This document shows, one piece after another, positions 1-64,000 of a DNA stretch of 64,000 nucleotides. The DNA is from Bacteroidota bacterium. GTDB lineage: Bacteria; Bacteroidota; Bacteroidia; Chitinophagales; Chitinophagaceae. The position numbers were made by a program, and so were the translations under genes. The stretch is from contig JAGWWM010000006.1 in the NCBI GenBank assembly GCA_018970395.1, forward strand, positions 1 to 64,000, in the 5' to 3' direction. Position 1 is the first letter of the stretch. Each line of letters begins with the position of its first letter. Under the pieces are notes generated by a model. That model was not told the DNA's origin. It was given only the letters and a program-made list of their open reading frames with translations, and ran no database searches.

Positions 1-1284
1 GATTATGTGAAGAAAGACAGTCTGGAGCAAAAAAGAAAAGACCCTCATTATCTTGATTCGGTGGATAGAGTTCGAAATAAAGTGAAGTGGGCGGATATTT
101 TATTATTGGGTAAATCGATATCGCAGGAACGAAAAAAAAGGACTTATGAATGGGAGCCGCTTCTGAATGCGGTCAGCTTTTATCCAGGGGAAGGTTTTGT
201 GGTGGATATGCCTCTTGAAATCACTCAACGAGTAACGGATCGCAAACGTCATGTACTGATTCCTCATCTTCGTTATGGTTTTGCTTCTGAACGACTCTAT
301 GGATGGGGCACTTATAAATATTTCGGAGGGAAAAAATATTTATCAACTTTTAGTCTTTCAGGTGGCTCGCGTCCTTTTCAGTACAATCCTGACAATCCTG
401 TAGATCCCTTTGTCAATTCTTTTTATGCCCTGCGAAGTGAAGACAATTATTTGAAAATATATGCAGCCAATTATGTGCGTGCCGCATTTTCAAAAGGAGT
501 GGGGAATGGATTGATTTTGAGAGGAGTTCTTTCCTATCAGGAGCGTATTCCTTTTGATAACGCAACCGATTTTTCTTGGCAGAAAACAAATAACAAAACC
601 TATTCGCCTAATTTCCCCAATGAAGTACTAACGGCTCCTTTTCAGCGACACGAGGCTTTGTCATTTACAGTGGGATTGCAGTATCAGCCACAAACTTCCT
701 ATATAGAATTTCCTGACCGCATAGTAAATATCGGCTCTAAATGGCCTTTGTTGAATCTTCAATATACCAAAGGCATCCCGAATCTTTTGGGCAGCAATGT
801 GGATTATGATAAATGGCAGGCAGAGCTTCAGGACGAATGGAATCTTCGTTTGTTTGGAACCTTCAATTGGAAATACAAGGCCGGAGGGTTTTTGAATACC
901 AGTAATGCGCCGATACAGGACTGGCAGCATTTTGCGGGGAATCGGTTTAATTTCTCCGGCGATTTTTTGAATACTTTTCAGTTGCCTGAATATTATCAAT
1001 TCAGCAATACTGCCTCCTTGTTCAATGCCGTTTTTGCAGAATATCATTTGAACGGATTTTTAACCAATAAACTCCCATTTTTTAATAAACTCAACTGGCA
1101 TTTGGTAACGGGGGCACGCGCCCTTTGGTTTAATCAGCAATCTTATTCGGAATGGAATATAGGACTTGAAAATATTTTTAAGATCCTGCGCATCGATATG
1201 ATCTGCGGCGTGTTGAATGGCAATAGAATCACTCCAGACTGGAGGATTGGCACTAAAATAAATTTATCTCGTAAAGAGGATTAA
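1..1284 (+). CDS. DUF5686 family outer-membrane protein, C-terminal part (5' truncated)
   Basis: The reading frame is open from base 1 (GAT TAT then GTG at 7), so the gene begins before the window and only about 427 C-terminal residues are present. The fragment is rich in aromatic residues and alternating hydrophobic strands (for example FQLPEYYQFSNTASLFNAVF), as expected of an outer-membrane beta-barrel, and ends in a strand-like segment (WRIGTKINLSRKED). It matches my memory of the DUF5686 / carboxypeptidase-regulatory-like family of Bacteroidota, whose full members are about 800 residues with an N-terminal CarboxypepD_reg-like domain. Function is not known; an envelope role is inferred. 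Its stop lies only 2 bp from the convergent recN stop, leaving no room for a separate terminator. Confidence 0.75.
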   Translation, partial: DYVKKDSLEQKRKDPHYLDSVDRVRNKVKWADILLLGKSISQERKKRTYEWEPLLNAVSFYPGEGFVVDMPLEITQRVTDRKRHVLIPHLRYGFASERLYGWGTYKYFGGKKYLSTFSLSGGSRPFQYNPDNPVDPFVNSFYALRSEDNYLKIYAANYVRAAFSKGVGNGLILRGVLSYQERIPFDNATDFSWQKTNNKTYSPNFPNEVLTAPFQRHEALSFTVGLQYQPQTSYIEFPDRIVNIGSKWPLLNLQYTKGIPNLLGSNVDYDKWQAELQDEWNLRLFGTFNWKYKAGGFLNTSNAPIQDWQHFAGNRFNFSGDFLNTFQLPEYYQFSNTASLFNAVFAEYHLNGFLTNKLPFFNKLNWHLVTGARALWFNQQSYSEWNIGLENIFKILRIDMICGVLNGNRITPDWRIGTKINLSRKED

Positions 1285-1286
1285 TA

Positions 1287-2963
1287 TTATGACCTGAGCA
1301 GCTCTTCAGCCGCTTTACGCGTTGCGTCGGAAGGTGATTTTCCTCCGAGCATGGCTGCCAGCACTTCTACTCTTTCACTTTCATTTAAAGCTTTCACTTC
1401 GGCTTGTATTTTTCCTTCTATTTCTTTTTTGGCAACAAGGAACTGCGTGTTTGCTTTTGCGGCTACCGGCGGCAAATGCGTAATGGCAATGACCTGATGA
1501 TGTTGTGCAATATCTGCCAACAACTTGCTTACCTGCAAAGCGGCTTCTCCGCTGATGCCGGTATCTATTTCATCAAATACAAGAGTGGGTAAATTAATCT
1601 GAGCGGCAACCATTGATTGCAGACAAAGCATTAGCCGGCTTCTTTCTCCGCCGCTGGCAACTTTTTCAATCAGGTGATATTCGATTTCTTTTTCTTTCGC
1701 TTGAGTAGGCACATTGGCATTGAATAGAAATTGAATGCGGTCTATGCCTCCGGCATGAAGGGCTGTTTTTTCGATATTTACTTTAAATCGGGCATGTGGC
1801 ATTCCGATTTGTTGCAAAAGAGTGGTAACCTTTTTTTGAATATCGGGTAACACCGCAATTCTCTTTTGATGTAATTGTTCTGCTTCGTTAAGTAATTCCT
1901 TTTGAAGCAGCTCAATTTGTTTGGTTAACTGATGGATATGTTGCTGCTTTGTTTCCAGATTTTTTTGATAATGTGCTAACTCCTCTCTGATTTCAAGCAG
2001 TGATTCCAACGAATTGACCTGATGTTTTTTTTGAAGCCGGTAGATGAGTTCAAGTCTTTGTATTACCTCGTTTTTTTTAGCTTCATCAAAATCAATTGTC
2101 TGAAGGATGGATTCCAGTTCTTTCGCAATATCATTGAGCTCTATGCGCACCGCCGACCACCGTGCCTGAAGCATTTGCAGCGTTTCGTTGAGCTGGCTGA
2201 ATCCGTTCAGTTTGTTTTCGATTTTTTTGAGCGAAGCGAGCATGGGATTGTTTCCTTCCTGTAACTGATGCAGTGCTTCGTTGAGGGTTGCCGTTAGCGC
2301 ATCTGATTCTTTCATGAGAGCCCAGTCGGTTTCCAGTGCTTTGTCTTCCCCCGCTTTGAGTTGTGCTTCGTTCAATTCTTCCGCCAAAAAACTTTTGTAA
2401 GAGGCAGCTTCCTTCAGGGTTTGTAACATTTGATTAGCCGCTTCCAGTTCTCCAGAAACATTGCGGTATTGTTGGTGTTTTTGCTCAAATACATATGTTT
2501 CTTTCAGGCACCCCGCAATGGTATCTATCAGGGTTTGTTGAAAAAGAGCATCACTCATTTCCTGAGTATCGAATTGCTGATGAATGTCAATCAGCATTTG
2601 AGTGAAGGATTTGAGCTGAGAGAGATTGACCGGCGTGTCGTTGATGAATGCACGGGATTTTCCAAGTGGATTAATTTCTCTTCTCAAAATAATCTCGTCC
2701 ATTTCATCAATGTCATGCTCTTGCAGCCATTCAGATAAATGTTTTTTTTCATGAGGTAAAAAAACACCTTCGATTACGGCTTTTTGGTTTTTGTCCGCTA
2801 AAACTTGTGTGTCTGCTCTTTGTCCTAACAACAGCAGCAGGGCATCCAGAATAATGGATTTTCCCGCGCCAGTTTCTCCTGTAATGGCGGCAAAGCCTTT
2901 AGGAAATGCGATGGACAATTCGTTGATGAGGACAAAATTCGAGATATGAAGTTTTTGCAGCAT
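1287..2963 (-). CDS. recN: DNA repair protein RecN
   Basis: SMC-like ATPase that acts early in recombinational repair of double-strand breaks in the cytoplasm. The 558-residue product has the normal family length. Walker A is GETGAGKS at residues 29-36, right after the family opening MLQKLHISNFVLINEL. A long central coiled coil (about 150-390) is followed by the ABC signature ASGGERSRL and Walker B LVFDEIDTGISG, then the ITHLPPVAAKA segment. All ATPase motifs are intact. The start is the only sensible ATG, and a TAGTTTTG promoter-like element lies just upstream (2974-2981, minus sense). Downstream it meets the DUF5686 gene tail to tail. Confidence 0.96.
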   Translation of the reverse strand: MLQKLHISNFVLINELSIAFPKGFAAITGETGAGKSIILDALLLLLGQRADTQVLADKNQKAVIEGVFLPHEKKHLSEWLQEHDIDEMDEIILRREINPLGKSRAFINDTPVNLSQLKSFTQMLIDIHQQFDTQEMSDALFQQTLIDTIAGCLKETYVFEQKHQQYRNVSGELEAANQMLQTLKEAASYKSFLAEELNEAQLKAGEDKALETDWALMKESDALTATLNEALHQLQEGNNPMLASLKKIENKLNGFSQLNETLQMLQARWSAVRIELNDIAKELESILQTIDFDEAKKNEVIQRLELIYRLQKKHQVNSLESLLEIREELAHYQKNLETKQQHIHQLTKQIELLQKELLNEAEQLHQKRIAVLPDIQKKVTTLLQQIGMPHARFKVNIEKTALHAGGIDRIQFLFNANVPTQAKEKEIEYHLIEKVASGGERSRLMLCLQSMVAAQINLPTLVFDEIDTGISGEAALQVSKLLADIAQHHQVIAITHLPPVAAKANTQFLVAKKEIEGKIQAEVKALNESERVEVLAAMLGGKSPSDATRKAAEELLRS

Positions 2964-2973
2964 AATACAATGT

Positions 2974-2981
2974 CAAAACTA
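2974..2981 (-). promoter_or_regulatory. TAnnTTTG -7 element upstream of recN
   Basis: Minus strand reads TAGTTTTG, matching the Bacteroidota -7 consensus, 10 bp before the recN ATG. The leader would be only a few bases long. No clear TTTG -33 box is visible. Confidence 0.5.
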
Positions 2982-3020
2982 AAGGTTTCATTTCAATGGT
3001 TGAGCGTCTGATTCGTTACA

Positions 3021-3050
3021 ATAAAAAAGCACTTGCGTTGGCAAGTGCTT
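3021..3050 (-). terminator. Rho-independent terminator of the zinc-ribbon gene
   Basis: Perfect 10-bp stem AAGCACTTGC / GCAAGTGCTT around a 4-base loop. On the minus strand it is followed by TTTTTTATT, so it terminates the leftward gene that ends at 3074. Confidence 0.85.
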
Positions 3051-3073
3051 AAGGGAGTTCATTATTGAATCAA

Positions 3074-3826
3074 TTAAAGTGAAATGCTGTCGTGCAAATC
3101 GGCATCCACCAGAATACGCCCGCAGTTTTCGCAGACAATGATTTTCTTTCTTTGTCTGATTTCACTCTGGCGTTGAGGAGGAATGGAGTTGAAGCAACCG
3201 CCGCAGCTGTCTCTTTGGATGGGAACTACGGATAAGCCATTACGATAGCTCTTACGAATACGCTCGTAACCCAGGAGTAATCTTTCCTCTACGGCTTCGC
3301 GGGCTTTATCTATTTCTTTATTCAGTTGTTTTTCCTCTTTTTCATTGACTGAGATAATCTTGCCCAGCTCGCTTTTTTTATCCTCAAGATCTTTCTCCTT
3401 GTTGGAGATAGTATCAGTTAGTTTTTTGTGTTTTTGACTGTTATCGTACAAATCATCCGTAGCATCTTTAATGTGTTTTTCCGCCAGTTTGATTTCGAGC
3501 GTTTGCATTTCGATTTCTTTGTTGATCGCTTCGAATTCACGGTTGTTTTTTACATTGTCACTTTGCTTTTCGTATTTTTTGAGTAAATCCTGTGATTCTT
3601 TAATGATTTCTTTTTTCTCATCAATGAATTTTTGAATTCCGTTGATTTCCTCTTCAATACGCAGACGACGTGCGTTAAGGCCTGCAATCTCATCTTCCAG
3701 GTCTTTCACTTCCATCGGAAGTTCACCTTTGAGGATGTGCAATTCATCCAGTTTGCTTTCAATTTTTTGTAATAGAATGAGCCCTTTCAGCTTGTCTTCT
3801 ACGGAGTATTCTTTTGTTGCAGGCAT
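3074..3826 (-). CDS. Zinc-ribbon coiled-coil protein (C4-type, DUF164-like)
   Basis: A 250-residue protein: residues about 20-195 are a charged, heptad-rich coiled coil, and the C-terminus carries a C4 zinc ribbon (SCGGCFNSIPP, then VCENCGRILVD), all four cysteines present. This is the family of Bacteroidota and other bacteria often annotated as C4-type zinc ribbon domain-containing protein; some relatives have been linked to flagellar or nucleic-acid functions, but no function can be assigned here. It lies downstream of the Nif3-like gene on the same strand with a 52-bp gap, a pairing I remember as conserved in Bacteroidota, so co-transcription is likely. A strong terminator follows it. Confidence 0.88.
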   Translation of the reverse strand: MPATKEYSVEDKLKGLILLQKIESKLDELHILKGELPMEVKDLEDEIAGLNARRLRIEEEINGIQKFIDEKKEIIKESQDLLKKYEKQSDNVKNNREFEAINKEIEMQTLEIKLAEKHIKDATDDLYDNSQKHKKLTDTISNKEKDLEDKKSELGKIISVNEKEEKQLNKEIDKAREAVEERLLLGYERIRKSYRNGLSVVPIQRDSCGGCFNSIPPQRQSEIRQRKKIIVCENCGRILVDADLHDSISL

Positions 3827-3878
3827 AGAATTTTTTTTTCAGTGATCTGTTGATCCAGGCAGGAAGTGGCTATGAATG

Positions 3879-4976
3879 CTATATCCAATACCTGACCGGA
3901 TTGGTTTGTACCTCAGAATTAAGGACGGCAAAGGTAGGGAATTTTTTGGAGAGGAACTCATTCAGGAGCTGAATTGTAAATTGCTCGCTTTCCAAGTGCC
4001 CGATATCTCCAAGTATAATCTTTCCGTCTGCCTCAAAAAAGTCGTGGTATTTGAGATCTGCGGTCAGGAAAATATCCGCACCCGAACGTTTGGCTTCTCC
4101 GATTAGAAAGGAGCCCGCCCCTCCGCATAGTGCTATTTTCTCTATTTTTTTACCCGTCCATGCGGAGTGGCGGATGCAGGGAATACCCGTCTTCTCCCGA
4201 ATCAGGTCAAAAAAAGCCCCAACCTCCATCGGTTCAGGCAGATAGCCCACCATGCCCGATCCTACATCCCCGTATTCATTGGACAATTCCATCAGGTCGT
4301 AGGCTACTTCTTCGTAGGGGTGACTTGCGAGCAATGCCTTTACCACCGCTTCGGTAGAGTTGGTCGGAAGGATTACCTCAATTTTATATTCTTCTTCATT
4401 GCTTCTCATTCCGATGGTTCCGCTAAAGGGGTTTGTACCCTCTTGCGGCAGGAAGGTGCCGGTTCCTGTCACCCTAAAACTACATTCGCTGTAATTTCCT
4501 ATATGACCTGCTCCTGCCTTGAAAAGGGCGGACAATACTTTTTCATAATGAGTCGTGGGTACAAAAGTGGAAAGCTTACTCAGCAATCCCTTCTTGGGGA
4601 GCAGTACTCTTGTTTTTTGTAAACCTAATCTTTGGGCAAGTGCGTGATTAACCCCCTCTCTGATATTGTCCAGATTGGTGTGAATGGCATAAATGGCTAT
4701 TTCGCTTTTAATGGCTGCTACCAGCGTGCGCTCAGTCGCATTGGAGCCGGTCAGTTTTTTGAGACCTTTAAATATCAAGGGATGATGCGCTACAATCAGG
4801 TTGCATTTTTTTGCTATCGCATCCTGCACTACGGCTTCGGTAACATCCAGACAGCATAGAATGCCGGTACAAATCTGCGACCTGTCGCCAATCAATAATC
4901 CGCAGTTGTCATAAGACTCCTGGTACGCCAAGGGTGCCCATTTTTCCAGAGCGTCAATAATGGATTGGAGATGCAA
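3879..4976 (-). CDS. Nif3-like dinuclear metal center protein (YqfO type)
   Basis: The 365-residue length fits the long Nif3/YqfO form, with an inserted PII-like domain (about residues 125-230) between the two metal-binding halves. Metal-ligand motifs are visible: AHHPLIFKGLKK near residue 65 and GDIGHLESEQF near residue 335. The family forms toroidal hexamers with a two-metal site; it is often annotated as GTP cyclohydrolase I type 2, but the in vivo role is unsettled. The ATG is preceded within 10 bp by an AT-rich word repeat that runs from 4985, so its ribosome-binding region is largely repeat sequence. Confidence 0.92.
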   Translation of the reverse strand: MHLQSIIDALEKWAPLAYQESYDNCGLLIGDRSQICTGILCCLDVTEAVVQDAIAKKCNLIVAHHPLIFKGLKKLTGSNATERTLVAAIKSEIAIYAIHTNLDNIREGVNHALAQRLGLQKTRVLLPKKGLLSKLSTFVPTTHYEKVLSALFKAGAGHIGNYSECSFRVTGTGTFLPQEGTNPFSGTIGMRSNEEEYKIEVILPTNSTEAVVKALLASHPYEEVAYDLMELSNEYGDVGSGMVGYLPEPMEVGAFFDLIREKTGIPCIRHSAWTGKKIEKIALCGGAGSFLIGEAKRSGADIFLTADLKYHDFFEADGKIILGDIGHLESEQFTIQLLNEFLSKKFPTFAVLNSEVQTNPVRYWI

Positions 4977-4984
4977 GAGGATGA

Positions 4985-5075
4985 ATAATTAAGAATTAAG
5001 AATTAGTAATTAATAATTAGTAATTGGGTAACCAGCAACCAACAACAAACAACCCACAACAAACACCCAACAACT
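4985..5075. repeat. AT-word repeat followed by CAAC-word repeat
   Basis: Bases 4985-5025 are permutations of AATTAAGAATTAGTAATTAAT; bases 5031-5075 are permutations of CAACCAACAACAAACAACCC. The block fills the space between the Nif3-like gene and the E2 gene. The same AT words recur near 7845, 19586, 41886 and 43317, and the CAAC/GTTG words near 52945, 54614, 62090 and 62879. Confidence 0.75.
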
Positions 5076-5081
5076 TTCTTC

Positions 5082-6422
5082 TCACGCTTCTCTTTCCGGA
5101 TCAAATCCTTCCAGCTCATTGGCTACGGCGGTAAGGAAAGTAGCGCCTAAGCTGCCATCCACAATACGATGATCGTAACTCATGCTGATATACATCATGT
5201 GGCGAATGGCAATACTATCACCATGTGGTGTTTCAATAACGACGGGTCTTTTCTTGATCGTACCTGCTGCGAGAATAGCTACCTGCGGCTGATTGATAAT
5301 AGGCGTACCCATGAGACTTCCAAAAGTTCCTACATTGGTGAAGGTGAAAGTGCCACCTTGTGTATCATCAGCTTTAAGTTTTCCGTTGCGTGCGGCATCA
5401 GCCAACTGATTCACCTGACGCGCCAATCCGGATAAGTTGAGTTGTCCTGCATTTTTAATCACAGGTACAATCAAATTGCCGGAGGGCAACGCTGTGGCCA
5501 TGCCCAGATTAATATCTTTCTTCACGATGATTTTATCACCGTCAATTGAACTGTTCATCAGCGGGTATTTTTTCAGGCACTTTACAATCGCCTCAATGAT
5601 AAGCGGCGTAAAGGTGAGCTTGGTTCCTTCATGTTTTTCAAATGTTTTTTTCATCCGCTCACGCCATTGTACCAGATTGGTAACATCGGCTTCTGAGAAA
5701 CTGGTTACGTGTGGACTGGTATGCTTGCTCTTCACCATATGATCGGCAATCAGTTTACGCATCCGATCCATTTCAATAATTTCCACATTTCCACTATACG
5801 ATACCGGTGCGGGAGCAGCAGGAGTTGCGGTAACTGCAGGTTGTGCAGGAGGCGTAACGGCAGGAACATTTTCTCTGACCGAAGTATTGGTGATACCTTT
5901 TTTACGTTGACCTACATAATCCAGAATGTCTTTTTTGGTAACTCTTCCTTCATTGCCGGTACCGGGGATGGTTTCCAGCTCTGTCATCGAAATTCCTTCC
6001 TGCCCTGCGATATTCAGTACAAGCGGAGAATAAAAACGAATGGACGCTGATGGTGTAACGGCAGCGCCTACCGGTTGATAAGGAATATCCTGTGTAGTAC
6101 TCAAAGGAGTTGTTTCTTTCGCTGGCGGGGGAGGAGTGGTCGCGGGTGCTGCATGAACAACAGGGGCTGCACTTGCTGCTGCTTCATTTTCCAAACGGGC
6201 AATCACGGCACCTACTGCCACCACATCATTTTCTTTGAATAAAATTTCTTTGATTACGCCACTGGCTGTGCTAGGAACTTCACTGTCAACCTTGTCGGTA
6301 GCAATATCCAATAAGGTCTCATCGGCTTTGATGGTATCGCCGGGTTGCTTATGCCACTTTAAAATGGTGGCCTCCATAATACTTTCTCCCATCTTGGGCA
6401 TCACAATGTCAATAGTAGCCAT
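5082..6422 (-). CDS. 2-oxo acid dehydrogenase complex E2 (dihydrolipoyl acyltransferase)
   Basis: E2 core of a pyruvate- or branched-chain-type 2-oxoacid dehydrogenase complex. Domain order: N-terminal lipoyl domain (1-78) with the lipoyl lysine in DIATDKVDSEVPS; an Ala/Pro/Thr-rich hinge; peripheral subunit-binding domain (about 128-170, FYSPLVLNIAGQEGISM ... GRVTKKDIL); a second Pro/Ala linker; and the catalytic acyltransferase domain (about 215-446) with the active-site motif YDHRIVDGSLGATFL. The motif set does not decide between the acetyl, branched-chain and succinyl forms. No E1 or E3 gene is next to it, so the complex is not encoded as one operon here. Confidence 0.92.
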   Translation of the reverse strand: MATIDIVMPKMGESIMEATILKWHKQPGDTIKADETLLDIATDKVDSEVPSTASGVIKEILFKENDVVAVGAVIARLENEAAASAAPVVHAAPATTPPPPAKETTPLSTTQDIPYQPVGAAVTPSASIRFYSPLVLNIAGQEGISMTELETIPGTGNEGRVTKKDILDYVGQRKKGITNTSVRENVPAVTPPAQPAVTATPAAPAPVSYSGNVEIIEMDRMRKLIADHMVKSKHTSPHVTSFSEADVTNLVQWRERMKKTFEKHEGTKLTFTPLIIEAIVKCLKKYPLMNSSIDGDKIIVKKDINLGMATALPSGNLIVPVIKNAGQLNLSGLARQVNQLADAARNGKLKADDTQGGTFTFTNVGTFGSLMGTPIINQPQVAILAAGTIKKRPVVIETPHGDSIAIRHMMYISMSYDHRIVDGSLGATFLTAVANELEGFDPEREA

Positions 6423-6563
6423 ATCAGTAATTGAATATAAAGTTAATTTACAATCGACAGCTCGTTGCCCTACAGGAATTCAAGCATATCAAATCGGTTG
6501 GCACCTACCCGTTGGCTAAGCAATGCTGTTAACGCCGCAAATGTAAAGATTTGTAGTGATTAT

Positions 6564-7793
6564 TCAGGGTTCGGAACGAATAAATTGAAGTAACAACAGA
6601 ACTGCCTGAACCGCAGTAAGCTGTATGTTGCGCTGGCGGTCAAATCTGAAATGAAAGGACTTGGTAACATGTTGTTGTGCCGAACCTGCTGCTACCCAAA
6701 CTGTACCTACAGGTTTCTCTTCGCTTCCTCCTCTCGGCCCCATGATACCCGAAACGGCAATGCCATAATCAGCGCCTGTCTGTTCGAGCAATCCGTTAAG
6801 CATGGCAGTTACAGTTTCTTCGCTTACCGCACCCTTTGTTTCAAGCAAGTTCTTGCTGACATTCAACAACCCGGTTTTAATAGAATTGTCATAAGCAATC
6901 ACAGACCCTTTGTAAAAGCCGCTTGCGCCCGCCATACTGGTGAACAGATGTGCAATATAACCTCCCGTACAACTTTCTGCGGTAGCTATTGTTTTGTTTT
7001 TGGCTAACAACAAATCTCCCAAAGCTTTTTCCGGCATGGCATCTGCTGCAATGACTAATAAATCGCTTACAAGATCTTGCAGCTCCTCAAATTTTTTTTC
7101 AGTCAATCTTTCAATATCACTATCAATCCGGTCTCTGCCGGTCAGTCGCAACCGTACCATTCCATAATTGGGAAGATAAGCCAGCTTAATTGTTTCAGGT
7201 AAATCTGCTTCCCAGTTTTGTAATCTTTCTGCAATAAACGATTCCCCGGCTCCGGCTGTAAGCAGGGTTCGGTGAATGATGGTACTTGTTTTCTGTTTTG
7301 TTTGAAGCAGCGGCAATACCTTTTCTGTCACTATCCCTTTCATTTCATGCGGCACTCCGGGCAATGAAACAATGATTTTATTGGTTCCATTTTCTCCTTT
7401 CTTTTCAAACCACATGCCTGGTGCAGTGCCTTTCTGATTCATCAGCACCCTGCAATTGTCGGGCACTTCTGCCTGTTTTAAATTTCTTTCCAGCAGCGGT
7501 CGTTTGAGGATATGTTGAAAAATATGGGTAACATGCTGCAATACTTTTTCATCGGTTATCATTTTACCTCCGAAATATTCACAGAGCAAAGGCTTGGTAA
7601 TATCATCGGCGGTAGGCCCTAATCCGCCAGTAATCAAAACAATATCTGCGTCGCTTAGCGCTTCATCCAGCGCCTGCTGTATTTCTTTTTTATCATCACC
7701 CACTGCTATTCTTCTTTTTACCCAAATGCCAATGGCATTCAATTGCTGCGCCATCCAGGCACTATTGGTGTCAATGGTTTGTCCGATCAGCAA
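6564..7793 (-). CDS. cinA: CinA family protein (nicotinamide-nucleotide amidohydrolase / ADP-ribose pyrophosphatase), start unresolved
   Basis: Two-domain CinA: an N-terminal molybdopterin-binding-like domain and a C-terminal NMN-deamidase domain (about 250-409) with ATAESCTGGYIAHL and KGAVSEETV. The interval given starts at a TTG (7793), but homology clearly continues upstream in frame: codons up to 7823 encode NAILITIGDE, which completes the conserved TIGDELLIGQ opening of the family. No ATG, GTG or TTG occurs in that extension; it is closed by a stop at 7857-7859, leaving only rare codons (ATT at 7850, ATC at 7847, CTC at 7826). The stop and the codons just after it belong to an AT-word repeat (7845-7877), so the original start codon may have been overwritten. 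The rest of the protein looks intact. Confidence 0.88.
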   Translation of the reverse strand: MLIGQTIDTNSAWMAQQLNAIGIWVKRRIAVGDDKKEIQQALDEALSDADIVLITGGLGPTADDITKPLLCEYFGGKMITDEKVLQHVTHIFQHILKRPLLERNLKQAEVPDNCRVLMNQKGTAPGMWFEKKGENGTNKIIVSLPGVPHEMKGIVTEKVLPLLQTKQKTSTIIHRTLLTAGAGESFIAERLQNWEADLPETIKLAYLPNYGMVRLRLTGRDRIDSDIERLTEKKFEELQDLVSDLLVIAADAMPEKALGDLLLAKNKTIATAESCTGGYIAHLFTSMAGASGFYKGSVIAYDNSIKTGLLNVSKNLLETKGAVSEETVTAMLNGLLEQTGADYGIAVSGIMGPRGGSEEKPVGTVWVAAGSAQQHVTKSFHFRFDRQRNIQLTAVQAVLLLLQFIRSEP

Positions 7794-7844
7794 TTCATCG
7801 CCGATGGTGATGAGGATGGCATTGAGGGAGGAGGAATGATGATT

Positions 7845-7877
7845 GATAATTAGTAATTAATAATTAAGAATTAATAA
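7845..7877. repeat. AT-word repeat between the thioesterase gene and cinA
   Basis: Permutations of AATTAGTAATTAATAATTAAG. It overlaps the last codons and stop of the upstream thioesterase gene (ends ATT ATT AAT TCT TAA) and reaches the in-frame upstream extension of cinA, so it lies on both gene boundaries. Confidence 0.7.
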
Positions 7878-8289
7878 TAGAGGGGAATGCGTTCTTTAAT
7901 TGAGTTGCCAACAGATCCGGCATTTTCGTTTTTGCTTTGTCTGCAGCATTGATAAAATACAACAGTACGGAACCGGTTGTGAGCAATTTTCCTGCTTCAT
8001 TATATACTTCGTGATGAAAACGAATCCGATGATCAGATGGCCACTCTTTTAAAATGGTCACTACTTTCAGAAGATCGTCATAATGAGCGGGACGAAGGAA
8101 TTTGATATCGAGTTCCACTACGGGCATAAGAATACCATTGTTTTCAATATCACGGTAAGTAATACCCAGTGAACGAATAGCTTCGCCTCTTGCAGCTTCA
8201 AAATAAGCCGCATAATGTCCGTGATATACCACGCCCATCTGATCGGTTTCTGCATATTTTACCCGGATATTCGTTGCTGCTGTAAACAT
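7864..8289 (-). CDS. Acyl-CoA thioesterase, YbgC/4HBT hotdog family
   Basis: A 141-residue single hotdog domain. The catalytic segment YAETDQMGVVYHGHYAAYFE (residues 10-29) contains the family Asp and the helix-capping HGHY typical of YbgC-type 4-hydroxybenzoyl-CoA-like thioesterases. It probably hydrolyses acyl-CoA thioesters; the substrate cannot be read from sequence. It starts 3 bp from the stop of the DoxX gene on the same strand, so the two are probably co-transcribed, with cinA next. Its last residues (SIINS) come from an AT-word repeat, so the natural C-terminus may have been altered. Confidence 0.9.
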   Translation of the reverse strand: MFTAATNIRVKYAETDQMGVVYHGHYAAYFEAARGEAIRSLGITYRDIENNGILMPVVELDIKFLRPAHYDDLLKVVTILKEWPSDHRIRFHHEVYNEAGKLLTTGSVLLYFINAADKAKTKMPDLLATQLKNAFPSIINS

Positions 8290-8292
8290 GAT

Positions 8293-8706
8293 TTATTTTT
8301 GAATCAATCCATCTACACTAATCTTGCCGGGTCCGCAGAGTAAGATCGTTCCAAAAGCGGTCATGAATAGCGCGGCTGCTTCTCCGTCTCCCCAAAAATC
8401 ACCTCCGTGTGAAATAAAGAAAGCATAACCCATAGCAAAAACGATGGGAACAGCACTGAGTCTGGTAAATAATCCGAGTATAATTAACACAGGACAAAAG
8501 ACTTCTGCAAAAATGACCAGCACCAGGGTGGTCGTGCTGCCCAATCCTAGAAAGTTTACAAATTTTTCTTTCTTTTCTGCAAAGCCAACCAGCTTGGGGA
8601 AACCATGGTTCACACACATGGCAATGCCAAAGACCAGACGGAGCAGAAGAAAAGCAATATTAAATACAACCGGGGTGTAGTGAATGGAAACTAATTTTTT
8701 CATCAT
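8293..8706 (-). CDS. DoxX family inner-membrane protein
   Basis: A 137-residue protein with four predicted transmembrane helices and the family features near the first helix (FNIAFLLLRLVFGIAMCVNHG) and in the middle (VFCPVLIILGLFTRLSAVP). DoxX-type proteins are small membrane proteins of uncertain function, in some cases linked to quinone or redox chemistry. A TATTTTTG element lies 18 bp upstream, and the thioesterase gene follows directly, so this is likely the first gene of the DoxX-thioesterase-cinA transcript. Confidence 0.88.
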   Translation of the reverse strand: MMKKLVSIHYTPVVFNIAFLLLRLVFGIAMCVNHGFPKLVGFAEKKEKFVNFLGLGSTTTLVLVIFAEVFCPVLIILGLFTRLSAVPIVFAMGYAFFISHGGDFWGDGEAAALFMTAFGTILLCGPGKISVDGLIQK

Positions 8707-8724
8707 CCTGCGTTTTAGTCATTA

Positions 8725-8732
8725 CAAAAATA
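8725..8732 (-). promoter_or_regulatory. TAnnTTTG -7 element upstream of the DoxX gene
   Basis: Minus strand TATTTTTG, 18 bp upstream of the DoxX ATG, in the divergent region shared with the TPR gene. Confidence 0.55.
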
Positions 8733-8771
8733 CGATATGCCTCGCTTTTATCCACAAAAAAACGAATTGGT

Positions 8772-8800
8772 TTTGCTTTCCGCTCAGGGTATTAACTTTG
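8772..8800 (+). promoter_or_regulatory. Bacteroidota-type promoter of the TPR-barrel-HU group
   Basis: TTTG at 8772-8775 (-33 box) and TAACTTTG at 8793-8800 (-7 box) are separated by 17 bp, a good match to the sigma-ABfr consensus. Transcription would begin near 8806, about 27 bases before the ATG at 8833. Confidence 0.65.
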
Positions 8801-8832
8801 TTCGGAGTCGCCCGGCTTAAACGGCGTTTTCT

Positions 8833-11800
8833 ATGACGAGTTTAAAACAAATAATTCTTGCCACTGCTCTCTTTTGCATTCATTTTATTACTGCTGTTGG
8901 GCAGCCAACTGCTATTCAAACTTCCCCAGAAGCTGCGTATGAAGAAGGGGTAGCCCGCTACAAACGAGGAGCCTATGATCTGGCTTTGCCTCTTTTGGAA
9001 AAAACATTTCGTCAATGGGATGCGGAAGAGAAATTTCCCAACAGCGCTGCTCAAAGAGAAGGCGCATTTTATCTCTATGATTGTTTGCTGAAACTGCAAC
9101 GGGAACAAGTCATTCAATCTGCTCAAACATTCATTGAAAGAGAAGATCCGGTTCTGCTGAAAAATAAGTTGAGCTTTCAGCTGGCAGATTACTATTTCAG
9201 AAAAAATGATTTTAAAAACTCCATGGAATATGATGCCCGTGCCGGTGCGGAGGGACTGAGCAAGGAGCAAAGGAATCAGGTCGCATTCAGAAGAGCCTAT
9301 GCACTTTTTCATTTCAATCGCTATGCGGAGGCAAAGCCGCTTTTTGAATTACTCGCCAAGCAACCCCTCGATGCTTATTTTGAAAAAGCTAATTATTATT
9401 ATGGCTATCTGTGTTTTCTGGAAAAAGATTTTGCGACAGCCCTCACTTCTTTTCGCTTGATTGAATCTGCTTTGTTGTACAAGGATGTTGTTCCTTTCTA
9501 TTTGGCATCTATTTACTTGTCTGAAAATGCTTTGGATTCTGCTCTTGCAATAGGGGAGAAAGCACTTGAGCGTACAACGGTATCCTTTCGACCTGAAATT
9601 GCGCGCATGGTTGGACATATTCATTATGACAGAAGAAATTATTCAAAAGCAGCTTTGTATCTGGGTCAGTATGTAAGCGCTAATTCAAAGGTGGGAAGAG
9701 ATGTTTTTTTTGAATTGCATGATTCTTACTACCGACTCAAACAATACGAGAAGGCGGCAGTTGGTTTAAAGGAACTGAGTGCCGGAACGGACAAGCTCAG
9801 TCGCATTGCTCTTTATATGCTGGCAGATGTGTATTTGCAAACCGGAGATAAGGTAGCGGCTCGCAATGCTTTTTCAATGTCCGCAGCAGACAGTACTGAT
9901 GCAGTGCAACAGGAGGTTGCTTTGTTTTTGTTTGCAAAGCTTTCAGCCGAATTGCAATTTTACGGAGAAGCCATTGCTGCTATTGAACAGTTTAATTTGC
10001 GCTATCCCCAAAGCAGCTATCGTAAAGAGGCAATAGAGTTAATGGTTTCCTTACTGGCTGCTACCAGTAATTACAAAGATGCTTTGGTTTTGCTCGAGTC
10101 GCTTGAAAAACCTTCAGATGCCACCCGGCAAATTATTCCGGTGATTCGCTTTGGAAGAGCCATGCAGTGGCTGAATGATCAGCAGGATCAGGAAGCGGAA
10201 AAATTGCTCGATCAGGTCATCAATGATCCCAAAAGTGGATCAGCTTTACCGACAGCTCATTATTGGAAAGGGGAGATTGCGTACAGAAAAGGAGATATTA
10301 AGCAAGCGAAAGAATATTTTCTGTTATTCCTGCGATCCGGCAGTAAGGGTCAGGGTGAAGCGAATATCATTACAGCGTATTATAATCTTGGATATTGTTA
10401 TCTGAAAGAAGCGAATTATGCTGCAGCACTGGAGCAATTTCAGAAAGCGGCTCCTCAGGTAAATAAGCAAGCCGGTAAAATGGAGCAGGATGCAGCGATT
10501 CGGCAGGCAGATTGTTACTTTATGCAAAAAAAATACAGCACTGCTAAATCATTGTATCAGCAGTCCATTGATTTTAAATGGCAGAATGCCGATTATGCTA
10601 CTTTTCAGCAAGCGCTTATTCTTGGCATCTCCAGCACTAAAGCGAAGATTGAATTGTTGAAATCTATGGAGTCGTCTTATCCCACGAGTGCCTTATTGCC
10701 GGAGGCGATAATGCAGATTGCCATGAGCTTAATGTCGGATGAAAAATTCAGGGAAGCGATTCCTTATTTGAATGCAGTTGCCCGGCAGGATACAACTCAT
10801 CCATTTCATATTGAAGCTTCACTGCAACTGGGCATTGCCTGGTATAATTTAGATGAGCAAGAAAAAGCATTGGCGCAATTCAGTGCCGTTGTAAAAAAAG
10901 CTCCTTATTCGGAGGCTGCTGTTGAAGCATTGGAAAATATTCGAGCCATCTGTCTTGAATCAGGTAATGCGGAGATGTATGAAACACAGATGCGCGCTTT
11001 GGGCAGAGAAGTGTCTCGCTCGGAAGCTGATTCTTTAGCGTATGCCTCTATTCAGCTTAAATTGTCTGCGGGAGATTGTAAGTCTGCCGTCAAACTCTGT
11101 GATCAGTACCTGAGTCGTTTTGCAGGAAGCAGTAAAGAGGTGGAAGTGCTGTATCAAAAAAGTGAATGTCTGATGGTCGGGAACAACAAGTCAGAGCTGC
11201 TGCCTGTATATGAACTGATTTGTACAAAAGGGAGTAATCCTTACATTGAAAAAGCAGCTCGTTGGGTAGCAAGATATTATTTTTTTGATCTGAAAGATTT
11301 TGCAAAAGCACAGCCTTATTACGAACTGTTACAACAATATGCGGCTACTGATGAAGCTAAACTTGAATCTTATCGGGGTAATCTGCGTTGCCTTTATCAA
11401 TTAAAGAATATTGAAAAGGGCGTGTTGGTTGCTCGTGAATTGTTGTTGCAGAAACAGGCTGCTACGGATGATCAGGCTTTGAGTTATCTGATGATCGGGA
11501 AAAGCGAGCAAGCCAATAAGATTTTTGATAAGGCACTGGTTGCATTTCGTCAGGTACTTAGTCGCAACAAAGGAGAGTGGGCTGCCGAAGCCGGTTATGA
11601 AATGGCTGCTTGTCAATTTGCGCTAGGCGATTTATCGGCAGCGGAGCAAATGGCTTTTGAAGTAATTAAGAAAAGCGGATCTTACGCTTTTTGGGTAACT
11701 AAGTCCTATTTGCTGCTGGGGGATATTTTTTACACACAAAAAGATTATTTCAATGCGAAAGCAACCTACCAGAGCATTGCGGAAAACGCGCGTGACAATT

Positions 11801-11880
11801 CATTGAAAGAAGAGGGCGCAAGGAAATTATTACAGGTTAAGGAAGAGGAAGCGAAAGCTGGTAAAACGAATAATCAGTAA
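8833..11880 (+). CDS. Large secreted tetratricopeptide-repeat protein
   Basis: A 1015-residue protein with an N-terminal signal peptide (about 1-23, ending near FITAVGQ) followed almost entirely by helical TPR/Sel1-like repeats. Recognisable units include AYEEGVARYKRGAYDLALPL near the start, AHYWKGEIAYRKGDIKQAKE and AYYNLGYCYLKEANYAAALE in the middle, and YLLLGDIFYTQKDYFNAKAT near the end. It is most likely periplasmic; no lipobox is evident. The outer-membrane barrel gene (20 bp downstream) and the HU-CCDC81 gene follow, so it probably scaffolds an envelope complex, by inference from TPR chemistry and gene order only. Confidence 0.85.
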   Translation: MTSLKQIILATALFCIHFITAVGQPTAIQTSPEAAYEEGVARYKRGAYDLALPLLEKTFRQWDAEEKFPNSAAQREGAFYLYDCLLKLQREQVIQSAQTFIEREDPVLLKNKLSFQLADYYFRKNDFKNSMEYDARAGAEGLSKEQRNQVAFRRAYALFHFNRYAEAKPLFELLAKQPLDAYFEKANYYYGYLCFLEKDFATALTSFRLIESALLYKDVVPFYLASIYLSENALDSALAIGEKALERTTVSFRPEIARMVGHIHYDRRNYSKAALYLGQYVSANSKVGRDVFFELHDSYYRLKQYEKAAVGLKELSAGTDKLSRIALYMLADVYLQTGDKVAARNAFSMSAADSTDAVQQEVALFLFAKLSAELQFYGEAIAAIEQFNLRYPQSSYRKEAIELMVSLLAATSNYKDALVLLESLEKPSDATRQIIPVIRFGRAMQWLNDQQDQEAEKLLDQVINDPKSGSALPTAHYWKGEIAYRKGDIKQAKEYFLLFLRSGSKGQGEANIITAYYNLGYCYLKEANYAAALEQFQKAAPQVNKQAGKMEQDAAIRQADCYFMQKKYSTAKSLYQQSIDFKWQNADYATFQQALILGISSTKAKIELLKSMESSYPTSALLPEAIMQIAMSLMSDEKFREAIPYLNAVARQDTTHPFHIEASLQLGIAWYNLDEQEKALAQFSAVVKKAPYSEAAVEALENIRAICLESGNAEMYETQMRALGREVSRSEADSLAYASIQLKLSAGDCKSAVKLCDQYLSRFAGSSKEVEVLYQKSECLMVGNNKSELLPVYELICTKGSNPYIEKAARWVARYYFFDLKDFAKAQPYYELLQQYAATDEAKLESYRGNLRCLYQLKNIEKGVLVARELLLQKQAATDDQALSYLMIGKSEQANKIFDKALVAFRQVLSRNKGEWAAEAGYEMAACQFALGDLSAAEQMAFEVIKKSGSYAFWVTKSYLLLGDIFYTQKDYFNAKATYQSIAENARDNSLKEEGARKLLQVKEEEAKAGKTNNQ

Positions 11881-11899
11881 ACCACAGATCATTTGAATT

Positions 11900-13579
11900 A
11901 TGATTCGAATTCATTCATACTATTCCGGATATCAATTAGGCGATACATTATTTCCTTGCAAAGGAAAACTACTGTTGATGCTGATTTTGTCATTGGCGAT
12001 GGTAACGCAGACGTTTTCACAGGAGCCCGGGGTGGCTCAGACTATTGAGGTGATGTCCAGTTATAAACCGGTGCTTCGACCCTTTTCTAAGTTGACTTTT
12101 TCTGCTTCTCCTATTCCGCCATCTCCGTTCTCTGCTGTTTTTTCCTATAGTCTGCCCGATCAGCAATACAAAGTAACCATGAAGCCGCTCGAAGCACGCG
12201 CTGTATCATATCAGCCTGATTCACTCAAGCTGCGTAATCACAGTATGGCAAGTATGGGTTATGGAAATTTCAATCGCCTTTTTGCGGAGGCTGCTGTTGC
12301 GTGCGGAGCGGGTCAATCTTTTCAATATCAAATTCAGGCGGGCTATCATGCTGAACAGGGATCCATCCGCTTACAGGAAAGCAATCGTGTTTATGGCTCC
12401 ATAGATTTTCAAAAGGAAAACCGGAAAAGCAGATTTTTTGGTCATCTTGCTTATCGGAATGAAAATTATTTTTTTTACGGGAATGACAGTTTGACAACAA
12501 AAACGCCAGCTGATTCGCTTCGTCAGCCTTTTGAACGGGCAACTGTCGAGCTAGGCTGGATGAACCACAGCATCGCTGCCAAAAGTCTTCAATATCGTCC
12601 TGCTCTCCGTTTTGAAATGTTCAATGCAACAAATACAAAGGAATGGAATACCCTGATACGTTTGCCATTGAGTTTAGAATTTCGACCACAGTATGTATTC
12701 TCGTGGCAGGTCAATGCAGACTTAACCCATTTTCAAACCGTTGATACATCGAATTATCAAAACCATCTATTTTCTATAGATCCTTCCTTTCGATTTCCGA
12801 TACGTGATATGAATTTTACGATTGGTGGAAGAGCTGCATGGGACCAGGGCAATTTTTTGGTGCTGCCTAATATAGGACTCGAAGCTTTTGTGAAAAACAA
12901 AAAAGCTGTTTTCATGGCAGGCTGGCAAGCAAGTATTCAAAAAAATAATTATCAGCAACTAACACTCCTCAATCCGTGGATCAGTCGTCCATGGTCACCT
13001 CAAAATACTCGTAAAGAAGAATTTTTCGCAGGTGTTCGCGGGGATCTTCCACATGGTTTGCATTATCGCCTGAGGGCAGGGTTTACCCAATTTTATCATC
13101 AGGTACTATATCTGAATGCCAAAAGGGCTTCTGTATTTGAGCCGGTGTACGAGGCGAATATGCAAACAATTCAGGTAGTTGCCGAAGCATACTGGAGAAA
13201 GTCCGAAAATTTAAGTGCTTCGCTCGAGGCGACTTATTATCAGGTAACGCATCAGAGAACCTTTGCTAACCCCTGGCATTTTATTCCGTTTCAGGTAAAT
13301 GCAACAGCGTATTGGAAGCCTGCACAAAAATGGTTGTTGCATGCGCGCATTTACGGATGGCAAGGTCCGTTGGTGCTTAATGATACATTAGGTACTGTAA
13401 AAAGATTGCAGGCAGTGGCGGATCTGAATCTGCAGACTGAATTCAAGATCAACAAATTTTTTACTGCCTGGCTGCAAGGAAATAATTTGCTGAATCAGGC
13501 CTATCAGCGCTGGAACCATTATCCGGTACTGGGTTTGCAGGTAGTTGGTGGAATTCGCCTTACATTTGAAGGAAAATGA
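11900..13579 (+). CDS. Outer-membrane beta-barrel protein, TonB-dependent-receptor-like
   Basis: A 559-residue protein whose export signal follows an extended N-terminus (hydrophobic GKLLLMLILSLAMVTQTFSQ); an internal ATG at the start of MLILSLAMV could be the true start. The mature part has dense alternating amphipathic strands with aromatic girdles and ends in a barrel-closing strand (LGLQVVGGIRLTFEGK). The last third resembles the barrel of TonB-dependent receptors (WLQGNNLLNQAYQRWNHYP), but there is no recognisable plug domain or carboxypeptidase-regulatory domain, and the protein is short for that family. It follows the TPR gene by 20 bp and overlaps the next gene by 4 bp (ATGA). Confidence 0.78.
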   Translation: MIRIHSYYSGYQLGDTLFPCKGKLLLMLILSLAMVTQTFSQEPGVAQTIEVMSSYKPVLRPFSKLTFSASPIPPSPFSAVFSYSLPDQQYKVTMKPLEARAVSYQPDSLKLRNHSMASMGYGNFNRLFAEAAVACGAGQSFQYQIQAGYHAEQGSIRLQESNRVYGSIDFQKENRKSRFFGHLAYRNENYFFYGNDSLTTKTPADSLRQPFERATVELGWMNHSIAAKSLQYRPALRFEMFNATNTKEWNTLIRLPLSLEFRPQYVFSWQVNADLTHFQTVDTSNYQNHLFSIDPSFRFPIRDMNFTIGGRAAWDQGNFLVLPNIGLEAFVKNKKAVFMAGWQASIQKNNYQQLTLLNPWISRPWSPQNTRKEEFFAGVRGDLPHGLHYRLRAGFTQFYHQVLYLNAKRASVFEPVYEANMQTIQVVAEAYWRKSENLSASLEATYYQVTHQRTFANPWHFIPFQVNATAYWKPAQKWLLHARIYGWQGPLVLNDTLGTVKRLQAVADLNLQTEFKINKFFTAWLQGNNLLNQAYQRWNHYPVLGLQVVGGIRLTFEGK

Positions 13580-14247
13580 ATGGGTTCGTATCATATATGA
13601 ATTTGCTGGAGGAATACCTCTTTCACTATCAAGAGCTTCCGCTTCCTTCACTTGGGTCTTTGAAGGTTCATAGAAAGTCGGCATCATTGAAAGTGTTTGA
13701 ACAAATCATTCTGTCCGGCAATTACGTGATTGAATTCAGCGAGAAGGATGTACCTGCTACTCATTTATTGAAGTGGCTTGTTTTAAAAACTGGTGAAACG
13801 ATTGAATTTCATAACAGCCGGCTTTCGGATTGGGTGTCATCACTTAAAGAGAAATTGCGGCAACAAGGTAGTTGGGATTGGGAAAGTGTGGGTACTTTTC
13901 AATCAGAGGATACTGCCAGCATAATTTTCAAAAGTGAGCTTCAACAGTTGAAGGGTTACGAAGCTATTCCTGCGATCCAAATTATCAGGCAAGAAGCATC
14001 TCCAGATGTTTTGGTAGGGGATAAGATTTTTACCGGAAATGAAATGAAAGCGATCTTGGAAGATCGTAAGAAAATCATTCCTGCCGGATCATTAAAATGG
14101 TTGGTTGGTTTGTTAATAATATTCATGCTTGCATTGATTGTGCTTTTCATTCGTAACCCTTCGTTGCTTCATCTGCATCAATGGCAACCTTCCTTTGAGA
14201 AAAAAAATCCGCCTGCTACCCATTCAATTATTTCATCGAACGAATAA
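13576..14247 (+). CDS. CCDC81-type HU domain protein with one C-terminal membrane helix
   Basis: Residues 1-60 (NLLEEYLFHYQELPLPSLGS) match the prokaryotic HU-CCDC81 fold, a HU-like domain that in Bacteroidota is usually attached to a membrane helix and a periplasmic SPOR domain. Residues about 65-135 look like a second HU-like copy (WGSVGTF-type GxF turn near residue 100). One transmembrane helix (about 175-197, LVGLLIIFMLALIVLFI) follows, then only about 25 residues, so the SPOR domain seen in longer relatives is absent. By family knowledge a role between cytoplasm or nucleoid and cell wall is suspected, not shown. The start overlaps the barrel gene stop by 4 bp. Confidence 0.7.
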   Translation: MNGFVSYMNLLEEYLFHYQELPLPSLGSLKVHRKSASLKVFEQIILSGNYVIEFSEKDVPATHLLKWLVLKTGETIEFHNSRLSDWVSSLKEKLRQQGSWDWESVGTFQSEDTASIIFKSELQQLKGYEAIPAIQIIRQEASPDVLVGDKIFTGNEMKAILEDRKKIIPAGSLKWLVGLLIIFMLALIVLFIRNPSLLHLHQWQPSFEKKNPPATHSIISSNE

Positions 14248-14254
14248 AAGGATT

Positions 14255-15154
14255 ATGAGTGAAAGGATTGTACACAAGGTTTGTCCGCTTTGCGGTTCTG
14301 CTGCCATAGAGGAATTTCAGAAGGTGAAAGATTATTCCGTATCTCAGGAAATATTTCCGGTAGATGAGTGTAAGGATTGTTCTTTGAGATTCACCCGGGA
14401 GGTGCCAGATGCAAAAGATATTTCCGGATACTATCATTCTGAGCAGTATATATCTCATACAGACACCCAAAAGGGCTTGATTGCAAATTTGTACCACTGG
14501 GTTCGTAAATACACCTTGAGACAGAAGGTAAGTAGGGTAAGAAGGGAAACGCAAAAGTCTTTCGGAAGACATTTAGACATCGGGGCAGGGACGGGCGCTT
14601 TTGTGAATGCGATGGAGCAGGCGGGCTGGAGTACAGTTGGTGTAGAGCCGTCAGATTCCGCCAGAGCAAAGGCGCATGAACTTTATAAAGCATCGGTCTA
14701 TCCGATGAAGGAACTTGAAAATTTTCCAAAACAAAGTTTCAATGCAATTACGCTTTGGCATGTGCTCGAGCATGTACACGATTTGCATCAACTGATTGAA
14801 CGTATAAAATTATTATTGGAAAAAGAGGGAGTAGTCCTGATAGCTGTTCCGAATTACAAAAGTTTTGATGCCACCTATTATGCTACTGCCTGGGCTGCTT
14901 ATGATGTGCCGCGACATCTGTATCATTTCTCGCCTAATGCCATGCAGCGGTTAATGCAATTGCATGGAATGAAAATCAGATCGGTTCGCCCCATGTGGTT
15001 TGACAGCTTCTATGTGAGCATGCTGAGTGAACAATATAAAAATGGAAGTATTATAAAGGCTGTATGTATTGCTCTTTATTCTAATTTTCAGGCGCTTTTT
15101 AACCGAAAAAAATGCAGTTCTCTTATTTATGTGGTAGAGAGAGTAGAGATTTAA
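14255..15154 (+). CDS. Class I SAM-dependent methyltransferase with N-terminal zinc finger
   Basis: A 299-residue protein from the ATG at 14255 (preceded by AAAGGATT, 7 bp after the HU gene stop). An earlier in-frame start at 14138 would lie inside the previous gene and is rejected. The N-terminus has two CxxC pairs (VCPLCG and ECKDCSLRF), a zinc finger seen in methyltransferases acting on lipid- or sugar-linked substrates. SAM-binding motif I is HLDIGAGTGAFVNAM, and the LWHVLEHVHD segment fits Methyltransf_23. Substrate unknown; a glycan or quinone-like target is a guess. Its stop overlaps the convergent CNNM gene stop by 4 bp. Confidence 0.85.
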   Translation: MSERIVHKVCPLCGSAAIEEFQKVKDYSVSQEIFPVDECKDCSLRFTREVPDAKDISGYYHSEQYISHTDTQKGLIANLYHWVRKYTLRQKVSRVRRETQKSFGRHLDIGAGTGAFVNAMEQAGWSTVGVEPSDSARAKAHELYKASVYPMKELENFPKQSFNAITLWHVLEHVHDLHQLIERIKLLLEKEGVVLIAVPNYKSFDATYYATAWAAYDVPRHLYHFSPNAMQRLMQLHGMKIRSVRPMWFDSFYVSMLSEQYKNGSIIKAVCIALYSNFQALFNRKKCSSLIYVVERVEI

Positions 15155-16428
15155 GCAGGTTGGAAATGAACCAGTATCTTGTCGATCCGATGTCCGTCCA
15201 TATCAATGATTTCAAACTTGAACTCTTTCCAGTCAAATTGTTCTCCAGTTTTAGGAATCCTCTCCAGCGTGTGAAGAATGAATCCTGCCAGTGTATTGAA
15301 TTCCTGCTCTCCTTCGTGCATCCATACCGTTCTGTCGAAATGAGCTAAGAAATCATAGAAAGGTATTTGGGCGTCCACCAGAAAAGAGCCATCCTCGCGT
15401 GCGGTAACGGCGTATTCATCTGATTCCGGTTCAGGCATGTCTCCAACGATTGCCTCGAGTATATCGTTGAGGGTAATCATACCCTGTACACTGCCGTATT
15501 CATCTACAATAAAACAACAATGCACCCTGTGCTCTTTGAATTTTTCCAGTACCTGATACGCTGAATTGTTTTCCGGAACGAACAAGGCCGGCTTCATCAG
15601 ATCTTTGAATTGCGTGAAATCATCTTCCACATACAAATCCTTGATGGAAACGATTCCTTTGATATCATCAAGTGTGTTTTCGCAAATCGGATAAACAGAG
15701 TGCGGATTTTGAATGATTTTTTCACGGATATCATCTTCTCTGTCTGTCAGGCTAAACCAGATGATATCATTTCTGTGGGTCATTAACGAACTGATATTTC
15801 TATCTCCTAGATGAAAGACTCGTTCAATGATTTCCTGTTCCGCTTCTTCTATAGTACCTTGTTCTGTTCCTTCACTAATGATGGCTTTTATTTCTTCTTC
15901 TGTCACTTGGTTGTCGGGTGCATGTTTAAGACTGAATATTTTAAAGAAAACAAAAGTGCATTTATTCAGTAACCAAACTATCGGATGAACAATTTTAGAG
16001 AAATACAACATCGGCAAGGCAACCACGAGCGCTATTTTTTCTGCGTTGATGAGTCCGATTTTTTTCGGGATCAGTTCGCCCAAAATAATAGAAATCAAAG
16101 TAACCCCAATCACGATCAGGGTGGTGGATATGCTTTCTGCATAAGGAGCGAGCCAGCTTATTTTTTCAAAGACCGGTTGAAGGTCTGCGCTGAATTTTTC
16201 ACCGGAGTAAACCCCGGTAAATATAGAGATGAGAGTGATGCCGATTTGAATGGAAGAGAGAAAGATTTCCGGGTTCTCCGAAAGATGCAGGGCAACCTTG
16301 GCTTTTTTGCTGCCGTTTTTTGCCAGCAGTTCCAGTCTTGTTTTACGGGCTGATACGAGGGTTATTTCGGCCAGCGCAAATAATCCGTTGAGGATAATCA
16401 GGCCGATTAGTATGAATATTTCAGTCAT
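15151..16428 (-). CDS. CNNM/CorC (HlyC) family membrane protein
   Basis: A 425-residue protein with the standard order: DUF21 transmembrane domain with four helices (about 1-190, opening with MTEIFILIGLIILNGLFALAEI), a pair of CBS domains (about 205-330; MTHRNDIIWFSL and IVDEYGSVQGMITLNDILEA), and a CorC_HlyC C-terminal domain (about 345-425; FNTLAGFILHTLERIPKTGE). The family is linked to magnesium or cobalt homeostasis and efflux. The name hemolysin is historical; nothing here suggests toxin activity. It converges with the methyltransferase gene, with overlapping stop codons. Confidence 0.93.
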   Translation of the reverse strand: MTEIFILIGLIILNGLFALAEITLVSARKTRLELLAKNGSKKAKVALHLSENPEIFLSSIQIGITLISIFTGVYSGEKFSADLQPVFEKISWLAPYAESISTTLIVIGVTLISIILGELIPKKIGLINAEKIALVVALPMLYFSKIVHPIVWLLNKCTFVFFKIFSLKHAPDNQVTEEEIKAIISEGTEQGTIEEAEQEIIERVFHLGDRNISSLMTHRNDIIWFSLTDREDDIREKIIQNPHSVYPICENTLDDIKGIVSIKDLYVEDDFTQFKDLMKPALFVPENNSAYQVLEKFKEHRVHCCFIVDEYGSVQGMITLNDILEAIVGDMPEPESDEYAVTAREDGSFLVDAQIPFYDFLAHFDRTVWMHEGEQEFNTLAGFILHTLERIPKTGEQFDWKEFKFEIIDMDGHRIDKILVHFQPA

Positions 16429-16527
16429 TATGCTACGAACGCGGTGTATGTATAAATTTTAATGAATAATGTGAGATTGCGTTCGAACGACTAAGATACA
16501 ATAAAATTGAACATTGGGCAGGCAAAC

Positions 16528-17112
16528 TTATGATTGAGCATTAAAAGGCTTCAAAGGGAGATAGAGGGCGGACAATTTTCCTGTTCCGATACCAATCAGG
16601 ATGCCTAATATGCCACCGCCTACCACATCCCCCGGAAAATGAGCGCCTACATATACCTGCGCCAGCCCGACCATTCCAGCCCATACATAGACGACAGATA
16701 AATTTCTTCGTCTGAAGAATGGTGTTAGTGTGATGAAAAGAAAAGTGGAAATGCCGAAATGATTGGCGGCATGGGAAGAGACGAAGCTAAAAGCGTGTGA
16801 GCAGGGAATCAGCATTCTAGCCTGCGCTTGTGTTGCTATTTCCCAACATGGTCGGGGTCTTTCAAAATATGCTTTAAAAATTTGACTGCTGATCAGATCC
16901 GTTAAGGCGAAAGTTAGGAGGAATAGTCCCACCCACATGAGTAGCTGTCTTCGAAAATGGTTGTAGCCGAAGGAAAGTAAAAAAAAATATACCGGTACCC
17001 AGGTAAATTGATTTCTGATGATCGGCATCAGTACATCCAGCCAGGGATGCGTCCATTCCTGATTGATGAGACGGAATAAATAATGATCGGTTTCAATTAA
17101 GGAATTAAGCAT
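16528..17112 (-). CDS. PAP2-superfamily membrane phosphatase
   Basis: A 194-residue membrane protein with five to six helices and the three phosphatase motifs of type 2 phosphatidic-acid phosphatases: KAYFERPRPC (KxxxxxxRP type), FVSSHAANHFG (SxH core) and YVGAHFPGDVVGG (RxxxxxHxxxD type, here with Val and Gly in place of the usual first residues). The likely substrate is undecaprenyl pyrophosphate or another lipid phosphate at the periplasmic face; the substrate is inferred from the family only. It is separated from the downstream CNNM gene by about 100 bp. Confidence 0.88.
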   Translation of the reverse strand: MLNSLIETDHYLFRLINQEWTHPWLDVLMPIIRNQFTWVPVYFFLLSFGYNHFRRQLLMWVGLFLLTFALTDLISSQIFKAYFERPRPCWEIATQAQARMLIPCSHAFSFVSSHAANHFGISTFLFITLTPFFRRRNLSVVYVWAGMVGLAQVYVGAHFPGDVVGGGILGILIGIGTGKLSALYLPLKPFNAQS

Positions 17113-17152
17113 TGATGTAAAATTACTTCAATTCCTGCAAGCTATTGAGTTC

Positions 17153-17890
17153 TCAGCTTTTTTGGGCTATCATTATCATTCTGGGAGATTCCTCTATTAT
17201 AAAAGGATCCAGCTGATAATTTCCGGAGACTGAAAGGAGGTTGAGATGATTGGCTCCAAACATTTGAGTGAAATCATTCAGACTGAAATTGGCTACTTTT
17301 TCCATGAATTGCAGTGGATTTGCAATTGCGGGATCTGATACGGTAATTTTTTTGTAAATGTACCGCTCGTCTGCTTCTCTGGTAATGGAGAAAACAATAT
17401 TATTCCGTCTTATTATTTCGGATTCGGTTAGATTTTTTATGGCAACGACGGGGTTTAGGTAGTCTAATATAAAATACCCTCCCTTTCGAACAGCAGCCGC
17501 CATACTTCGTAGTGCATTTTGATGTTCTCTCAAAGTATCAAAATACCCAAAACTGGTAAAAAAGTTGAAGGCATAATCATAGTAATTGATTCGGAAGGGA
17601 AGGCGCATATCATGGACGAAAAATTCAAGTCGATCATGTGACATTTCTTTTGCAGAAAGAATGCTTTGCGGACTGATGTCAATCCCTGTAACCCAATATC
17701 CCTTTGCAGCCAGATGTATGCTGTGGCGTCCTTTGCCGCAGGCGATATCCAGCATGCGTGCATTCGGAGGAGGTTGTAATTGGTTGATCAGCCGGTCAAT
17801 AAAGGCAGCTGCTTCTTTTTCATCCCTTTGCTCGTATAAAAGATGATAGTAAGGAGCGTTAAACCAATTGCGATACCATTCCTGATTCAT
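17153..17890 (-). CDS. Class I SAM-dependent methyltransferase
   Basis: A 245-residue Rossmann methyltransferase. Motif I is ARMLDIACGKGRHSIHLA and the acidic beta-2 end is VTGIDIS. I chose the ATG at 17890 (MNQEWYRNWFNAPYYHLLY), which matches the family opening. An upstream ATG at 17923 exists, but a TAATTTTG promoter element (17931-17938, minus sense) lies only 8 bp before it, so a transcript would begin at about that codon. The substrate is unknown. It is transcribed away from gtrA and lies upstream of the PAP2 gene on the same strand, 40 bp apart. Confidence 0.85.
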   Translation of the reverse strand: MNQEWYRNWFNAPYYHLLYEQRDEKEAAAFIDRLINQLQPPPNARMLDIACGKGRHSIHLAAKGYWVTGIDISPQSILSAKEMSHDRLEFFVHDMRLPFRINYYDYAFNFFTSFGYFDTLREHQNALRSMAAAVRKGGYFILDYLNPVVAIKNLTESEIIRRNNIVFSITREADERYIYKKITVSDPAIANPLQFMEKVANFSLNDFTQMFGANHLNLLSVSGNYQLDPFIIEESPRMIMIAQKS

Positions 17891-17930
17891 TATTGACGCT
17901 GTTGTTTGCGTTAGAGAATTCATATGCCTG

Positions 17931-17938
17931 CAAAATTA
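17931..17938 (-). promoter_or_regulatory. TAnnTTTG -7 element of the methyltransferase gene
   Basis: Minus strand TAATTTTG. With transcription starting about 6 bases downstream, the leader to the ATG at 17890 is about 35 bases, which supports that start over the one at 17923. Confidence 0.5.
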
Positions 17939-18011
17939 GCAAGGTGAAAGCTAGATGTGAAGGTAATTTTCATCATTATCGGTTTCATCTTTACATTTTC
18001 GGCATAGCATT

Positions 18012-18019
18012 TATCTTTG
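18012..18019 (+). promoter_or_regulatory. TAnnTTTG -7 element directly before gtrA
   Basis: TATCTTTG ends 4 bp before the ATG at 18024, which predicts a leaderless or nearly leaderless transcript. Confidence 0.5.
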
Positions 18020-18023
18020 CACT

Positions 18024-18509
18024 ATGTTAATTGTGAGAACAGTCGCCTTTATTCATGCTGTTATTGACTGGTTTTATCCGCCCTTCAGACGGATTTTCCC
18101 CATTCAGACTTTTCGCTATGCAGCTTGTGGCGGCGGGAATACTTTATTGGATATTCTACTTTTTTATACAGGCTATGAATTGATTTTCAAAGGATCATTG
18201 GTAACCCTGCCATTCATTACCCTTACTCCCCATATTGCGGCTTTTCTGCTTTCTTTTACCGTTACATTTCCCATCGGATTTTTTTTGAGTCGATATGTAG
18301 TTTTTCAGAATACGGAAAGTCGTAAGCGGGAACAATTGCCTAAATACATGGTGGTTGTTGCAGGGGCGATACTGATGAACTATTTTTTTCTCAAAGTCTT
18401 TATTGAAACCTTCTTATTTACAGCACTTGCAGCGAAGTTGTTGACTACAATAGCAGTCGTTGCCTTCTCTTTTTTTTCTCAAAAGTACTTCACCTTTAAG
18501 GAGGGGTAA
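18024..18509 (+). CDS. GtrA family membrane protein
   Basis: A 161-residue protein with four transmembrane helices and the GtrA-type opening (FRYAACGGGNTLLDILLFY) and end (FFSQKYFTFKEG). GtrA-like proteins are thought to flip or carry polyprenyl-linked sugars across the inner membrane for envelope glycan decoration. There is no partner glycosyltransferase next to it, so the substrate cannot be inferred. The promoter element abuts the start codon. Confidence 0.87.
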   Translation: MLIVRTVAFIHAVIDWFYPPFRRIFPIQTFRYAACGGGNTLLDILLFYTGYELIFKGSLVTLPFITLTPHIAAFLLSFTVTFPIGFFLSRYVVFQNTESRKREQLPKYMVVVAGAILMNYFFLKVFIETFLFTALAAKLLTTIAVVAFSFFSQKYFTFKEG

Positions 18510-18553
18510 TCATTTCTTGCATACAAACACTTGTAAGCTAAATTGGTTTCACT

Positions 18554-18561
18554 TACTTTTG
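18554..18561 (+). promoter_or_regulatory. TAnnTTTG -7 element upstream of fbp
   Basis: TACTTTTG 25 bp before the fbp ATG; predicted leader about 20 bases. Confidence 0.55.
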
Positions 18562-18586
18562 TGGGGCTTGCTTTAATAGAAATCGT

Positions 18587-19600
18587 ATGAATTTTAACAG
18601 AAAGATTCTCACGCTGGATGAATTTACCATCCAGCAGTTACGCAATTTTCCTCATGCCACTGGTGAACTCAGTAGCTTGCTGCGCGATTTAGGATTAGCT
18701 GCCAAAAGAGTAAATGTTGAGGTCAATAAAGCCGGACTCGTTGATATTTTGGGAGATCACGGCAGCGTGAATGTACAGGGAGAAGAAGTGAAGAAGCTGG
18801 ACATATTTGCCAATAATCAATTCATGAAAGTGCTGCAGCACGGCGTGAGTTGTGCAGGCATAGCCAGTGAAGAGCTTGATGACATCGTTGTGTTTAATGA
18901 TGAAATCAGCAATCAGTCAAAGTATGTAGTGATGTTTGATCCGCTGGATGGCAGCGGCAACATTGATGTCAATATTTCCATAGGTACGATATTCGGTGTG
19001 TATCGTCGATTGAGTGAGAGGGGAACGCCTTGCAATGAGAAAGATTTTTTGCAGAAAGGCATTCAGCAGGTAGCAGCAGGTTATATAGTTTATGGGAGCA
19101 GCACTATGTTGGTGTATGCTACCCGCAGAGGAGTGAACGGTTTTACATTAGATCCTTCTATTGGAGAATTTTGCCTGAGTCATCCTGATATCAAATGTCC
19201 TCCTGTCGGCAATATTTATTCTGTCAATCATGGCAATTTCTTTCGCTACGAAAAAGGTGTACAGGAATATATTACTGCCTGTCAGAAAAAAGATAAGACC
19301 AACGGAGGCCCTTATACGCAGCGGTATATCGGCAGCATGGTGGCCGATGTGCACAGAGGTTTGATAAAAGGAGGCATTTTTATGTATCCCGGCACCACCG
19401 ATAAGCCGAATGGAAAACTGCGACTTGCGTATGAGTGCAATCCCTTTGCCTTCATCGTAGAGGTTGCAGGGGGAAGAGCCACCAATGGAAAACAGCGTAT
19501 TCTGGAAATAGAACCAACGACGCTGCATCAACGCGTACCGATGTTCATCGGCAGCAAGGACATGATGGATGAATTGGAAGGGTGTTTAATTAATAATTAG
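18587..19600 (+). CDS. fbp: Class 1 fructose-1,6-bisphosphatase
   Basis: Cytoplasmic gluconeogenic enzyme converting fructose-1,6-bisphosphate to fructose-6-phosphate. The 337-residue length fits class 1. The metal-binding site is intact: SEELDD (about 105) and VMFDPLDGSGNIDVNISIGT (about 125-145), and the substrate region YIGSMVADVHRGLIKGGIFM is present. The last four codons and stop (TTA ATT AAT AAT TAG, LINN*) fall inside an AT-word repeat, so the repeat appears to have supplied the C-terminus. It converges on aconitase across that repeat. Confidence 0.96.
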   Translation: MNFNRKILTLDEFTIQQLRNFPHATGELSSLLRDLGLAAKRVNVEVNKAGLVDILGDHGSVNVQGEEVKKLDIFANNQFMKVLQHGVSCAGIASEELDDIVVFNDEISNQSKYVVMFDPLDGSGNIDVNISIGTIFGVYRRLSERGTPCNEKDFLQKGIQQVAAGYIVYGSSTMLVYATRRGVNGFTLDPSIGEFCLSHPDIKCPPVGNIYSVNHGNFFRYEKGVQEYITACQKKDKTNGGPYTQRYIGSMVADVHRGLIKGGIFMYPGTTDKPNGKLRLAYECNPFAFIVEVAGGRATNGKQRILEIEPTTLHQRVPMFIGSKDMMDELEGCLINN

Positions 19601-19645
19601 TAATTAGCAATTATTAATTATTAATTATTAATTACTAATTATTGG
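19586..19645. repeat. AT-word repeat, palindromic, between fbp and acn
   Basis: TTAATTAATAATTAGTAATTAG on the left faces its reverse complement (CTAATTACTAATTATTAATTAA words) on the right, giving an imperfect AT-only stem-loop between two convergent genes. It overlaps the fbp stop codon. It could act as a weak bidirectional terminator, but there is no GC stem. Confidence 0.7.
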
Positions 19646-19683
19646 TTGTGATTTTATAGAGGATTAGAATTTATGCTGATTGA

Positions 19684-21954
19684 TTATCCTTTAGTAAAAG
19701 CGCTTCTGATGACATTCAATGCTCCACCGGCTTTGAACCACTCAATTTGTTGCTCATTATAAGAATGATTCACCTGAATGGTTTCATTGCTGCCGTCTTT
19801 GTGATTCAATACCACTTGTAAAGGTTTGCCCGGTGTGAACGTGAGTAATCCTTCAATATCAATCGTATCGTCTTCAAGAATCTTATCGTAATCGGCTTTA
19901 TTCGCAAAGGTCAATGCCAGCATACCTTGTTTCTTCAGATTCGTTTCGTGAATGCGCGCGAAAGATTTTACCAGTACCACACGAACGCCCAAATGACGTG
20001 GTTCCATGGCAGCATGCTCTCTGGAAGAACCTTCTCCATAGTTCTCATCGCCTACTACAATACTGCCGATACCTGCTGCTTTATAAGCTCTTTGTGTATT
20101 TGGAACAGTGCCGTATTCTCCGGTGAGCTGATTCTTAACAGAATCTGTTTTCTCATTAAAGAAATTAGTTGCGCCGATCAATAAATTATTGCTGATATTA
20201 TCCAGGTGGCCGCGGAATTTCAACCAAGGTCCTGCCATCGAAATATGATCGGTCGTACATTTTCCTTTTGCCTTGATCAATAATTTCAATCCTTTCAAAT
20301 CTGTACCTTCCCAGGCCGCAAAAGGATAGAGTAATTGCAGACGTTTGCTGTCGGGTTTCACGTCAATTACCACGCTGCTGCCATCTTCTGCAGGTGCCTG
20401 ATAACCTGCGTCTTCCACCGCAAAACCTTTCACCGGCAATTCATCACCACTCGGTGGATCCAGTTTTACTTTTTCACCTTTATCATTTGTAAGGGTATCT
20501 GTAAGCGGATTGAAATTCAAATCACCCGCAATAGCTAAAGCTGTTACCAGTTCAGGACTTGCCACAAAAGCCAGTGTATTTGGATTGCCATCTGCACGTT
20601 TAGCAAAGTTTCTGTTGAAGGAATGCACAATCGTATTGCGCTCTTGTTTTTCAGCACCCATTCTGTCCCACATGCCAATACAAGGTCCGCAGGCATTGGC
20701 AAAAACCTTAGCTCCTACGCTTTCAAATACATCTAAGAACCCGTCGCGCTCGATCGTATAGCGAACTTGTTCACTGCCAGGCGTAATAGTGAATTCAGAT
20801 TTTAATTTTAATCCTTTTTCTTTGGCTTGTTTCGCCAGACTTACTGCTCTGCTGATATCTTCGTAAGAAGAGTTGGTACAACTTCCGATCAATCCCACTT
20901 CAATTTTTGTAGGCCAATTATTTTTTGCAGCCTCTTCTTTCATTTTAGAAATAGGAGTAGCCAGATCCGGGGTGAATGGGCCATTCAAATGTGGTTCCAG
21001 TTCACTTAGATTAATTTCAATGACCTGATCAAAATATTTTTCAGGGTTTGCATAAACTTCCGCATCACCGGTTAAGTAGGATTTAATCTGATCAGCTGCT
21101 GCTGCTACTTCCGCACGACCCGTTGCTTTTAAGTAGCGACTCATGCTTTCATCATAACCGAAGGTAGAAGTGGTAGCCCCGATCTCAGCACCCATGTTAC
21201 AGATCGTGCCTTTACCCGTGCAGCTCATGGACGTAGCGCCTTCTCCAAAATATTCTACGATGGCATTTGTACCTCCTTTAACCGTTAAGATACCCGCTAC
21301 TTTAAGAATGACATCTTTAGCGGAAGTCCATCCGTTGAGTTTGCCGGTCAGTTTCACGCCAATCAATTTAGGCATTAAGAGTTCCCAGCTCAGTCCTGCC
21401 ATCACATCACACGCATCAGCACCACCCACACCAATAGCGATCATACCTAATCCGCCTGCATTCACTGTATGTGAATCGGTGCCGATCATCATGCCCCCGG
21501 GGAAAGCATAATTTTCCAGTACCACCTGGTGAATGATACCCGCACCCGGTTTCCAGAAACCGATGCCGTATTTATTGGAGATAGAAGCCAGAAAATTATA
21601 AACCTCTTCATTTTCTTTTACGGCTTTATCGAGATCTGCTTTACTATCTGTCTTGGCTACGATCAGGTGATCACAGTGAACCGTAGAAGGAACAGATACT
21701 TTTTTTCTGCCAGTAGTATCAAATTGCAAGAGCGCCATTTGAGCCGTAGCATCCTGCATCGCTACGCGATCGGGGGCGAAATCAACATACGCTTTTCCTC
21801 TTTCATAATTTTTTATTTCCACCCCTTCCCATAAGTGGGCATAGAGAATTTTTTCAGCTAAAGTGAGTGGTTTGCCCAGGGCTTGACGGGCAGCATCTAC
21901 TTTAGTGGGCATTTCCGCATATAATTTCTTAATAAGATCGAGATCAAATACCAT
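19684..21954 (-). CDS. acn: Aconitate hydratase (mitochondrial-type)
   Basis: TCA-cycle enzyme converting citrate to isocitrate with a [4Fe-4S] cluster. At 756 residues it has the length of the mitochondrial-type bacterial aconitases common in Bacteroidota. Cluster cysteines are in [11 protein letters not shown] (about 358) and [10 protein letters not shown] (about 420-430). Substrate motifs [12 protein letters not shown] and the swivel-domain [17 protein letters not shown] are intact. A TAACTTTG promoter element lies about 20 bp upstream. Malate dehydrogenase, another TCA enzyme, lies 18 kb away and is not co-transcribed. Confidence 0.96.
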
Positions 21955-21975
21955 AGTTGATTGATTTTAGCGCGG

Positions 21976-21983
21976 CAAAGTTA
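21976..21983 (-). promoter_or_regulatory. TAnnTTTG -7 element upstream of acn
   Basis: Minus strand TAACTTTG, 21 bp before the aconitase ATG. Confidence 0.5.
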
Positions 21984-22050
21984 CCAAATAATCAATTTGG
22001 GGCGACGATTTAAAGAGGGAAATATCCTAAACATTTTTTACCTTTAATCT

Positions 22051-22269
22051 ATGAATCGCTTTCGGGAACTCATAGAGTATAATTTATTTGGCGTTTGCTC
22101 CTATATCGGCGAGAAAATGCAAATCTCCACCGCTACCATCCGTAAATACTTTATCTATATCAGTTTTCTCACTATGGGCTCACCGGTCATTTTTTATTTC
22201 ATCGCCGCATTCTGGATGAATATGCGTCGATATATCTGGATTAGCAAGCGGAATCCGTTACGGTATTGA
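22051..22269 (+). CDS. Small PspC-domain membrane protein
   Basis: A 72-residue protein made almost entirely of a PspC-like domain: FGVCSYIGEKMQISTATIRK fits the GVCgGlAeyf-type opening, followed by a hydrophobic span (about 35-57). Small PspC proteins sit in the inner membrane and are associated with envelope stress; role here unknown. A TACCTTTA sequence about 10 bases before the ATG resembles the -7 box with one mismatch, suggesting a very short leader. It lies alone between acn (divergent) and the large T9SS protein. Confidence 0.75.
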   Translation: MNRFRELIEYNLFGVCSYIGEKMQISTATIRKYFIYISFLTMGSPVIFYFIAAFWMNMRRYIWISKRNPLRY

Positions 22270-22463
22270 CCGTTTGTTCTTTCGCTTTAAAATCTTTGAA
22301 ATCTCAAAATCTTTTATATATTTACAGTGTGTTAATGATTAGTCTCTCTGGTCAAAGCGTCTTATTATAATTATCTGCTGCAGTAATTAAAGCCATAGGG
22401 TTGATTAGGATTAGATCGTGAGCGATGTGTAGTCTGAACAAATTTTTTACCTAACCAAACTAC

Positions 22464-25400
22464 ATGAAATCTAACTTTACCCTCATTTCATTCATTGCTT
22501 TATTTTTAATTAGCTTTTCTGCCCAAGCGCAGGAACCCGGTTTTACCTTCGCACAAGTGTTAGATACATTTGTTCGGGTAAAGGATCTTGCAAAAGACAA
22601 TTCCGGGAATATCTATGTTACCGGGAACTTTAATTCTGCAAATGCCTTTTTCGATTTTGATCCCGACCCTAATTATGAATTATTAGTGCCCGCCCCACAA
22701 AGCAGCCGCACATTTATTTTTGTGGCTAAATACTCCCCTGATGGAAGATGCTTATGGGCTTTCAACATAGGCAATGCCTCTACTGCGCGAATCTGGTCAG
22801 GGAATAGTACCGATAATGCAACCGGAACTTCCATAGGTCTCACCGCTTCCGGGGATGTAATAGTAAGTGGTTACTACAATGGATTGAATGTAGATTTCGA
22901 TCCTGCTCCGGGTCGTGAAGATTTACATTCCTCCTATTCTCCCTGTTGTGTTGCCTACAGTGCCGGATTTGTTGCCAAGTATAACACCAACGGACAATGG
23001 CAATGGACGCGCGAAATAAAAAAAGATTTGCAGTATGGTGAAAGTGGTTATGTAAATAAAATGACGGTAAGCCCGGCTGGGGACATCTATGCTTATGGCA
23101 GCTTCACCAATAGTTCTTTAAACACCAATACTCCTGTTTATTTTAATCCTGTTAACTCAACAGATACCCTCAGAGGTTCTGGAAGTTTCATTGCAAAGTA
23201 TAATTCAACAGGTTCTTTTCTATGGGTAAAAAGAGTTGCCGGCATAAATTATACTGATATGCAAGCCGCCTCTGATGGTGGGTTGGTATTAGGTGGAAGT
23301 TTTCAGGGAAGTGTTGATTTCGATATGTCCGAAAACGAAGCTACGCTCAGCTCAACGGCCGGTTCAGATGATATTTTTATCAGCAAGTGGAATTCCGATG
23401 GCAGTTTTGCTTTTGTAAAAAATTTCTTCAGCACAGGCAGTGAAGGGTTAGATGATCTTGAAATAGATCCCTCGGGAAATATATATTTTACCGGTGGATT
23501 TACGAATGTAATCCTTTTTACCAGGCCATCTGCACCCGGATTTAGTCTTGATGTTGATGGCTCCGTGAATTTCCTTTTGGCAAAATGTAATTCTGAAGGC
23601 GAAATCATCTGGGCCAAAAGAATTGCCTCCTTAAATAATGGATTTAGAGAATCCGCGCGCCTTAGCCTCGATCCCGCTGGTAGCAGTTACATTACAGGTG
23701 GCTTTAACTCATCAGTTATTGATGTTGATCCCGCTACGAATGACAGAAGGCTTTATCAATCAACCTCCCAAGGCTACGATTATTTTGTTGTCAAATATAC
23801 TAATCAGGGCGATTACCAATGGGGCTTTAGTCTTGGCGGTCAGGGCGACGACGCTGCTATTCCATTGGCAGTTGACAATAACCAATTTTACCTGTTTGGT
23901 ACCCTTCCGTTTAATTCCACCGGCTTAGATGCCAACCCCGGCGAAGCTACCAACATGATTGCTCCCGGCTTCGGCTACGTTATTGGGTTTGACGACTGTG
24001 TTCCGACTGTTACCTACTACCCGGATCTTGATGGCGATGGTTTCGGCATTGTAAACGGCGGCATTACTACCTGCATATTGCCTTACTCCGGACGTACCAG
24101 ACCCTATGCAAATAACAATAAGGATTGTGATGATGCAAGACCAACCAGTAGACCCTCTAGTTGGTATCCTGATAATGACGGCGATGGATACGGATCTATC
24201 ACATCTACTCCTGTTATACAGTGCGATCCTCCTGCAGGATATATAGGTAACAAGAGTGATTGTGATGATAACGACCCTCTTGTAAACATTAAAACTTTTT
24301 ATCTGGATATAGATGGAGATGGTTACTGGACTAGTTCTATAGAAGCTTGTTCACCGCCATCTCCGTCCTGGCGCGATTCCAATTATCCGCGTATCAATAA
24401 AAATGATTGCGATGACAACAATCCATCAGTGTGGGCTAATAGCACATGGAGCAGAGATCAGGATGGTGATGGGTATGTGGCTATCGCCTATGGCTGTTAT
24501 TCCCCCGGTAGCGACTGGACTATTTATACCGGAAGCTCGAATAATATCGATTGCGATGATATGGATCCCTTAAAAAAGACGAGACTTTTTTACTTTTTCG
24601 ATAATGACAATGATGGTTTTGGCAATAGCTTAATATCCGAATATTCTTGTGGCCAACCAGCCGGCAACTGGGTTTTGAATGACGATGATTGCGATGATTC
24701 GAATAGGGAGCTTTATCCCACAACCTGGTATAAAGATTTTGATCGGGATGGATTGGGGAGTAAAAAAGATTCTGTTTTTGCCTGTACACCTCCTGCTGAT
24801 GCGTTTTGGGTCAATAATAATCTGGATTGTAATGATTCTCGTTTTAATACTACTGCGTATTCAACAGACATTCCTACTTTAAGAGCCACTCAAAATGATG
24901 ATTGCAGCTATACCATTGAAGTTACGGGTGGTGAATTGAAAGATGCAAGCAAATGGGTTTTTTACAGAGGCAGTTGTGGTGGCGAGGATGCTTTACGTTT
25001 GCGCGAAGGGTCGTCTGTCTCTGTTTATCCCTCTGAATACACTTCAACTAATTATTATGTTAGGGGTGAAAGCGAATGTGTACTAGGCGAATGTGCGATC
25101 ATTAACATCACCACCGGCAGTCAGCCGGTTTATTATGGAGATATAGATGCGGATGGATGGTACACAGCAAGAAAATTTTGCAGCGATCCCGGCCCGCAAT
25201 GGAGCACTACTCAGCCCGATAATTATGCTGAAAAATTTGATTGTGATGATAGCGATGATCAGATTAATCCGGCGGCTCCGGAGATATGCGGAAACGGTAT
25301 AGATGAGAATTGCGATGGCTTAATAGACGAAAGGCCTTACTATACTGTACTAAGCACCTCCGATTCCTGGAAAACATATGCAGGCAGTGTAGAAGAAGTT

Positions 25401-26738
25401 TATAAGACAGCTGATTACGACGATGCATCCTGGTTAACGGCCGTTATCAATCCAATTTGTTCCTGGTCAATGGGCTCAGCCTACCCCCCTGGTTTCAGTA
25501 CTCCAATTCTAGCGATAAATCATCCATACTATTTAAGTGCCGTTACCGATAACGATGTATTATTTCGTAAAACCTTCAATGTGACTGATAAGGAGACTAA
25601 ACAATTCCTTATAGAATTTTTTGCGGATACTGATGTGCAAATATGGCTCAATGGTCAATTGATCATAGAAGAGGATATTACAGGTGGGGTAGTTTATAGT
25701 GGAAAAAGGGATAGGTCTGCCTACATCATTAATGGGGTAAATACCATTTTAGTAAAGGTAAAAAATCGAAGTAGTGGAGGCGGTTGTTTTGCATGTCGCA
25801 TTTCGTCTACTCCTATCGTAAAGTTTTATGCCGATGCAGACGGGGATGGTTACGGCAACCCGGAAATTGTTGTGCCAAGCGATAGTTATTGTATTCCTCC
25901 AACGGGAGCTACAGCAGACAATACCGATTGTGATGACAATAATTATTACCTGCATGAAACATTTACCCGCTATTATGATTTAGATGGGGATGGATATTAT
26001 GCTACCATCAAACTTTGTGATATTACTGGTTTGCCATCCTGGTATTTATCAGATAATTCAAGCTTTTTCGGGCCTGATTGTAATGATGAAGATGTTACCA
26101 TAAACGCCCCTTATATCAACATTACTAACTATGCAACATACACAGGGACATTAAACGTCTGTGCCGGAGAACAGATAATGCTGAATTATAATTCCTGTGC
26201 AACATTCAGCAGTTCCAATTTATTTCAAATTCAATTAAGTGATAAGAATGGGAATTTTACAGAACCTGTTAATGTCATCAGCTCCTTAAATGATGCGAGC
26301 CAGAGTGGATCTATTGGAGCGTTAATTCCTTTTTCAACAGAGCCCGGCAACGATTATAGATTAAGAATAGTAAGCACCGATGCTCCTGTCATTGGTCAAC
26401 CCTACGGAACAGCACTGAAGGTGAGATCAACAGGCTGCATAACGTCAACTTCCACCAACACAAATGCTGCATCAAATGCTTATGCCGGAACAGGCGTGAT
26501 TGCATTTCCGAACCCGACAAATGGAAAAGTAAACCTTAAGATCAGCAACTTTAATCCGGGTAAGGCAATGGTGAAAGTAACGGATGTTTTAGGAAGAATA
26601 ATAGAACTAAGAACATTGCATATTGTAAAAAGCGAGCAGGTTATACAGCTAGAGCTCATGAACAGGGCACAGGGAACCTACTTTATACAGGTACAGCAGG
26701 GATATTTTCGAAAAACCATGACCTTAATTAAACAATAA
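22464..26738 (+). CDS. Giant secreted protein with beta-propeller-like N-terminus, MopE-type DCDD repeats and T9SS sorting domain
   Basis: A 1424-residue protein. A signal peptide (1-22, ending SFSAQA) leads into SBBP-like propeller repeats (about 25-510; repeated FVAKYSPDG, SGNIYVTGNF, SFIAKYNSTGSF units). From about 515 to 860 and again 900-950 and 1125-1220 there are at least nine DCDD/DCND units, usually paired with a DxDGDGYG motif, as in the MopE putative metal-binding repeat; one carries the full signature EICGNGIDENCDGLIDE. The C-terminus (about 1347-1424: FPNPTNGKVNLKIS ... KVTDVLGRIIEL ... GTYFIQV) is a type A T9SS sorting domain, so the protein is exported by type IX secretion and probably surface-anchored. 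Calcium binding is inferred from the acidic DxDGDG loops. Confidence 0.85.
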   Translation: MKSNFTLISFIALFLISFSAQAQEPGFTFAQVLDTFVRVKDLAKDNSGNIYVTGNFNSANAFFDFDPDPNYELLVPAPQSSRTFIFVAKYSPDGRCLWAFNIGNASTARIWSGNSTDNATGTSIGLTASGDVIVSGYYNGLNVDFDPAPGREDLHSSYSPCCVAYSAGFVAKYNTNGQWQWTREIKKDLQYGESGYVNKMTVSPAGDIYAYGSFTNSSLNTNTPVYFNPVNSTDTLRGSGSFIAKYNSTGSFLWVKRVAGINYTDMQAASDGGLVLGGSFQGSVDFDMSENEATLSSTAGSDDIFISKWNSDGSFAFVKNFFSTGSEGLDDLEIDPSGNIYFTGGFTNVILFTRPSAPGFSLDVDGSVNFLLAKCNSEGEIIWAKRIASLNNGFRESARLSLDPAGSSYITGGFNSSVIDVDPATNDRRLYQSTSQGYDYFVVKYTNQGDYQWGFSLGGQGDDAAIPLAVDNNQFYLFGTLPFNSTGLDANPGEATNMIAPGFGYVIGFDDCVPTVTYYPDLDGDGFGIVNGGITTCILPYSGRTRPYANNNKDCDDARPTSRPSSWYPDNDGDGYGSITSTPVIQCDPPAGYIGNKSDCDDNDPLVNIKTFYLDIDGDGYWTSSIEACSPPSPSWRDSNYPRINKNDCDDNNPSVWANSTWSRDQDGDGYVAIAYGCYSPGSDWTIYTGSSNNIDCDDMDPLKKTRLFYFFDNDNDGFGNSLISEYSCGQPAGNWVLNDDDCDDSNRELYPTTWYKDFDRDGLGSKKDSVFACTPPADAFWVNNNLDCNDSRFNTTAYSTDIPTLRATQNDDCSYTIEVTGGELKDASKWVFYRGSCGGEDALRLREGSSVSVYPSEYTSTNYYVRGESECVLGECAIINITTGSQPVYYGDIDADGWYTARKFCSDPGPQWSTTQPDNYAEKFDCDDSDDQINPAAPEICGNGIDENCDGLIDERPYYTVLSTSDSWKTYAGSVEEVYKTADYDDASWLTAVINPICSWSMGSAYPPGFSTPILAINHPYYLSAVTDNDVLFRKTFNVTDKETKQFLIEFFADTDVQIWLNGQLIIEEDITGGVVYSGKRDRSAYIINGVNTILVKVKNRSSGGGCFACRISSTPIVKFYADADGDGYGNPEIVVPSDSYCIPPTGATADNTDCDDNNYYLHETFTRYYDLDGDGYYATIKLCDITGLPSWYLSDNSSFFGPDCNDEDVTINAPYINITNYATYTGTLNVCAGEQIMLNYNSCATFSSSNLFQIQLSDKNGNFTEPVNVISSLNDASQSGSIGALIPFSTEPGNDYRLRIVSTDAPVIGQPYGTALKVRSTGCITSTSTNTNAASNAYAGTGVIAFPNPTNGKVNLKISNFNPGKAMVKVTDVLGRIIELRTLHIVKSEQVIQLELMNRAQGTYFIQVQQGYFRKTMTLIKQ

Positions 26739-26837
26739 GATTATAGAAATGTGAAAGATTTTACGGACTCACCATCGAAGCACCCAACCAGTTGATGAAT
26801 CATTGATAGATTTCAGCCTGAGTTCGCATTTAAGTTT

Positions 26838-26845
26838 TACTTTTG
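26838..26845 (+). promoter_or_regulatory. TAnnTTTG -7 element upstream of kdnA
   Basis: TACTTTTG 18 bp before the kdnA ATG; predicted leader about 13 bases. It likely drives kdnA-kdnB-kdsA. Confidence 0.6.
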
Positions 26846-26863
26846 CTGTTCTAAATCAATACT

Positions 26864-28072
26864 ATGCCGGGCGTTGAATTTTTCGGTGCGGAAGAACAAA
26901 AAGAAGTGAATGACGTGATGCAAACGGGCATCCTTTTCCGCTATAATCATGATCAGCAAAGACAAGGAATCTGGAAAGCGCGCGAGTTTGAAGCGGAAGT
27001 ATGCCGCTTCACCGGGGCGAAATATGCACATGCTGTTTCGAGCGGTTCTACTGCAGTTGCCACTGCACTCGCTGCAGCAGGTGTTGGAGCTGGTGATGAA
27101 GTGATTGTTCCTCCCTTCACGTATGTGGCTTCTGTTGAAGCTGTTTTATTTGTGGGGGGCATTCCGGTTTTTGCGGAAATTGATGAAACATTATGTTTGA
27201 GTGCAGAAGGTATTCGCAAAGCATTGACGCCTAAAACGAAAGCCATTCTGATGGTGCACATGTGTGGCGGCATGGCGGATATGGATGGCATCATGCAGAT
27301 TGTAAAAGAAAAAAACCTGGTGCTGGTAGAAGATGCCGGTCAGGCTTACGGCGCATCGTATAAAGGAACGAAAGTAGGATTATTTGGAAAGACCGGTTGT
27401 TACTCATTCGACTTCTTCAAAATTGCAACTGCAGGTGAGGGAGGAGTATTAGTTACCAATGATGAGCAGGCATATAAACATGCAGATTCATATTCTGATC
27501 ATGGTCATGATCATGTTGGAAACAACAGAGGGATGGAGCAACATCCGATCATCGGATTCAATTACCGCATCAGTGAATTGCATGCAGCCGTTGGCGTTGC
27601 GCAAGCACGCAGGGTGCCCGAAGTGATTCGGCTGAACCGAAAGAATAAAACTTTATTCGCTTCCCTGCTTTCAGATATTCCCGGCGTTTCTTTCAGCAAA
27701 CTTGCCGATCCGGAAGGAGATTCTGCCACCTTCCTCAATATTTTACTCCCCGATACAGACAGTGCGAAAGAAGTCGTTCGCCTGATGAATGAAAAAGGCA
27801 TTGCAGGATTTAATTACTGGTATATCAACATGTATCATTTCATCAACCAGTGGGATCATATTAAAACACTAAAATCTGCTGCTAAACTGCCGATTCATTT
27901 GCTCGGACAGTCGCAGGATTATACCAAGTTGGATTTGCCAAAATCTCAGGAAGTGATTGGCAGATTGATTTCATTCGTAGTACGTTGTACCTGGAAGGAA
28001 GAAGAAGTGCGCGAACTGGCAACACGTGTTCGCAGTTGTATTGAAGAAGCTTTAACCAAAGTGCATGCATAA
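26864..28072 (+). CDS. kdnA: 8-amino-3,8-dideoxy-manno-octulosonate transaminase
   Basis: PLP-dependent DegT/DnrJ/EryC1-type aminotransferase, 402 residues. It closely follows the Shewanella oneidensis KdnA sequence as I remember it: opening MPGVEFFGAEEQKEV, then GAGDEVIVPPFTYVASVEAV, FAEIDETLCLS, and SDHGHDHVG. The Schiff-base lysine is K186 in CYSFDFFKIATAGEGG. KdnA aminates 8-oxo-Kdo to 8-amino-Kdo (Kdo8N), a sugar that replaces Kdo in the LPS inner core and lowers its negative charge. It overlaps kdnB by 8 bp, and kdsA, the Kdo-8-phosphate synthase, follows; the gene order supports the assignment. A TACTTTTG element lies just upstream. Confidence 0.9.
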   Translation: MPGVEFFGAEEQKEVNDVMQTGILFRYNHDQQRQGIWKAREFEAEVCRFTGAKYAHAVSSGSTAVATALAAAGVGAGDEVIVPPFTYVASVEAVLFVGGIPVFAEIDETLCLSAEGIRKALTPKTKAILMVHMCGGMADMDGIMQIVKEKNLVLVEDAGQAYGASYKGTKVGLFGKTGCYSFDFFKIATAGEGGVLVTNDEQAYKHADSYSDHGHDHVGNNRGMEQHPIIGFNYRISELHAAVGVAQARRVPEVIRLNRKNKTLFASLLSDIPGVSFSKLADPEGDSATFLNILLPDTDSAKEVVRLMNEKGIAGFNYWYINMYHFINQWDHIKTLKSAAKLPIHLLGQSQDYTKLDLPKSQEVIGRLISFVVRCTWKEEEVRELATRVRSCIEEALTKVHA

Positions 28073-29144
28073 GAATTTTAAAAACATTGACAAGGTTGTT
28101 TTTGGAAGAGGGAGTCTTTCAACACTTGCTTCCATCCTCGAGCCTGTCCGCAAAGAAAATGACCATTTCTTTCTATATGTAGTTGATCAATATTTTCATA
28201 ATAAAGATTTGATTCAAAAATTGCCGGTTCAGGATGCAGATGTACTGAAATGGATTGATGTGGATCCGGAAGAACCGACAACACATTTGATTGATCGTTT
28301 ACGAGATGAAATTTTAAATGAAAAGGGATTGCCTTCTGGCGTAATAGGCATTGGCGGTGGCAGCATCATGGATATTGCAAAAGCAGTTTCATTGATGTTC
28401 ACCAATGAAGGTTCTTCCACTTTATATCAAGGATTGAATCTGATTAAAAAGCCGGGCATCTATCATTTGGGTATTCCTACGATTTCCGGAACAGGCGCAG
28501 AAGTGAGCATGACAGCTGTATTGACAGGACCTGAAAAAAAACTTGGATTAAAGTGCGACTGGACCGTATTCAATCAGGTCATCCTCGATCCTGAATTGAT
28601 TGCAACTGTTCCTTCCGATAAATGGTTTTATACGGGTATGGATACTTATATCCACTGTATTGAAAGTGAGCAGGGCTTGTTGAATAATGCGTTCAGTCAT
28701 GCCTATGCGGATAAATCTTTACAGCTATGTAGAGAAATATATTTAGGCAAGGATGCCGGACAAACCCCGGAGAATGATGACAAGTTGATGGTCGCCTCTT
28801 TGATGGGTGGATTGAGTCTTACGTATTCAGAAGTTGGAATCTGTCATGCACTGTCTTATGGTCTCTCTAAAATTTTACATTACAAACATTGTTATGCCAA
28901 CTGTGTAGCGTTTCAGCATCTCGAAGATTATTACGGAGAAGGGGTGAGAGAGTTTAAGCAGATGTTAGCGCAGCATAAAATTCAGTTGCCACAAAATTTG
29001 AGTAAAGACTGGACAGAGGAGCAGATTGAAGCGATGGCGGAAGTAGCATACAAACTGGACCACATGTGGAAGCATGCGATTGGTGCTGACTGGAAAGAAA
29101 AAATTACTATAACAGATATTCAAAATTTATTTAAAAGATTATAA
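28065..29144 (+). CDS. kdnB: 3-deoxy-manno-octulosonate 8-oxidase (iron-type alcohol dehydrogenase family)
   Basis: A 359-residue member of the iron-dependent alcohol dehydrogenase family. NAD-binding GIGGGSIMDIAKAVS (about 95-109) and the substrate/metal region with DTYIHCIES, GICHALSYG and HYKHCYANC are intact. In Shewanella, KdnB oxidises the C8 hydroxyl of Kdo before transamination by KdnA. It overlaps kdnA by 8 bp and is one base away from kdsA, so all three are translated from one message. The specific assignment rests on its pairing with kdnA; a generic alcohol dehydrogenase is unlikely in this context. Confidence 0.9.
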   Translation: MHKNFKNIDKVVFGRGSLSTLASILEPVRKENDHFFLYVVDQYFHNKDLIQKLPVQDADVLKWIDVDPEEPTTHLIDRLRDEILNEKGLPSGVIGIGGGSIMDIAKAVSLMFTNEGSSTLYQGLNLIKKPGIYHLGIPTISGTGAEVSMTAVLTGPEKKLGLKCDWTVFNQVILDPELIATVPSDKWFYTGMDTYIHCIESEQGLLNNAFSHAYADKSLQLCREIYLGKDAGQTPENDDKLMVASLMGGLSLTYSEVGICHALSYGLSKILHYKHCYANCVAFQHLEDYYGEGVREFKQMLAQHKIQLPQNLSKDWTEEQIEAMAEVAYKLDHMWKHAIGADWKEKITITDIQNLFKRL

Positions 29145-29145
29145 A

Positions 29146-29976
29146 ATGAGCGTAAAGAAAGTTAAGGTTGGTTCCATTGATTGTGGCGCAGATAATTTGT
29201 TTTTGATTTCCGGTCCTTGTGTGATTGAGGAAGAAAGTATCATGCTGAAAACAGCGGAAGAATTAAAAAAGATTAGTGAGTGTTTAGGTGTTGCCGTGAT
29301 TTATAAATCATCTTTTCTGAAAGATAATAGAAGCAGCTTGTCGTATTATCAGGGGCCTGGTTTGGAAGAAGGATTGAAGATATTAGCGCGTATTAAGAAA
29401 GATTTCGGATTTCCGATTTTGACAGATATTCATTATCCCGATCAGGCGAAGCCGGTGGGTGAGGTTTGTGATGTGTTGCAGATTCCTGCGTATTTGTGTA
29501 TGCAGAGCGGATTATTGGTGGCAGCGGCGCAGACCGGGAAGGTGATCAATATCAAGCATGGACAGTTTTTAGCGGCGGAGAATATGAAGCATCCCGTTGG
29601 CAAGTGTGTGGATGCCGGTAATGATCAGATCATATTGACGGAGCGCGGCTATACGATGGGTTACAATGATCTGATTGTAGATCCGAGGGCATTTTATCAC
29701 ATGGGTAAATTAGGGTATCCTGTAGTTTTTGATATTACGCATTCCATTCGAAAATATGGCATACCGAGCGCCGACTCCAAAGGAGGCGCGAGGGAGTTCT
29801 TACCCGTACTCAGCAGAGCCGGTGTAGCAGCGGGCGTAGATGGAGTCTTTATTGAAGTGCACCCTGAACCGGAGAAAGCATTATGCGATGCAGCGAGTCA
29901 ACTTTCTGTGTATCAGCTCGAGGAATTCATGAAGCCGCTGATTGAGCTTCATGCAATAGAATTGAAATACCGTTAG
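29146..29976 (+). CDS. kdsA: 3-deoxy-8-phosphooctulonate synthase (Kdo8P synthase)
   Basis: Condenses phosphoenolpyruvate and arabinose-5-phosphate to Kdo-8-phosphate in the cytoplasm. 276 residues, normal length. The motif ISGPCVIEEE has cysteine where the metal-independent E. coli enzyme has asparagine, placing it in the metal-dependent class. The PEP/A5P-binding stretch reads SSFLKDNRSSLSYYQGPG (the usual form is KANRSSxxSFRGPG), and the later IKHGQFLAAENM replaces the more usual KKGQF. FDITHSIRKYG and IEVHPEPEKALCD are present. Its stop shares bases with the convergent sulfite reductase stop (29973-29976). Confidence 0.92.
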   Translation: MSVKKVKVGSIDCGADNLFLISGPCVIEEESIMLKTAEELKKISECLGVAVIYKSSFLKDNRSSLSYYQGPGLEEGLKILARIKKDFGFPILTDIHYPDQAKPVGEVCDVLQIPAYLCMQSGLLVAAAQTGKVINIKHGQFLAAENMKHPVGKCVDAGNDQIILTERGYTMGYNDLIVDPRAFYHMGKLGYPVVFDITHSIRKYGIPSADSKGGAREFLPVLSRAGVAAGVDGVFIEVHPEPEKALCDAASQLSVYQLEEFMKPLIELHAIELKYR

Positions 29977-32084
29977 GCTTTCTTTTCTTCCATCACCATT
30001 TCTTCTCTCAATGATTTTGCATAAGTGGAAAATGCTTTCGCTTGTTCCAGGTATTCATTAGCGAAGCTTTCAGAAGGAGCTGTATCATTCATACGCAGTA
30101 CCTGAGCTTTAAAGCTTTCAGCAGCGGTATATAATCCACCTTGTGTAAATGTTTTATCGAAATCATTCAGAATACCGTGTTGTGTGTTACACTGAACGCC
30201 TTTTTGCAGCAACAATCCTTTTGCAGCATGTACCTGCGCAGAGTACGCATGATAAATGCCATCCGCCCATGATTTATTTTGAAGACACTCAACGGCATTC
30301 GCAATCTTTTCTTCTGCTTCGAGGAATAAAGTAGCCACCAGGTCAATCATTACGCCCGCACATTCACCCACACCGATCGCCGTAGCGAATTTTTCCTGTT
30401 GTCCCCAATCAATAAAATCTTCATCCAGAATACTTTCCAGATCTGCTAAGGGCTTGAGTAATTCATAATAGTAACGATCTCCTTTTTCAGCACTGTAATC
30501 GAGGAAGCTTTTTCCCTGGCCATTTTTCTCATAATCATTCAGAATATAACGCAATACTTCAGGAGCACGCTTACTCGGTACTTTAATCACTTTATCTGCG
30601 ATTCTACCTGCACCATCACCCAATACACCGCCGCCCACTAAAACCTGAACGGCAGGCACTACTTGTCCTTTCGCCTTCAAAGAACTTCCATGAAATCCGA
30701 TAGAAGCCATACCATGCTGACCGCAGCTGTTCATACAGCCGCTGATCTTGATTTGTAATTCTTTATTGTTCAAATATTGAGGATATTCTTCTTCAATTAC
30801 TTCCGACAATGCCAGTGCTGTTGCTGTACTGTTACTGATACCCAGGTTACAAGTGTCGGTACCCGGACAAGCCGTGATATCCGCCGTACTGCCAAATCCC
30901 GCAGCAGCAAATCCTTCAGACTCCAGCACTGCATAAACATATTCCAGATGTTCCGGTTTAATGAAACGGAATTGTAACCCCTGATTCACCGTTACACGCA
31001 CATCATCACCAATCACGTCTTTTAACTGATCCATCAAACGGCGACTGCTGTCTGAGCTGATGTTTCCATTAGGAACGCGCACATATACTGCAACATAACC
31101 CTCTTGTTTTTGAGGGAATACGTTGGTGTTTTTCCAGAGTTCATATTTGAGCGGATCTTTTGCTTTCAGATTGCTGTTCAATTGATAAGAGGGAAGTGCT
31201 GCCGGATTGAAAGCAGCATAATCAACTTTATAGCGCTGGTGGGTAAGCGCATTTTGTTCGGCTGCAACCAGTTCATTGAACGCGTCAATGCCGATTTTTT
31301 GCACGAGGAATTTGATACGGGCTTTATGGCGACTGTTTCTTTCACCATGGCGATCAAATACCCGGAGAACAGCTTCGAGATAAGGAATGAGCAGATCTTC
31401 TTCCAAAAATTCATGAGTAGCAATCGCAAGATGCGGCTGTGCTCCTAATCCACCTGCCACCAGTACTTTAAATCCTCTTACTTCTTTCCCATCAATGGTT
31501 TTCACTTTAGGAATCACACCTAAATCGTGCATAAAAGTAAGGGCAGTATCTTTATCGGTATTGCTGAAAGCAATTTTGAATTTACGACCCATTTCCTGAC
31601 AAACCGGTTTGCGCAGGAAATATTCAAACATAGCATGCGCGTATGGAGTAATATCAAAGGGTTCTTCCGGATCGATGCCGGCAGTATCGGAGGCTGTGAT
31701 ATTTCTAACCGTATTGCCGCAAGCTTCACGTAAAGTCACATTATCTTTTTCCAGATCAGCCCAGAGTTGTGGCGTACGATCCAGGCTCACAAAGTGAATT
31801 TGTATATCCTGACGAGTAGTTAAGTGTAAATTGCCCGTAGAGTATTCATCTGAAACAGCTGCAATTCTGCGCCATTGCGCCAGTGTCATTTTACCGTAGG
31901 GAAGTTTGATGCGTACCATCTGAACACCCTGTTGACGCTGACCGTAAACGCCGCGTGCAAGACGCAAACTGCGGAATTTTTCCTCAGGCATGGTACCCTC
32001 CCTGAACGCACGAATTTTCTGTTCGAGTTCAATGATATCTCTTTCAACGATCGGGTTCTCTAATTCAGTGCGGAAGCTTTGCAT
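29973..32084 (-). CDS. Siroheme [4Fe-4S] sulfite/nitrite reductase with C-terminal helical (HEPN-like) extension
   Basis: A 703-residue ferredoxin-type reductase from the ATG at 32084. A TTG at 32123 adds 13 residues, but a TACTTTTG promoter element sits only 11 bp before it. Two ferredoxin-like half-domains and siroheme-binding regions are seen (NLHLTTRQDIQIHFV, ACGNTVRNITASDTAG). Cluster and siroheme cysteines are in ACPGTDTCNLGIS and GCMNSCGQHGMA. The last 150 residues (about 550-703) are an added helical domain, often annotated as HEPN in Bacteroidota relatives. It reduces sulfite to sulfide or nitrite to ammonia; sulfite is favoured because the facing operon ends in a siroheme/TauE fusion. 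The divergent arrangement suggests shared regulation. Confidence 0.88.
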   Translation of the reverse strand: MQSFRTELENPIVERDIIELEQKIRAFREGTMPEEKFRSLRLARGVYGQRQQGVQMVRIKLPYGKMTLAQWRRIAAVSDEYSTGNLHLTTRQDIQIHFVSLDRTPQLWADLEKDNVTLREACGNTVRNITASDTAGIDPEEPFDITPYAHAMFEYFLRKPVCQEMGRKFKIAFSNTDKDTALTFMHDLGVIPKVKTIDGKEVRGFKVLVAGGLGAQPHLAIATHEFLEEDLLIPYLEAVLRVFDRHGERNSRHKARIKFLVQKIGIDAFNELVAAEQNALTHQRYKVDYAAFNPAALPSYQLNSNLKAKDPLKYELWKNTNVFPQKQEGYVAVYVRVPNGNISSDSSRRLMDQLKDVIGDDVRVTVNQGLQFRFIKPEHLEYVYAVLESEGFAAAGFGSTADITACPGTDTCNLGISNSTATALALSEVIEEEYPQYLNNKELQIKISGCMNSCGQHGMASIGFHGSSLKAKGQVVPAVQVLVGGGVLGDGAGRIADKVIKVPSKRAPEVLRYILNDYEKNGQGKSFLDYSAEKGDRYYYELLKPLADLESILDEDFIDWGQQEKFATAIGVGECAGVMIDLVATLFLEAEEKIANAVECLQNKSWADGIYHAYSAQVHAAKGLLLQKGVQCNTQHGILNDFDKTFTQGGLYTAAESFKAQVLRMNDTAPSESFANEYLEQAKAFSTYAKSLREEMVMEEKKA

Positions 32085-32133
32085 AATAATCGTATTTCGA
32101 TTGATAAAAAATCTATTACTCAAATAGACTTTG

Positions 32134-32141
32134 CAAAAGTA
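32134..32141 (-). promoter_or_regulatory. TAnnTTTG -7 element of the sulfite/nitrite reductase gene
   Basis: Minus strand TACTTTTG, about 50 bp before the ATG at 32084. Confidence 0.5.
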
Positions 32142-32203
32142 GGAGCTAATTGGAAAAATAACAAATGAAAAAGGGGAGGTTAACAGTTAGTAGGTTTATT
32201 GGT

Positions 32204-32230
32204 TTTATCCCCCTCATTGAGGGGGATAAA
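32204..32230. repeat. Perfect 12-bp inverted repeat in the divergent reductase/ALAS promoter region
   Basis: TTTATCCCCCTC (32204-32215) and GAGGGGGATAAA (32219-32230) are separated by 3 bases. It lies between two divergent promoters and could be an operator; it could equally be a dispersed hairpin repeat. It is not followed by a T-run on either strand. Confidence 0.6.
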
Positions 32231-32287
32231 GGGGGAGGAGCAATTAAAATTCTCCCCAAAAAAGTCTACCCCTAAGGTAGAATGATT

Positions 32288-32295
32288 TATCTTTG
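32288..32295 (+). promoter_or_regulatory. TAnnTTTG -7 element directly before the ALAS gene
   Basis: TATCTTTG ends 10 bp before the ATG at 32306. An upstream ATG at 32282 overlaps this element and is therefore unlikely to be the start. Leader predicted at about 5 bases. Confidence 0.6.
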
Positions 32296-32305
32296 CGCCT
32301 CAAAC

Positions 32306-33547
32306 ATGTTTGATTTCGAATCATATTTTAAAACTGAGCTTGAGCAGTTGCGCGAAGAGGGTCGCTATCGGTACTTTTTAAACGTCAACAAAAGTGCCCG
32401 GCATTTTCCGCATTTCTACTACGAAAAAGGAGGAGAAACCAAAAGAGCTATCAATTTCTGCAGCAACGATTATCTGGGCATGAGCGTCGAAGAAGACGTG
32501 ATTGGAAAACTTTCTTACATTCTTCATCACAGCGGAACGGGTAGCAGCGGCACGCGGAATATCTCCGGTACCACTCAGCAACACCAGTCGCTGGAAAATG
32601 CTTTAGCTGTCTGGCATCAAAAGGAAGCTGCCCTGCTTTTTGGCGGAGCCTACCTTGCGAATGTAACGGCACTTCAAACTATCGGTCGTAAAATTCCTGA
32701 TCTCATTTTTATTTCAGATGAACGCAATCATGCTTCCATCATCGAGGGCATGCGTGCTGCCGGGAATGCAAAAAAAATATTTCGCCATAACGATGTTGCG
32801 CATCTGGCTGAAATTTTATCAGCACTGCCAATGGATCAACCCAAAATGGTGGTCTTCGAATCAGTGTATAGCATGAATGGTTCAGTAGCTCCGGTGAAAG
32901 ACATGATTCAGCTTGCAAAAAAATACAATGCGCTTACCTATGTGGATGAAGTGCATGCCATTGGCTTGTATGGTGAAACGGGAGCAGGTATTTGTGAAAA
33001 AGATGACTTGCTCAAGGAAGTGGATTTAATCAATGGTACGCTGGCAAAAGCAGTGGGCGTTTACGGCGGTTATATTGCCGGTAATGCTTTGATCATAGAT
33101 TTCATCAGAAGCTTCGGCAGTGGATTTATATTCACTACTTCTTTGCCTCCTGCCATTTGTGCCGCTGCAGAGAAGAGCATTGAACTAATCCGCCATCACC
33201 ATGCGCGCAGACAGTACATCGGCGAACTGGTAACGTACCTTAGAGGATTACTCGATGAGTATGCTATTTCTCATACGAAAAACAGCTCTCATATTACACC
33301 GGTGCTTATCGCAGAAGCATCCCGCTGTAAAGCAATTGCCGACCGTCTGCTCGAGGGTTTTGGCGTGTATGTACAGCCGGTCAATTATCCCACAGTTCCG
33401 GTTGGAGAGGAATGTCTTCGTTTAATCATAACGGCAAAGCATAATCGTGAACAGATATTTCATTTGGTTCAAAGTTTAAAAAAAGTATTTCTTGAAGAAG
33501 CTGCGCATCATATGCAGAAAGAGCCGACTCAGTCTCTTGCAGGCTGA
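32306..33547 (+). CDS. hemA: 5-aminolevulinate synthase (Shemin pathway)
   Basis: PLP enzyme condensing glycine and succinyl-CoA to 5-aminolevulinate. The 413-residue sequence matches alphaproteobacterial and mitochondrial ALAS along its length and not BioF or Kbl: FCSNDYLGM, GSSGTRNISGTTQQHQSLE, FISDERNHASIIEGMR, FESVYSMNGS, YVDEVHAIGLYGETGAGI, GSGFIFTTSLPP and VYVQPVNYPTVPVGEE. The catalytic lysine is K248 in NGTLAKAVGVYGG, the same number as in Rhodobacter capsulatus ALAS as I recall it. hemC and hemB follow with overlaps, which confirms a tetrapyrrole role. Most Bacteroidota make ALA from glutamyl-tRNA, so this gene is unusual and may be transferred. The symbol follows alphaproteobacterial use. 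Confidence 0.93.
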   Translation: MFDFESYFKTELEQLREEGRYRYFLNVNKSARHFPHFYYEKGGETKRAINFCSNDYLGMSVEEDVIGKLSYILHHSGTGSSGTRNISGTTQQHQSLENALAVWHQKEAALLFGGAYLANVTALQTIGRKIPDLIFISDERNHASIIEGMRAAGNAKKIFRHNDVAHLAEILSALPMDQPKMVVFESVYSMNGSVAPVKDMIQLAKKYNALTYVDEVHAIGLYGETGAGICEKDDLLKEVDLINGTLAKAVGVYGGYIAGNALIIDFIRSFGSGFIFTTSLPPAICAAAEKSIELIRHHHARRQYIGELVTYLRGLLDEYAISHTKNSSHITPVLIAEASRCKAIADRLLEGFGVYVQPVNYPTVPVGEECLRLIITAKHNREQIFHLVQSLKKVFLEEAAHHMQKEPTQSLAG

Positions 33548-35063
33548 ACTGGTGAAGAAGAAGATTCTTCTTGCTGAGCCGGATGCCCTGATCGAAATCA
33601 TCGGTCGAAGCAGCCGGGGCGATAAGGAACAGCATGTGCCGTTGTCCTCACTGGATGGAACTGATTTTTTCACTCAGGAAATCTTTGAAGCACTGCAAAA
33701 CGGGGAAGCAGAGATAGCGGTTCATTCATTGAAAGATATGAGTGCGCCTCATTTTTTCAGTCATACTGCTTTTGCAATTGTTGACCGTGAAGAGGTGCGG
33801 GATGTTGCCATCTTCAATCCTTCGGTTCTATCTAAAATTGAAAAAGGACAACCCATTGTTATAGGCACTTGTTCGCCGAGAAGAGAACTCATGGCAACGC
33901 AATTCTTGAAAAAAGCATTGCCTCAATTACATCAAGAAATTAGGATTGAAACCAGGCCTATCAGGGGGAATGTAGAAGGCAGACTGACACAACTGGATGA
34001 AGGGAAATACGACGGAACAATTCTCGCTGCAGCCGGATTGAATCGTTTGCTAGAAGCAGAAGCGGCAGAAGGCACGAAGGATGATCAAACTTCTGTTACC
34101 CATTTGCTAAAAGATAAGCGACGCATGTTTTTGCCTTTGATTGAATGTGTGCCTGCTCCATGTCAGGGTGCCATTGTCGCAGAAGCAGATCCTTCCAATG
34201 CATGGGCGGTTGAAGTGCTTCAAAAAATCAATAATAATACATTGATGCAGGAAGCAGTTGCTGAAAAAAGAAAAGCATTTGAATACGGTACGGGTTGTCT
34301 GCAAAAATTCGGAGTGGTAACACTGCATACTTCCAACGGAAATTATCTGTATGCTGCGGGAGAAGATAAGGATGGTAAAGCTTTCAGTGAATGGTCGCCC
34401 TTGCCGGAAATCAATATCAGTACAGAAGATATTTTCTCTACGACTGATACGATGAAAGATTTTTTTACTTACGAATGGTCGAATCAAAAAATCAATATCA
34501 CAGAGCCGCTGGTATTCGTGGCGAATTATAAAGCATTACTTCAAGAAGGATTGCGTGAGGTGTTGTCCGCTAAAAAAGTATGGGCTTCCGGTACCAAGAC
34601 CTGGTATGAATTGGCGAAGCTGGGTGTATGGGTAGAAGGAAGTGCCGATGCACTGGGCTTTGAACACTGGTTGCCTATGCTGAGTATCCCGTTAATCAAT
34701 CAATCTGCCGATGATATCTGCATCCTCACGCATGAAGCAGCTGTTGCACGCTGGCAGCAAAAAGGGAAAAAGGCGGTGTCCAATTATCGTTTAATTCCTT
34801 CACATATAGAAAGCATTCAACATAAAATCAGCGACGCAAAAGCCATCTTCTGGAGCAGTTATGCTCAATATGAATATTATGGGAAATATGTTGCAGCGCA
34901 GGCAAAACATATTTGTGCAGGAGGGGAGACGGCAGAGCGATTAAGACAGGCGGGCATTGACCCCGTTATTTTTCCAACCCTAAAATCATTCGACGCATGG
35001 AGAAAATCACTCACCCTGCCACCCAAAGACGCTATCGGGCAGATGAGCATATCCGGGAGTTGA
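33492..35063 (+). CDS. hemC: Hydroxymethylbilane synthase fused to a uroporphyrinogen-III-synthase-like domain
   Basis: A 523-residue protein. Residues 1-310 are porphobilinogen deaminase: RIICRKSRLSLLQAELVK opening, SLKDM, IGTCSPRR, GNVEGRLTQLDEG, and the cofactor-binding C269 in YGTGCLQKFG. Residues about 330-523 resemble HemD; the end (ICAGGETAERLRQAGIDPVIFPT) is the typical HemD C-terminal signature, but the domain is only about 190 residues and divergent, so a full UroIII synthase is likely but not certain. The start is a TTG at 33492, needed to keep the conserved opening, giving a 56-bp overlap with the ALAS gene. It overlaps hemB by 67 bp. Confidence 0.9.
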   Translation: MKKLRIICRKSRLSLLQAELVKKKILLAEPDALIEIIGRSSRGDKEQHVPLSSLDGTDFFTQEIFEALQNGEAEIAVHSLKDMSAPHFFSHTAFAIVDREEVRDVAIFNPSVLSKIEKGQPIVIGTCSPRRELMATQFLKKALPQLHQEIRIETRPIRGNVEGRLTQLDEGKYDGTILAAAGLNRLLEAEAAEGTKDDQTSVTHLLKDKRRMFLPLIECVPAPCQGAIVAEADPSNAWAVEVLQKINNNTLMQEAVAEKRKAFEYGTGCLQKFGVVTLHTSNGNYLYAAGEDKDGKAFSEWSPLPEINISTEDIFSTTDTMKDFFTYEWSNQKINITEPLVFVANYKALLQEGLREVLSAKKVWASGTKTWYELAKLGVWVEGSADALGFEHWLPMLSIPLINQSADDICILTHEAAVARWQQKGKKAVSNYRLIPSHIESIQHKISDAKAIFWSSYAQYEYYGKYVAAQAKHICAGGETAERLRQAGIDPVIFPTLKSFDAWRKSLTLPPKDAIGQMSISGS

Positions 35064-35992
35064 CTGCAGGGGTTCGTTTGTCGCATAAGGCGTTCATTCA
35101 GCCAATCTTCGTGGATGCTTCGGTTGAAACCCCACGTTCTGTAGAAGGGTTGAATGATGTGCGTGTAGATAGTGTCGCATCCGTGATTGAAACAATAGCT
35201 GCTGATATTGAATCAGGCATTTCCAAGTTTCTGTTATTCCCGATTCCTGCAAAAAAATCAACCAAGGATTTCGACTATGCTTTTGCCGTTTCAGTTATCA
35301 AAAATATTCGGTCGCAATTCGGAGAACGCGTCTGGTTGGCAGCGGACCTCTGCTTGTGCAGTTATACCGAACACGGCCACTGTGGCATACTGAATGACCA
35401 AGGAACGAAGCTGTTGAATCATCCGACTGTAGCGGAGCTGACGAAATATGCTGCCTTACTCGCAGATGCGGGAGCAGATTGTATTGCGCCTAGTGATATG
35501 ATGGATGGTAGGATCGGAGCTATTCGCGCGCAACTGGATGTGTTGGGTCATGATGAGGTGAGTATCATGAGTTATGCGGCCAAATTCAGTTCGCAGTTTT
35601 ACGGTCCCTTCCGCGATGCCTGTCATTCAGCTCCCTCCGGAACTGGATTGAAAAATAGAAAGACCTATCAGATTGATGCGGCTAATCTCAACGATGCATT
35701 AGCCAGCGCATTGAGAGATGAAAAAGAAGGAGCGGACATCCTGATGGTGAAGCCCGCTGCCTTATATACAGACGTGATCAAAACATTGAAACAGCAAAGT
35801 TTAAAACCAATCGCCGCTTATCATGTAAGCGGAGAATATGCGGCGGTTGAAATGCTGGCGGAAAAGGGAATGGCCGACCGAGCGGGGGTACACCTGGAAG
35901 TGTGGACAGCACTGGTAAGAGCCGGTGCAGATATTATCATCAGCTATGCGGCAAGAAATGCAAAACAATGGATCGAAGCAAAAAAATATTGA
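34997..35992 (+). CDS. hemB: Porphobilinogen synthase (ALA dehydratase)
   Basis: Joins two 5-aminolevulinate molecules into porphobilinogen. 331 residues. Active-site lysines are K196 (SYAAKFSSQFYGPFR) and K252 (MVKPA). The metal segment ADLCLCSYTEHGHCG has three cysteines, the zinc-dependent type. The conserved NGRIG-like region reads MMDGRIGAIR. The ATG at 34997 is 67 bp inside hemC in another frame; the encoded RRYRADEHIRELTAG matches the family N-terminus, so the overlap is real. The next gene overlaps by one base (TGATG). Confidence 0.95.
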   Translation: MEKITHPATQRRYRADEHIRELTAGVRLSHKAFIQPIFVDASVETPRSVEGLNDVRVDSVASVIETIAADIESGISKFLLFPIPAKKSTKDFDYAFAVSVIKNIRSQFGERVWLAADLCLCSYTEHGHCGILNDQGTKLLNHPTVAELTKYAALLADAGADCIAPSDMMDGRIGAIRAQLDVLGHDEVSIMSYAAKFSSQFYGPFRDACHSAPSGTGLKNRKTYQIDAANLNDALASALRDEKEGADILMVKPAALYTDVIKTLKQQSLKPIAAYHVSGEYAAVEMLAEKGMADRAGVHLEVWTALVRAGADIIISYAARNAKQWIEAKKY

Positions 35993-36681
35993 TGCGGTAT
36001 TTATTATTTATGTTACTGGCTGTTCCTCAAGTTTTGCCGGCACAGCCAAGACCAAAAGAAGGTGTGTGGTTGACATTAAATGCGCCAATAGATCTTTCTT
36101 CCAAATGGCAGATACATAACGATTACAGTTTTCGTACACTAAGTATGTCTGCCAATCCTTTGCAATATTTATTTCGCAGCGGTTTACGTTATCGTGTGAA
36201 TGATCAATTTTCAGTAGCTGCCGGGGTGGCATTAGTGATTACGCGCACTAGTTTTAATAAAGACAATCAGGAGTTTGGAAATGAGTTTCGTGTCTGGCAG
36301 GAGGTGCTGAGAAAATATGTTGTCAGTCCCAAAACCAATCTTCAGCTCCGCTTTCGCGCAGAGCAGCGATTTTTTGAAGCCACCAAAAGAAGAGATGATT
36401 TTGTAGCGAATCGATTTCGAATACGAATCAATTGGCATCAGGATATTTCCGAATATTTTAGTCTCATATTAGCGGAAGAATACATGCAACAGTATGCGCA
36501 GCATGATTTTGTGTTTGATCAGAATAGGTTGATCACGGCATTGGGCTGTCATTTGGATCGTACTAGTCAATTGCAATTTGGTTATATGTGGTTTTTATTG
36601 CCGCAGCAAACAAGTCAGCATATTTTAAATATTACTTTTCAGAAAAGATTTCAGTTATATGGAAAAAACAAAAGAGCTTAA
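35992..36681 (+). CDS. DUF2490 outer-membrane-like protein
   Basis: A 229-residue protein with a signal peptide (MRYLLFMLLAVPQVLPAQ) and beta-rich barrel-like sequence (WQIHNDYSFRTL, QLRFRAEQRFFE, FRIRINWHQDIS), matching DUF2490. The ATG at 35992 overlaps the hemB stop by one base; an open frame further upstream lies inside hemB and lacks a signal peptide, so it is rejected. Function unknown. Its place between hemB and the siroheme/TauE gene, with overlaps on both sides, suggests co-translation with tetrapyrrole genes, perhaps an outer-membrane step, but that is inference. Confidence 0.82.
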   Translation: MRYLLFMLLAVPQVLPAQPRPKEGVWLTLNAPIDLSSKWQIHNDYSFRTLSMSANPLQYLFRSGLRYRVNDQFSVAAGVALVITRTSFNKDNQEFGNEFRVWQEVLRKYVVSPKTNLQLRFRAEQRFFEATKRRDDFVANRFRIRINWHQDISEYFSLILAEEYMQQYAQHDFVFDQNRLITALGCHLDRTSQLQFGYMWFLLPQQTSQHILNITFQKRFQLYGKNKRA

Positions 36682-38146
36682 GAATCATTTGTATCCGGTT
36701 TTTTTGAAATTGGATCAGTTACGATTGTTGCTGGTAGGGGCCGGTAATGTCGGACTGGAAAAGCTGGAATCCCTTCTTGCCAACGCGCCGCGTACCGCCA
36801 TTACGATTGTGGCACCGTTGGTGCGGGAAGAAGTGCGCAACTATCTGAAAGATTTTCCCGAATGTAAAGTGTATGAGCGCCGATTTGAAGACGCAGATCT
36901 GAATGAAAAGGATTTGGTCATACTGGCAACGGATGATAAGGAATTACATAAGCATATCCGCACGCAATGCAAAGAGAAACGCATTTTGATCAATGTGGCT
37001 GATACACCTGAGTTGTGCGATTTTTATCTCGGCAGCATTGTGCAGAAAGGAAATTTGAAGATTGCGATTTCTACCAATGGAAAATCTCCCACTGCGGCGA
37101 AACGAATCAAGCAAGTGTTGAATGAATCATTGCCTGAAGAGATTGATGAGGTGCTGGAAAATCTGCATACGTTCCGCAATACCATCAAAGGAGATTTTCA
37201 GCAGAAGGTGAAGAAGATGAATGCCGTTACGAAGGGATTGGTGGAAAATGATGCAGCTGCCACTGAGAAGCGGTGGAAAAAAATCGCCACTTATTTCCTG
37301 ATGGCCTTCGGTTTCATGCTGGTAGGACATTTTATTTTTTCGTACATACCCTTTAGACAGATCGCTACGGATGCGGTGAATTGGTATCAGTCATTGGATC
37401 CTGACATCCCGTTACACTGGATTGTATTGGCGGGCTTTTGTGCGCAATTGGTGGATGGCGCTTTGGGGATGGGGTATGGAGTCACCAGCACATCTATCAT
37501 GTTGTCAACCGGCATGAGTCCGGCCGCTATCAGCGGCAGTATTCATACCTCTGAAGTATTTTCAAGTGCTGTGTCAGGCTACAGTCATTATCGTTTCGGA
37601 AATGTCAATAAGAAATTATTTAAAGCCCTGGTGATACCCGGTGTGATTGGGGCCGCTGTGGGTGCTGTTTTTTTAGTAGTAATGGGAGATGAGTATAGCA
37701 AGTGGTTGCGTCCGGCTATAGCGGTATATACGATGTTGCTCGGAATAAAATTCATCATCAATGCATTCCGGGAGATGAAGCCGCAGAAGAAGTTCAAACA
37801 TTATCGCATACTGGCAGCTTTCGGTGGATTTTTTGATTCATTCGGCGGCGGGGGATGGGGACCTATTGTGACTTCAACACTGATCAATAACGGCAGAAGT
37901 CATAAGTATGTAGTGGGGTCAGTCAGTCTGACTGAATTTTTCATCACGCTTGCAAGTGCTTTTACCTTCTTTACCATGATCGGTGTCAGTCACTGGCATT
38001 ATATCGTTGCACTCATGCTGGGTAGTTTTATTGCAGCCCCCATAGCTGCGAAACTGGCAGGCAGGTTGCAAAAGAAAACGGCTTATTTTTTACTAGGGAT
38101 ACTGGTGATTATTTGGAGCGTGCGGATACTGATCAAAATTTTGTAA
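36659..38146 (+). CDS. Fusion of precorrin-2 dehydrogenase (siroheme synthase N-domain) and TauE/SafE permease
   Basis: A 495-residue two-part protein. Residues about 8-205 are the CysG-N/Met8p-type domain: LRLLLVGAGNVGLEKLESLL (NAD-binding), then VILATDDKELHKHIR, INVADTPELCDFYLGSIV and ISTNGKSPTAAKRIKQ, which make siroheme from precorrin-2. Residues about 225-495 are a TauE/SafE (TSUP) permease with eight or so helices, including QLVDGALGMGYGVTST and GGFFDSFGGGGWGPIVTS. TSUP members export sulfite or sulfonates. The fusion links siroheme supply to sulfite transport, matching the divergent sulfite reductase. It starts 23 bp inside the DUF2490 gene. Confidence 0.9.
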   Translation: MEKTKELKNHLYPVFLKLDQLRLLLVGAGNVGLEKLESLLANAPRTAITIVAPLVREEVRNYLKDFPECKVYERRFEDADLNEKDLVILATDDKELHKHIRTQCKEKRILINVADTPELCDFYLGSIVQKGNLKIAISTNGKSPTAAKRIKQVLNESLPEEIDEVLENLHTFRNTIKGDFQQKVKKMNAVTKGLVENDAAATEKRWKKIATYFLMAFGFMLVGHFIFSYIPFRQIATDAVNWYQSLDPDIPLHWIVLAGFCAQLVDGALGMGYGVTSTSIMLSTGMSPAAISGSIHTSEVFSSAVSGYSHYRFGNVNKKLFKALVIPGVIGAAVGAVFLVVMGDEYSKWLRPAIAVYTMLLGIKFIINAFREMKPQKKFKHYRILAAFGGFFDSFGGGGWGPIVTSTLINNGRSHKYVVGSVSLTEFFITLASAFTFFTMIGVSHWHYIVALMLGSFIAAPIAAKLAGRLQKKTAYFLLGILVIIWSVRILIKIL

Positions 38147-38152
38147 GTACGA

Positions 38153-39445
38153 TCAGCTGATTTTCCAATCAATGATTTGATTGACATATTCCGACCGATA
38201 CGGCGTAGTTATTTTGATATAGTTATCAGTATAACCTTCCATGAATCCTTCTTTGTCCTGCGATTCAAACAACACAGGTCTTATGCTGTCACGATGCTGC
38301 TCTGTGAAATACTGCATCTTCTTGTAAGAAAGATTCCGAAGGATTTTATTGCGTTGATGACGTGCCTTCATCGGCACTACCGGCTTTAAAGTGAGCGCAT
38401 GGGTATTGTCGCGCTCCGAATACGTGAACACATGTAAATAGGAAATTTCCAATTGATGCAGGAAGGAGAATGTCTCTTCAAACAACGATTCGCTTTCTCC
38501 CGGAAATCCTACAATCACATCAACGCCGATACAGCAATGCGGCATTTTTGCTTTGATATAATCTACTCTTTCCTGATATAATTCCCGTTTGTAACGACGG
38601 CGCATCGCTGCTAAAATCGTATTGCTGCCGCTTTGTAAGGGGATATGAAAATGCGGCATGAATTTCTTGCTTTCGGCAACAAAATCAATAATCTCATTGG
38701 TCAGCAGATTGGGTTCGATGGAAGAAATGCGATACCGTTCAATTCCTTCCACTTTATCCAGTTCTTGAATGAGTTGATAAAAGTTTTCTTCTCGCTGAAA
38801 GATGGAAGCCGAACCGCTGCCGTCTGCACCTTTCCCAAAATCACCCAGATTTACCCCTGTTAAAACAATTTCTTTGCTTCCTTTTGCAGCTATTTCTTTT
38901 GCATTGGAAACGACATTTTCTATGCGATCACTTCTGCTTTTCCCTCTTGCCATAGGGATCGTACAAAAAGAACAAGTATAATCACAGCCGTCCTGCACTT
39001 TTAAAAAAGTGCGGGTGCGGTCGTTGAGCGAGTAGGACGCATTAAAACCATTCAAGGCTTCTATGTCGCAGCTCGATATCTTAGCGCTGTCCCCTTTACT
39101 TAATTCGGCAATATGGGCAGCAAGATTGAATTTTTCTGCAGCCCCTAATACGAGATCTACCCCCGGAATAGAAGCGATTTCTTTTGGCTTTAGCTGGGCA
39201 TAGCAGCCGGTGATGACGACCAGGCCAGCCGGCGCTTTCCGTTGTATTCTTCTCACCAGTTGACGGCATTCCTTATCCGCATTCTCTGTAACCGAGCAGG
39301 TATTGATCACATACACATCTGCTTCCTGTTCAAAATCCTTTTTTTCATAGCCTTCTTTTTCCATCAGTCGGCTGAGCGTGGATGTCTCGGAATAATTAAG
39401 TTTACATCCGAGCGTATGAAAGGCTATGGATTTTGAATTCGACAT
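38153..39445 (-). CDS. mtaB: tRNA t6A37 methylthiotransferase MtaB
   Basis: Radical-SAM enzyme that converts t6A37 to ms2t6A37 in tRNAs reading ANN codons. 430 residues: N-terminal UPF0004 domain with cluster cysteines (HTLGCKLNYSE, INTCSVTENADKECR, VITGCYAQ), radical-SAM motif DGCDYTCSFCTIPMARG and a C-terminal TRAM domain. The CKLNYSE and RTFLKVQDGCDYTC forms indicate MtaB and not MiaB or RimO. Start chosen at the ATG 39445; a TTG at 39454 falls in the promoter element (39452-39459). Its stop is 7 bp from the convergent TauE fusion gene. Confidence 0.93.
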   Translation of the reverse strand: MSNSKSIAFHTLGCKLNYSETSTLSRLMEKEGYEKKDFEQEADVYVINTCSVTENADKECRQLVRRIQRKAPAGLVVITGCYAQLKPKEIASIPGVDLVLGAAEKFNLAAHIAELSKGDSAKISSCDIEALNGFNASYSLNDRTRTFLKVQDGCDYTCSFCTIPMARGKSRSDRIENVVSNAKEIAAKGSKEIVLTGVNLGDFGKGADGSGSASIFQREENFYQLIQELDKVEGIERYRISSIEPNLLTNEIIDFVAESKKFMPHFHIPLQSGSNTILAAMRRRYKRELYQERVDYIKAKMPHCCIGVDVIVGFPGESESLFEETFSFLHQLEISYLHVFTYSERDNTHALTLKPVVPMKARHQRNKILRNLSYKKMQYFTEQHRDSIRPVLFESQDKEGFMEGYTDNYIKITTPYRSEYVNQIIDWKIS

Positions 39446-39451
39446 GGAATA

Positions 39452-39459
39452 CAAAAATA
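39452..39459 (-). promoter_or_regulatory. TAnnTTTG -7 element directly before mtaB
   Basis: Minus strand TATTTTTG ends 7 bases before the mtaB ATG (39445), predicting a leaderless or nearly leaderless message. Confidence 0.5.
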
Positions 39460-39530
39460 CAAAAATGCAAGAGACCCGGAGTTAATTCTCCGTGTCATTG
39501 CGCCTTAGTGTCTCTGTGTTATGGATTTCT

Positions 39531-39566
39531 CCTTAATAAAAAAGGCTGCACTTTGGCAACCTTTTT
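39531..39566 (-). terminator. Rho-independent terminator of mdh
   Basis: On the minus strand AAAAAGGTTGC pairs with GCAGCCTTTTTT (one G-T pair) around a short loop, followed by TTATT. It lies 20 bp past the mdh stop. Confidence 0.75.
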
Positions 39567-39586
39567 ACAAATAAAAAATTGAAACA

Positions 39587-40516
39587 TTAAAGCGTCTTCA
39601 ACACGTCATTCATGCTGCGGACCGCATCTGCGCTTTTATTGAAAGCAGCCTGCTCTTCCGTATTCAGTTCGAAGTCAATGATTTTCTCCCAACCGTTTCT
39701 GCCAATGGTAACGGGTACGCCCAGGCAAATATCTTTTTGTCCGTATTCTCCTTCGAGGGCGACGCAGCAAGTGAATAATTTTTTCTCATCTCTCAAAATG
39801 CTTTCTACCAAAGCCGCTCCGGCAGCACCGGGCGCATACCAGGCACTGGTACCGATTAATGCGGTCAAAGTAGCGCCCCCTACCATGGTATCTTTTACAA
39901 TTTTATCTTGTTGCTCTTGAGATAAGAATTTTGTTACCGGTACTGAGTTCCATGTTGCCATCCGAATCAAAGGAATCATAGTCGTATCTCCATGTCCGCC
40001 TACCACCACTGCATTTAAATCGGAGGGAGAACAACCCAGATGCTGACTCAATTGATACTTAAAGCGACTACTGTCGAGCGTACCACCCATACCAATGATG
40101 CGGTTTTTGGGAAGTCCGGTAGAAGTCAGTGCCAGATAAGTCATAGTATCCATTGGGTTGCTGATGACAATGATAATCGCATTGGGAGAATATTTTAATA
40201 CATTCTCACAAACGCTTTTAACGATACCGGCATTAACGCCAATCAGTTCTTCCCGAGTCATACCGGGTTTTCTGGGAAGTCCGGAAGTAATCACGACCAC
40301 ATCGCTGTTCGCAGTTTTGGAATAATCATTGGTACTGCCTACGATTTTGGTGTCGAATCCCAACAGGGTGGCCGTCTGTATCATGTCCTGCGCTTTCCCT
40401 TCTGCAACACCTTCTTTAATGTCTAACAAAACCAGTTCTGAACACAATTCTTTGCGGGCAATATTGTCTGCACATGTGGCGCCTACCGCACCTGCCCCTA
40501 CTACTGTTACTTTCAT
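39587..40516 (-). CDS. mdh: Malate dehydrogenase (LDH-like type)
   Basis: NAD-dependent TCA enzyme, 309 residues, of the lactate-dehydrogenase-like MDH group. NAD motif VTVVGAGAVGATCADNIA at the N-terminus; substrate arginines in GLPRKPGMTREEL; the DSSRFKYQLS segment; the catalytic histidine in VVGGHGDTTMIPL. All are intact. It is a single-gene unit with its own terminator, divergent from efp. Confidence 0.96.
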   Translation of the reverse strand: MKVTVVGAGAVGATCADNIARKELCSELVLLDIKEGVAEGKAQDMIQTATLLGFDTKIVGSTNDYSKTANSDVVVITSGLPRKPGMTREELIGVNAGIVKSVCENVLKYSPNAIIIVISNPMDTMTYLALTSTGLPKNRIIGMGGTLDSSRFKYQLSQHLGCSPSDLNAVVVGGHGDTTMIPLIRMATWNSVPVTKFLSQEQQDKIVKDTMVGGATLTALIGTSAWYAPGAAGAALVESILRDEKKLFTCCVALEGEYGQKDICLGVPVTIGRNGWEKIIDFELNTEEQAAFNKSADAVRSMNDVLKTL

Positions 40517-40611
40517 TGGATAAAATTTAGTTTATAAAAGCAGAGAGCGAATAGGCTCAACCACCTGCTTTTTGGATGAATAATTTATGGCCCAGCAAAG
40601 GTAATGGAGGA

Positions 40612-40651
40612 GATACGAAAAACGAAAAACGATCAACGAAAAACGATTTTT
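40612..40651. repeat. CGAAAAACG-word repeat before efp
   Basis: Near-tandem ACGAAAAACGAAAAACGATC / AACGAAAAACGAT words fill the leader side of efp. The same words recur around 61300-61350. Confidence 0.6.
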
Positions 40652-40657
40652 GCCCCT

Positions 40658-40665
40658 TACCTTTG
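40658..40665 (+). promoter_or_regulatory. TAnnTTTG -7 element of efp
   Basis: TACCTTTG, 21 bp before the ATG at 40687; leader about 16 bases. The preceding 40 bp are a CGAAAAACG-word repeat. Confidence 0.6.
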
Positions 40666-40686
40666 CCTCCTTCAAAATATTTAACA

Positions 40687-41253
40687 ATGGCAAATACATC
40701 CGACATCAGCCGTGGCATGATAATAAAAATCGACGGCAGCTTATACAAGGTGATTGAATTTGGTGAAAATAAAACTGCCCGTGCGGCAGCTAAGGTTTGG
40801 GCTAAACTTAAAGGAGTGGATAATTCCCGCACGATTGAACAAACCTGGAATAGTGGTGACACCATTTATCCGGTGAGAGTAGAGCGGAAAGATTTCCAGT
40901 TCCTGTATAAAGATGATACCGGATATAATTTTATGAACAATGAAAGTTTTGAGCAGATTTCAGTGGAAGAAGGCTTAATTGACGCTCCTCAGTTTTTAAA
41001 GGAAGGCGATCAGGTTTCTGCTTTAATCAATACCGAAACTGATTCGCCGATGAGCGTGGAGCTCCCCGATAAAATTGTAGTAAAGGTTACTTACAGTGAG
41101 CCCGGCGTAAAAGGGGATACTGCAACACGTACTTTAAAACCGGCGACAGTTGAAACCGGTGCGACGGTAATGGTGCCCTTGTTTGTGAATGAAGGAGAAC
41201 TGATCAGAATCAACACTAAATCAGGAGAATACGTAGAAAGGGTGAAAGAATAA
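40687..41253 (+). CDS. efp: Translation elongation factor P with arginine at the tip (Arg32)
   Basis: Relieves ribosome stalling at polyproline. 188 residues from the ATG at 40687; an open frame upstream to 40576 runs through the promoter and repeat, so it is not used. Three EF-P domains are present, ending in the signature-like FVNEGELIRINTKSGEYVERV. The beta3-beta4 tip, normally PGKG with a modified lysine, reads NKTARAAAKVW here, with Arg at residue 32. This aligns without gaps to NKSGRNAAVVK of Pseudomonas aeruginosa EF-P, whose Arg32 is rhamnosylated by EarP. No EarP, EpmA or EpmB gene is in the window. Confidence 0.95.
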   Translation: MANTSDISRGMIIKIDGSLYKVIEFGENKTARAAAKVWAKLKGVDNSRTIEQTWNSGDTIYPVRVERKDFQFLYKDDTGYNFMNNESFEQISVEEGLIDAPQFLKEGDQVSALINTETDSPMSVELPDKIVVKVTYSEPGVKGDTATRTLKPATVETGATVMVPLFVNEGELIRINTKSGEYVERVKE

Positions 41254-41276
41254 TTTTTCAAAATCTTTTAAAAAAC

Positions 41277-41308
41277 GGGCAATTTTTCCACATTTTGCCC
41301 TTTTTTTT
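41277..41308 (+). terminator. Rho-independent terminator of efp
   Basis: GGGCAA (41277-41282) pairs with TTGCCC (41295-41300), followed by eight T residues, 24 bp after the efp stop. Confidence 0.75.
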
Positions 41309-41351
41309 ATTAAAAATTCCCTGAAAAGTTGATTTTTTAACATGGTTCGTT

Positions 41352-41359
41352 ACCTTCGA
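41352..41359 (+). promoter_or_regulatory. Probable -7 element of accB-accC
   Basis: TACCTTCG differs from TAnnTTTG by one base and lies 31 bp before the accB ATG, after the efp terminator. Confidence 0.4.
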
Positions 41360-41389
41360 CCTTTGAATTTTTAACCCAAAAATTAAGAT

Positions 41390-41875
41390 ATGGACATTAA
41401 ACAGGTGCAGGAATTGATTAAGCTTGTAAGCAAATCGAGCCTGAGTGAATTAACGATTGAAGAAGGAGATTTTAAAATTACTTTAAAACAAAAAGAGGAT
41501 GTAGTTCCGCAAGCTTATGTGAGTGCTCCGGTAATGGCAGCTCCTGTTGCTGTTGCACCCGCTCCTTCAGCAGTTCCTGCAGCTGCTCCTGTGGCTTCTA
41601 CGCCTGCAGCTTCGGCAGCTGAGGATACTTCCAAATATATTACTATTAAGAGTCCCATGATTGGAACTTTTTACCGCAAACCCTCTCCGGATAAACCGCT
41701 TTATGTAGAAGTGGGAGATGAGATTGTTCCAGGTAAAGTGGTTTGTATCATTGAAGCGATGAAACTGTTCAATGAAATCGAGAGCGAAGTAAAAGGAAGA
41801 GTAGTGAAAGTGCTGGTAGAGGATCAGTCGCCGGTCGAATATGATCAGCCTTTATTCCTGGTGGATCCCAGTTAA
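41390..41875 (+). CDS. accB: Biotin carboxyl carrier protein of acetyl-CoA carboxylase
   Basis: 161 residues: an N-terminal helical/strand segment (1-38) that contacts the carboxylase, an Ala/Pro-rich linker (about 40-78) and a biotinyl domain (about 82-161). The biotinylated lysine is K125 in IEAMKLFNEIES (the more common form is EAMKLMNEIE). It carries biotin between AccC and the carboxyltransferase in fatty acid synthesis. accC follows 100 bp downstream across an AT-word repeat, the usual accBC pairing. Confidence 0.96.
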   Translation: MDIKQVQELIKLVSKSSLSELTIEEGDFKITLKQKEDVVPQAYVSAPVMAAPVAVAPAPSAVPAAAPVASTPAASAAEDTSKYITIKSPMIGTFYRKPSPDKPLYVEVGDEIVPGKVVCIIEAMKLFNEIESEVKGRVVKVLVEDQSPVEYDQPLFLVDPS

Positions 41876-41885
41876 GGATAAATAT

Positions 41886-41930
41886 TTAATTAATAATTAA
41901 TAATTAATAATTAAAAATTAGTAATTAATC
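41886..41930. repeat. AT-word repeat between accB and accC
   Basis: Tandem TTAATTAATAATTAATAATTA words fill half of the accB-accC gap, just after the accB stop and inside the presumed operon. Confidence 0.65.
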
Positions 41931-41974
41931 AGGGAGACGTCGTTTGGTTTTCGTTTCCAATCAAAAATTATTGC

Positions 41975-43312
41975 ATGTTCAAGAAAATATTAATTGCCAA
42001 TCGGGGTGAAATTGCTTTGCGTGTCATTCGTACTTGTCGAGAAATGGGCATTCGTACGGTGGCGGTTTATTCTACTGCTGATAAGGAAAGTCTGCACGTA
42101 AAATTTGCGGATGAGGCGGTATGTATCGGAAAACCGCAAGGTTCTGAGTCTTATTTGAATATCCCCAATATCATTGCTGCGGCGGAAATTACCAATGCCG
42201 ATGCCATTCACCCGGGCTATGGATTTTTAGCGGAAAATGCCAAGTTTTCTGAGATCTGTGGACTTAGTGGCATCAAATTCATTGGTCCAACTCCCGAACA
42301 GATTCGTAAAATGGGAGATAAAATTACTGCTAAAGAAACCATGATCAAAGCAGGCGTACCGGTGGTGCCGGGTGGGGAAGGATTGCTGGAAAGTCTGGAG
42401 CAGGCAAAATATTTGGCTAAAGAAATCGGTTATCCGGTGATTTTGAAGGCTACTGCCGGTGGCGGTGGAAAGGGGATGAGAGTGGTATGGACAGAGGATG
42501 AGTTGGAGCGTAATTACAATATGGCTAAAACAGAGGCTGGTGCTGCATTTAAGAATGATGGCATTTACATGGAGAAATTCGTGGAAGAGCCCCGTCATAT
42601 TGAAATACAGGTAGCAGGCGATCGTTTTGGTACCGTTTGTCATTTAAGTGAGCGCGATTGTTCCATTCAGAGAAGACATCAGAAATTGGTAGAAGAATCT
42701 CCCTCTCCTTTCATGACACCTGAATTAAGAAAAGCGATGGGAGAAGCTGCGAAAAAAGCTGCTTCTGCTATTGACTATGAAAGTGTAGGTACGATTGAGT
42801 TCCTGGTGGACAAGCACCGCAATTTCTACTTCATGGAAATGAATACGCGTATTCAGGTAGAGCATTGCGTAACGGAGGAAGTCACCAATTTTGATTTGAT
42901 CAAAGAACAAATATTGATTGCGGCCGGCGAAAGAATCAGTGGGAAAGACTATGAGCCCGAAATGCATGCCATTGAATGCCGGATCAATGCGGAAGATCCT
43001 TACAATGATTTTCGTCCTTCTCCCGGTAAAATAACCGTGTTGCATCAGCCCGGTGGTCATGGTATTCGGATAGACAGCCATGTGTATGCCGGCTATGTCA
43101 TTCCTCCCTATTATGATTCTATGATTGCTAAGATTATTGCTGTTGCGCGTACCCGCGAGGAAGCCATCAATACGATGAGCAGAGCTTTAAGCGAGTATGT
43201 GATAGAAGGTGTGAAGACGACGATTCCATTTCACCAGCAATTGATGCGGAATGAGGATTTCAGGAACGGTAATTTTACAACTAAATTTCTTGAAAGTTTT
43301 CAAATGAAGTAA
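41975..43312 (+). CDS. accC: Acetyl-CoA carboxylase biotin carboxylase subunit
   Basis: ATP-grasp enzyme that carboxylates biotin on AccB. 445 residues, normal length. N-terminal domain [23 protein letters not shown]-binding glycine loop [15 protein letters not shown] (about 158-172), catalytic [10 protein letters not shown] (about 288-297) and biotin/bicarbonate residues in [11 protein letters not shown]. All are intact. Last gene of the accBC pair; a GC-rich hairpin and an AT-word repeat follow it. Confidence 0.97.
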
Positions 43313-43316
43313 CCTC

Positions 43317-43350
43317 AATTATTAATTCTTAATTGTTAATTACTAATTAT
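43317..43350. repeat. AT-word repeat after accC
   Basis: Words of the form ATTATTAATTCTTAATTGTTAATTACTAATT directly after the accC stop, before the GC-rich hairpin. Confidence 0.6.
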
Positions 43351-43373
43351 AAACCCCGGCGAAGCCGGGGTTT
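43351..43373. terminator. GC-rich hairpin between convergent accC and glnN
   Basis: AAACCCCGGC pairs perfectly with GCCGGGGTTT around GAA (TTC on the minus strand). It is positioned to end both genes, but only short T-runs flank it, so bidirectional termination is inferred. Confidence 0.65.
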
Positions 43374-43400
43374 ATGCTGCGGTACACCATTGGACTCTAA

Positions 43401-45593
43401 TTATCTTAAGAACAACATCTCTCTGTATTTCGGCAGGTACCAGCTCGCATCATCTACCAACAATTCCAGTTTGTCAACATGATAGCGAATGGCATCAAAA
43501 TACTTGCCCTTCACTTCATCACAATAAGCAATGGCTTTCTCTCTGGTATTGCTGAGATTGTTGGCTTTTTTCCTCGCCTCAATCATCTGCGCGACCAGTT
43601 CACTCACTTTATTGATGTGCGTAGAAATGCTGATCAGAATTTGTTTTTGATTGGTGTAAGAGGATTCATCAATGCCAATCTCTTTCATCCCCTTTATATT
43701 GTTGATCAATACATTTTGATAACTGATGGCACCGGGTAAAATATGACTGGTGCACAACTCTCCCATGATGCGACTTTCAATTTGCACTTTCTTAATGTAT
43801 TTCTCCAGTTCAATTTCATGACGAGCTTCCAGTTCGCTATGGGAATAGACGCCGGTATTTTCAAACAACCTCTTCGCTTTGGGCTGCACCATTGCATCGA
43901 GCGCCAGCGGCGTTGTTTTTACATTGGGCAATCCGCGTTTTGCGGCTTCTTCCGCCCAGGCATCGCTGTAGCCGTCTCCTTCAAACAATACTTTCTTGCT
44001 TTCTGCAATGTATTGCTGCAACACATGCATGATCGCAATTTCTTTCTTCTCTCCTTTCTCAATCAGCGTATCTACTTCTTTTTTGAAAGTGATCAGCGTG
44101 TCCGCCATTATCGCATTCAACACGGTCATTGCATTGGCGCAATTCGCGCTGGAGCCAACCGCTCTGAATTCAAATTTATTTCCGGTGAATGCAAAAGGAG
44201 AAGTACGATTTCTGTCGGTATTGTCCAGTAACAACTCCGGAATGCTCTTATGTAAATCAAGTTTCAGAATTGCTTCATCCTGCTCATCAAATTTTCCGGT
44301 CACGCGCTTCTCCACATCTTCCAATACTTTAGTCAGATATTGTCCGATGAATACAGAAATGATGGCTGGAGGGGCTTCGTTGGCACCTAAACGATGATCG
44401 TTCCCTGCACTGGCGATGGAAGCCCTGAGCAATTCAGCGTAATTGTCCACTGCTCTGATTACATTCACAAAGAATGTAAGGAACATCAGATTGGTCTTGG
44501 GCGTTTTGCCGGGAGCCAACAGATTCACGCCGGTATCGGTAGCCATACTCCAGTTGTTGTGCTTGCCGCTACCGTTGATGCCGGCGAAAGGTTTTTCATG
44601 TACCAGCACCCGCAGGTTGTGGCGACGGGCTACACGATCCATCACATCCATTAAAAGAGAGTTGTGATCTACGGCTACACTCACTTCTTCAAAAATAGGC
44701 GCACACTCAAATTGCGCAGGAGCCACTTCATTGTGACGAGTGCGAAGAGGAATACCTAGTTTGTACGACTCTTGTTCGAAATCACGCATGAAAGCATAGA
44801 CTCTTTCCGGAATAGAACCGAAATAATGATCTTCCAATTGTTGTCCTTTCGCTGGAGAGTGACCAAATACAGTTCTGCCGCTTAATACCAGATCAGGACG
44901 TGCATTGTACATGCCTTCATCTATCAGAAAATATTCCTGTTCCCATCCGAGTGTAGCGGTTACTTTGGATACGTTTTTGTCAAAGTAATGACATACGTCC
45001 ACCGCAGATTTATTCAATGCTTCAACTGCTTTTAATAAAGGGCCTTTATAGTCGAGCAATTCTCCGGTATAGGAAACAAATACGGTAGGAATACAAAGTG
45101 TTTTGCCGCTACCTGTTTCCATAATAAAGGCGGGAGAAGAAGGATCCCAGGCAGTATAACCGCGTGCTTCGAATGTGGCTCTTAAGCCACCACTGGGGAA
45201 AGAGGAAGCATCCGGCTCCTGCTGAATCAATGCAGCACCATCGAATTCTTCAAGTGCTGTTCCGTCACTTTTTAAAGTGAAAAAGGAATCATGTTTTTCG
45301 GCGGTAGTGCCGGTAAGGGGTTGAAACCAGTGGGTATAATGGGTCACTCCTTTGGACTCCGCCCATTGTCTAACTCCGGCGGCAATCTGACTTGCCATGC
45401 CACGATCAATTCTTTTGCCGCCTTTAATGGAGGCAAGCAGACTTTTGTAAGCTTCATCACTCAAAAACTGCCTGGCAGTAGGTAATGTGAAAACATTCTC
45501 GCCAAATATGCCGGTAATCTTTCCCGATCCGGAAACATTGGCCGGGGAAGCAGCCCCCAGTTTTTTAATGGCTTGAAAACGTAATGATTGCAT
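43401..45593 (-). CDS. glnN: Glutamine synthetase type III
   Basis: ATP-dependent synthesis of glutamine from glutamate and ammonia. At 730 residues it is the long GSIII form typical of Bacteroidota, distinct from GSI/GSII. Key segments: GLRATFEARGYTAWDPSSPAF, the metal/glutamate region LRTRHNEVAPAQFECAPIFEE, the ATP/ammonia region INGSGKHNNWSM and the NRTSPFAFTGNKFEFRAVGS stretch. A TAAATTTG element lies about 22 bp upstream. It ends at a hairpin shared with accC. Confidence 0.97.
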   Translation of the reverse strand: MQSLRFQAIKKLGAASPANVSGSGKITGIFGENVFTLPTARQFLSDEAYKSLLASIKGGKRIDRGMASQIAAGVRQWAESKGVTHYTHWFQPLTGTTAEKHDSFFTLKSDGTALEEFDGAALIQQEPDASSFPSGGLRATFEARGYTAWDPSSPAFIMETGSGKTLCIPTVFVSYTGELLDYKGPLLKAVEALNKSAVDVCHYFDKNVSKVTATLGWEQEYFLIDEGMYNARPDLVLSGRTVFGHSPAKGQQLEDHYFGSIPERVYAFMRDFEQESYKLGIPLRTRHNEVAPAQFECAPIFEEVSVAVDHNSLLMDVMDRVARRHNLRVLVHEKPFAGINGSGKHNNWSMATDTGVNLLAPGKTPKTNLMFLTFFVNVIRAVDNYAELLRASIASAGNDHRLGANEAPPAIISVFIGQYLTKVLEDVEKRVTGKFDEQDEAILKLDLHKSIPELLLDNTDRNRTSPFAFTGNKFEFRAVGSSANCANAMTVLNAIMADTLITFKKEVDTLIEKGEKKEIAIMHVLQQYIAESKKVLFEGDGYSDAWAEEAAKRGLPNVKTTPLALDAMVQPKAKRLFENTGVYSHSELEARHEIELEKYIKKVQIESRIMGELCTSHILPGAISYQNVLINNIKGMKEIGIDESSYTNQKQILISISTHINKVSELVAQMIEARKKANNLSNTREKAIAYCDEVKGKYFDAIRYHVDKLELLVDDASWYLPKYREMLFLR

Positions 45594-45614
45594 TGCGAAT
45601 AATTTTTAAGTGGA

Positions 45615-45622
45615 CAAATTTA
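45615..45622 (-). promoter_or_regulatory. TAnnTTTG -7 element of glnN
   Basis: Minus strand TAAATTTG, 22 bp before the glnN ATG. Confidence 0.5.
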
Positions 45623-45739
45623 CCCAAAAAAGGTAAACAAAAAATGAAAAAGTCAATCATTTCGAAAAAAAAGAGGATAATTTCGATAATTTGTTGAATG
45701 ATTTAAGACTATAGAAGGTAAAATATTAAAAATATAAAT

Positions 45740-46987
45740 TTATTTAATATGTTTTGTGAGCAAGCTGCCTAACAACGGGGTCACGAAGAATGGCAAATAG
45801 ATACTCCGGTAGCGTACGATGGCACCGAGTTGTGGTACGATGTAGCCGGTAAGCAGTAGCATGATCCCCGCAAGAAGGCAAAAAAATAGTATCGTTGGAT
45901 GCTGTCTTATTGAGCGGTGTTTTTTATAGATCCAAACCAATACCATTGCCCAGATCGTCCATATTTCCAAGGCGCTCAGCAGATAGTTGAAATTGAAACA
46001 TTCCGTTAAATAAGGTCTGAATAAAACATGATTTAAAGCGTAAGGTGTTTGCAAAACAAAACTTTTGAAAGAGGATGCGAGTAAAGGCTGCGGTAAGAGG
46101 GAATTACCTCCCAATGCCAGAAATTCCTTGTGTCGGATCACAATAGTTGCGGGAAAATTCAGTGAGGGGAAGATATATTGTGTATTAAAAAATAAAATCG
46201 CACCTGCTGCAGAAACCACTAAGAAAGGCAACCATTTCCTTCGTGTCGTCTGAGCCGACCAATACCCGGCAAAGAGTGCCGGAATTAAGGTAAGTACTAC
46301 ATAATTTCGGAGGGGTAGTAATAAAATCAGCCAAAGTAATATCAGGAATACCGAACGAAGGATTTTTTCTTTTCTCAACAAATAAAAGTGAAACTGATAA
46401 GCGATTAAACTGATGCATGAAAAAACCAGTCCGTCTTTATGAATCCCTGATGTCCAGAATAAAAAAGAGGGAATTAAAAACGTGCCGAGCGCAATCCATT
46501 CAGTTTTTACTTTAAACAAATCCGCCATTACTCGTATAAATGCGATAATGCCGAAATAGGTTAGAAAATTATAAAGAATGACATTGGTAAAATAATTGGA
46601 GCCGCTGAAAATATTCAATATCGACAGTGTCTTCACCATAATATTGTGGCGCAGATCGTTCCAGAAGGACTCGTGAGTGGAAAAGAAACGAAGTCCGTTT
46701 TCCGCATCATAACTAGTTTGAAAGAGAGAAAAGAAAAACTGAACCGGATGGGTCAATAATTGCCGTGTTTCTCCTATGCTTTCATAAAAATATTTCCAGG
46801 TGTCGGCTGTGTTGGCATGATCAGGCAATTGCCGGTGAAACCATCCGTACGCAATACCTGCAGCAACTTTAATAAGAAAAAAGCCAATCACCCATTGGGA
46901 CTGTAGTCCACTCTTCCGGATAAATGGAGCTTTGTGAAGCAGGTATGCCGTAAGCGTGACAATAAGTAAGAATAGGAGCAGATTCAT
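45740..46987 (-). CDS. Polytopic inner-membrane protein, possibly GT-C glycosyltransferase-like
   Basis: A 415-residue protein with about ten hydrophobic segments and a large loop between the second and third (about 50-110) containing DHANTADTWKYFYES, a position where GT-C-type glycosyltransferases and polysaccharide polymerases carry acidic catalytic residues. A mid-protein HKDGLVFSCISLIAYQFHFY segment is also notable. I do not recognise the family. It stands alone between glnN (same strand) and purL (divergent), so context gives no function; an envelope polysaccharide role is only a possibility. Confidence 0.65.
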   Translation of the reverse strand: MNLLLFLLIVTLTAYLLHKAPFIRKSGLQSQWVIGFFLIKVAAGIAYGWFHRQLPDHANTADTWKYFYESIGETRQLLTHPVQFFFSLFQTSYDAENGLRFFSTHESFWNDLRHNIMVKTLSILNIFSGSNYFTNVILYNFLTYFGIIAFIRVMADLFKVKTEWIALGTFLIPSFLFWTSGIHKDGLVFSCISLIAYQFHFYLLRKEKILRSVFLILLWLILLLPLRNYVVLTLIPALFAGYWSAQTTRRKWLPFLVVSAAGAILFFNTQYIFPSLNFPATIVIRHKEFLALGGNSLLPQPLLASSFKSFVLQTPYALNHVLFRPYLTECFNFNYLLSALEIWTIWAMVLVWIYKKHRSIRQHPTILFFCLLAGIMLLLTGYIVPQLGAIVRYRSIYLPFFVTPLLGSLLTKHIK

Positions 46988-47043
46988 GTCGAATCGAAAA
47001 TAAAATATTTATGGATCAATCTTCGCAATAAAATTTCATGCTT

Positions 47044-47051
47044 TACTTTTG
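47044..47051 (+). promoter_or_regulatory. TAnnTTTG -7 element of purL
   Basis: TACTTTTG, 15 bp before the ATG at 47067. A TTG at 47049 that extends the frame overlaps this element. Confidence 0.55.
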
Positions 47052-47066
47052 ACCTTCAATATTTTT

Positions 47067-49277
47067 ATGGAAGTTACTGTTCAAACCGCGAAGCAACTAC
47101 GATTAACAGAAGAAGAATTTGATTTAATTCAGAAAATGCTGGGCCGGATGCCCAATTTCAATGAACTCTGTGCCTTCAGTGGCATGTGGAGTGAGCATTG
47201 CAGTTATAAAAATTCCATCAAATGGCTGAAGACGCTGCCTCGTGAAGGCGGAAGAATGCTCGTGAAGGCCGGAGAAGAGAATGCAGGTCTCATGGATATC
47301 GGAGAAGGGCTTGGGGTTGTTTTTAAAATAGAAAGTCATAATCACCCTTCCGCCATTGAACCTTTTCAGGGTGCCGCTACCGGAGTGGGAGGAATTCACC
47401 GCGATATTTTTACCATGGGAGCGCGTCCTATTGCGGCATTAAACTCTCTTCGCTTTGGTAATTTATCTGCTGCTAAAACCCAGCACCTGCTCGAAGGGGT
47501 GGTGCATGGGATTGGTCATTACGGCAATTGTTTCGGAGTACCAACGGTAGGAGGGGAAGCCTACTTCGAATCCTGCTATCACACCAATCCGCTTGTGAAT
47601 GCGATGAGTGTAGGCATTGTAAAAGCCGGAGAAACGGTTTCTGCTACTGCGGAGGGTATTGGTAATCCGGTTTTTTTTGTGGGTAGTGCAACGGGTAAAG
47701 ACGGCATTGGCGGTGCGAGTTTTGCCAGCGCAGATATTACTGAAGAGAGCGCGGAAGAATTACCTGCTGTTCAGGTAGGCGATCCTTTTCAGGAAAAGAA
47801 ACTGCTTGAAGCTTGTTTGGAAGTTATTCAAACGGGCGCGGTCGTTGGGATGCAGGATATGGGGGCGGCGGGAATCATTTGTTCTACAGCTGAAATGAGT
47901 GCCAAAGGTGGGGTGGGTATGCGCATTGATCTGGATAAAGTGCCTACCCGTCAAAAAAATATGAAGACCTGGGAGTTGCTCTTGAGTGAAAGTCAGGAGC
48001 GTATGTTGATGGTGGTTGAAAAAGGGAAAGAAGCTTTGGTAAAAGCGGTCTTTGAGAAATGGGATTTGCCCTGTTCCCATATAGGTGAGGTTACAGATGA
48101 CGGATACCTGCGTTTTAATATGTACGGTGAGCTTGAAGCGGAGATACCTGCAGAAGCATTGGTGCTCGGCGGAGGCGCACCTCAGTATGATCGTGCATAT
48201 ACGGCTCCGGCTTATCTGGAAAAAATGGCTGCTTTCAATATCAGTTCTATACCCGAACCTTCTGATTTGAAAGCAATAGCAATGCAGCTGGTACAAATCC
48301 CGAATATCGCAGGGAAAAGATGGATTTATACCCAATACGACAGTATGGTTGGCGCAGCTAATCTTTTTACCAACGCGCCTACAGATGCTCCTTTAGTGTG
48401 GATCAAAGGAACCAATCGCGCGCTGGCGGTAACGGTAGATTGCAATAGCCGATATGTGCATGCTGATCCTTACAAAGGCGCTATGATTGCCGTGAGTGAA
48501 GCTGCCCGCAATATTGTTTGTAGCGGTGCCACTCCGTTGGGAGTAACCAATTGTCTCAATTTTGGAAATCCCTATGACCCAGAAGTCTATTATCAGTTTG
48601 TCAATGCCATTCAGGGAATGGGAGCGGCCTGCCGCAAATTTGACACGCCCGTTACCGGAGGAAATGTAAGCTTTTACAATCAGAATCCGGATGGTCCGGT
48701 GTATCCAACTCCCACCATCGGAATGGTTGGCTTGCTGGAAGATCTGTCGAAAAAAATGACCTTGGATTTTAAGGAAGCAGGAGATTGGATTGTAATGCTG
48801 GGGTCATCAAGAAATGATATCAACAGCAGTGAATACCTTCATAAATTAAAGGGTGTAGAATATAGTCCTGCTCCTCATTTTGATTTGGAGGAAGAGTATC
48901 AGCTACAACAACTTATTCACCAACTGATAGAAAAGGGATATGTGCAATCGGTACATGATATCAGTGAGGGCGGATTGTTTGTCAATCTGCTCGAGTCTTC
49001 CTTTCACGGAGAGAAAGGTTTTGAAGTTACTACCGCAGATGCAACGATTCGTAAAGATGCTTTCTGGTTTGGTGAAGCACAAAGTAGGGCAGTTGTAACG
49101 GTTCGCCCTGATCAACTGGACGCATTGAAGCAGGTGGCAGGCAATCATCCCTATACCGTGCTGGGAAGAGTAACCAACGGAGAGGTCAGAGTGGATGCTG
49201 AAACTTGGGGTGAGATTGATACGTGGAAAAAGCTCTACGAAGAAGCATTGGAAAAGATAATGGGAGTCATTGTGTAA
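47067..49277 (+). CDS. purL: Phosphoribosylformylglycinamidine synthase subunit PurL (small type)
   Basis: Amidates FGAR to FGAM in purine synthesis using ammonia from PurQ. 736 residues from the ATG at 47067, the size of the small PurL that works with separate PurQ and PurS. Motifs: GMWSEHCSYKNS, KIESHNHPSAIEPFQGAATGVGGI, MGARPIAALNS, DMGAAGIICSTAEMSAKGGVG, and in the second half TGGNVSFYNQ and VHDISEGGLFV. purQ lies 8.5 kb downstream at 57832 and not beside it, and no purS is seen in the window. Confidence 0.96.
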   Translation: MEVTVQTAKQLRLTEEEFDLIQKMLGRMPNFNELCAFSGMWSEHCSYKNSIKWLKTLPREGGRMLVKAGEENAGLMDIGEGLGVVFKIESHNHPSAIEPFQGAATGVGGIHRDIFTMGARPIAALNSLRFGNLSAAKTQHLLEGVVHGIGHYGNCFGVPTVGGEAYFESCYHTNPLVNAMSVGIVKAGETVSATAEGIGNPVFFVGSATGKDGIGGASFASADITEESAEELPAVQVGDPFQEKKLLEACLEVIQTGAVVGMQDMGAAGIICSTAEMSAKGGVGMRIDLDKVPTRQKNMKTWELLLSESQERMLMVVEKGKEALVKAVFEKWDLPCSHIGEVTDDGYLRFNMYGELEAEIPAEALVLGGGAPQYDRAYTAPAYLEKMAAFNISSIPEPSDLKAIAMQLVQIPNIAGKRWIYTQYDSMVGAANLFTNAPTDAPLVWIKGTNRALAVTVDCNSRYVHADPYKGAMIAVSEAARNIVCSGATPLGVTNCLNFGNPYDPEVYYQFVNAIQGMGAACRKFDTPVTGGNVSFYNQNPDGPVYPTPTIGMVGLLEDLSKKMTLDFKEAGDWIVMLGSSRNDINSSEYLHKLKGVEYSPAPHFDLEEEYQLQQLIHQLIEKGYVQSVHDISEGGLFVNLLESSFHGEKGFEVTTADATIRKDAFWFGEAQSRAVVTVRPDQLDALKQVAGNHPYTVLGRVTNGEVRVDAETWGEIDTWKKLYEEALEKIMGVIV

Positions 49278-49333
49278 ATGACTTTTATGGCTCATTTTGC
49301 CAAATACCATTTTGGTTTTGAGAAAAGACAATC

Positions 49334-50365
49334 ATGACAAAAAAATCACAAATCATTGTTACCGGTGCGGCAGGTTTCATTGGAAGCTGTATGGTCGGTT
49401 GGCTGTTGGAAAATGGATACACCAATATCGTAGTGGTGGATGCTTTCGAAGCTGCCGGTAAATTACCCAATCTGGCGGGTAAGTCGATCAGCGAAAAAGT
49501 AGAGCGTTCTGTTTTTTTTGAATGGTTGCAAAAGTTGCCTGCTCCTCCCGCCTATATCCTTCATTTAGGAGCGAGAACAGATACGACTGAATTTGACTAT
49601 AGCATACATCAGCATTGGAATGTGGAGTACACGCAGCAAATCTGGAATTACTGCACCATTCAGCAAATCCCGCTCATTTATGCTTCCTCTGCTGCCACTT
49701 ACGGAGACGGGAGTCTGGGCTATAAAGATGACCATGCCTTACCTTTTCAACTCGAGCCGCTTAATCCTTACGGCGTATCGAAGAATGAAGTAGATAAATG
49801 GATTTTGCATGAAGAAGATCATCCTCCATTCTGGGCGGGATTAAAGTTTTTCAATGTGTATGGTCCGAATGAATACCACAAAGGCAGAATGGCTAGTGTA
49901 ATATGGCATGCGTATAATCAGATTCGTGAAACCGGGAAAGTGCGTTTATTTCGCTCTCATCGTCCTGATTTTAAAGATGGATGGCAGTTGCGCGATTTTA
50001 TTTATGTAAAGGATGTAGTGGAGGTAATTGGATGGTTCATGCAGCAGAGTAATCAAAGGTTGCAAAGAGGAGAAAGTCTTGACACTAACGAAAGTGTCGG
50101 ATTTAAATCCGGTTTATATAATTTGGGAACCGGCGCTGCAAGAAGTTTTTATGATCTGGCTGTGGCTACTTTTCATGCGCTAGGATTAGCGCCTAATATA
50201 GAATTCATAGATATGCCTGAGGACATACGCGATAAATACCAATACTTTACCGAAGCGGATATGCAAAAATTACGGCAGGCAGGGTTTATGAAGTCTTTCA
50301 CTAATCTGGAAGACGGGGTTAAGGATTACGTACAGCACTATCTGGTTAAGGAAAAATATTTGTAA
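49334..50365 (+). CDS. hldD: ADP-L-glycero-D-manno-heptose 6-epimerase
   Basis: Short-chain dehydrogenase-type epimerase for the LPS inner-core heptose. 343 residues. NAD(P) motif VTGAAGFIGSCMVGWLLE; LGARTDTTEFDY is the HldD-specific stretch; catalytic Tyr/Lys in NPYGVSKNEVDKW; heptose-type substrate segment FNVYGPNEYHKGRMASV and LRDFIYVKDV. Starts 56 bp after purL. Together with kdnAB-kdsA it shows the cell builds an LPS inner core with heptose and Kdo or Kdo8N. Confidence 0.93.
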   Translation: MTKKSQIIVTGAAGFIGSCMVGWLLENGYTNIVVVDAFEAAGKLPNLAGKSISEKVERSVFFEWLQKLPAPPAYILHLGARTDTTEFDYSIHQHWNVEYTQQIWNYCTIQQIPLIYASSAATYGDGSLGYKDDHALPFQLEPLNPYGVSKNEVDKWILHEEDHPPFWAGLKFFNVYGPNEYHKGRMASVIWHAYNQIRETGKVRLFRSHRPDFKDGWQLRDFIYVKDVVEVIGWFMQQSNQRLQRGESLDTNESVGFKSGLYNLGTGAARSFYDLAVATFHALGLAPNIEFIDMPEDIRDKYQYFTEADMQKLRQAGFMKSFTNLEDGVKDYVQHYLVKEKYL

Positions 50366-50379
50366 GGGTTGATGCTTTA

Positions 50380-51321
50380 TCAGCGAAGCACAATTGCGTC
50401 ATTGCCAATTTTATGTCCGTTATTATAAATAATTACTTTGTAAGTGCCACCGGTGAGTCGGGTAGTAGGTTTCCATTCGACCGATACGGGTGAGAAAAGT
50501 CCGGGTTTGAAATTTACGGCTATTTTTTTCGTGTATTCTTTTTCTCCTTCTTCCACACTGTTGAATTTCCCGCTCCCCAGCTCATTGAGGGTAACTATTT
50601 TGTCAGAAGGATCAATGATAACAATGAATAATTCTTTTACCGACTCTTTTCCGGCACGACTGTAAACGTCAAATGTCAGTCTTAATAAGTCTACTTTGTT
50701 TGCTTTTGATTTTTGAACTTCCTTGCCGCTTTTTCTGAGATCAAAGGCATTGATTTGAATATTGGAAGCGAATAGGGTGGCAGCTTCTTCTAATTCAGCT
50801 TTGATTTCCGCTTTGGATTTTTCGTTTTCACTGAGTTTTCTCTGAAGATTTTCCTGCTTCGAAATTAAGATTGATTTGTCATTTTGCAGCTGTAGATTTT
50901 CTGCTTTTAATTTTTCAATTTCTGCTACATAGCCGCTTATCTGATTATTGAGCTGCGCGATTAGTTTTTTTGCTTCTCCCAATTCACGATCCGATTTTAT
51001 TTGATTGTTCAGAATGCGTTGAATCCGATTTTTCATGGCTGACAGTTCATCGTCTTTTGTCTGTACCAAACTGTCAAGACTTCTATTCATATTGGTGAGT
51101 TCGTCTAATCGCAACAAGGCGGCATTGTATTCAGACTGAAGCGCGTTTCTGGCGCTGTCTGCAGTATTGATTTTAGCCGTCAATGCTGCTTCATTTTTTT
51201 TCGTTTGTGCCTGATCCCAAAAGATATAAATCCAGGATGCAATCAGGGAAATAGTTAAGACGATATAAAAAAGCTTTTGATTGTCTTTTTGAGGTACGGA
51301 TGTTGGATTGTAAGGATTCAT
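50380..51321 (-). CDS. Membrane-anchored coiled-coil protein of unknown function
   Basis: A 313-residue protein from the ATG at 51321; a TTG at 51339 adds six residues and is less likely. One transmembrane helix (about 20-38, FYIVLTISLIASWIYIFW) is followed by a long coiled coil (about 42-190, KSDRELGEAKKLIAQLNNQI) and a C-terminal beta-rich domain (about 195-313, VDLLRLTFDVYSRAG ... GGTYKVIIYNNGHKIG). I do not recognise the family. The C-terminal domain presumably faces the periplasm. It converges on hldD with a 15-bp gap. Confidence 0.75.
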   Translation of the reverse strand: MNPYNPTSVPQKDNQKLFYIVLTISLIASWIYIFWDQAQTKKNEAALTAKINTADSARNALQSEYNAALLRLDELTNMNRSLDSLVQTKDDELSAMKNRIQRILNNQIKSDRELGEAKKLIAQLNNQISGYVAEIEKLKAENLQLQNDKSILISKQENLQRKLSENEKSKAEIKAELEEAATLFASNIQINAFDLRKSGKEVQKSKANKVDLLRLTFDVYSRAGKESVKELFIVIIDPSDKIVTLNELGSGKFNSVEEGEKEYTKKIAVNFKPGLFSPVSVEWKPTTRLTGGTYKVIIYNNGHKIGNDAIVLR

Positions 51322-51480
51322 TGTGTGAGATTTTGGCAAATAAAGTTATATCATACGGTACGGTGTAAAAATAGGATTTTGATACCCCTGGTCAGAACAA
51401 TTATCACATCAATGTCATAAAATAAATATAAATCCTTAGGGAAGCATAAGCAATCCGATTCAATTTAAGGGGGGGGAGGG

Positions 51481-52272
51481 TTAGCTGTTCATCATTGCCG
51501 CTACAGCCATGTGGCCGATTTCACCCATGGAAAGGCTGTAATCATTAACGTATAAATCAATGTGTTGCCTCATGACGTCTTCACTCATTTCCTGTGCGTT
51601 TTTCTTTACGAAATCAGGTAACAAGGGGTCGTGTTGTCGCGCATAAATAAGACTATTATGAATCAGCTGGTTGATGTTGTCCCGTTGCGCTAATATTCTT
51701 TTATGAATTACAATGCTGCCCAACGGTATCGGTAATCCTGTTGTTTTTTCCCAGAAGTTACCCAAATCCATCAAGCGAATCAACCCTTTCTCCTGATAAG
51801 TAAATCGGTTTTCATGAATGATGACCCCTGCATCCACCGTATTATTCAAGATGGCAGTTTCAATTTCATGAAAAACCATAAACTGTTTGCGTTGAGCGTT
51901 AGGAAATGCTTTATTGAAAAGAAAATGAGCAGTTGTGTTTTCCCCGGGGATAGCAATTCTAAGGCTGTCAATTTCAAGCGAATTGATCTGGTTGGCTATT
52001 GCTGTTGTGGTAATAAGCAGCGGACCCACGCCAAGCCCCATTGCACTTCCGCTATCCAGCAGCACATAGTTTTCTTTTATCAAAGGATATACACCAAAGC
52101 TGATTTTAGTAATATCCAATTTTTCGTGCAGTGCCCATTCATTGAGTGTTTGCACATCTTCTAAATGAAGGGAAACATCTATGTCGTGATGATCTATTTT
52201 CCTATTGACCCAGGCGTCGAAAATATAGGTGTCGTTTGGACAGGGGGATATGCCTAGGGAAAATTGCATCAA
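51481..52272 (-). CDS. mqnD: 1,4-dihydroxy-6-naphthoate synthase (menaquinone, futalosine route)
   Basis: Converts cyclic dehypoxanthine futalosine to 1,4-dihydroxy-6-naphthoate. 263 residues, periplasmic-binding-protein-like fold. The family opening SLGISPCPNDTYIFDAWV and DAGVIIHENRFTYQEKGL are clear, and the active-site histidine is probably that of VIIHENR. It overlaps mqnB by 4 bp, so the two are translationally coupled. This marks the futalosine pathway and not the classical MenA-F pathway; mqnA, mqnC and mqnE are not in the window. Confidence 0.94.
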   Translation of the reverse strand: MMQFSLGISPCPNDTYIFDAWVNRKIDHHDIDVSLHLEDVQTLNEWALHEKLDITKISFGVYPLIKENYVLLDSGSAMGLGVGPLLITTTAIANQINSLEIDSLRIAIPGENTTAHFLFNKAFPNAQRKQFMVFHEIETAILNNTVDAGVIIHENRFTYQEKGLIRLMDLGNFWEKTTGLPIPLGSIVIHKRILAQRDNINQLIHNSLIYARQHDPLLPDFVKKNAQEMSEDVMRQHIDLYVNDYSLSMGEIGHMAVAAMMNS

Positions 52273-52931
52273 TATTTTTTTTGAATATTCATCAATAATT
52301 TCAATAACTCCTCATTCAAGTTACTGATCGCTTCTTTCATATTCCACTTCTTCTTATTTCTTTCCGCAATATAATTGCTGATCGCTCTAAGTTGAATGAA
52401 CGGAATCTTTTCCATTCGTGCTACATAGTGCAGGGCAGCACCTTCCATTGATTCAACAATCGGACTGAATTGCTGTTCATAGATCCGGACTCTTTTTTTA
52501 TCGGTCGTTATTTCATTGACTGATATGCCGTTTACTTTTTTCCCTTTAAAAAGTTTTATTAATGCGGTATCGTTGGGCAATTTTCCTTTTTTGAAAGGAG
52601 GCTGCTCTTCGGGCAACAGTTTTAGATCGAATAAAGTCTTGAGTGTTTTTAACTCCATTACACTTTGATCTGCAATGGTTTCATTTTTTACCGCCACTAC
52701 GGTGGCTAAAGGCATCGATAAATCAAAACAACCTCCAACACCTGCTTGTATGATGCAGTCGGGTCTTTTTAGATGCAGGTATTTGGTAAGTGCATAGGTG
52801 GTTGCAGTGAGACCAATCCCTCCAATCAGCACATCTATATCGGGAATTTGTTTGAGAACTTTTTTATCCCGAATCGTCTCCATAATCGGAGCAATTTCGA
52901 TGGGGGTAGCAGCGAGGAGGAGAGAAGTCAT
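52269..52931 (-). CDS. mqnB: Futalosine hydrolase
   Basis: Nucleosidase of the MTA/SAH phosphorylase-like fold that removes hypoxanthine from futalosine. 220 residues. LAATPIEIAPIMETI opening, DVLIGGIGLTATTYALTKYL, QAGVGGCFDLSM, and the active-site glutamate/methionine segment ESMEGAALHYVA; LRAISNYI near the end. The start ATG lies about 12 bp from a GTTG-word repeat, which forms its leader. Confidence 0.93.
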   Translation of the reverse strand: MTSLLLAATPIEIAPIMETIRDKKVLKQIPDIDVLIGGIGLTATTYALTKYLHLKRPDCIIQAGVGGCFDLSMPLATVVAVKNETIADQSVMELKTLKTLFDLKLLPEEQPPFKKGKLPNDTALIKLFKGKKVNGISVNEITTDKKRVRIYEQQFSPIVESMEGAALHYVARMEKIPFIQLRAISNYIAERNKKKWNMKEAISNLNEELLKLLMNIQKKY

Positions 52932-52944
52932 GGGAGAGGTTGTT

Positions 52945-53040
52945 GGTTGTAAGTTGTATGTTGTATGTTGTATGTTGTATGTTGTATATGTAAAATTAAC
53001 TATTAACCTCCAACCTATAACCTACAACTTTCAACCTATT
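52945..53040. repeat. GTTG-word repeat with inverted halves
   Basis: Left half: GGTTGTTGGTTGTAAGTTG followed by four GTATGTTGTATG-type units. Right half: CCTCCAACCTATAACCTACAACTTTCAACC, the reverse-complement word type. Together they form a long imperfect stem-loop in the gap between divergent mqnB and the first PTPS gene. Confidence 0.75.
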
Positions 53041-53045
53041 TTTCC

Positions 53046-53053
53046 TATTTTTG
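53046..53053 (+). promoter_or_regulatory. TAnnTTTG -7 element of the PTPS-PTPS-folE group
   Basis: TATTTTTG directly after the GTTG-word repeat, about 63 bp before the first ATG (53116). Confidence 0.5.
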
Positions 53054-53115
53054 CAGACTCAATATTGTTCATCAAGTGCTTCCGCCCAATGCTGTGAAGC
53101 GCAAAAAAGTAAAGC

Positions 53116-53529
53116 ATGGTTTACTTAACACGACTGGAGCATTTCAATGCTGCACATAAATTAGCCAATCCCAACTGGACTAAAGAAAAAAATGAAGCGA
53201 TGTTCGGGAAATGTGCGAATGAAAACTGGCATGGTCATAATTACGAACTCTTTGTAACCATCAAAGGAACGCCCGATCCGGATACAGGATTTCTTTTTGA
53301 TGTAAAACAATTAAGTGAGCTCATCAAAGTATATGTGATTGATCAGCTGGATCATAAAAACCTCAATATAGATGTGCCTTTTTTAGCCGGCAAGATGTGC
53401 TCTACGGAAAACCTGGCCATTGCGATCTGGCAACAATTAGCGCCCCATTTGCCGTCTTCCGTACAATTGCATTGCATCAAACTTTACGAGACGCCCCGCA
53501 TTTATGTAGAATATTTTGGCGGACAATAA
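53116..53529 (+). CDS. 6-pyruvoyl/6-carboxy-tetrahydropterin synthase, first paralogue
   Basis: A 137-residue T-fold enzyme acting on dihydroneopterin triphosphate, the product of FolE (next but one). Zinc histidines: FNAAHK and HGHNYEL; catalytic Cys in MFGKCANEN; the Asp-His pair in LDHKNLN; Glu in STENLA and ETPRIYVEY. All are present. The FGKC...HGHNY spacing and DHKNLNIDVPF resemble eukaryotic-type 6-pyruvoyl-tetrahydropterin synthase more than E. coli QueD. It may serve queuosine or pterin-cofactor synthesis. A second copy follows in tandem. Confidence 0.88.
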   Translation: MVYLTRLEHFNAAHKLANPNWTKEKNEAMFGKCANENWHGHNYELFVTIKGTPDPDTGFLFDVKQLSELIKVYVIDQLDHKNLNIDVPFLAGKMCSTENLAIAIWQQLAPHLPSSVQLHCIKLYETPRIYVEYFGGQ

Positions 53530-53581
53530 ACCTTTTCTTTTTCTTTTTGTTTAACTTATCAAAGCCTTTTGGGCTTAAAGT

Positions 53582-53998
53582 ATGAATACTCGTAAAGTAG
53601 CCGTTTACCGTCATGAGCATTTTAATGCTGCTCATCGGTTGCATCAACCCGAATGGTCGGAGGATAAGAATAGGGAAATATTTGGCAAATGCAATAATCC
53701 CTCTTATCACGGACACAATTATGAATTGATTGTGAAAGTGACAGGTGTTCCTGACTCGCTTACAGGTTACGTGATGGATTTGAAATTGTTGAGTGACTTG
53801 ATTAAAGAAACCGTACTGGATCGATTTGATCACAAAAACCTCAATCTGGATACGCAGGAGTTTAAAGATCTGAATCCGACTGCTGAAAATATTTGTATCG
53901 TTATTTATGACTTATTAAGACCGCATATTCCCGCTGATAAGGAGCTGCAGATTCGTTTGTATGAAACTCCAAGAAATTTTGTCGAGTATCCGGCTTAA
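53582..53998 (+). CDS. 6-pyruvoyl/6-carboxy-tetrahydropterin synthase, second paralogue
   Basis: A 138-residue paralogue of the preceding gene with the same active-site set: [39 protein letters not shown] and ETPRNFVEY. The stretch FGKCNNP..HGHNY is nearly that of human PTPS as I recall it. Since both copies keep every catalytic residue, they probably differ in product or partner and neither looks redundant. folE starts 14 bp downstream. Confidence 0.88.
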
Positions 53999-54012
53999 TT
54001 CAAATTTTAATT

Positions 54013-54609
54013 ATGGCTTATAAAAAAATTGAACAATATGACAGCTCCGTAACTAATGGATTAGTGGAGCATTACAAAGATGTGTTGCGACTGCTCGATG
54101 AAGATGCGGAGCGGGAAGGTTTACAAAAAACACCTGAGCGTGTGGCAAAAGCCATGCAGTATCTGATGCAGGGCTACCACATGGATGCCAAAGCTATTTT
54201 GGAAAGTGCGAAGTTTCATGAAGATGTGAGTGAAATGATTATTGTAAAAGATATTGAGTTGTACAGCATGTGCGAGCATCACATGTTGCCATTTTTTGGT
54301 AAAGCACATGTTGCCTACATACCTAACGGCGTGATTACCGGTTTAAGCAAAATAGCAAGGGTAGTAGATGTGTTTTCGAGAAGATTGCAGGTGCAGGAAA
54401 GATTAACCACACAAATACTTGAAGCTATTCGGGATGCATTGAATCCGGTTGGCGTTGCAGTCGTGGTAGAAGCACAGCATTTATGCATGATGATGCGCGG
54501 CGTTCAAAAACAAAATTCGCTCACCACTACTTCGGCCTTTTATGGTCAGTTTGAAAACCAGGCAACAAGAAGTGAGTTTATGAAGCTGATCTCGAAAAAA
54601 CTCAGCTGA
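54013..54609 (+). CDS. folE: GTP cyclohydrolase I
   Basis: Makes 7,8-dihydroneopterin triphosphate from GTP, the substrate of the two upstream PTPS-type enzymes and the entry to folate. 198 residues. [20 protein letters not shown], zinc ligands in [20 protein letters not shown] and [13 protein letters not shown], and [16 protein letters not shown] are all intact. It is the third gene of the PTPS-PTPS-folE run. A GTTG-word repeat follows its stop. Confidence 0.96.
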
Positions 54610-54612
54610 TGA

Positions 54613-54670
54613 AGTAGGTTGGAGGTTGTAAGTTGGAGATTGTGGGTTGGAGGTTGTAAGTTGTAGGTAT
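54613..54670. repeat. GTTG-word repeat after folE
   Basis: Permutations of GGTTGGAGGTTGTAAGTTGGAG, directly after the folE stop. Confidence 0.65.
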
Positions 54671-54759
54671 ATAAATCAACGTTGTTACGTTTTGATGCTA
54701 TATTTTTACTAAATCATTTCATGATTATTGTATTGAATAGCGCAACACGTAAAATATAA

Positions 54760-55962
54760 ATGAATCTTCGTTCCTTGTTTTTTAATCATCTGGCGCAGAC
54801 ATCGCCTGAACCGCTTGCGATTGAAGTAGTGCGAGCGGAAGGTTGCAGGCTTTGGGATGATAAAGGCAAATCCTATCTCGATTTAATTGGTGGCATCAGT
54901 GTTTGCAACATAGGTCATCGTCATCCTAAAGTGATCGAAGCCATTACCCGACAACTGGATCAATACCTGCACGTAATGGTGTATGGGGAAATGATTCAGC
55001 CCCCCCAGGTGCAGTATGCGCAAGCGCTTGCCACTCACTTGCCTTCATCTCTTAACAGTGTTTATTTTACCAATTCCGGTTCGGAAGCAACCGAAGGCGC
55101 GATGAAGCTGGCTAAACGATTTACGGGAAGAACCGGGATAGTGTCCTTTAAAAACAGTTATCATGGCAGCACACAGGGCGCGTTGAGTGTGATGGGTGAT
55201 GAATACTGGCGCAATGCTTTTCGTCCCTTGTTGCCGGATATTATTCATGCGGATTACAATACTCCTGAGGCTTTGGATTTTATTACAGAAAAAACAGCTT
55301 GTGTGATTGCAGAAACCATTCAGGCAGAGCAAGGCGTGAATGCGCCGCTGCAATCGTGGATGCAGTCGCTTAGAAAAAAATGTACTGAAACCGGAACCCT
55401 ACTCATATTGGATGAAATACAATGTGGTTTTGGAAGAAATGGCACTTTGTGGGCATTTGAATCATTTGGAATAGTCCCGGATATTTTATTACTAGGAAAA
55501 GCCCTTGGAGGCGGCATGCCGCTGGGCGCTTTCATTGCGGATAAAAAACGGATGGATTGTCTGACCGAAAATCCCGTACTCGGGCATATCACTACTTTCG
55601 GAGGACATCCGGTTTGTTGTGCAGCGGGCAAAGCTGCTTTTGAAGTATTGCTGCAGGAAAATCTAGTAGCTCAGGTGTATGCGAAGGAGCAGGCTTTAAG
55701 AAGCGGCTTGCAACATCCTTTATTGAAATCCATTCGTTCGCGCGGACTCATGATGGCGCTGGAATTTGAAAGCGAAAAAATTTGTCGAGCTATTATTGCC
55801 GATGCGCTGACCGAAGGTTTATTCACCGATTGGTTTTTGTTTGCGCCGCATTGTTTGCGCATTGCTCCCCCCCTTACGATTACTTTTGAGGAAATTCAAA
55901 ATGCTTGTACTATCCTAAGAAAAGTGATGGATAATTATTTGGCGAAAAAGAGTGCTGCCTAG
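54760..55962 (+). CDS. Class III PLP aminotransferase (acetylornithine/ornithine-type)
   Basis: A 400-residue fold-type I aminotransferase. SGSEATEGAMKLAKRFTGR, SYHGSTQGALS, ILDEIQCGFGRNGTLWAFE and the PLP lysine in LLLGKALGGGMPLGAF are clear. The family includes ArgD, ornithine, 4-aminobutyrate and other transaminases; the substrate cannot be fixed from sequence, and no arginine-biosynthesis gene is adjacent. Its stop overlaps the convergent scpA stop by 4 bp. Confidence 0.9.
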   Translation: MNLRSLFFNHLAQTSPEPLAIEVVRAEGCRLWDDKGKSYLDLIGGISVCNIGHRHPKVIEAITRQLDQYLHVMVYGEMIQPPQVQYAQALATHLPSSLNSVYFTNSGSEATEGAMKLAKRFTGRTGIVSFKNSYHGSTQGALSVMGDEYWRNAFRPLLPDIIHADYNTPEALDFITEKTACVIAETIQAEQGVNAPLQSWMQSLRKKCTETGTLLILDEIQCGFGRNGTLWAFESFGIVPDILLLGKALGGGMPLGAFIADKKRMDCLTENPVLGHITTFGGHPVCCAAGKAAFEVLLQENLVAQVYAKEQALRSGLQHPLLKSIRSRGLMMALEFESEKICRAIIADALTEGLFTDWFLFAPHCLRIAPPLTITFEEIQNACTILRKVMDNYLAKKSAA

Positions 55963-56750
55963 TTCAATTTGCTCACGTCAATAATGGTTTCGTTCTCTTC
56001 CGGTCGGTTTTCATTCCATTCGATGATGAAATTATTTTTTCCTTCTCCGGCGAGGATGCGCATGTATTGTTGCTGCGACAATTCAAGTAAAGATAGAAAA
56101 AGGAAGATGGCATGGATTCTGTTTTCACAGATAGTGAACAGCTTTTCGAAGCCGATGGTTTTTTCCTTTTTTACCCAGTTGAGCATATAGTCGCGACTGC
56201 CTTCCATCGTATAGTTGTATTGAACTACAGTATGCACCGGCTTGTTGAGGCGTTCGTGCTGACGGAGCATTACTTTTTCAAAGGCTTTCATCAGTTTGAA
56301 GAGGGTGATGGCTTGTATTTCGGTGCCTTCTCCCGCTTCTTCTCCGATTTCTGTCATTTCTTTAACGATATTTCCTCTTTTGACCATGAGGAGGCGCTGG
56401 GCTTCCATTTCTGCCATTTGGAGGGAGACTTCCTTGAAGCGTTTGTATTCAAGGATTTTGTCCACCAACTCCTGCCGCGGATCGATTTCATTCCCTTGCG
56501 AGTCGAGCTCTTTCCGCGGCAGGAGCATCTTCGCCTTGATCCGCATCAGCGTGGAAATAAACAAAATAAATTCACTGCTCAACTCAATATTCAACTGCTC
56601 ACTCTGATGAATATAATTTAGAAAATCCTGAATGATCTTCGTGATGGGTATATTATAAATATCCAGTTCGTCCCGCTCAATGAAAAACAACAAGAGGTCG
56701 AAAGGACCCACAAACTGCGGCAGCTCTATCTGATAATTCGTATGTTGCAA
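55959..56750 (-). CDS. scpA: Segregation and condensation protein A
   Basis: Kleisin subunit of the SMC-ScpAB condensin. 263 residues. The N-terminal SMC-neck-binding segment is FVGPFDLLLFFIERDELDIYN, followed by FLNYI, LIRIKAKMLLPR-like LMRIKAKMLLP, and the C-terminal winged-helix (about 195-263) that binds the SMC cap. scpB is not adjacent. It lies 51 bp upstream of nothing on its strand; the DUF3078 gene upstream is separately placed. Confidence 0.93.
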   Translation of the reverse strand: MQHTNYQIELPQFVGPFDLLLFFIERDELDIYNIPITKIIQDFLNYIHQSEQLNIELSSEFILFISTLMRIKAKMLLPRKELDSQGNEIDPRQELVDKILEYKRFKEVSLQMAEMEAQRLLMVKRGNIVKEMTEIGEEAGEGTEIQAITLFKLMKAFEKVMLRQHERLNKPVHTVVQYNYTMEGSRDYMLNWVKKEKTIGFEKLFTICENRIHAIFLFLSLLELSQQQYMRILAGEGKNNFIIEWNENRPEENETIIDVSKLN

Positions 56751-56801
56751 AATCTTACTTTTAAATCCTAAATCAGTTGGTAAAGTTAAGGCATTCTCTC
56801 C

Positions 56802-57722
56802 TTAAAATTTGGCAGAAAAACCAATGCCTAATAAGCTTTTTAACTGCGTCCCCATCAGTCCGCCGGTCTTCACATTCTCCACATCATGGTCATAAATCAA
56901 ATCCAGATTGTAGGTGACACTCAGGAATTTATTCACTTTCATATTGATGATATTTGTCCAGAAGATGTCTATGTTCTGCGGATCTTTTTTATAATTGCTG
57001 AACGCATCGCAACGGGTAACATAATTGATGTTTTTCGCTATGTCACGCTTCACCTGTAATGATAAAAATGCACCCAGCTCGTAAATGGAATTTTTGTTTT
57101 CCGGCACCTGATAAAGGTTGCGCAAAGCCGTTTCCTGCACAATTACCCATCTGCCGGTAACAGGAGAGAGAAAAATGTCCACACCTGTAATTGGCTTATA
57201 GTTGATACCCGGAGAAATGAGTAAATAGGCCGGTGCAAGTAAAGCGGAATTTTTTTTCGCCGGACTGGTACTGTAGTCAAACCCATCGGTAAACTGCGTA
57301 CGGATATTACCCAATAAAGTCATACTCCATTTGCTTGCATCAAGGGTATATCCCAATTTGCTGAGGATGTCAATACGGTCGTCATTTTTACGGGTGCCGA
57401 TGCTGGTGGCACTCACAATACCATATTGTCCATTAAACGTATTATCCCAATGAACTTTCCCTTTTTTATAAAACGCAAAAGCCTGAATGATGGAGTTGAC
57501 AGAGAAGGAAGATTGCTCTGCTCCGGCAGCCCAGTTGCGGCTCGCTCCCTGACTTAAATTGAGGGTGAAAATGCCTCCTTTTGTCCAGCCCTCCGCTTGC
57601 TTTCCCTCTTTTTTGATGGTTTTATTGCTTTCCTTTTGAAGATTTTGTATCTGTGCATCCTGTGCTTGGGAGGTGATACTAAGTCCGATTAACGTAAGAA
57701 AAAATCCAAATTTTTGTAGCAT
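56802..57722 (-). CDS. DUF3078 outer-membrane-like protein
   Basis: A 306-residue protein with a signal peptide (MLQKFGFFLTLIGLSITSQAQ) and beta-strand-rich sequence: GGIFTLNLSQGASRNWAAG (the DUF3078 signature region), then LSKLGYTLDASKWSMTLLG and a barrel-like end (LLGIGFSAKF). Found widely in Bacteroidota; function unknown. Divergent from purQ. Confidence 0.87.
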   Translation of the reverse strand: MLQKFGFFLTLIGLSITSQAQDAQIQNLQKESNKTIKKEGKQAEGWTKGGIFTLNLSQGASRNWAAGAEQSSFSVNSIIQAFAFYKKGKVHWDNTFNGQYGIVSATSIGTRKNDDRIDILSKLGYTLDASKWSMTLLGNIRTQFTDGFDYSTSPAKKNSALLAPAYLLISPGINYKPITGVDIFLSPVTGRWVIVQETALRNLYQVPENKNSIYELGAFLSLQVKRDIAKNINYVTRCDAFSNYKKDPQNIDIFWTNIINMKVNKFLSVTYNLDLIYDHDVENVKTGGLMGTQLKSLLGIGFSAKF

Positions 57723-57804
57723 GGTTTTGGTTTTAAAAAGTGAAAATAAGTTAAAAATAAGATTGTTGGCAACTACATATACTCCTTGTTTGAAGCGTTT
57801 ATGA

Positions 57805-57812
57805 TATTTTTG
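57805..57812 (+). promoter_or_regulatory. TAnnTTTG -7 element of purQ
   Basis: TATTTTTG, 19 bp before the purQ ATG. Confidence 0.5.
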
Positions 57813-57831
57813 CGTTTCATACCATATAATT

Positions 57832-58518
57832 ATGAAATTTGGAGTGGTTGTTTTCCCGGGTTCTAATTGTGATCGCGATATGCAGGATGCGCTTCAGGAT
57901 GAGTTGCAGCAGGAAGTAATCATGTTGTGGCATAAGGAAAAAGATTTGTCTGCTTTTTCTGCAGCGGATTGCATTGTGTTGCCGGGTGGATTTTCCTATG
58001 GCGATTACCTGCGTTGTGGCGCCATCGCGCGCTTTAGTCCGATGATGCAAAGCGTGATTTCGTTTGCGCGCGAGGGCGGTAAAGTACTTGGCGTTTGCAA
58101 CGGTTTCCAAATTCTCTGCGAATCGGGCCTCCTTCCCGGCGCATTGCTGCGAAATGAAAATCAAAAATTCATTTGTCGAAATGTGTTCATAAAAGGACAA
58201 GATGAGCAAGTACTTACAATCCCGATTGCTCATGGAGAAGGGCGCTATTACGCCGATGCCAATACTTTAGCATCGATAGAAGCAAATCAACAAATTCTAT
58301 ACAGATATTGCGATGTAAACGGACAACTGACAGCCGATGCTAATCCCAATGGTTCTATTCTTAATATTGCGGGCGTCTGCAATGAAGGTCGAAATGTGTT
58401 CGGCATGATGCCGCACCCCGAGCGGGCAGTAAGTACCATCCTTGGCAACACAGATGGTAGAAAAGTTTTTCATGATTTGTTGTTGTCGCCGTTAAAGGTT
58501 GTAGCTTCATTGGCATAA
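57832..58518 (+). CDS. purQ: Phosphoribosylformylglycinamidine synthase subunit PurQ
   Basis: Class I glutamine amidotransferase that feeds ammonia to PurL. 228 residues. [19 protein letters not shown] opening, [17 protein letters not shown], nucleophile Cys in [19 protein letters not shown], and the His-Glu pair in GMMPHPERA. The triad is intact. It lies 8.5 kb from purL, so the pathway genes are scattered. Confidence 0.96.
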
Positions 58519-58540
58519 ATGAATTCAAAAATTAAATGCT

Positions 58541-58996
58541 ATGTATAAACGATATTTCTTTTTCTTTTTTCTTTTATTCGCTACTGTCGCTTACTCACAA
58601 AGCGATACCAAAGTGAAATGGAAATATGAAGCGGTTAAAAAAACAGGTTGGCAATATGAAATCCTGTTGACGGCTACCATAGAAAAAGGCTGGCATCTCT
58701 ATAGCCAAAAACAATCGGCCGATGCCATCGCATTGCCGACAACGATTCGCATAGGAAATAACCCTTTTATTCAATTGAAAGGCAGTATCAAAGAATCCGG
58801 AAAACTCTTTGATCAAATTGATGCCGCCACGCGCACCCGCGCCCGTTATTATGCAGATCAGGTGGTGTTCACGCAATTGGTTGAATTGAAAAAACCGGTA
58901 AAGACGGCTCTAACGGGAGAAGTAGAATTTATGGTTTGCGATGACAAACAATGTCTGCCGCCCGCCATGGTGAATTTTTCGATTAAGCTTCCATAA
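58541..58996 (+). CDS. DsbD alpha-like periplasmic domain protein
   Basis: A 151-residue exported protein (signal peptide MYKRYFFFFFLLFATVAYSQ) made of a single DsbD N-terminal-type immunoglobulin fold. The redox pair is in MVCDDKQCLPP (CX4C; E. coli DsbD-alpha has CX5C, as I recall). It likely takes electrons from the membrane DsbD-type protein encoded next, whose start overlaps this stop by one base. A standalone alpha domain beside a full-length DsbD is an unusual split. Confidence 0.85.
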   Translation: MYKRYFFFFFLLFATVAYSQSDTKVKWKYEAVKKTGWQYEILLTATIEKGWHLYSQKQSADAIALPTTIRIGNNPFIQLKGSIKESGKLFDQIDAATRTRARYYADQVVFTQLVELKKPVKTALTGEVEFMVCDDKQCLPPAMVNFSIKLP

Positions 58997-60948
58997 TGTT
59001 AAAAAAGTATCCTGATATTATTCTGCGTTGTTTACTATGTACGATTTTAATTTTATGTGGCTGCTTATGTATGGGAGTGCAGGCACAGGATAAAGTAACT
59101 GTTGAAGCAAAGGCAAGTTGGCAAAAAAATGCGATTCAGATCAGCGGTCGGTTACCTAAGGGCACTTGTTTATATCTTTCTAATCCGGATTCTTCCTTTC
59201 ATCTGGAACCTGTTTTTAGCTTTACAGACAGTTTGGTGCGAATGTCAGTTAAGCCGGAGCATCGAGGTAAAGAACAATTGATCAGTGATGTGAATTTTGA
59301 GGGAAAGCAGTTGCGGGTGGCATGTGATTCATTTCAACTGATATTACCTTTAAAAATTGAAGGGGTATTGCCTGCTCAAATCAGAGGGAGCTTTCAATTT
59401 TATTACGGCGCATCGGGAGAATATAATCCGGGCAGCATAGATTTTACTGTGAATACCGGGGGTGGTATTGCACGTCATTTTCCAATTCTAAAACCATCCA
59501 TTGATATTCATAATGCAGGAGCGAATTGCGGTGAGCGTACGGTGCAGGATCATTCTTATACTTCGGTTTTTTTATTGGGATTGCTGGGTGGATTGATTGC
59601 TTTGCTCACGCCTTGTGTGTTTCCTCTAATTCCTTTGACAGTTTCTTTTTTTACCAAAAAATCAGGATCGAATAAAAAAGCTTTTAGGGCTTCTTTTACG
59701 TATGGATTTTTTATTCTACTTATCTATGTGTTACTGAGTATTCCTTTTCACTTGCTGGATCAGGTGAATCCGGAAATCCTCAATAATATTTCTACCAATA
59801 GCTGGCTCAATCTGCTCTTCTTTGTCGTCTTTGTCATATTCGCACTTTCCTTTTTTGGTTTGTTTGAAATCACGCTGCCTTCCCGTTTTGCTGTGGAAGC
59901 GGATGCAAAATCCGGATTGAAAAGTGTGGGAGGTATTTTCTTTATGGCATTAACGCTGGCCATTGTTTCTTTTTCTTGCACCGGACCGATTCTTGGTTCT
60001 TTGTTAGCGGGAGCACTGACCAAAGAAGGAGGGGCCTGGCAACTCACTGCCGGCATGGGAGGTTTTGGATTAGGACTGGCATTGCCTTTTGCGCTATTCG
60101 CACTTTTTCCTCAATGGTTGCAATCGCTTCCGAAAAGCGGTGGCTGGTTGAATACAGTGAAAATTGTATTAGGATTTCTGGAGCTGGGGATGGCTGTAAA
60201 ATTTTTGAGCAATGCGGATCTGGTGGCACAATGGGGATTGTTGAAAAGAGAAGTCTTCATTGGAATATGGGTGCTCATTGCTCTGGCTTTAAGCTTGTAT
60301 TTGTGGGGCTGGATTCGTTTTGCACATGAGGGAGAAAAAAAATCAATTCCTTTAGGTAGAAAGTTGTTTTCCTTATTGGCAATAATTTTAACGCTTTATC
60401 TCATACCCGGAGTTACGAATAGTAGTTATGCAAATTTGTCTTTGTTGAGCGGCTTTCCTCCGCCCTTGTGTTACAGCATTTACAAAGAGCCGGTGAATTG
60501 TCGGCATGAACAGGAACCATTGAAAGATTATGATACCGCTTTGGCATTGGCAAGAAAATTAAATAAACCATTGCTGATAGATTTTACCGGTTGGGCCTGT
60601 GTGAATTGCAGGCGGATGGAGGAGCAGGTGTGGACGAATCCGGAAGTGCAACGACTGATGCAGGAGGAGATGGTGGTAGTGAGTTTGTATGTAGATGAAC
60701 GCAAAAAATTACCCGCTGATCAGCAGCAGACTTATGTAAATCGGCTCGGACAAAAAAAAGAAATCATTACTGTGGGAGATTTGTGGGCCACTTTCCAGAG
60801 TGAAAATTTTGAAGCAGTAGCGCAACCGCAGTACGCCTTACTGGATACCGAAGAAAAATTATTGTCAGGCACCCAAACTTATACTCCCGATGCGACCATC
60901 TTCAAAGAATGGTTGGAGTGTGGATTGAGTACCTTTAAGCAACGGTAG
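58996..60948 (+). CDS. DsbD-type thiol:disulfide interchange protein
   Basis: A 650-residue protein that carries reducing power from cytoplasmic thioredoxin to the periplasm. Signal-anchored N-terminal domain (about 30-175) resembles DsbD-alpha but lacks the redox cysteine pair. The membrane domain (about 190-480, eight helices) has the paired cysteines in LTPCVFPLIPL and SFSCTGPILGSL. The C-terminal thioredoxin-like domain (about 515-650) has FTGWACVNCRRME (CVNC). The missing N-domain cysteines are apparently supplied by the small protein encoded just upstream. Confidence 0.9.
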   Translation: MLKKYPDIILRCLLCTILILCGCLCMGVQAQDKVTVEAKASWQKNAIQISGRLPKGTCLYLSNPDSSFHLEPVFSFTDSLVRMSVKPEHRGKEQLISDVNFEGKQLRVACDSFQLILPLKIEGVLPAQIRGSFQFYYGASGEYNPGSIDFTVNTGGGIARHFPILKPSIDIHNAGANCGERTVQDHSYTSVFLLGLLGGLIALLTPCVFPLIPLTVSFFTKKSGSNKKAFRASFTYGFFILLIYVLLSIPFHLLDQVNPEILNNISTNSWLNLLFFVVFVIFALSFFGLFEITLPSRFAVEADAKSGLKSVGGIFFMALTLAIVSFSCTGPILGSLLAGALTKEGGAWQLTAGMGGFGLGLALPFALFALFPQWLQSLPKSGGWLNTVKIVLGFLELGMAVKFLSNADLVAQWGLLKREVFIGIWVLIALALSLYLWGWIRFAHEGEKKSIPLGRKLFSLLAIILTLYLIPGVTNSSYANLSLLSGFPPPLCYSIYKEPVNCRHEQEPLKDYDTALALARKLNKPLLIDFTGWACVNCRRMEEQVWTNPEVQRLMQEEMVVVSLYVDERKKLPADQQQTYVNRLGQKKEIITVGDLWATFQSENFEAVAQPQYALLDTEEKLLSGTQTYTPDATIFKEWLECGLSTFKQR

Positions 60949-61000
60949 CGATGCATCATGGGGCGTCTCTTTTATTTTATTCGGCTCAGCCAATTTTACC

Positions 61001-61008
61001 TATTTTTG
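61001..61008 (+). promoter_or_regulatory. Orphaned TAnnTTTG -7 element
   Basis: TATTTTTG followed by ACCCTTCAAGAC and then the inserted element. If the element is removed at its target duplication, this promoter leads with a short leader into the ATGAAAAAG at 61597. Confidence 0.5.
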
Positions 61009-61197
61009 ACCCTTCAAGACCATTGCTGTCCGGGGAAGTTACAAAAATCACCTATTAAATGAGGTGCTCAGACCCACCTAAATTGATACATTTTTTTAAA
61101 TTGTTATTGTTACTTTATTGTGAGATTTATTATTGTTTTTTTGCCACATTGAATGCGAAGCATTTCTTTGTCATTGCTACAAAGAAAGTAACGAAGC

Positions 61198-61279
61198 CGT
61201 CATCCTGAGCGTAAGCGAAGGATCTCCCGGTTTAGAACGCTTCGAAAGATGAGATGTTTCGCTGATGCTCAACATGACG
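61198..61279. repeat. 82-bp REP-like imperfect palindrome, copy 1
   Basis: Begins CGTCATCCTGAGCGTAAGCG and ends with the near reverse complement CGCTGATGCTCAACATGACG, so the ends can pair as a long imperfect hairpin. Identical to the copy exactly 200 bp downstream. CGTCATCCTGAGCG-type sequences are familiar as dispersed repeats in Bacteroidota genomes. Confidence 0.75.
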
Positions 61280-61297
61280 GGCAAACCATATTCGTTT

Positions 61298-61352
61298 ATC
61301 GTTGGTCGTTGATCGTCTATCGAAAAAACGAAAAACGATGGACGAGAAACGA
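61298..61352. repeat. CGAAAAACG-word repeat inside the MITE-like element
   Basis: TATCGTTGGTCGTTGATCGT faces AAAAACGAAAAACGATGGACG, an imperfect inverted arrangement of the same words found before efp (40612-40651). Confidence 0.55.
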
Positions 61353-61397
61353 AACTACCCGCGCGTTCTGCCTTGCCAGCGCCACACATTTAGGCAG

Positions 61398-61479
61398 CGT
61401 CATCCTGAGCGTAAGCGAAGGATCTCCCGGTTTAGAACGCTTCGAAAGATGAGATGTTTCGCTGATGCTCAACATGACG
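61398..61479. repeat. 82-bp REP-like imperfect palindrome, copy 2
   Basis: Base-for-base identical to 61198-61279. Confidence 0.75.
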
Positions 61480-61596
61480 ACCTTTGCGAGCTTTGCGTGA
61501 AATAATCAAACATCAAAAGAGTTAATTTAAATTTTAAAAATCTTCACATTTGAATTTCCCCGGACAGCAATGCTTCAAAACCTAAACCTTTTCAGA

Positions 61597-61653
61597 TGAA
61601 AAAGATACTTACGTTGTTTGCTTCCATGTATAATACCTCAAAAAATGACTGAT
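61597..61653 (+). pseudogene. Truncated start of a secreted-protein gene
   Basis: ATG AAA AAG at 61597 opens MKKILTLFASM, a typical lipophilic signal-peptide start, but the frame stops after 18 codons (TGA at 61651-61653). It lies 25 bp after the right end of the MITE-like element. Without the element, a TAnnTTTG promoter would sit just upstream. The rest of the gene is not recognisable downstream. Confidence 0.4.
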
Positions 61654-61666
61654 TATTTTACATAAA

Positions 61667-61933
61667 CTAAGGACAAGGAGAGCTATATCCGGTAGGCAAG
61701 TAATTAAAAGAAGCCTCTATTGCTCCATCATAGGCAGATACATCACTGCCTATTTTGTAAGCGATATTATTTTTGGTGTGGTACCAATGTTTGGAGTATC
61801 CCAATCAGAGTATGATTGCTCTTCTGTGAGTTCTAATGACTAAAAATCCAGATTGTTTTATTTTATATCGAATGGGATCATCATCGGCGAGGAATCCTAA
61901 CCAGGATTGAATCGTTTTTGTATAACAGGGTCT
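61667..61933 (-). pseudogene. Possible decayed coding sequence on the minus strand
   Basis: One minus-strand frame is open for about 88 codons apart from a single internal TGA (61805-61807). It reads protein-like on both sides (TIQSWLGFLADDDPIRYKIK, and after the stop IAYKIGSDVSAYDGAIEASF ending in SSPCP). Other frames in the same stretch also give short plausible pieces, so frameshift decay is possible. No family recognised; low confidence. Confidence 0.3.
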
Positions 61934-62114
61934 TCAAAATTGATATAAGGCCACCATAGATTCCATTTTTGTTAAAGTATACATAAATGGAGTTTAATTC
62001 CATATTTTACATTTTTTACCTAAATGGACTAACTCACAATCCGCCCGAATCTAAAGCTTTCGAACTTTCGGCATGAGGATTCAGTTGATTCACCTACAAT
62101 TCCAACCTTCAACC

Positions 62115-62134
62115 TTTTTTAGTAGTCCCGACAG
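62115..62134. repeat. Left att-like direct repeat (tRNA-Arg 3' end copy)
   Basis: TTTTTTAGTAGTCCCGACAG is an exact 20-bp copy of 62910-62929, which covers the last 12 bases of the tRNA-Arg gene and its downstream T-run. The 25 bp before it are also similar (CACCTACAA...CAACC words). It marks the left edge of an islet with one gene. Confidence 0.65.
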
Positions 62135-62172
62135 TCCCAAGTTCGAACTTTTGGGAGGAGGATGTGGTGGAT

Positions 62173-62808
62173 TTACTTTTCAAAGAAACTTTCAGTCAGA
62201 TAGAAAACGGTATCGATGAAAAATAGAACATCATTTTGCGTTAGTACATTTTCGTCGTGTAAATCTTCAAGAATAATTCCTGCGTCGATATTGAAATAAT
62301 CATTATTCTTTTTCAAAAGAAATCCATTTTCATTTAGAAATTGCCGGACAGAAGAAATATCGGTTGGTTGTGTTATAGAAATGTAAGGTTGTTTTACCAC
62401 TGCAAGAAGATCATTATTATCCCGAAAGAATCCGATCAGTTGGTAAGATGTTTGAGGAAAGAAATAATTATGAATGAGTAAACTATGAAAATAATCGAGC
62501 CAATATTCGTAAAAAATAGAGCCGTTCAGTTTATAGACATACCTATCGTCTGTGTAGAGATAGACCTTTTGTTCTGCCCCTCTGGCTATAAATCTGCTTT
62601 CATCATGATCGGTAAACCAAAATTGATTAGCGTTTATCCAATCCGTTAACTTCTCTGTTTCCTGCTCTTTTGTGAGCTTTGTTTTTTCAGCGTTTCTACC
62701 TGCTTTCTGGCTTTCTCTAAGGTAGTGGGCGGCTGCTTGGATAAGATTTTCTGCTGTAGGGTCGCTAATTCCTGAAATGACATTTTGTAATTCATATTTC
62801 AGATTCAT
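62173..62808 (-). CDS. Putative polyvalent-type protein kinase-fold protein
   Basis: A 211-residue protein resembling the serine/threonine/tyrosine kinase-like domain found in phage and mobile-element polyvalent proteins. A helical N-terminus (1-65) is followed by a small kinase-like core: GAEQKVYL (77-84) as the nucleotide-loop equivalent, K93 in YVYKLN, FFPQTSYQLIGFF (117-128), QPYI (140-143), a catalytic-loop-like ILEDLHDENVL (179-189) and FIDT (197-200) in the place of the metal-binding Asp. It lies alone between direct repeats derived from the adjacent tRNA, which suggests acquisition. Substrate unknown; it could be an antitoxin-like or regulatory kinase. Confidence 0.65.
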   Translation of the reverse strand: MNLKYELQNVISGISDPTAENLIQAAAHYLRESQKAGRNAEKTKLTKEQETEKLTDWINANQFWFTDHDESRFIARGAEQKVYLYTDDRYVYKLNGSIFYEYWLDYFHSLLIHNYFFPQTSYQLIGFFRDNNDLLAVVKQPYISITQPTDISSVRQFLNENGFLLKKNNDYFNIDAGIILEDLHDENVLTQNDVLFFIDTVFYLTESFFEK

Positions 62809-62909
62809 TTACACGAATTTAGCAAAGATTTTTGAACCTGGTGCCTTCTGAAATTCTTAGGTTAAATCAAGAACGCTTCACCTACAACCTCCAACATACA
62901 ACCTCCAAC

Positions 62910-62929
62910 TTTTTTAGTAGTCCCGACAG
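62910..62929. repeat. Right att-like direct repeat at the tRNA-Arg 3' end
   Basis: Exact copy of 62115-62134, overlapping the final 12 bases of tRNA-Arg(CCU). The preceding 62879-62909 is a CAAC-word repeat like that before the left copy. Confidence 0.65.
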
Positions 62930-62989
62930 GAATCGAACCTGTATCAAAAGTTTAGGAAACTTCTATTCTATCCATTGAACTACGGGACC
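62918..62989 (-). tRNA. tRNA-Arg (anticodon CCU)
   Basis: Minus strand, 72 nt. Acceptor GGTCCCG pairs with CGGGACT (G1-U72 wobble), discriminator A. D-arm TAGTTCAATGGATAGAA; anticodon stem GAAGT/ACTTT with loop TTCCTAA (anticodon CCU, U33 present); T-arm ACAGGTTCGATTCCTGT. CCA is not encoded. Reads AGG. Confidence 0.93.
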
Positions 62990-63031
62990 AGAATCAAACA
63001 AACGCTCATTTAAGCAATCATTGGGAACGAA

Positions 63032-63054
63032 AAAGCCTTCTTTTCAGAAGGCTT
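63032..63054 (-). terminator. Terminator after tRNA-Glu
   Basis: On the minus strand AAGCCTTCTGAAAAGAAGGCTT forms an 8- to 9-bp stem followed by TTTTTC, two bases past the tRNA-Glu 3' end. It separates the two tRNA genes. Confidence 0.8.
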
Positions 63055-63056
63055 GG

Positions 63057-63128
63057 TACCACGTACGGGATTCGAACCCGTGATTTCTCCGTGAAAGGGA
63101 GACGTCTTAACCCCTTGACCAACGCGGC
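63057..63128 (-). tRNA. tRNA-Glu (anticodon UUC)
   Basis: Minus strand, 72 nt. Acceptor GCCGCGT/ACGTGGT with two G-U pairs, discriminator A. Anticodon stem TCTCC/GGAGA with loop CTTTCAC (anticodon UUC); T-arm CACGGGTTCGAATCCCGTA. CCA is not encoded. If ALA is made by the Shemin enzyme at 32306, this tRNA may be free of a heme role. Confidence 0.93.
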
Positions 63129-63210
63129 ATTAATTTTTCGGAGTGCAAAGATAGAAATGTTGACGCTATTGCCAAAAAAAATCTTTTCTTCACTCTTAAA
63201 TTCAGGCTAA

Positions 63211-64000
<790 letters not shown>

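Follow-up and report, generated by a model that had tools for sequence, protein, structure and literature searches.

A conserved arginine at the tip of a Bacteroidota elongation factor P

Many elongation factor P proteins (EF-Ps) are thought to require a modified tip, and EarP is, to our knowledge, the one enzyme known to modify an arginine at that position. The occurrence of an arginine-tipped EF-P in a Bacteroidota bacterium of the family Chitinophagaceae raises the question of how this protein works. The gene lies in a 64,000-nucleotide stretch of DNA (the window; contig JAGWWM010000006.1 of assembly GCA_018970395.1), for which an initial annotation had set out three options, i.e. modification by EarP, modification by another enzyme, or activity without modification. 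These were found to be the right ones to consider, and they are weighed below.

Identification of efp and its tip residue

The efp gene (positions 40687 to 41253, plus strand) encodes a protein of 188 aa, which matched all three EF-P Pfam domains over cut-off and scored 206.1 bits against the TIGR00038 'efp' model (cut-off 185.8 bits), while its score against the EfpL/YeiP NCBIfam model was far below the cut-off (109.8 vs 216 bits). The assigned start is supported by Met1, which does not vary among 20 sequences, made up of the window and 19 of its relatives. A search of the 2.42-Mb assembly, scored as 100% complete, gave no second EF-P, and thus none of the lysine type, which the initial annotation had named as an objection to its own reading. 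The best 80 of 385 relatives in named genomes were mostly derived from Chitinophagaceae or Bacteroidota bins and exhibited 80-91% identity; a few of these bins bear odd titles, e.g. Williamsia sp. On this basis, the family of the window's genome is taken to be Chitinophagaceae. No relative was found in the viral contigs scanned.

The translated loop reads ENKTARAAAKVW. Its tip is Arg32, encoded by CGT (positions 40780 to 40782, plus strand; codon 32 as read in translation), within the seven-residue β3-β4 loop K29-T-A-R32-A-A-A35 (positions 40771 to 40791, plus strand; codons 29-35, the loop being defined as in the excerpt of PMC6544042). Residue 32 was shown to align gap-free with Arg32 of Thermus EF-P (PDB 1ueb), as well as with the tip lysine or arginine of Lys-type and EarP-type EF-Ps, and no alignment placed a lysine there, the second objection foreseen at the outset. 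The tip was assigned by alignment to solved structures rather than from a predicted model, as the AlphaFold model of the window EF-P was poor in its N-terminal domain (mean pLDDT 60.2, residues 1-63 below 50) and was left unused. Arg32 was present in all 99 same-family sequences read (94 distinct, three being the window itself), and arginine also occupies the tip in 18 further same-family genomes, so that Arg32 is not a sequencing error. The window efp is thus confirmed to encode a genuine EF-P whose loop has Arg32 at its tip, and the initial claim of an arginine-tipped EF-P in Bacteroidota is borne out by the domain and TIGR00038 matches, the gap-free alignment with 1ueb and the invariance of the residue.

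To define what sets this loop apart, the family sequences were compared with 92 Lys-type sequences (82 distinct), which were picked as Lys-type and so carry a tip lysine by construction. Sixteen positions had one residue in at least 97% of the family sequences and showed that residue in at most 10% of the Lys-type sequences; nine of these fall within residues 26-39, corresponding to 9 of 14 positions there and 7 of the 174 others (P=3e-8 by Fisher's test, uncorrected for relatedness). Codons 26-39 (positions 40762 to 40803, plus strand) accordingly delimit the stretch that is rewritten in Chitinophagaceae. At each of positions 28-39, at least 95 of the 99 family sequences agree, while identity across the whole protein goes down to 68%. 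The residue preceding Arg32 is alanine, as opposed to glycine in the four EarP-type loops read.

Distribution of tip residues

Of 198 genomes of the order, 35 belong to the same family, and 34 of these contained the TARAAAKV pattern, which was found in none of the 163 genomes from 21 other families. EF-P could be read in all 35 same-family genomes and had an arginine tip in each, the sole genome without the exact pattern (G465) reading TARAAAKI. A second TARAAAKV match in one genome of the family (G410) lies outside any EF-P. An EF-P match was obtained in 294 of 296 genomes drawn from the phylum and, among the matches listed, identity was at least 68% within the family and at most 53% outside it. 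When the window protein was used to search 17 same-family genomes, each gave exactly one copy.

Across 141 distinct Bacteroidota EF-P sequences, selected for spread and unevenly drawn, the tip was lysine in 89, asparagine in 31, arginine in 18 (17 from the family, plus L192) and glutamine in two, the loop being absent in one. This suggests that the tip has changed several times in Bacteroidota, between lysine, asparagine, arginine and glutamine. The initial description of 'this lineage' as arginine-type consequently holds for Chitinophagaceae, but not for Bacteroidota at large, where mostly lysine and then asparagine tips were read.

The asparagine tip, mostly within PGNLRAFYQ, recurs across many Bacteroidota families (L173, L175, L177, L179-L191 and others). 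Three genomes encode two EF-Ps (L174 in G080; L175 and L176 in G122; L177 and L178 in G214), one with an asparagine tip (PGNLRAFYQ) and one with a lysine tip (HRTPGKGGAFY), arranged in tandem in G080. Genome G196 combines an asparagine-tipped EF-P with an arginine-tipped one (L192, L193), whose QTGRGGAYYQ loop is unlike that of the window's family. The single EF-P match in G348, of the same order, has the loop KMQQRRPIVR with glutamine at the tip position (L169); a double frameshift was considered as the source of this loop and dropped, as the DNA bears no sign of one.

Modifying enzymes

No genome among 147 of the same family, the window's own included, had an EarP (PF10093) match over the Pfam cut-off. 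Matches below the cut-off, with E up to 1, were observed in 12 of the 147; they are partial, the best scoring 14.8 bits (cut-off 25). None of 14 control genomes, which included Thermus composti and Deinobacterium chartae, matched over the cut-off, a sub-cut-off match at E up to 1 being present in the Bacillus subtilis control, and the search is therefore informative through the positive records added to it: Shewanella, Aeromonas and Fusobacterium records were all recovered (3/3) at 350-501 bits (E≤1.2e-104). A fourth added record, a 101-kb Bacteroides plasmid that is not counted among the positive controls, gave no EarP. The excerpt of PMC5615199 names beta- and gammaproteobacteria, along with some Fusobacteria, Planctomycetes and Spirochetes, as the groups in which EarP has been reported. 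As EarP seems to be absent, the Chitinophagaceae EF-P probably works unmodified.

EpmA (TIGR00462) likewise gave no match over the cut-off in 119 genomes from the order, among them those of Lys-type relatives, while 2 of 14 controls passed. Weaker matches were present in all 119, the best of them within open frames of ~500 residues, which are probably lysyl-tRNA synthetases. The beta-lysylation enzyme thus seems to be missing from the Lys-tipped relatives as well, making it plausible that lysine was exchanged for arginine without a change of enzyme.

Arginine tips without EarP are already implied by the literature, as published arginine counts exceed those of EarP: in PMC6544042, 14.75% of 1,166 EF-Ps carry arginine and 100 EarPs were found (~172 vs 100 by our own arithmetic), and an excerpt of PMC2821294 gives 24.1% arginine among EF-Ps of organisms without YjeA/YjeK. 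A literature search covering titles and the beginnings of abstracts, with the Brewer and Wagner 2024 survey outside its scope, returned no paper naming this Chitinophagaceae tip.

Origin of the arginine-type loop

Phylogenetic trees were built without the loop columns (residues 26-41), one being a quick tree of 91 rows and the other a careful tree of 40 rows. In both, the family rows formed a single clade (support 100 and 100/99, respectively) apart from the EarP-types. Next to this clade stand Lys-type EF-Ps from within the order, a placement with modest, unstarred support: SH-aLRT values are 91 and 92 in the 91-row tree, and support is 80/94 in the 40-row tree, where the clade lies inside a Bacteroidota fork supported at 94/94. 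A single clade of the family and the EarP-types was weakly rejected with 40 rows (P=0.04) and not rejected with 91 rows (P=0.50, the tree held to that clade being slightly better); Ilyobacter, labelled 'other' in the 40-row tree, has the loop NKSGRNSA and was counted with the EarP-types in this clade test. A single clade with Thermus EF-P was rejected (P=0.009, 40-row tree).

The body of the family EF-P exhibits 54-55% identity to the nearest of 44 Lys-type rows, 38% to Thermus EF-P and 31-33% to three EarP-types. In the loop, 7 of 16 residues are shared with Thermus, 6-7 with the EarP-types and 6 with 6 of the 44 Lys-type rows, the remaining Lys-type rows sharing fewer.

Downstream of efp in the window are an accB-like gene (biotin carboxyl carrier protein; positions 41390 to 41875, plus strand) and an accC-like gene (biotin carboxylase; positions 41975 to 43312, plus strand), while the divergent neighbour is malate dehydrogenase-like (positions 39587 to 40516, minus strand), all three being named by eye. 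Among 81 stretches (80 family loci, some of them short, and the window), accB was downstream of efp in 74 and accC in 69, and the malate dehydrogenase-like gene was a neighbour in 54. The next commonest neighbour, a thioredoxin-like family named by eye, occurs in 42 and is absent from the window stretch. Outside the family, 61 of 73 loci had accB in the vicinity of efp by our own count; the other 12 comprise 10 from one family of the class (f5), L100 and L149, the last being the nearest Lys-type relative in both trees, with no accB within its 1.5-kb flanks. The position among Lys-types in loop-free trees, together with the mostly retained efp-accB-accC locus, suggests that the loop was changed in place. 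Elsewhere in the window, an ORF at positions 36659 to 38146 (plus strand) appears by eye to fuse an N-terminal part resembling siroheme synthase with a membrane permease of the TSUP type.

Diproline use in arginine-type genomes

Depletion of polyproline was sought in three arginine-type genomes, as compared with three lysine-type genomes of the class, and was not seen. Observed/expected ratios of Pro-Pro were 0.89, 0.71 and 0.81 in the former (G033, G269 and G439) and 0.64, 0.78 and 0.80 in the latter (G206, G249 and G118), as counted in 400 kb (98-114 thousand residues) per genome with a simple ATG-start ORF finder. Pro-Pro-Pro counts were 10, 5 and 13 vs 7, 6 and 14, numbers too small to compare. 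The PPP motif of valyl-tRNA synthetase (ValS) was present in 17 of 17 genomes, 11 of which belong to the family. At one efp locus (L010), a neighbouring ORF at ~6088-7912, M56/BlaR1-like by eye, contains a run of seven prolines; the protein is likely an EF-P client, if expressed.

Proposed function of the unmodified tip and alternative explanations

On the sequence evidence, we think it fairly probable that efp encodes the regular EF-P of Chitinophagaceae, present once and vertically inherited, a protein whose loop was rewritten in place and which works unmodified. In the family's ancestor, a Lys-type EF-P would have exchanged its HVKPGKGxAFVR loop for [E/Q]NKTARAAAKVW, placing arginine instead of lysine at the tip, and Pro-Pro bond formation would be promoted without modification of Arg32. 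The alanine-rich loop, together with Lys36, Trp38 and Ala39, may represent compensating changes. The arginine EF-P of the family would thus have evolved independently and would function without modification.

The proposal that Arg32 is unmodified and active draws on two published arginine tips and on the loop residues shared with them. In E. coli EfpL, Arg33 was found unmodified by mass spectrometry and, in a docking model, is stacked with the cytosines of the CCA end on either side (excerpt of PMC11611912). According to the excerpt of PMC2821294, Arg32 of Thermus contacts C75 and phosphates of the 23S rRNA and represents an adaptation to the missing modification. Published mutants, as given in the excerpt of PMC6544042, indicate what such a tip may demand: unmodified K34R E. 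coli EF-P kept ~20% activity, a Gly-to-Ala change before the tip inactivated E. coli EF-P and impaired the function of P. putida EF-P, and the Arg-tipped EF-P of P. putida or of S. oneidensis, when unmodified, was inhibitory in a reporter. From the Gly-to-Ala mutants and the inhibitory unmodified tips, it follows that an unmodified A-R-A loop would need compensating changes, for which candidates appear to be present in the family loop.

Alternatively, Arg32 could be modified by a Chitinophagaceae-specific enzyme unrelated to EarP, with the rewritten loop as its recognition site. In favour of this, the arginine EF-Ps for which the excerpt of PMC5615199 gives an enzyme are rhamnosylated, and the near-invariance of residues 28-39 in an otherwise variable protein is in keeping with such a site, although contact with the ribosome would equally predict a fixed loop. 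Only accB, accC and the malate dehydrogenase-like gene are shared near efp by more than 42 of the 81 stretches, a survey of the efp neighbourhood alone, to which a remote gene is invisible. We consider such an enzyme unlikely, though worth keeping in view; that Chitinophagaceae possess an undescribed arginine-modifying system, representing a third chemistry in addition to the extension of lysine and the rhamnosylation of arginine, and having TARAAAKVW as its recognition site, seems rather unlikely.

That the loop arrived on a short recombination tract (~48 bp), with another phylum's arginine-type EF-P as its source, and not by point changes, is quite improbable. Segment 26-41 is the only one closest to Thermus and EarP-type rows, while those on either side (1-25 and 42-63) most resemble Bacteroidota Lys-types. 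However, this likeness is at best 7 of 16 columns, the 6 of 16 reached by some Lys-type rows equals that of Shewanella, TARAAAKVW was found in none of the non-Bacteroidota rows compared, and convergence on an Arg-compatible loop would explain the likeness equally well.

Rhamnosylation of Arg32 by a diverged EarP, or by a different TDP-rhamnose transferase that escaped the model, is very improbable. The gap-free alignment with EarP-type loops and the sub-cut-off matches could be taken in its favour, but these matches are partial, and even the best is remote in score from true EarPs, that of Fusobacterium included. The P. putida G31A variant bears on both sides, being rhamnosylated in vitro at <1% of the wild-type rate and yet fully modified in vivo when EarP is overproduced (excerpt of PMC6544042), so that alanine at position -1 alone does not bar EarP. 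The EarP option, to which comparison with Pseudomonas had pointed in the initial annotation, is not supported: a working search found the enzyme over cut-off neither in the genome itself nor in any of the 147 same-family genomes, alanine stands where EarP-type loops have glycine, and the body is closer to Bacteroidota Lys-types. Degeneration of EF-P into a protein that does little, as loss of the canonical lysine, proline and glycine residues of the tip might suggest, is very improbable in view of its conservation in 99 sequences, its single copy in 17 of 17 same-family genomes, undepleted diproline use and the retained ValS PPP motif.

With an arginine swapped into a Lys-type body and neither EarP nor EpmA over cut-off, the family represents a natural test of how an EF-P tip can act unmodified; otherwise, its arginine tip points to a new arginine-modifying enzyme.

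Comparison with known EF-P systems

The window EF-P shares with the EarP-dependent arginine EF-Ps of Pseudomonas, Shewanella, Aeromonas and Fusobacterium an arginine tip, a seven-residue loop that aligns without gaps and the lack of proline at position -2. It differs in the absence of an EarP over cut-off from its family, in alanine rather than glycine at position -1 and in reading K-T-A-R-A-A-A in place of the S-G-R-N-type loop. EpmA-modified Lys-type EF-Ps are not matched, as the window tip is arginine and no EpmA was detected over cut-off.

EfpL/YeiP has T-A-R-[A/G]-A-A at the tip in common with the window protein, EfpL reading TARGAA with alanine before the arginine; the window loop, however, is not extended and lacks proline at position -3, and its protein is the only EF-P found in the genome rather than a paralog. 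Thermus EF-P (1ueb) shares the Arg32 tip and the A-K-V-x-A-K that follows it, whereas its loop reads LGRGG instead of TARAA and its union with the family in one clade was rejected. The window family resembles the Thermus kind in combining an arginine tip with the absence of EarP over cut-off; T. composti and D. chartae gave no EarP match, the arginine tip being that of 1ueb. The closest body and, for the most part, the same efp-accB-accC locus are those of the same-order Lys-type EF-Ps with their PGKG loop, of which the tip lysine and most of residues 26-39 have been replaced in Chitinophagaceae.
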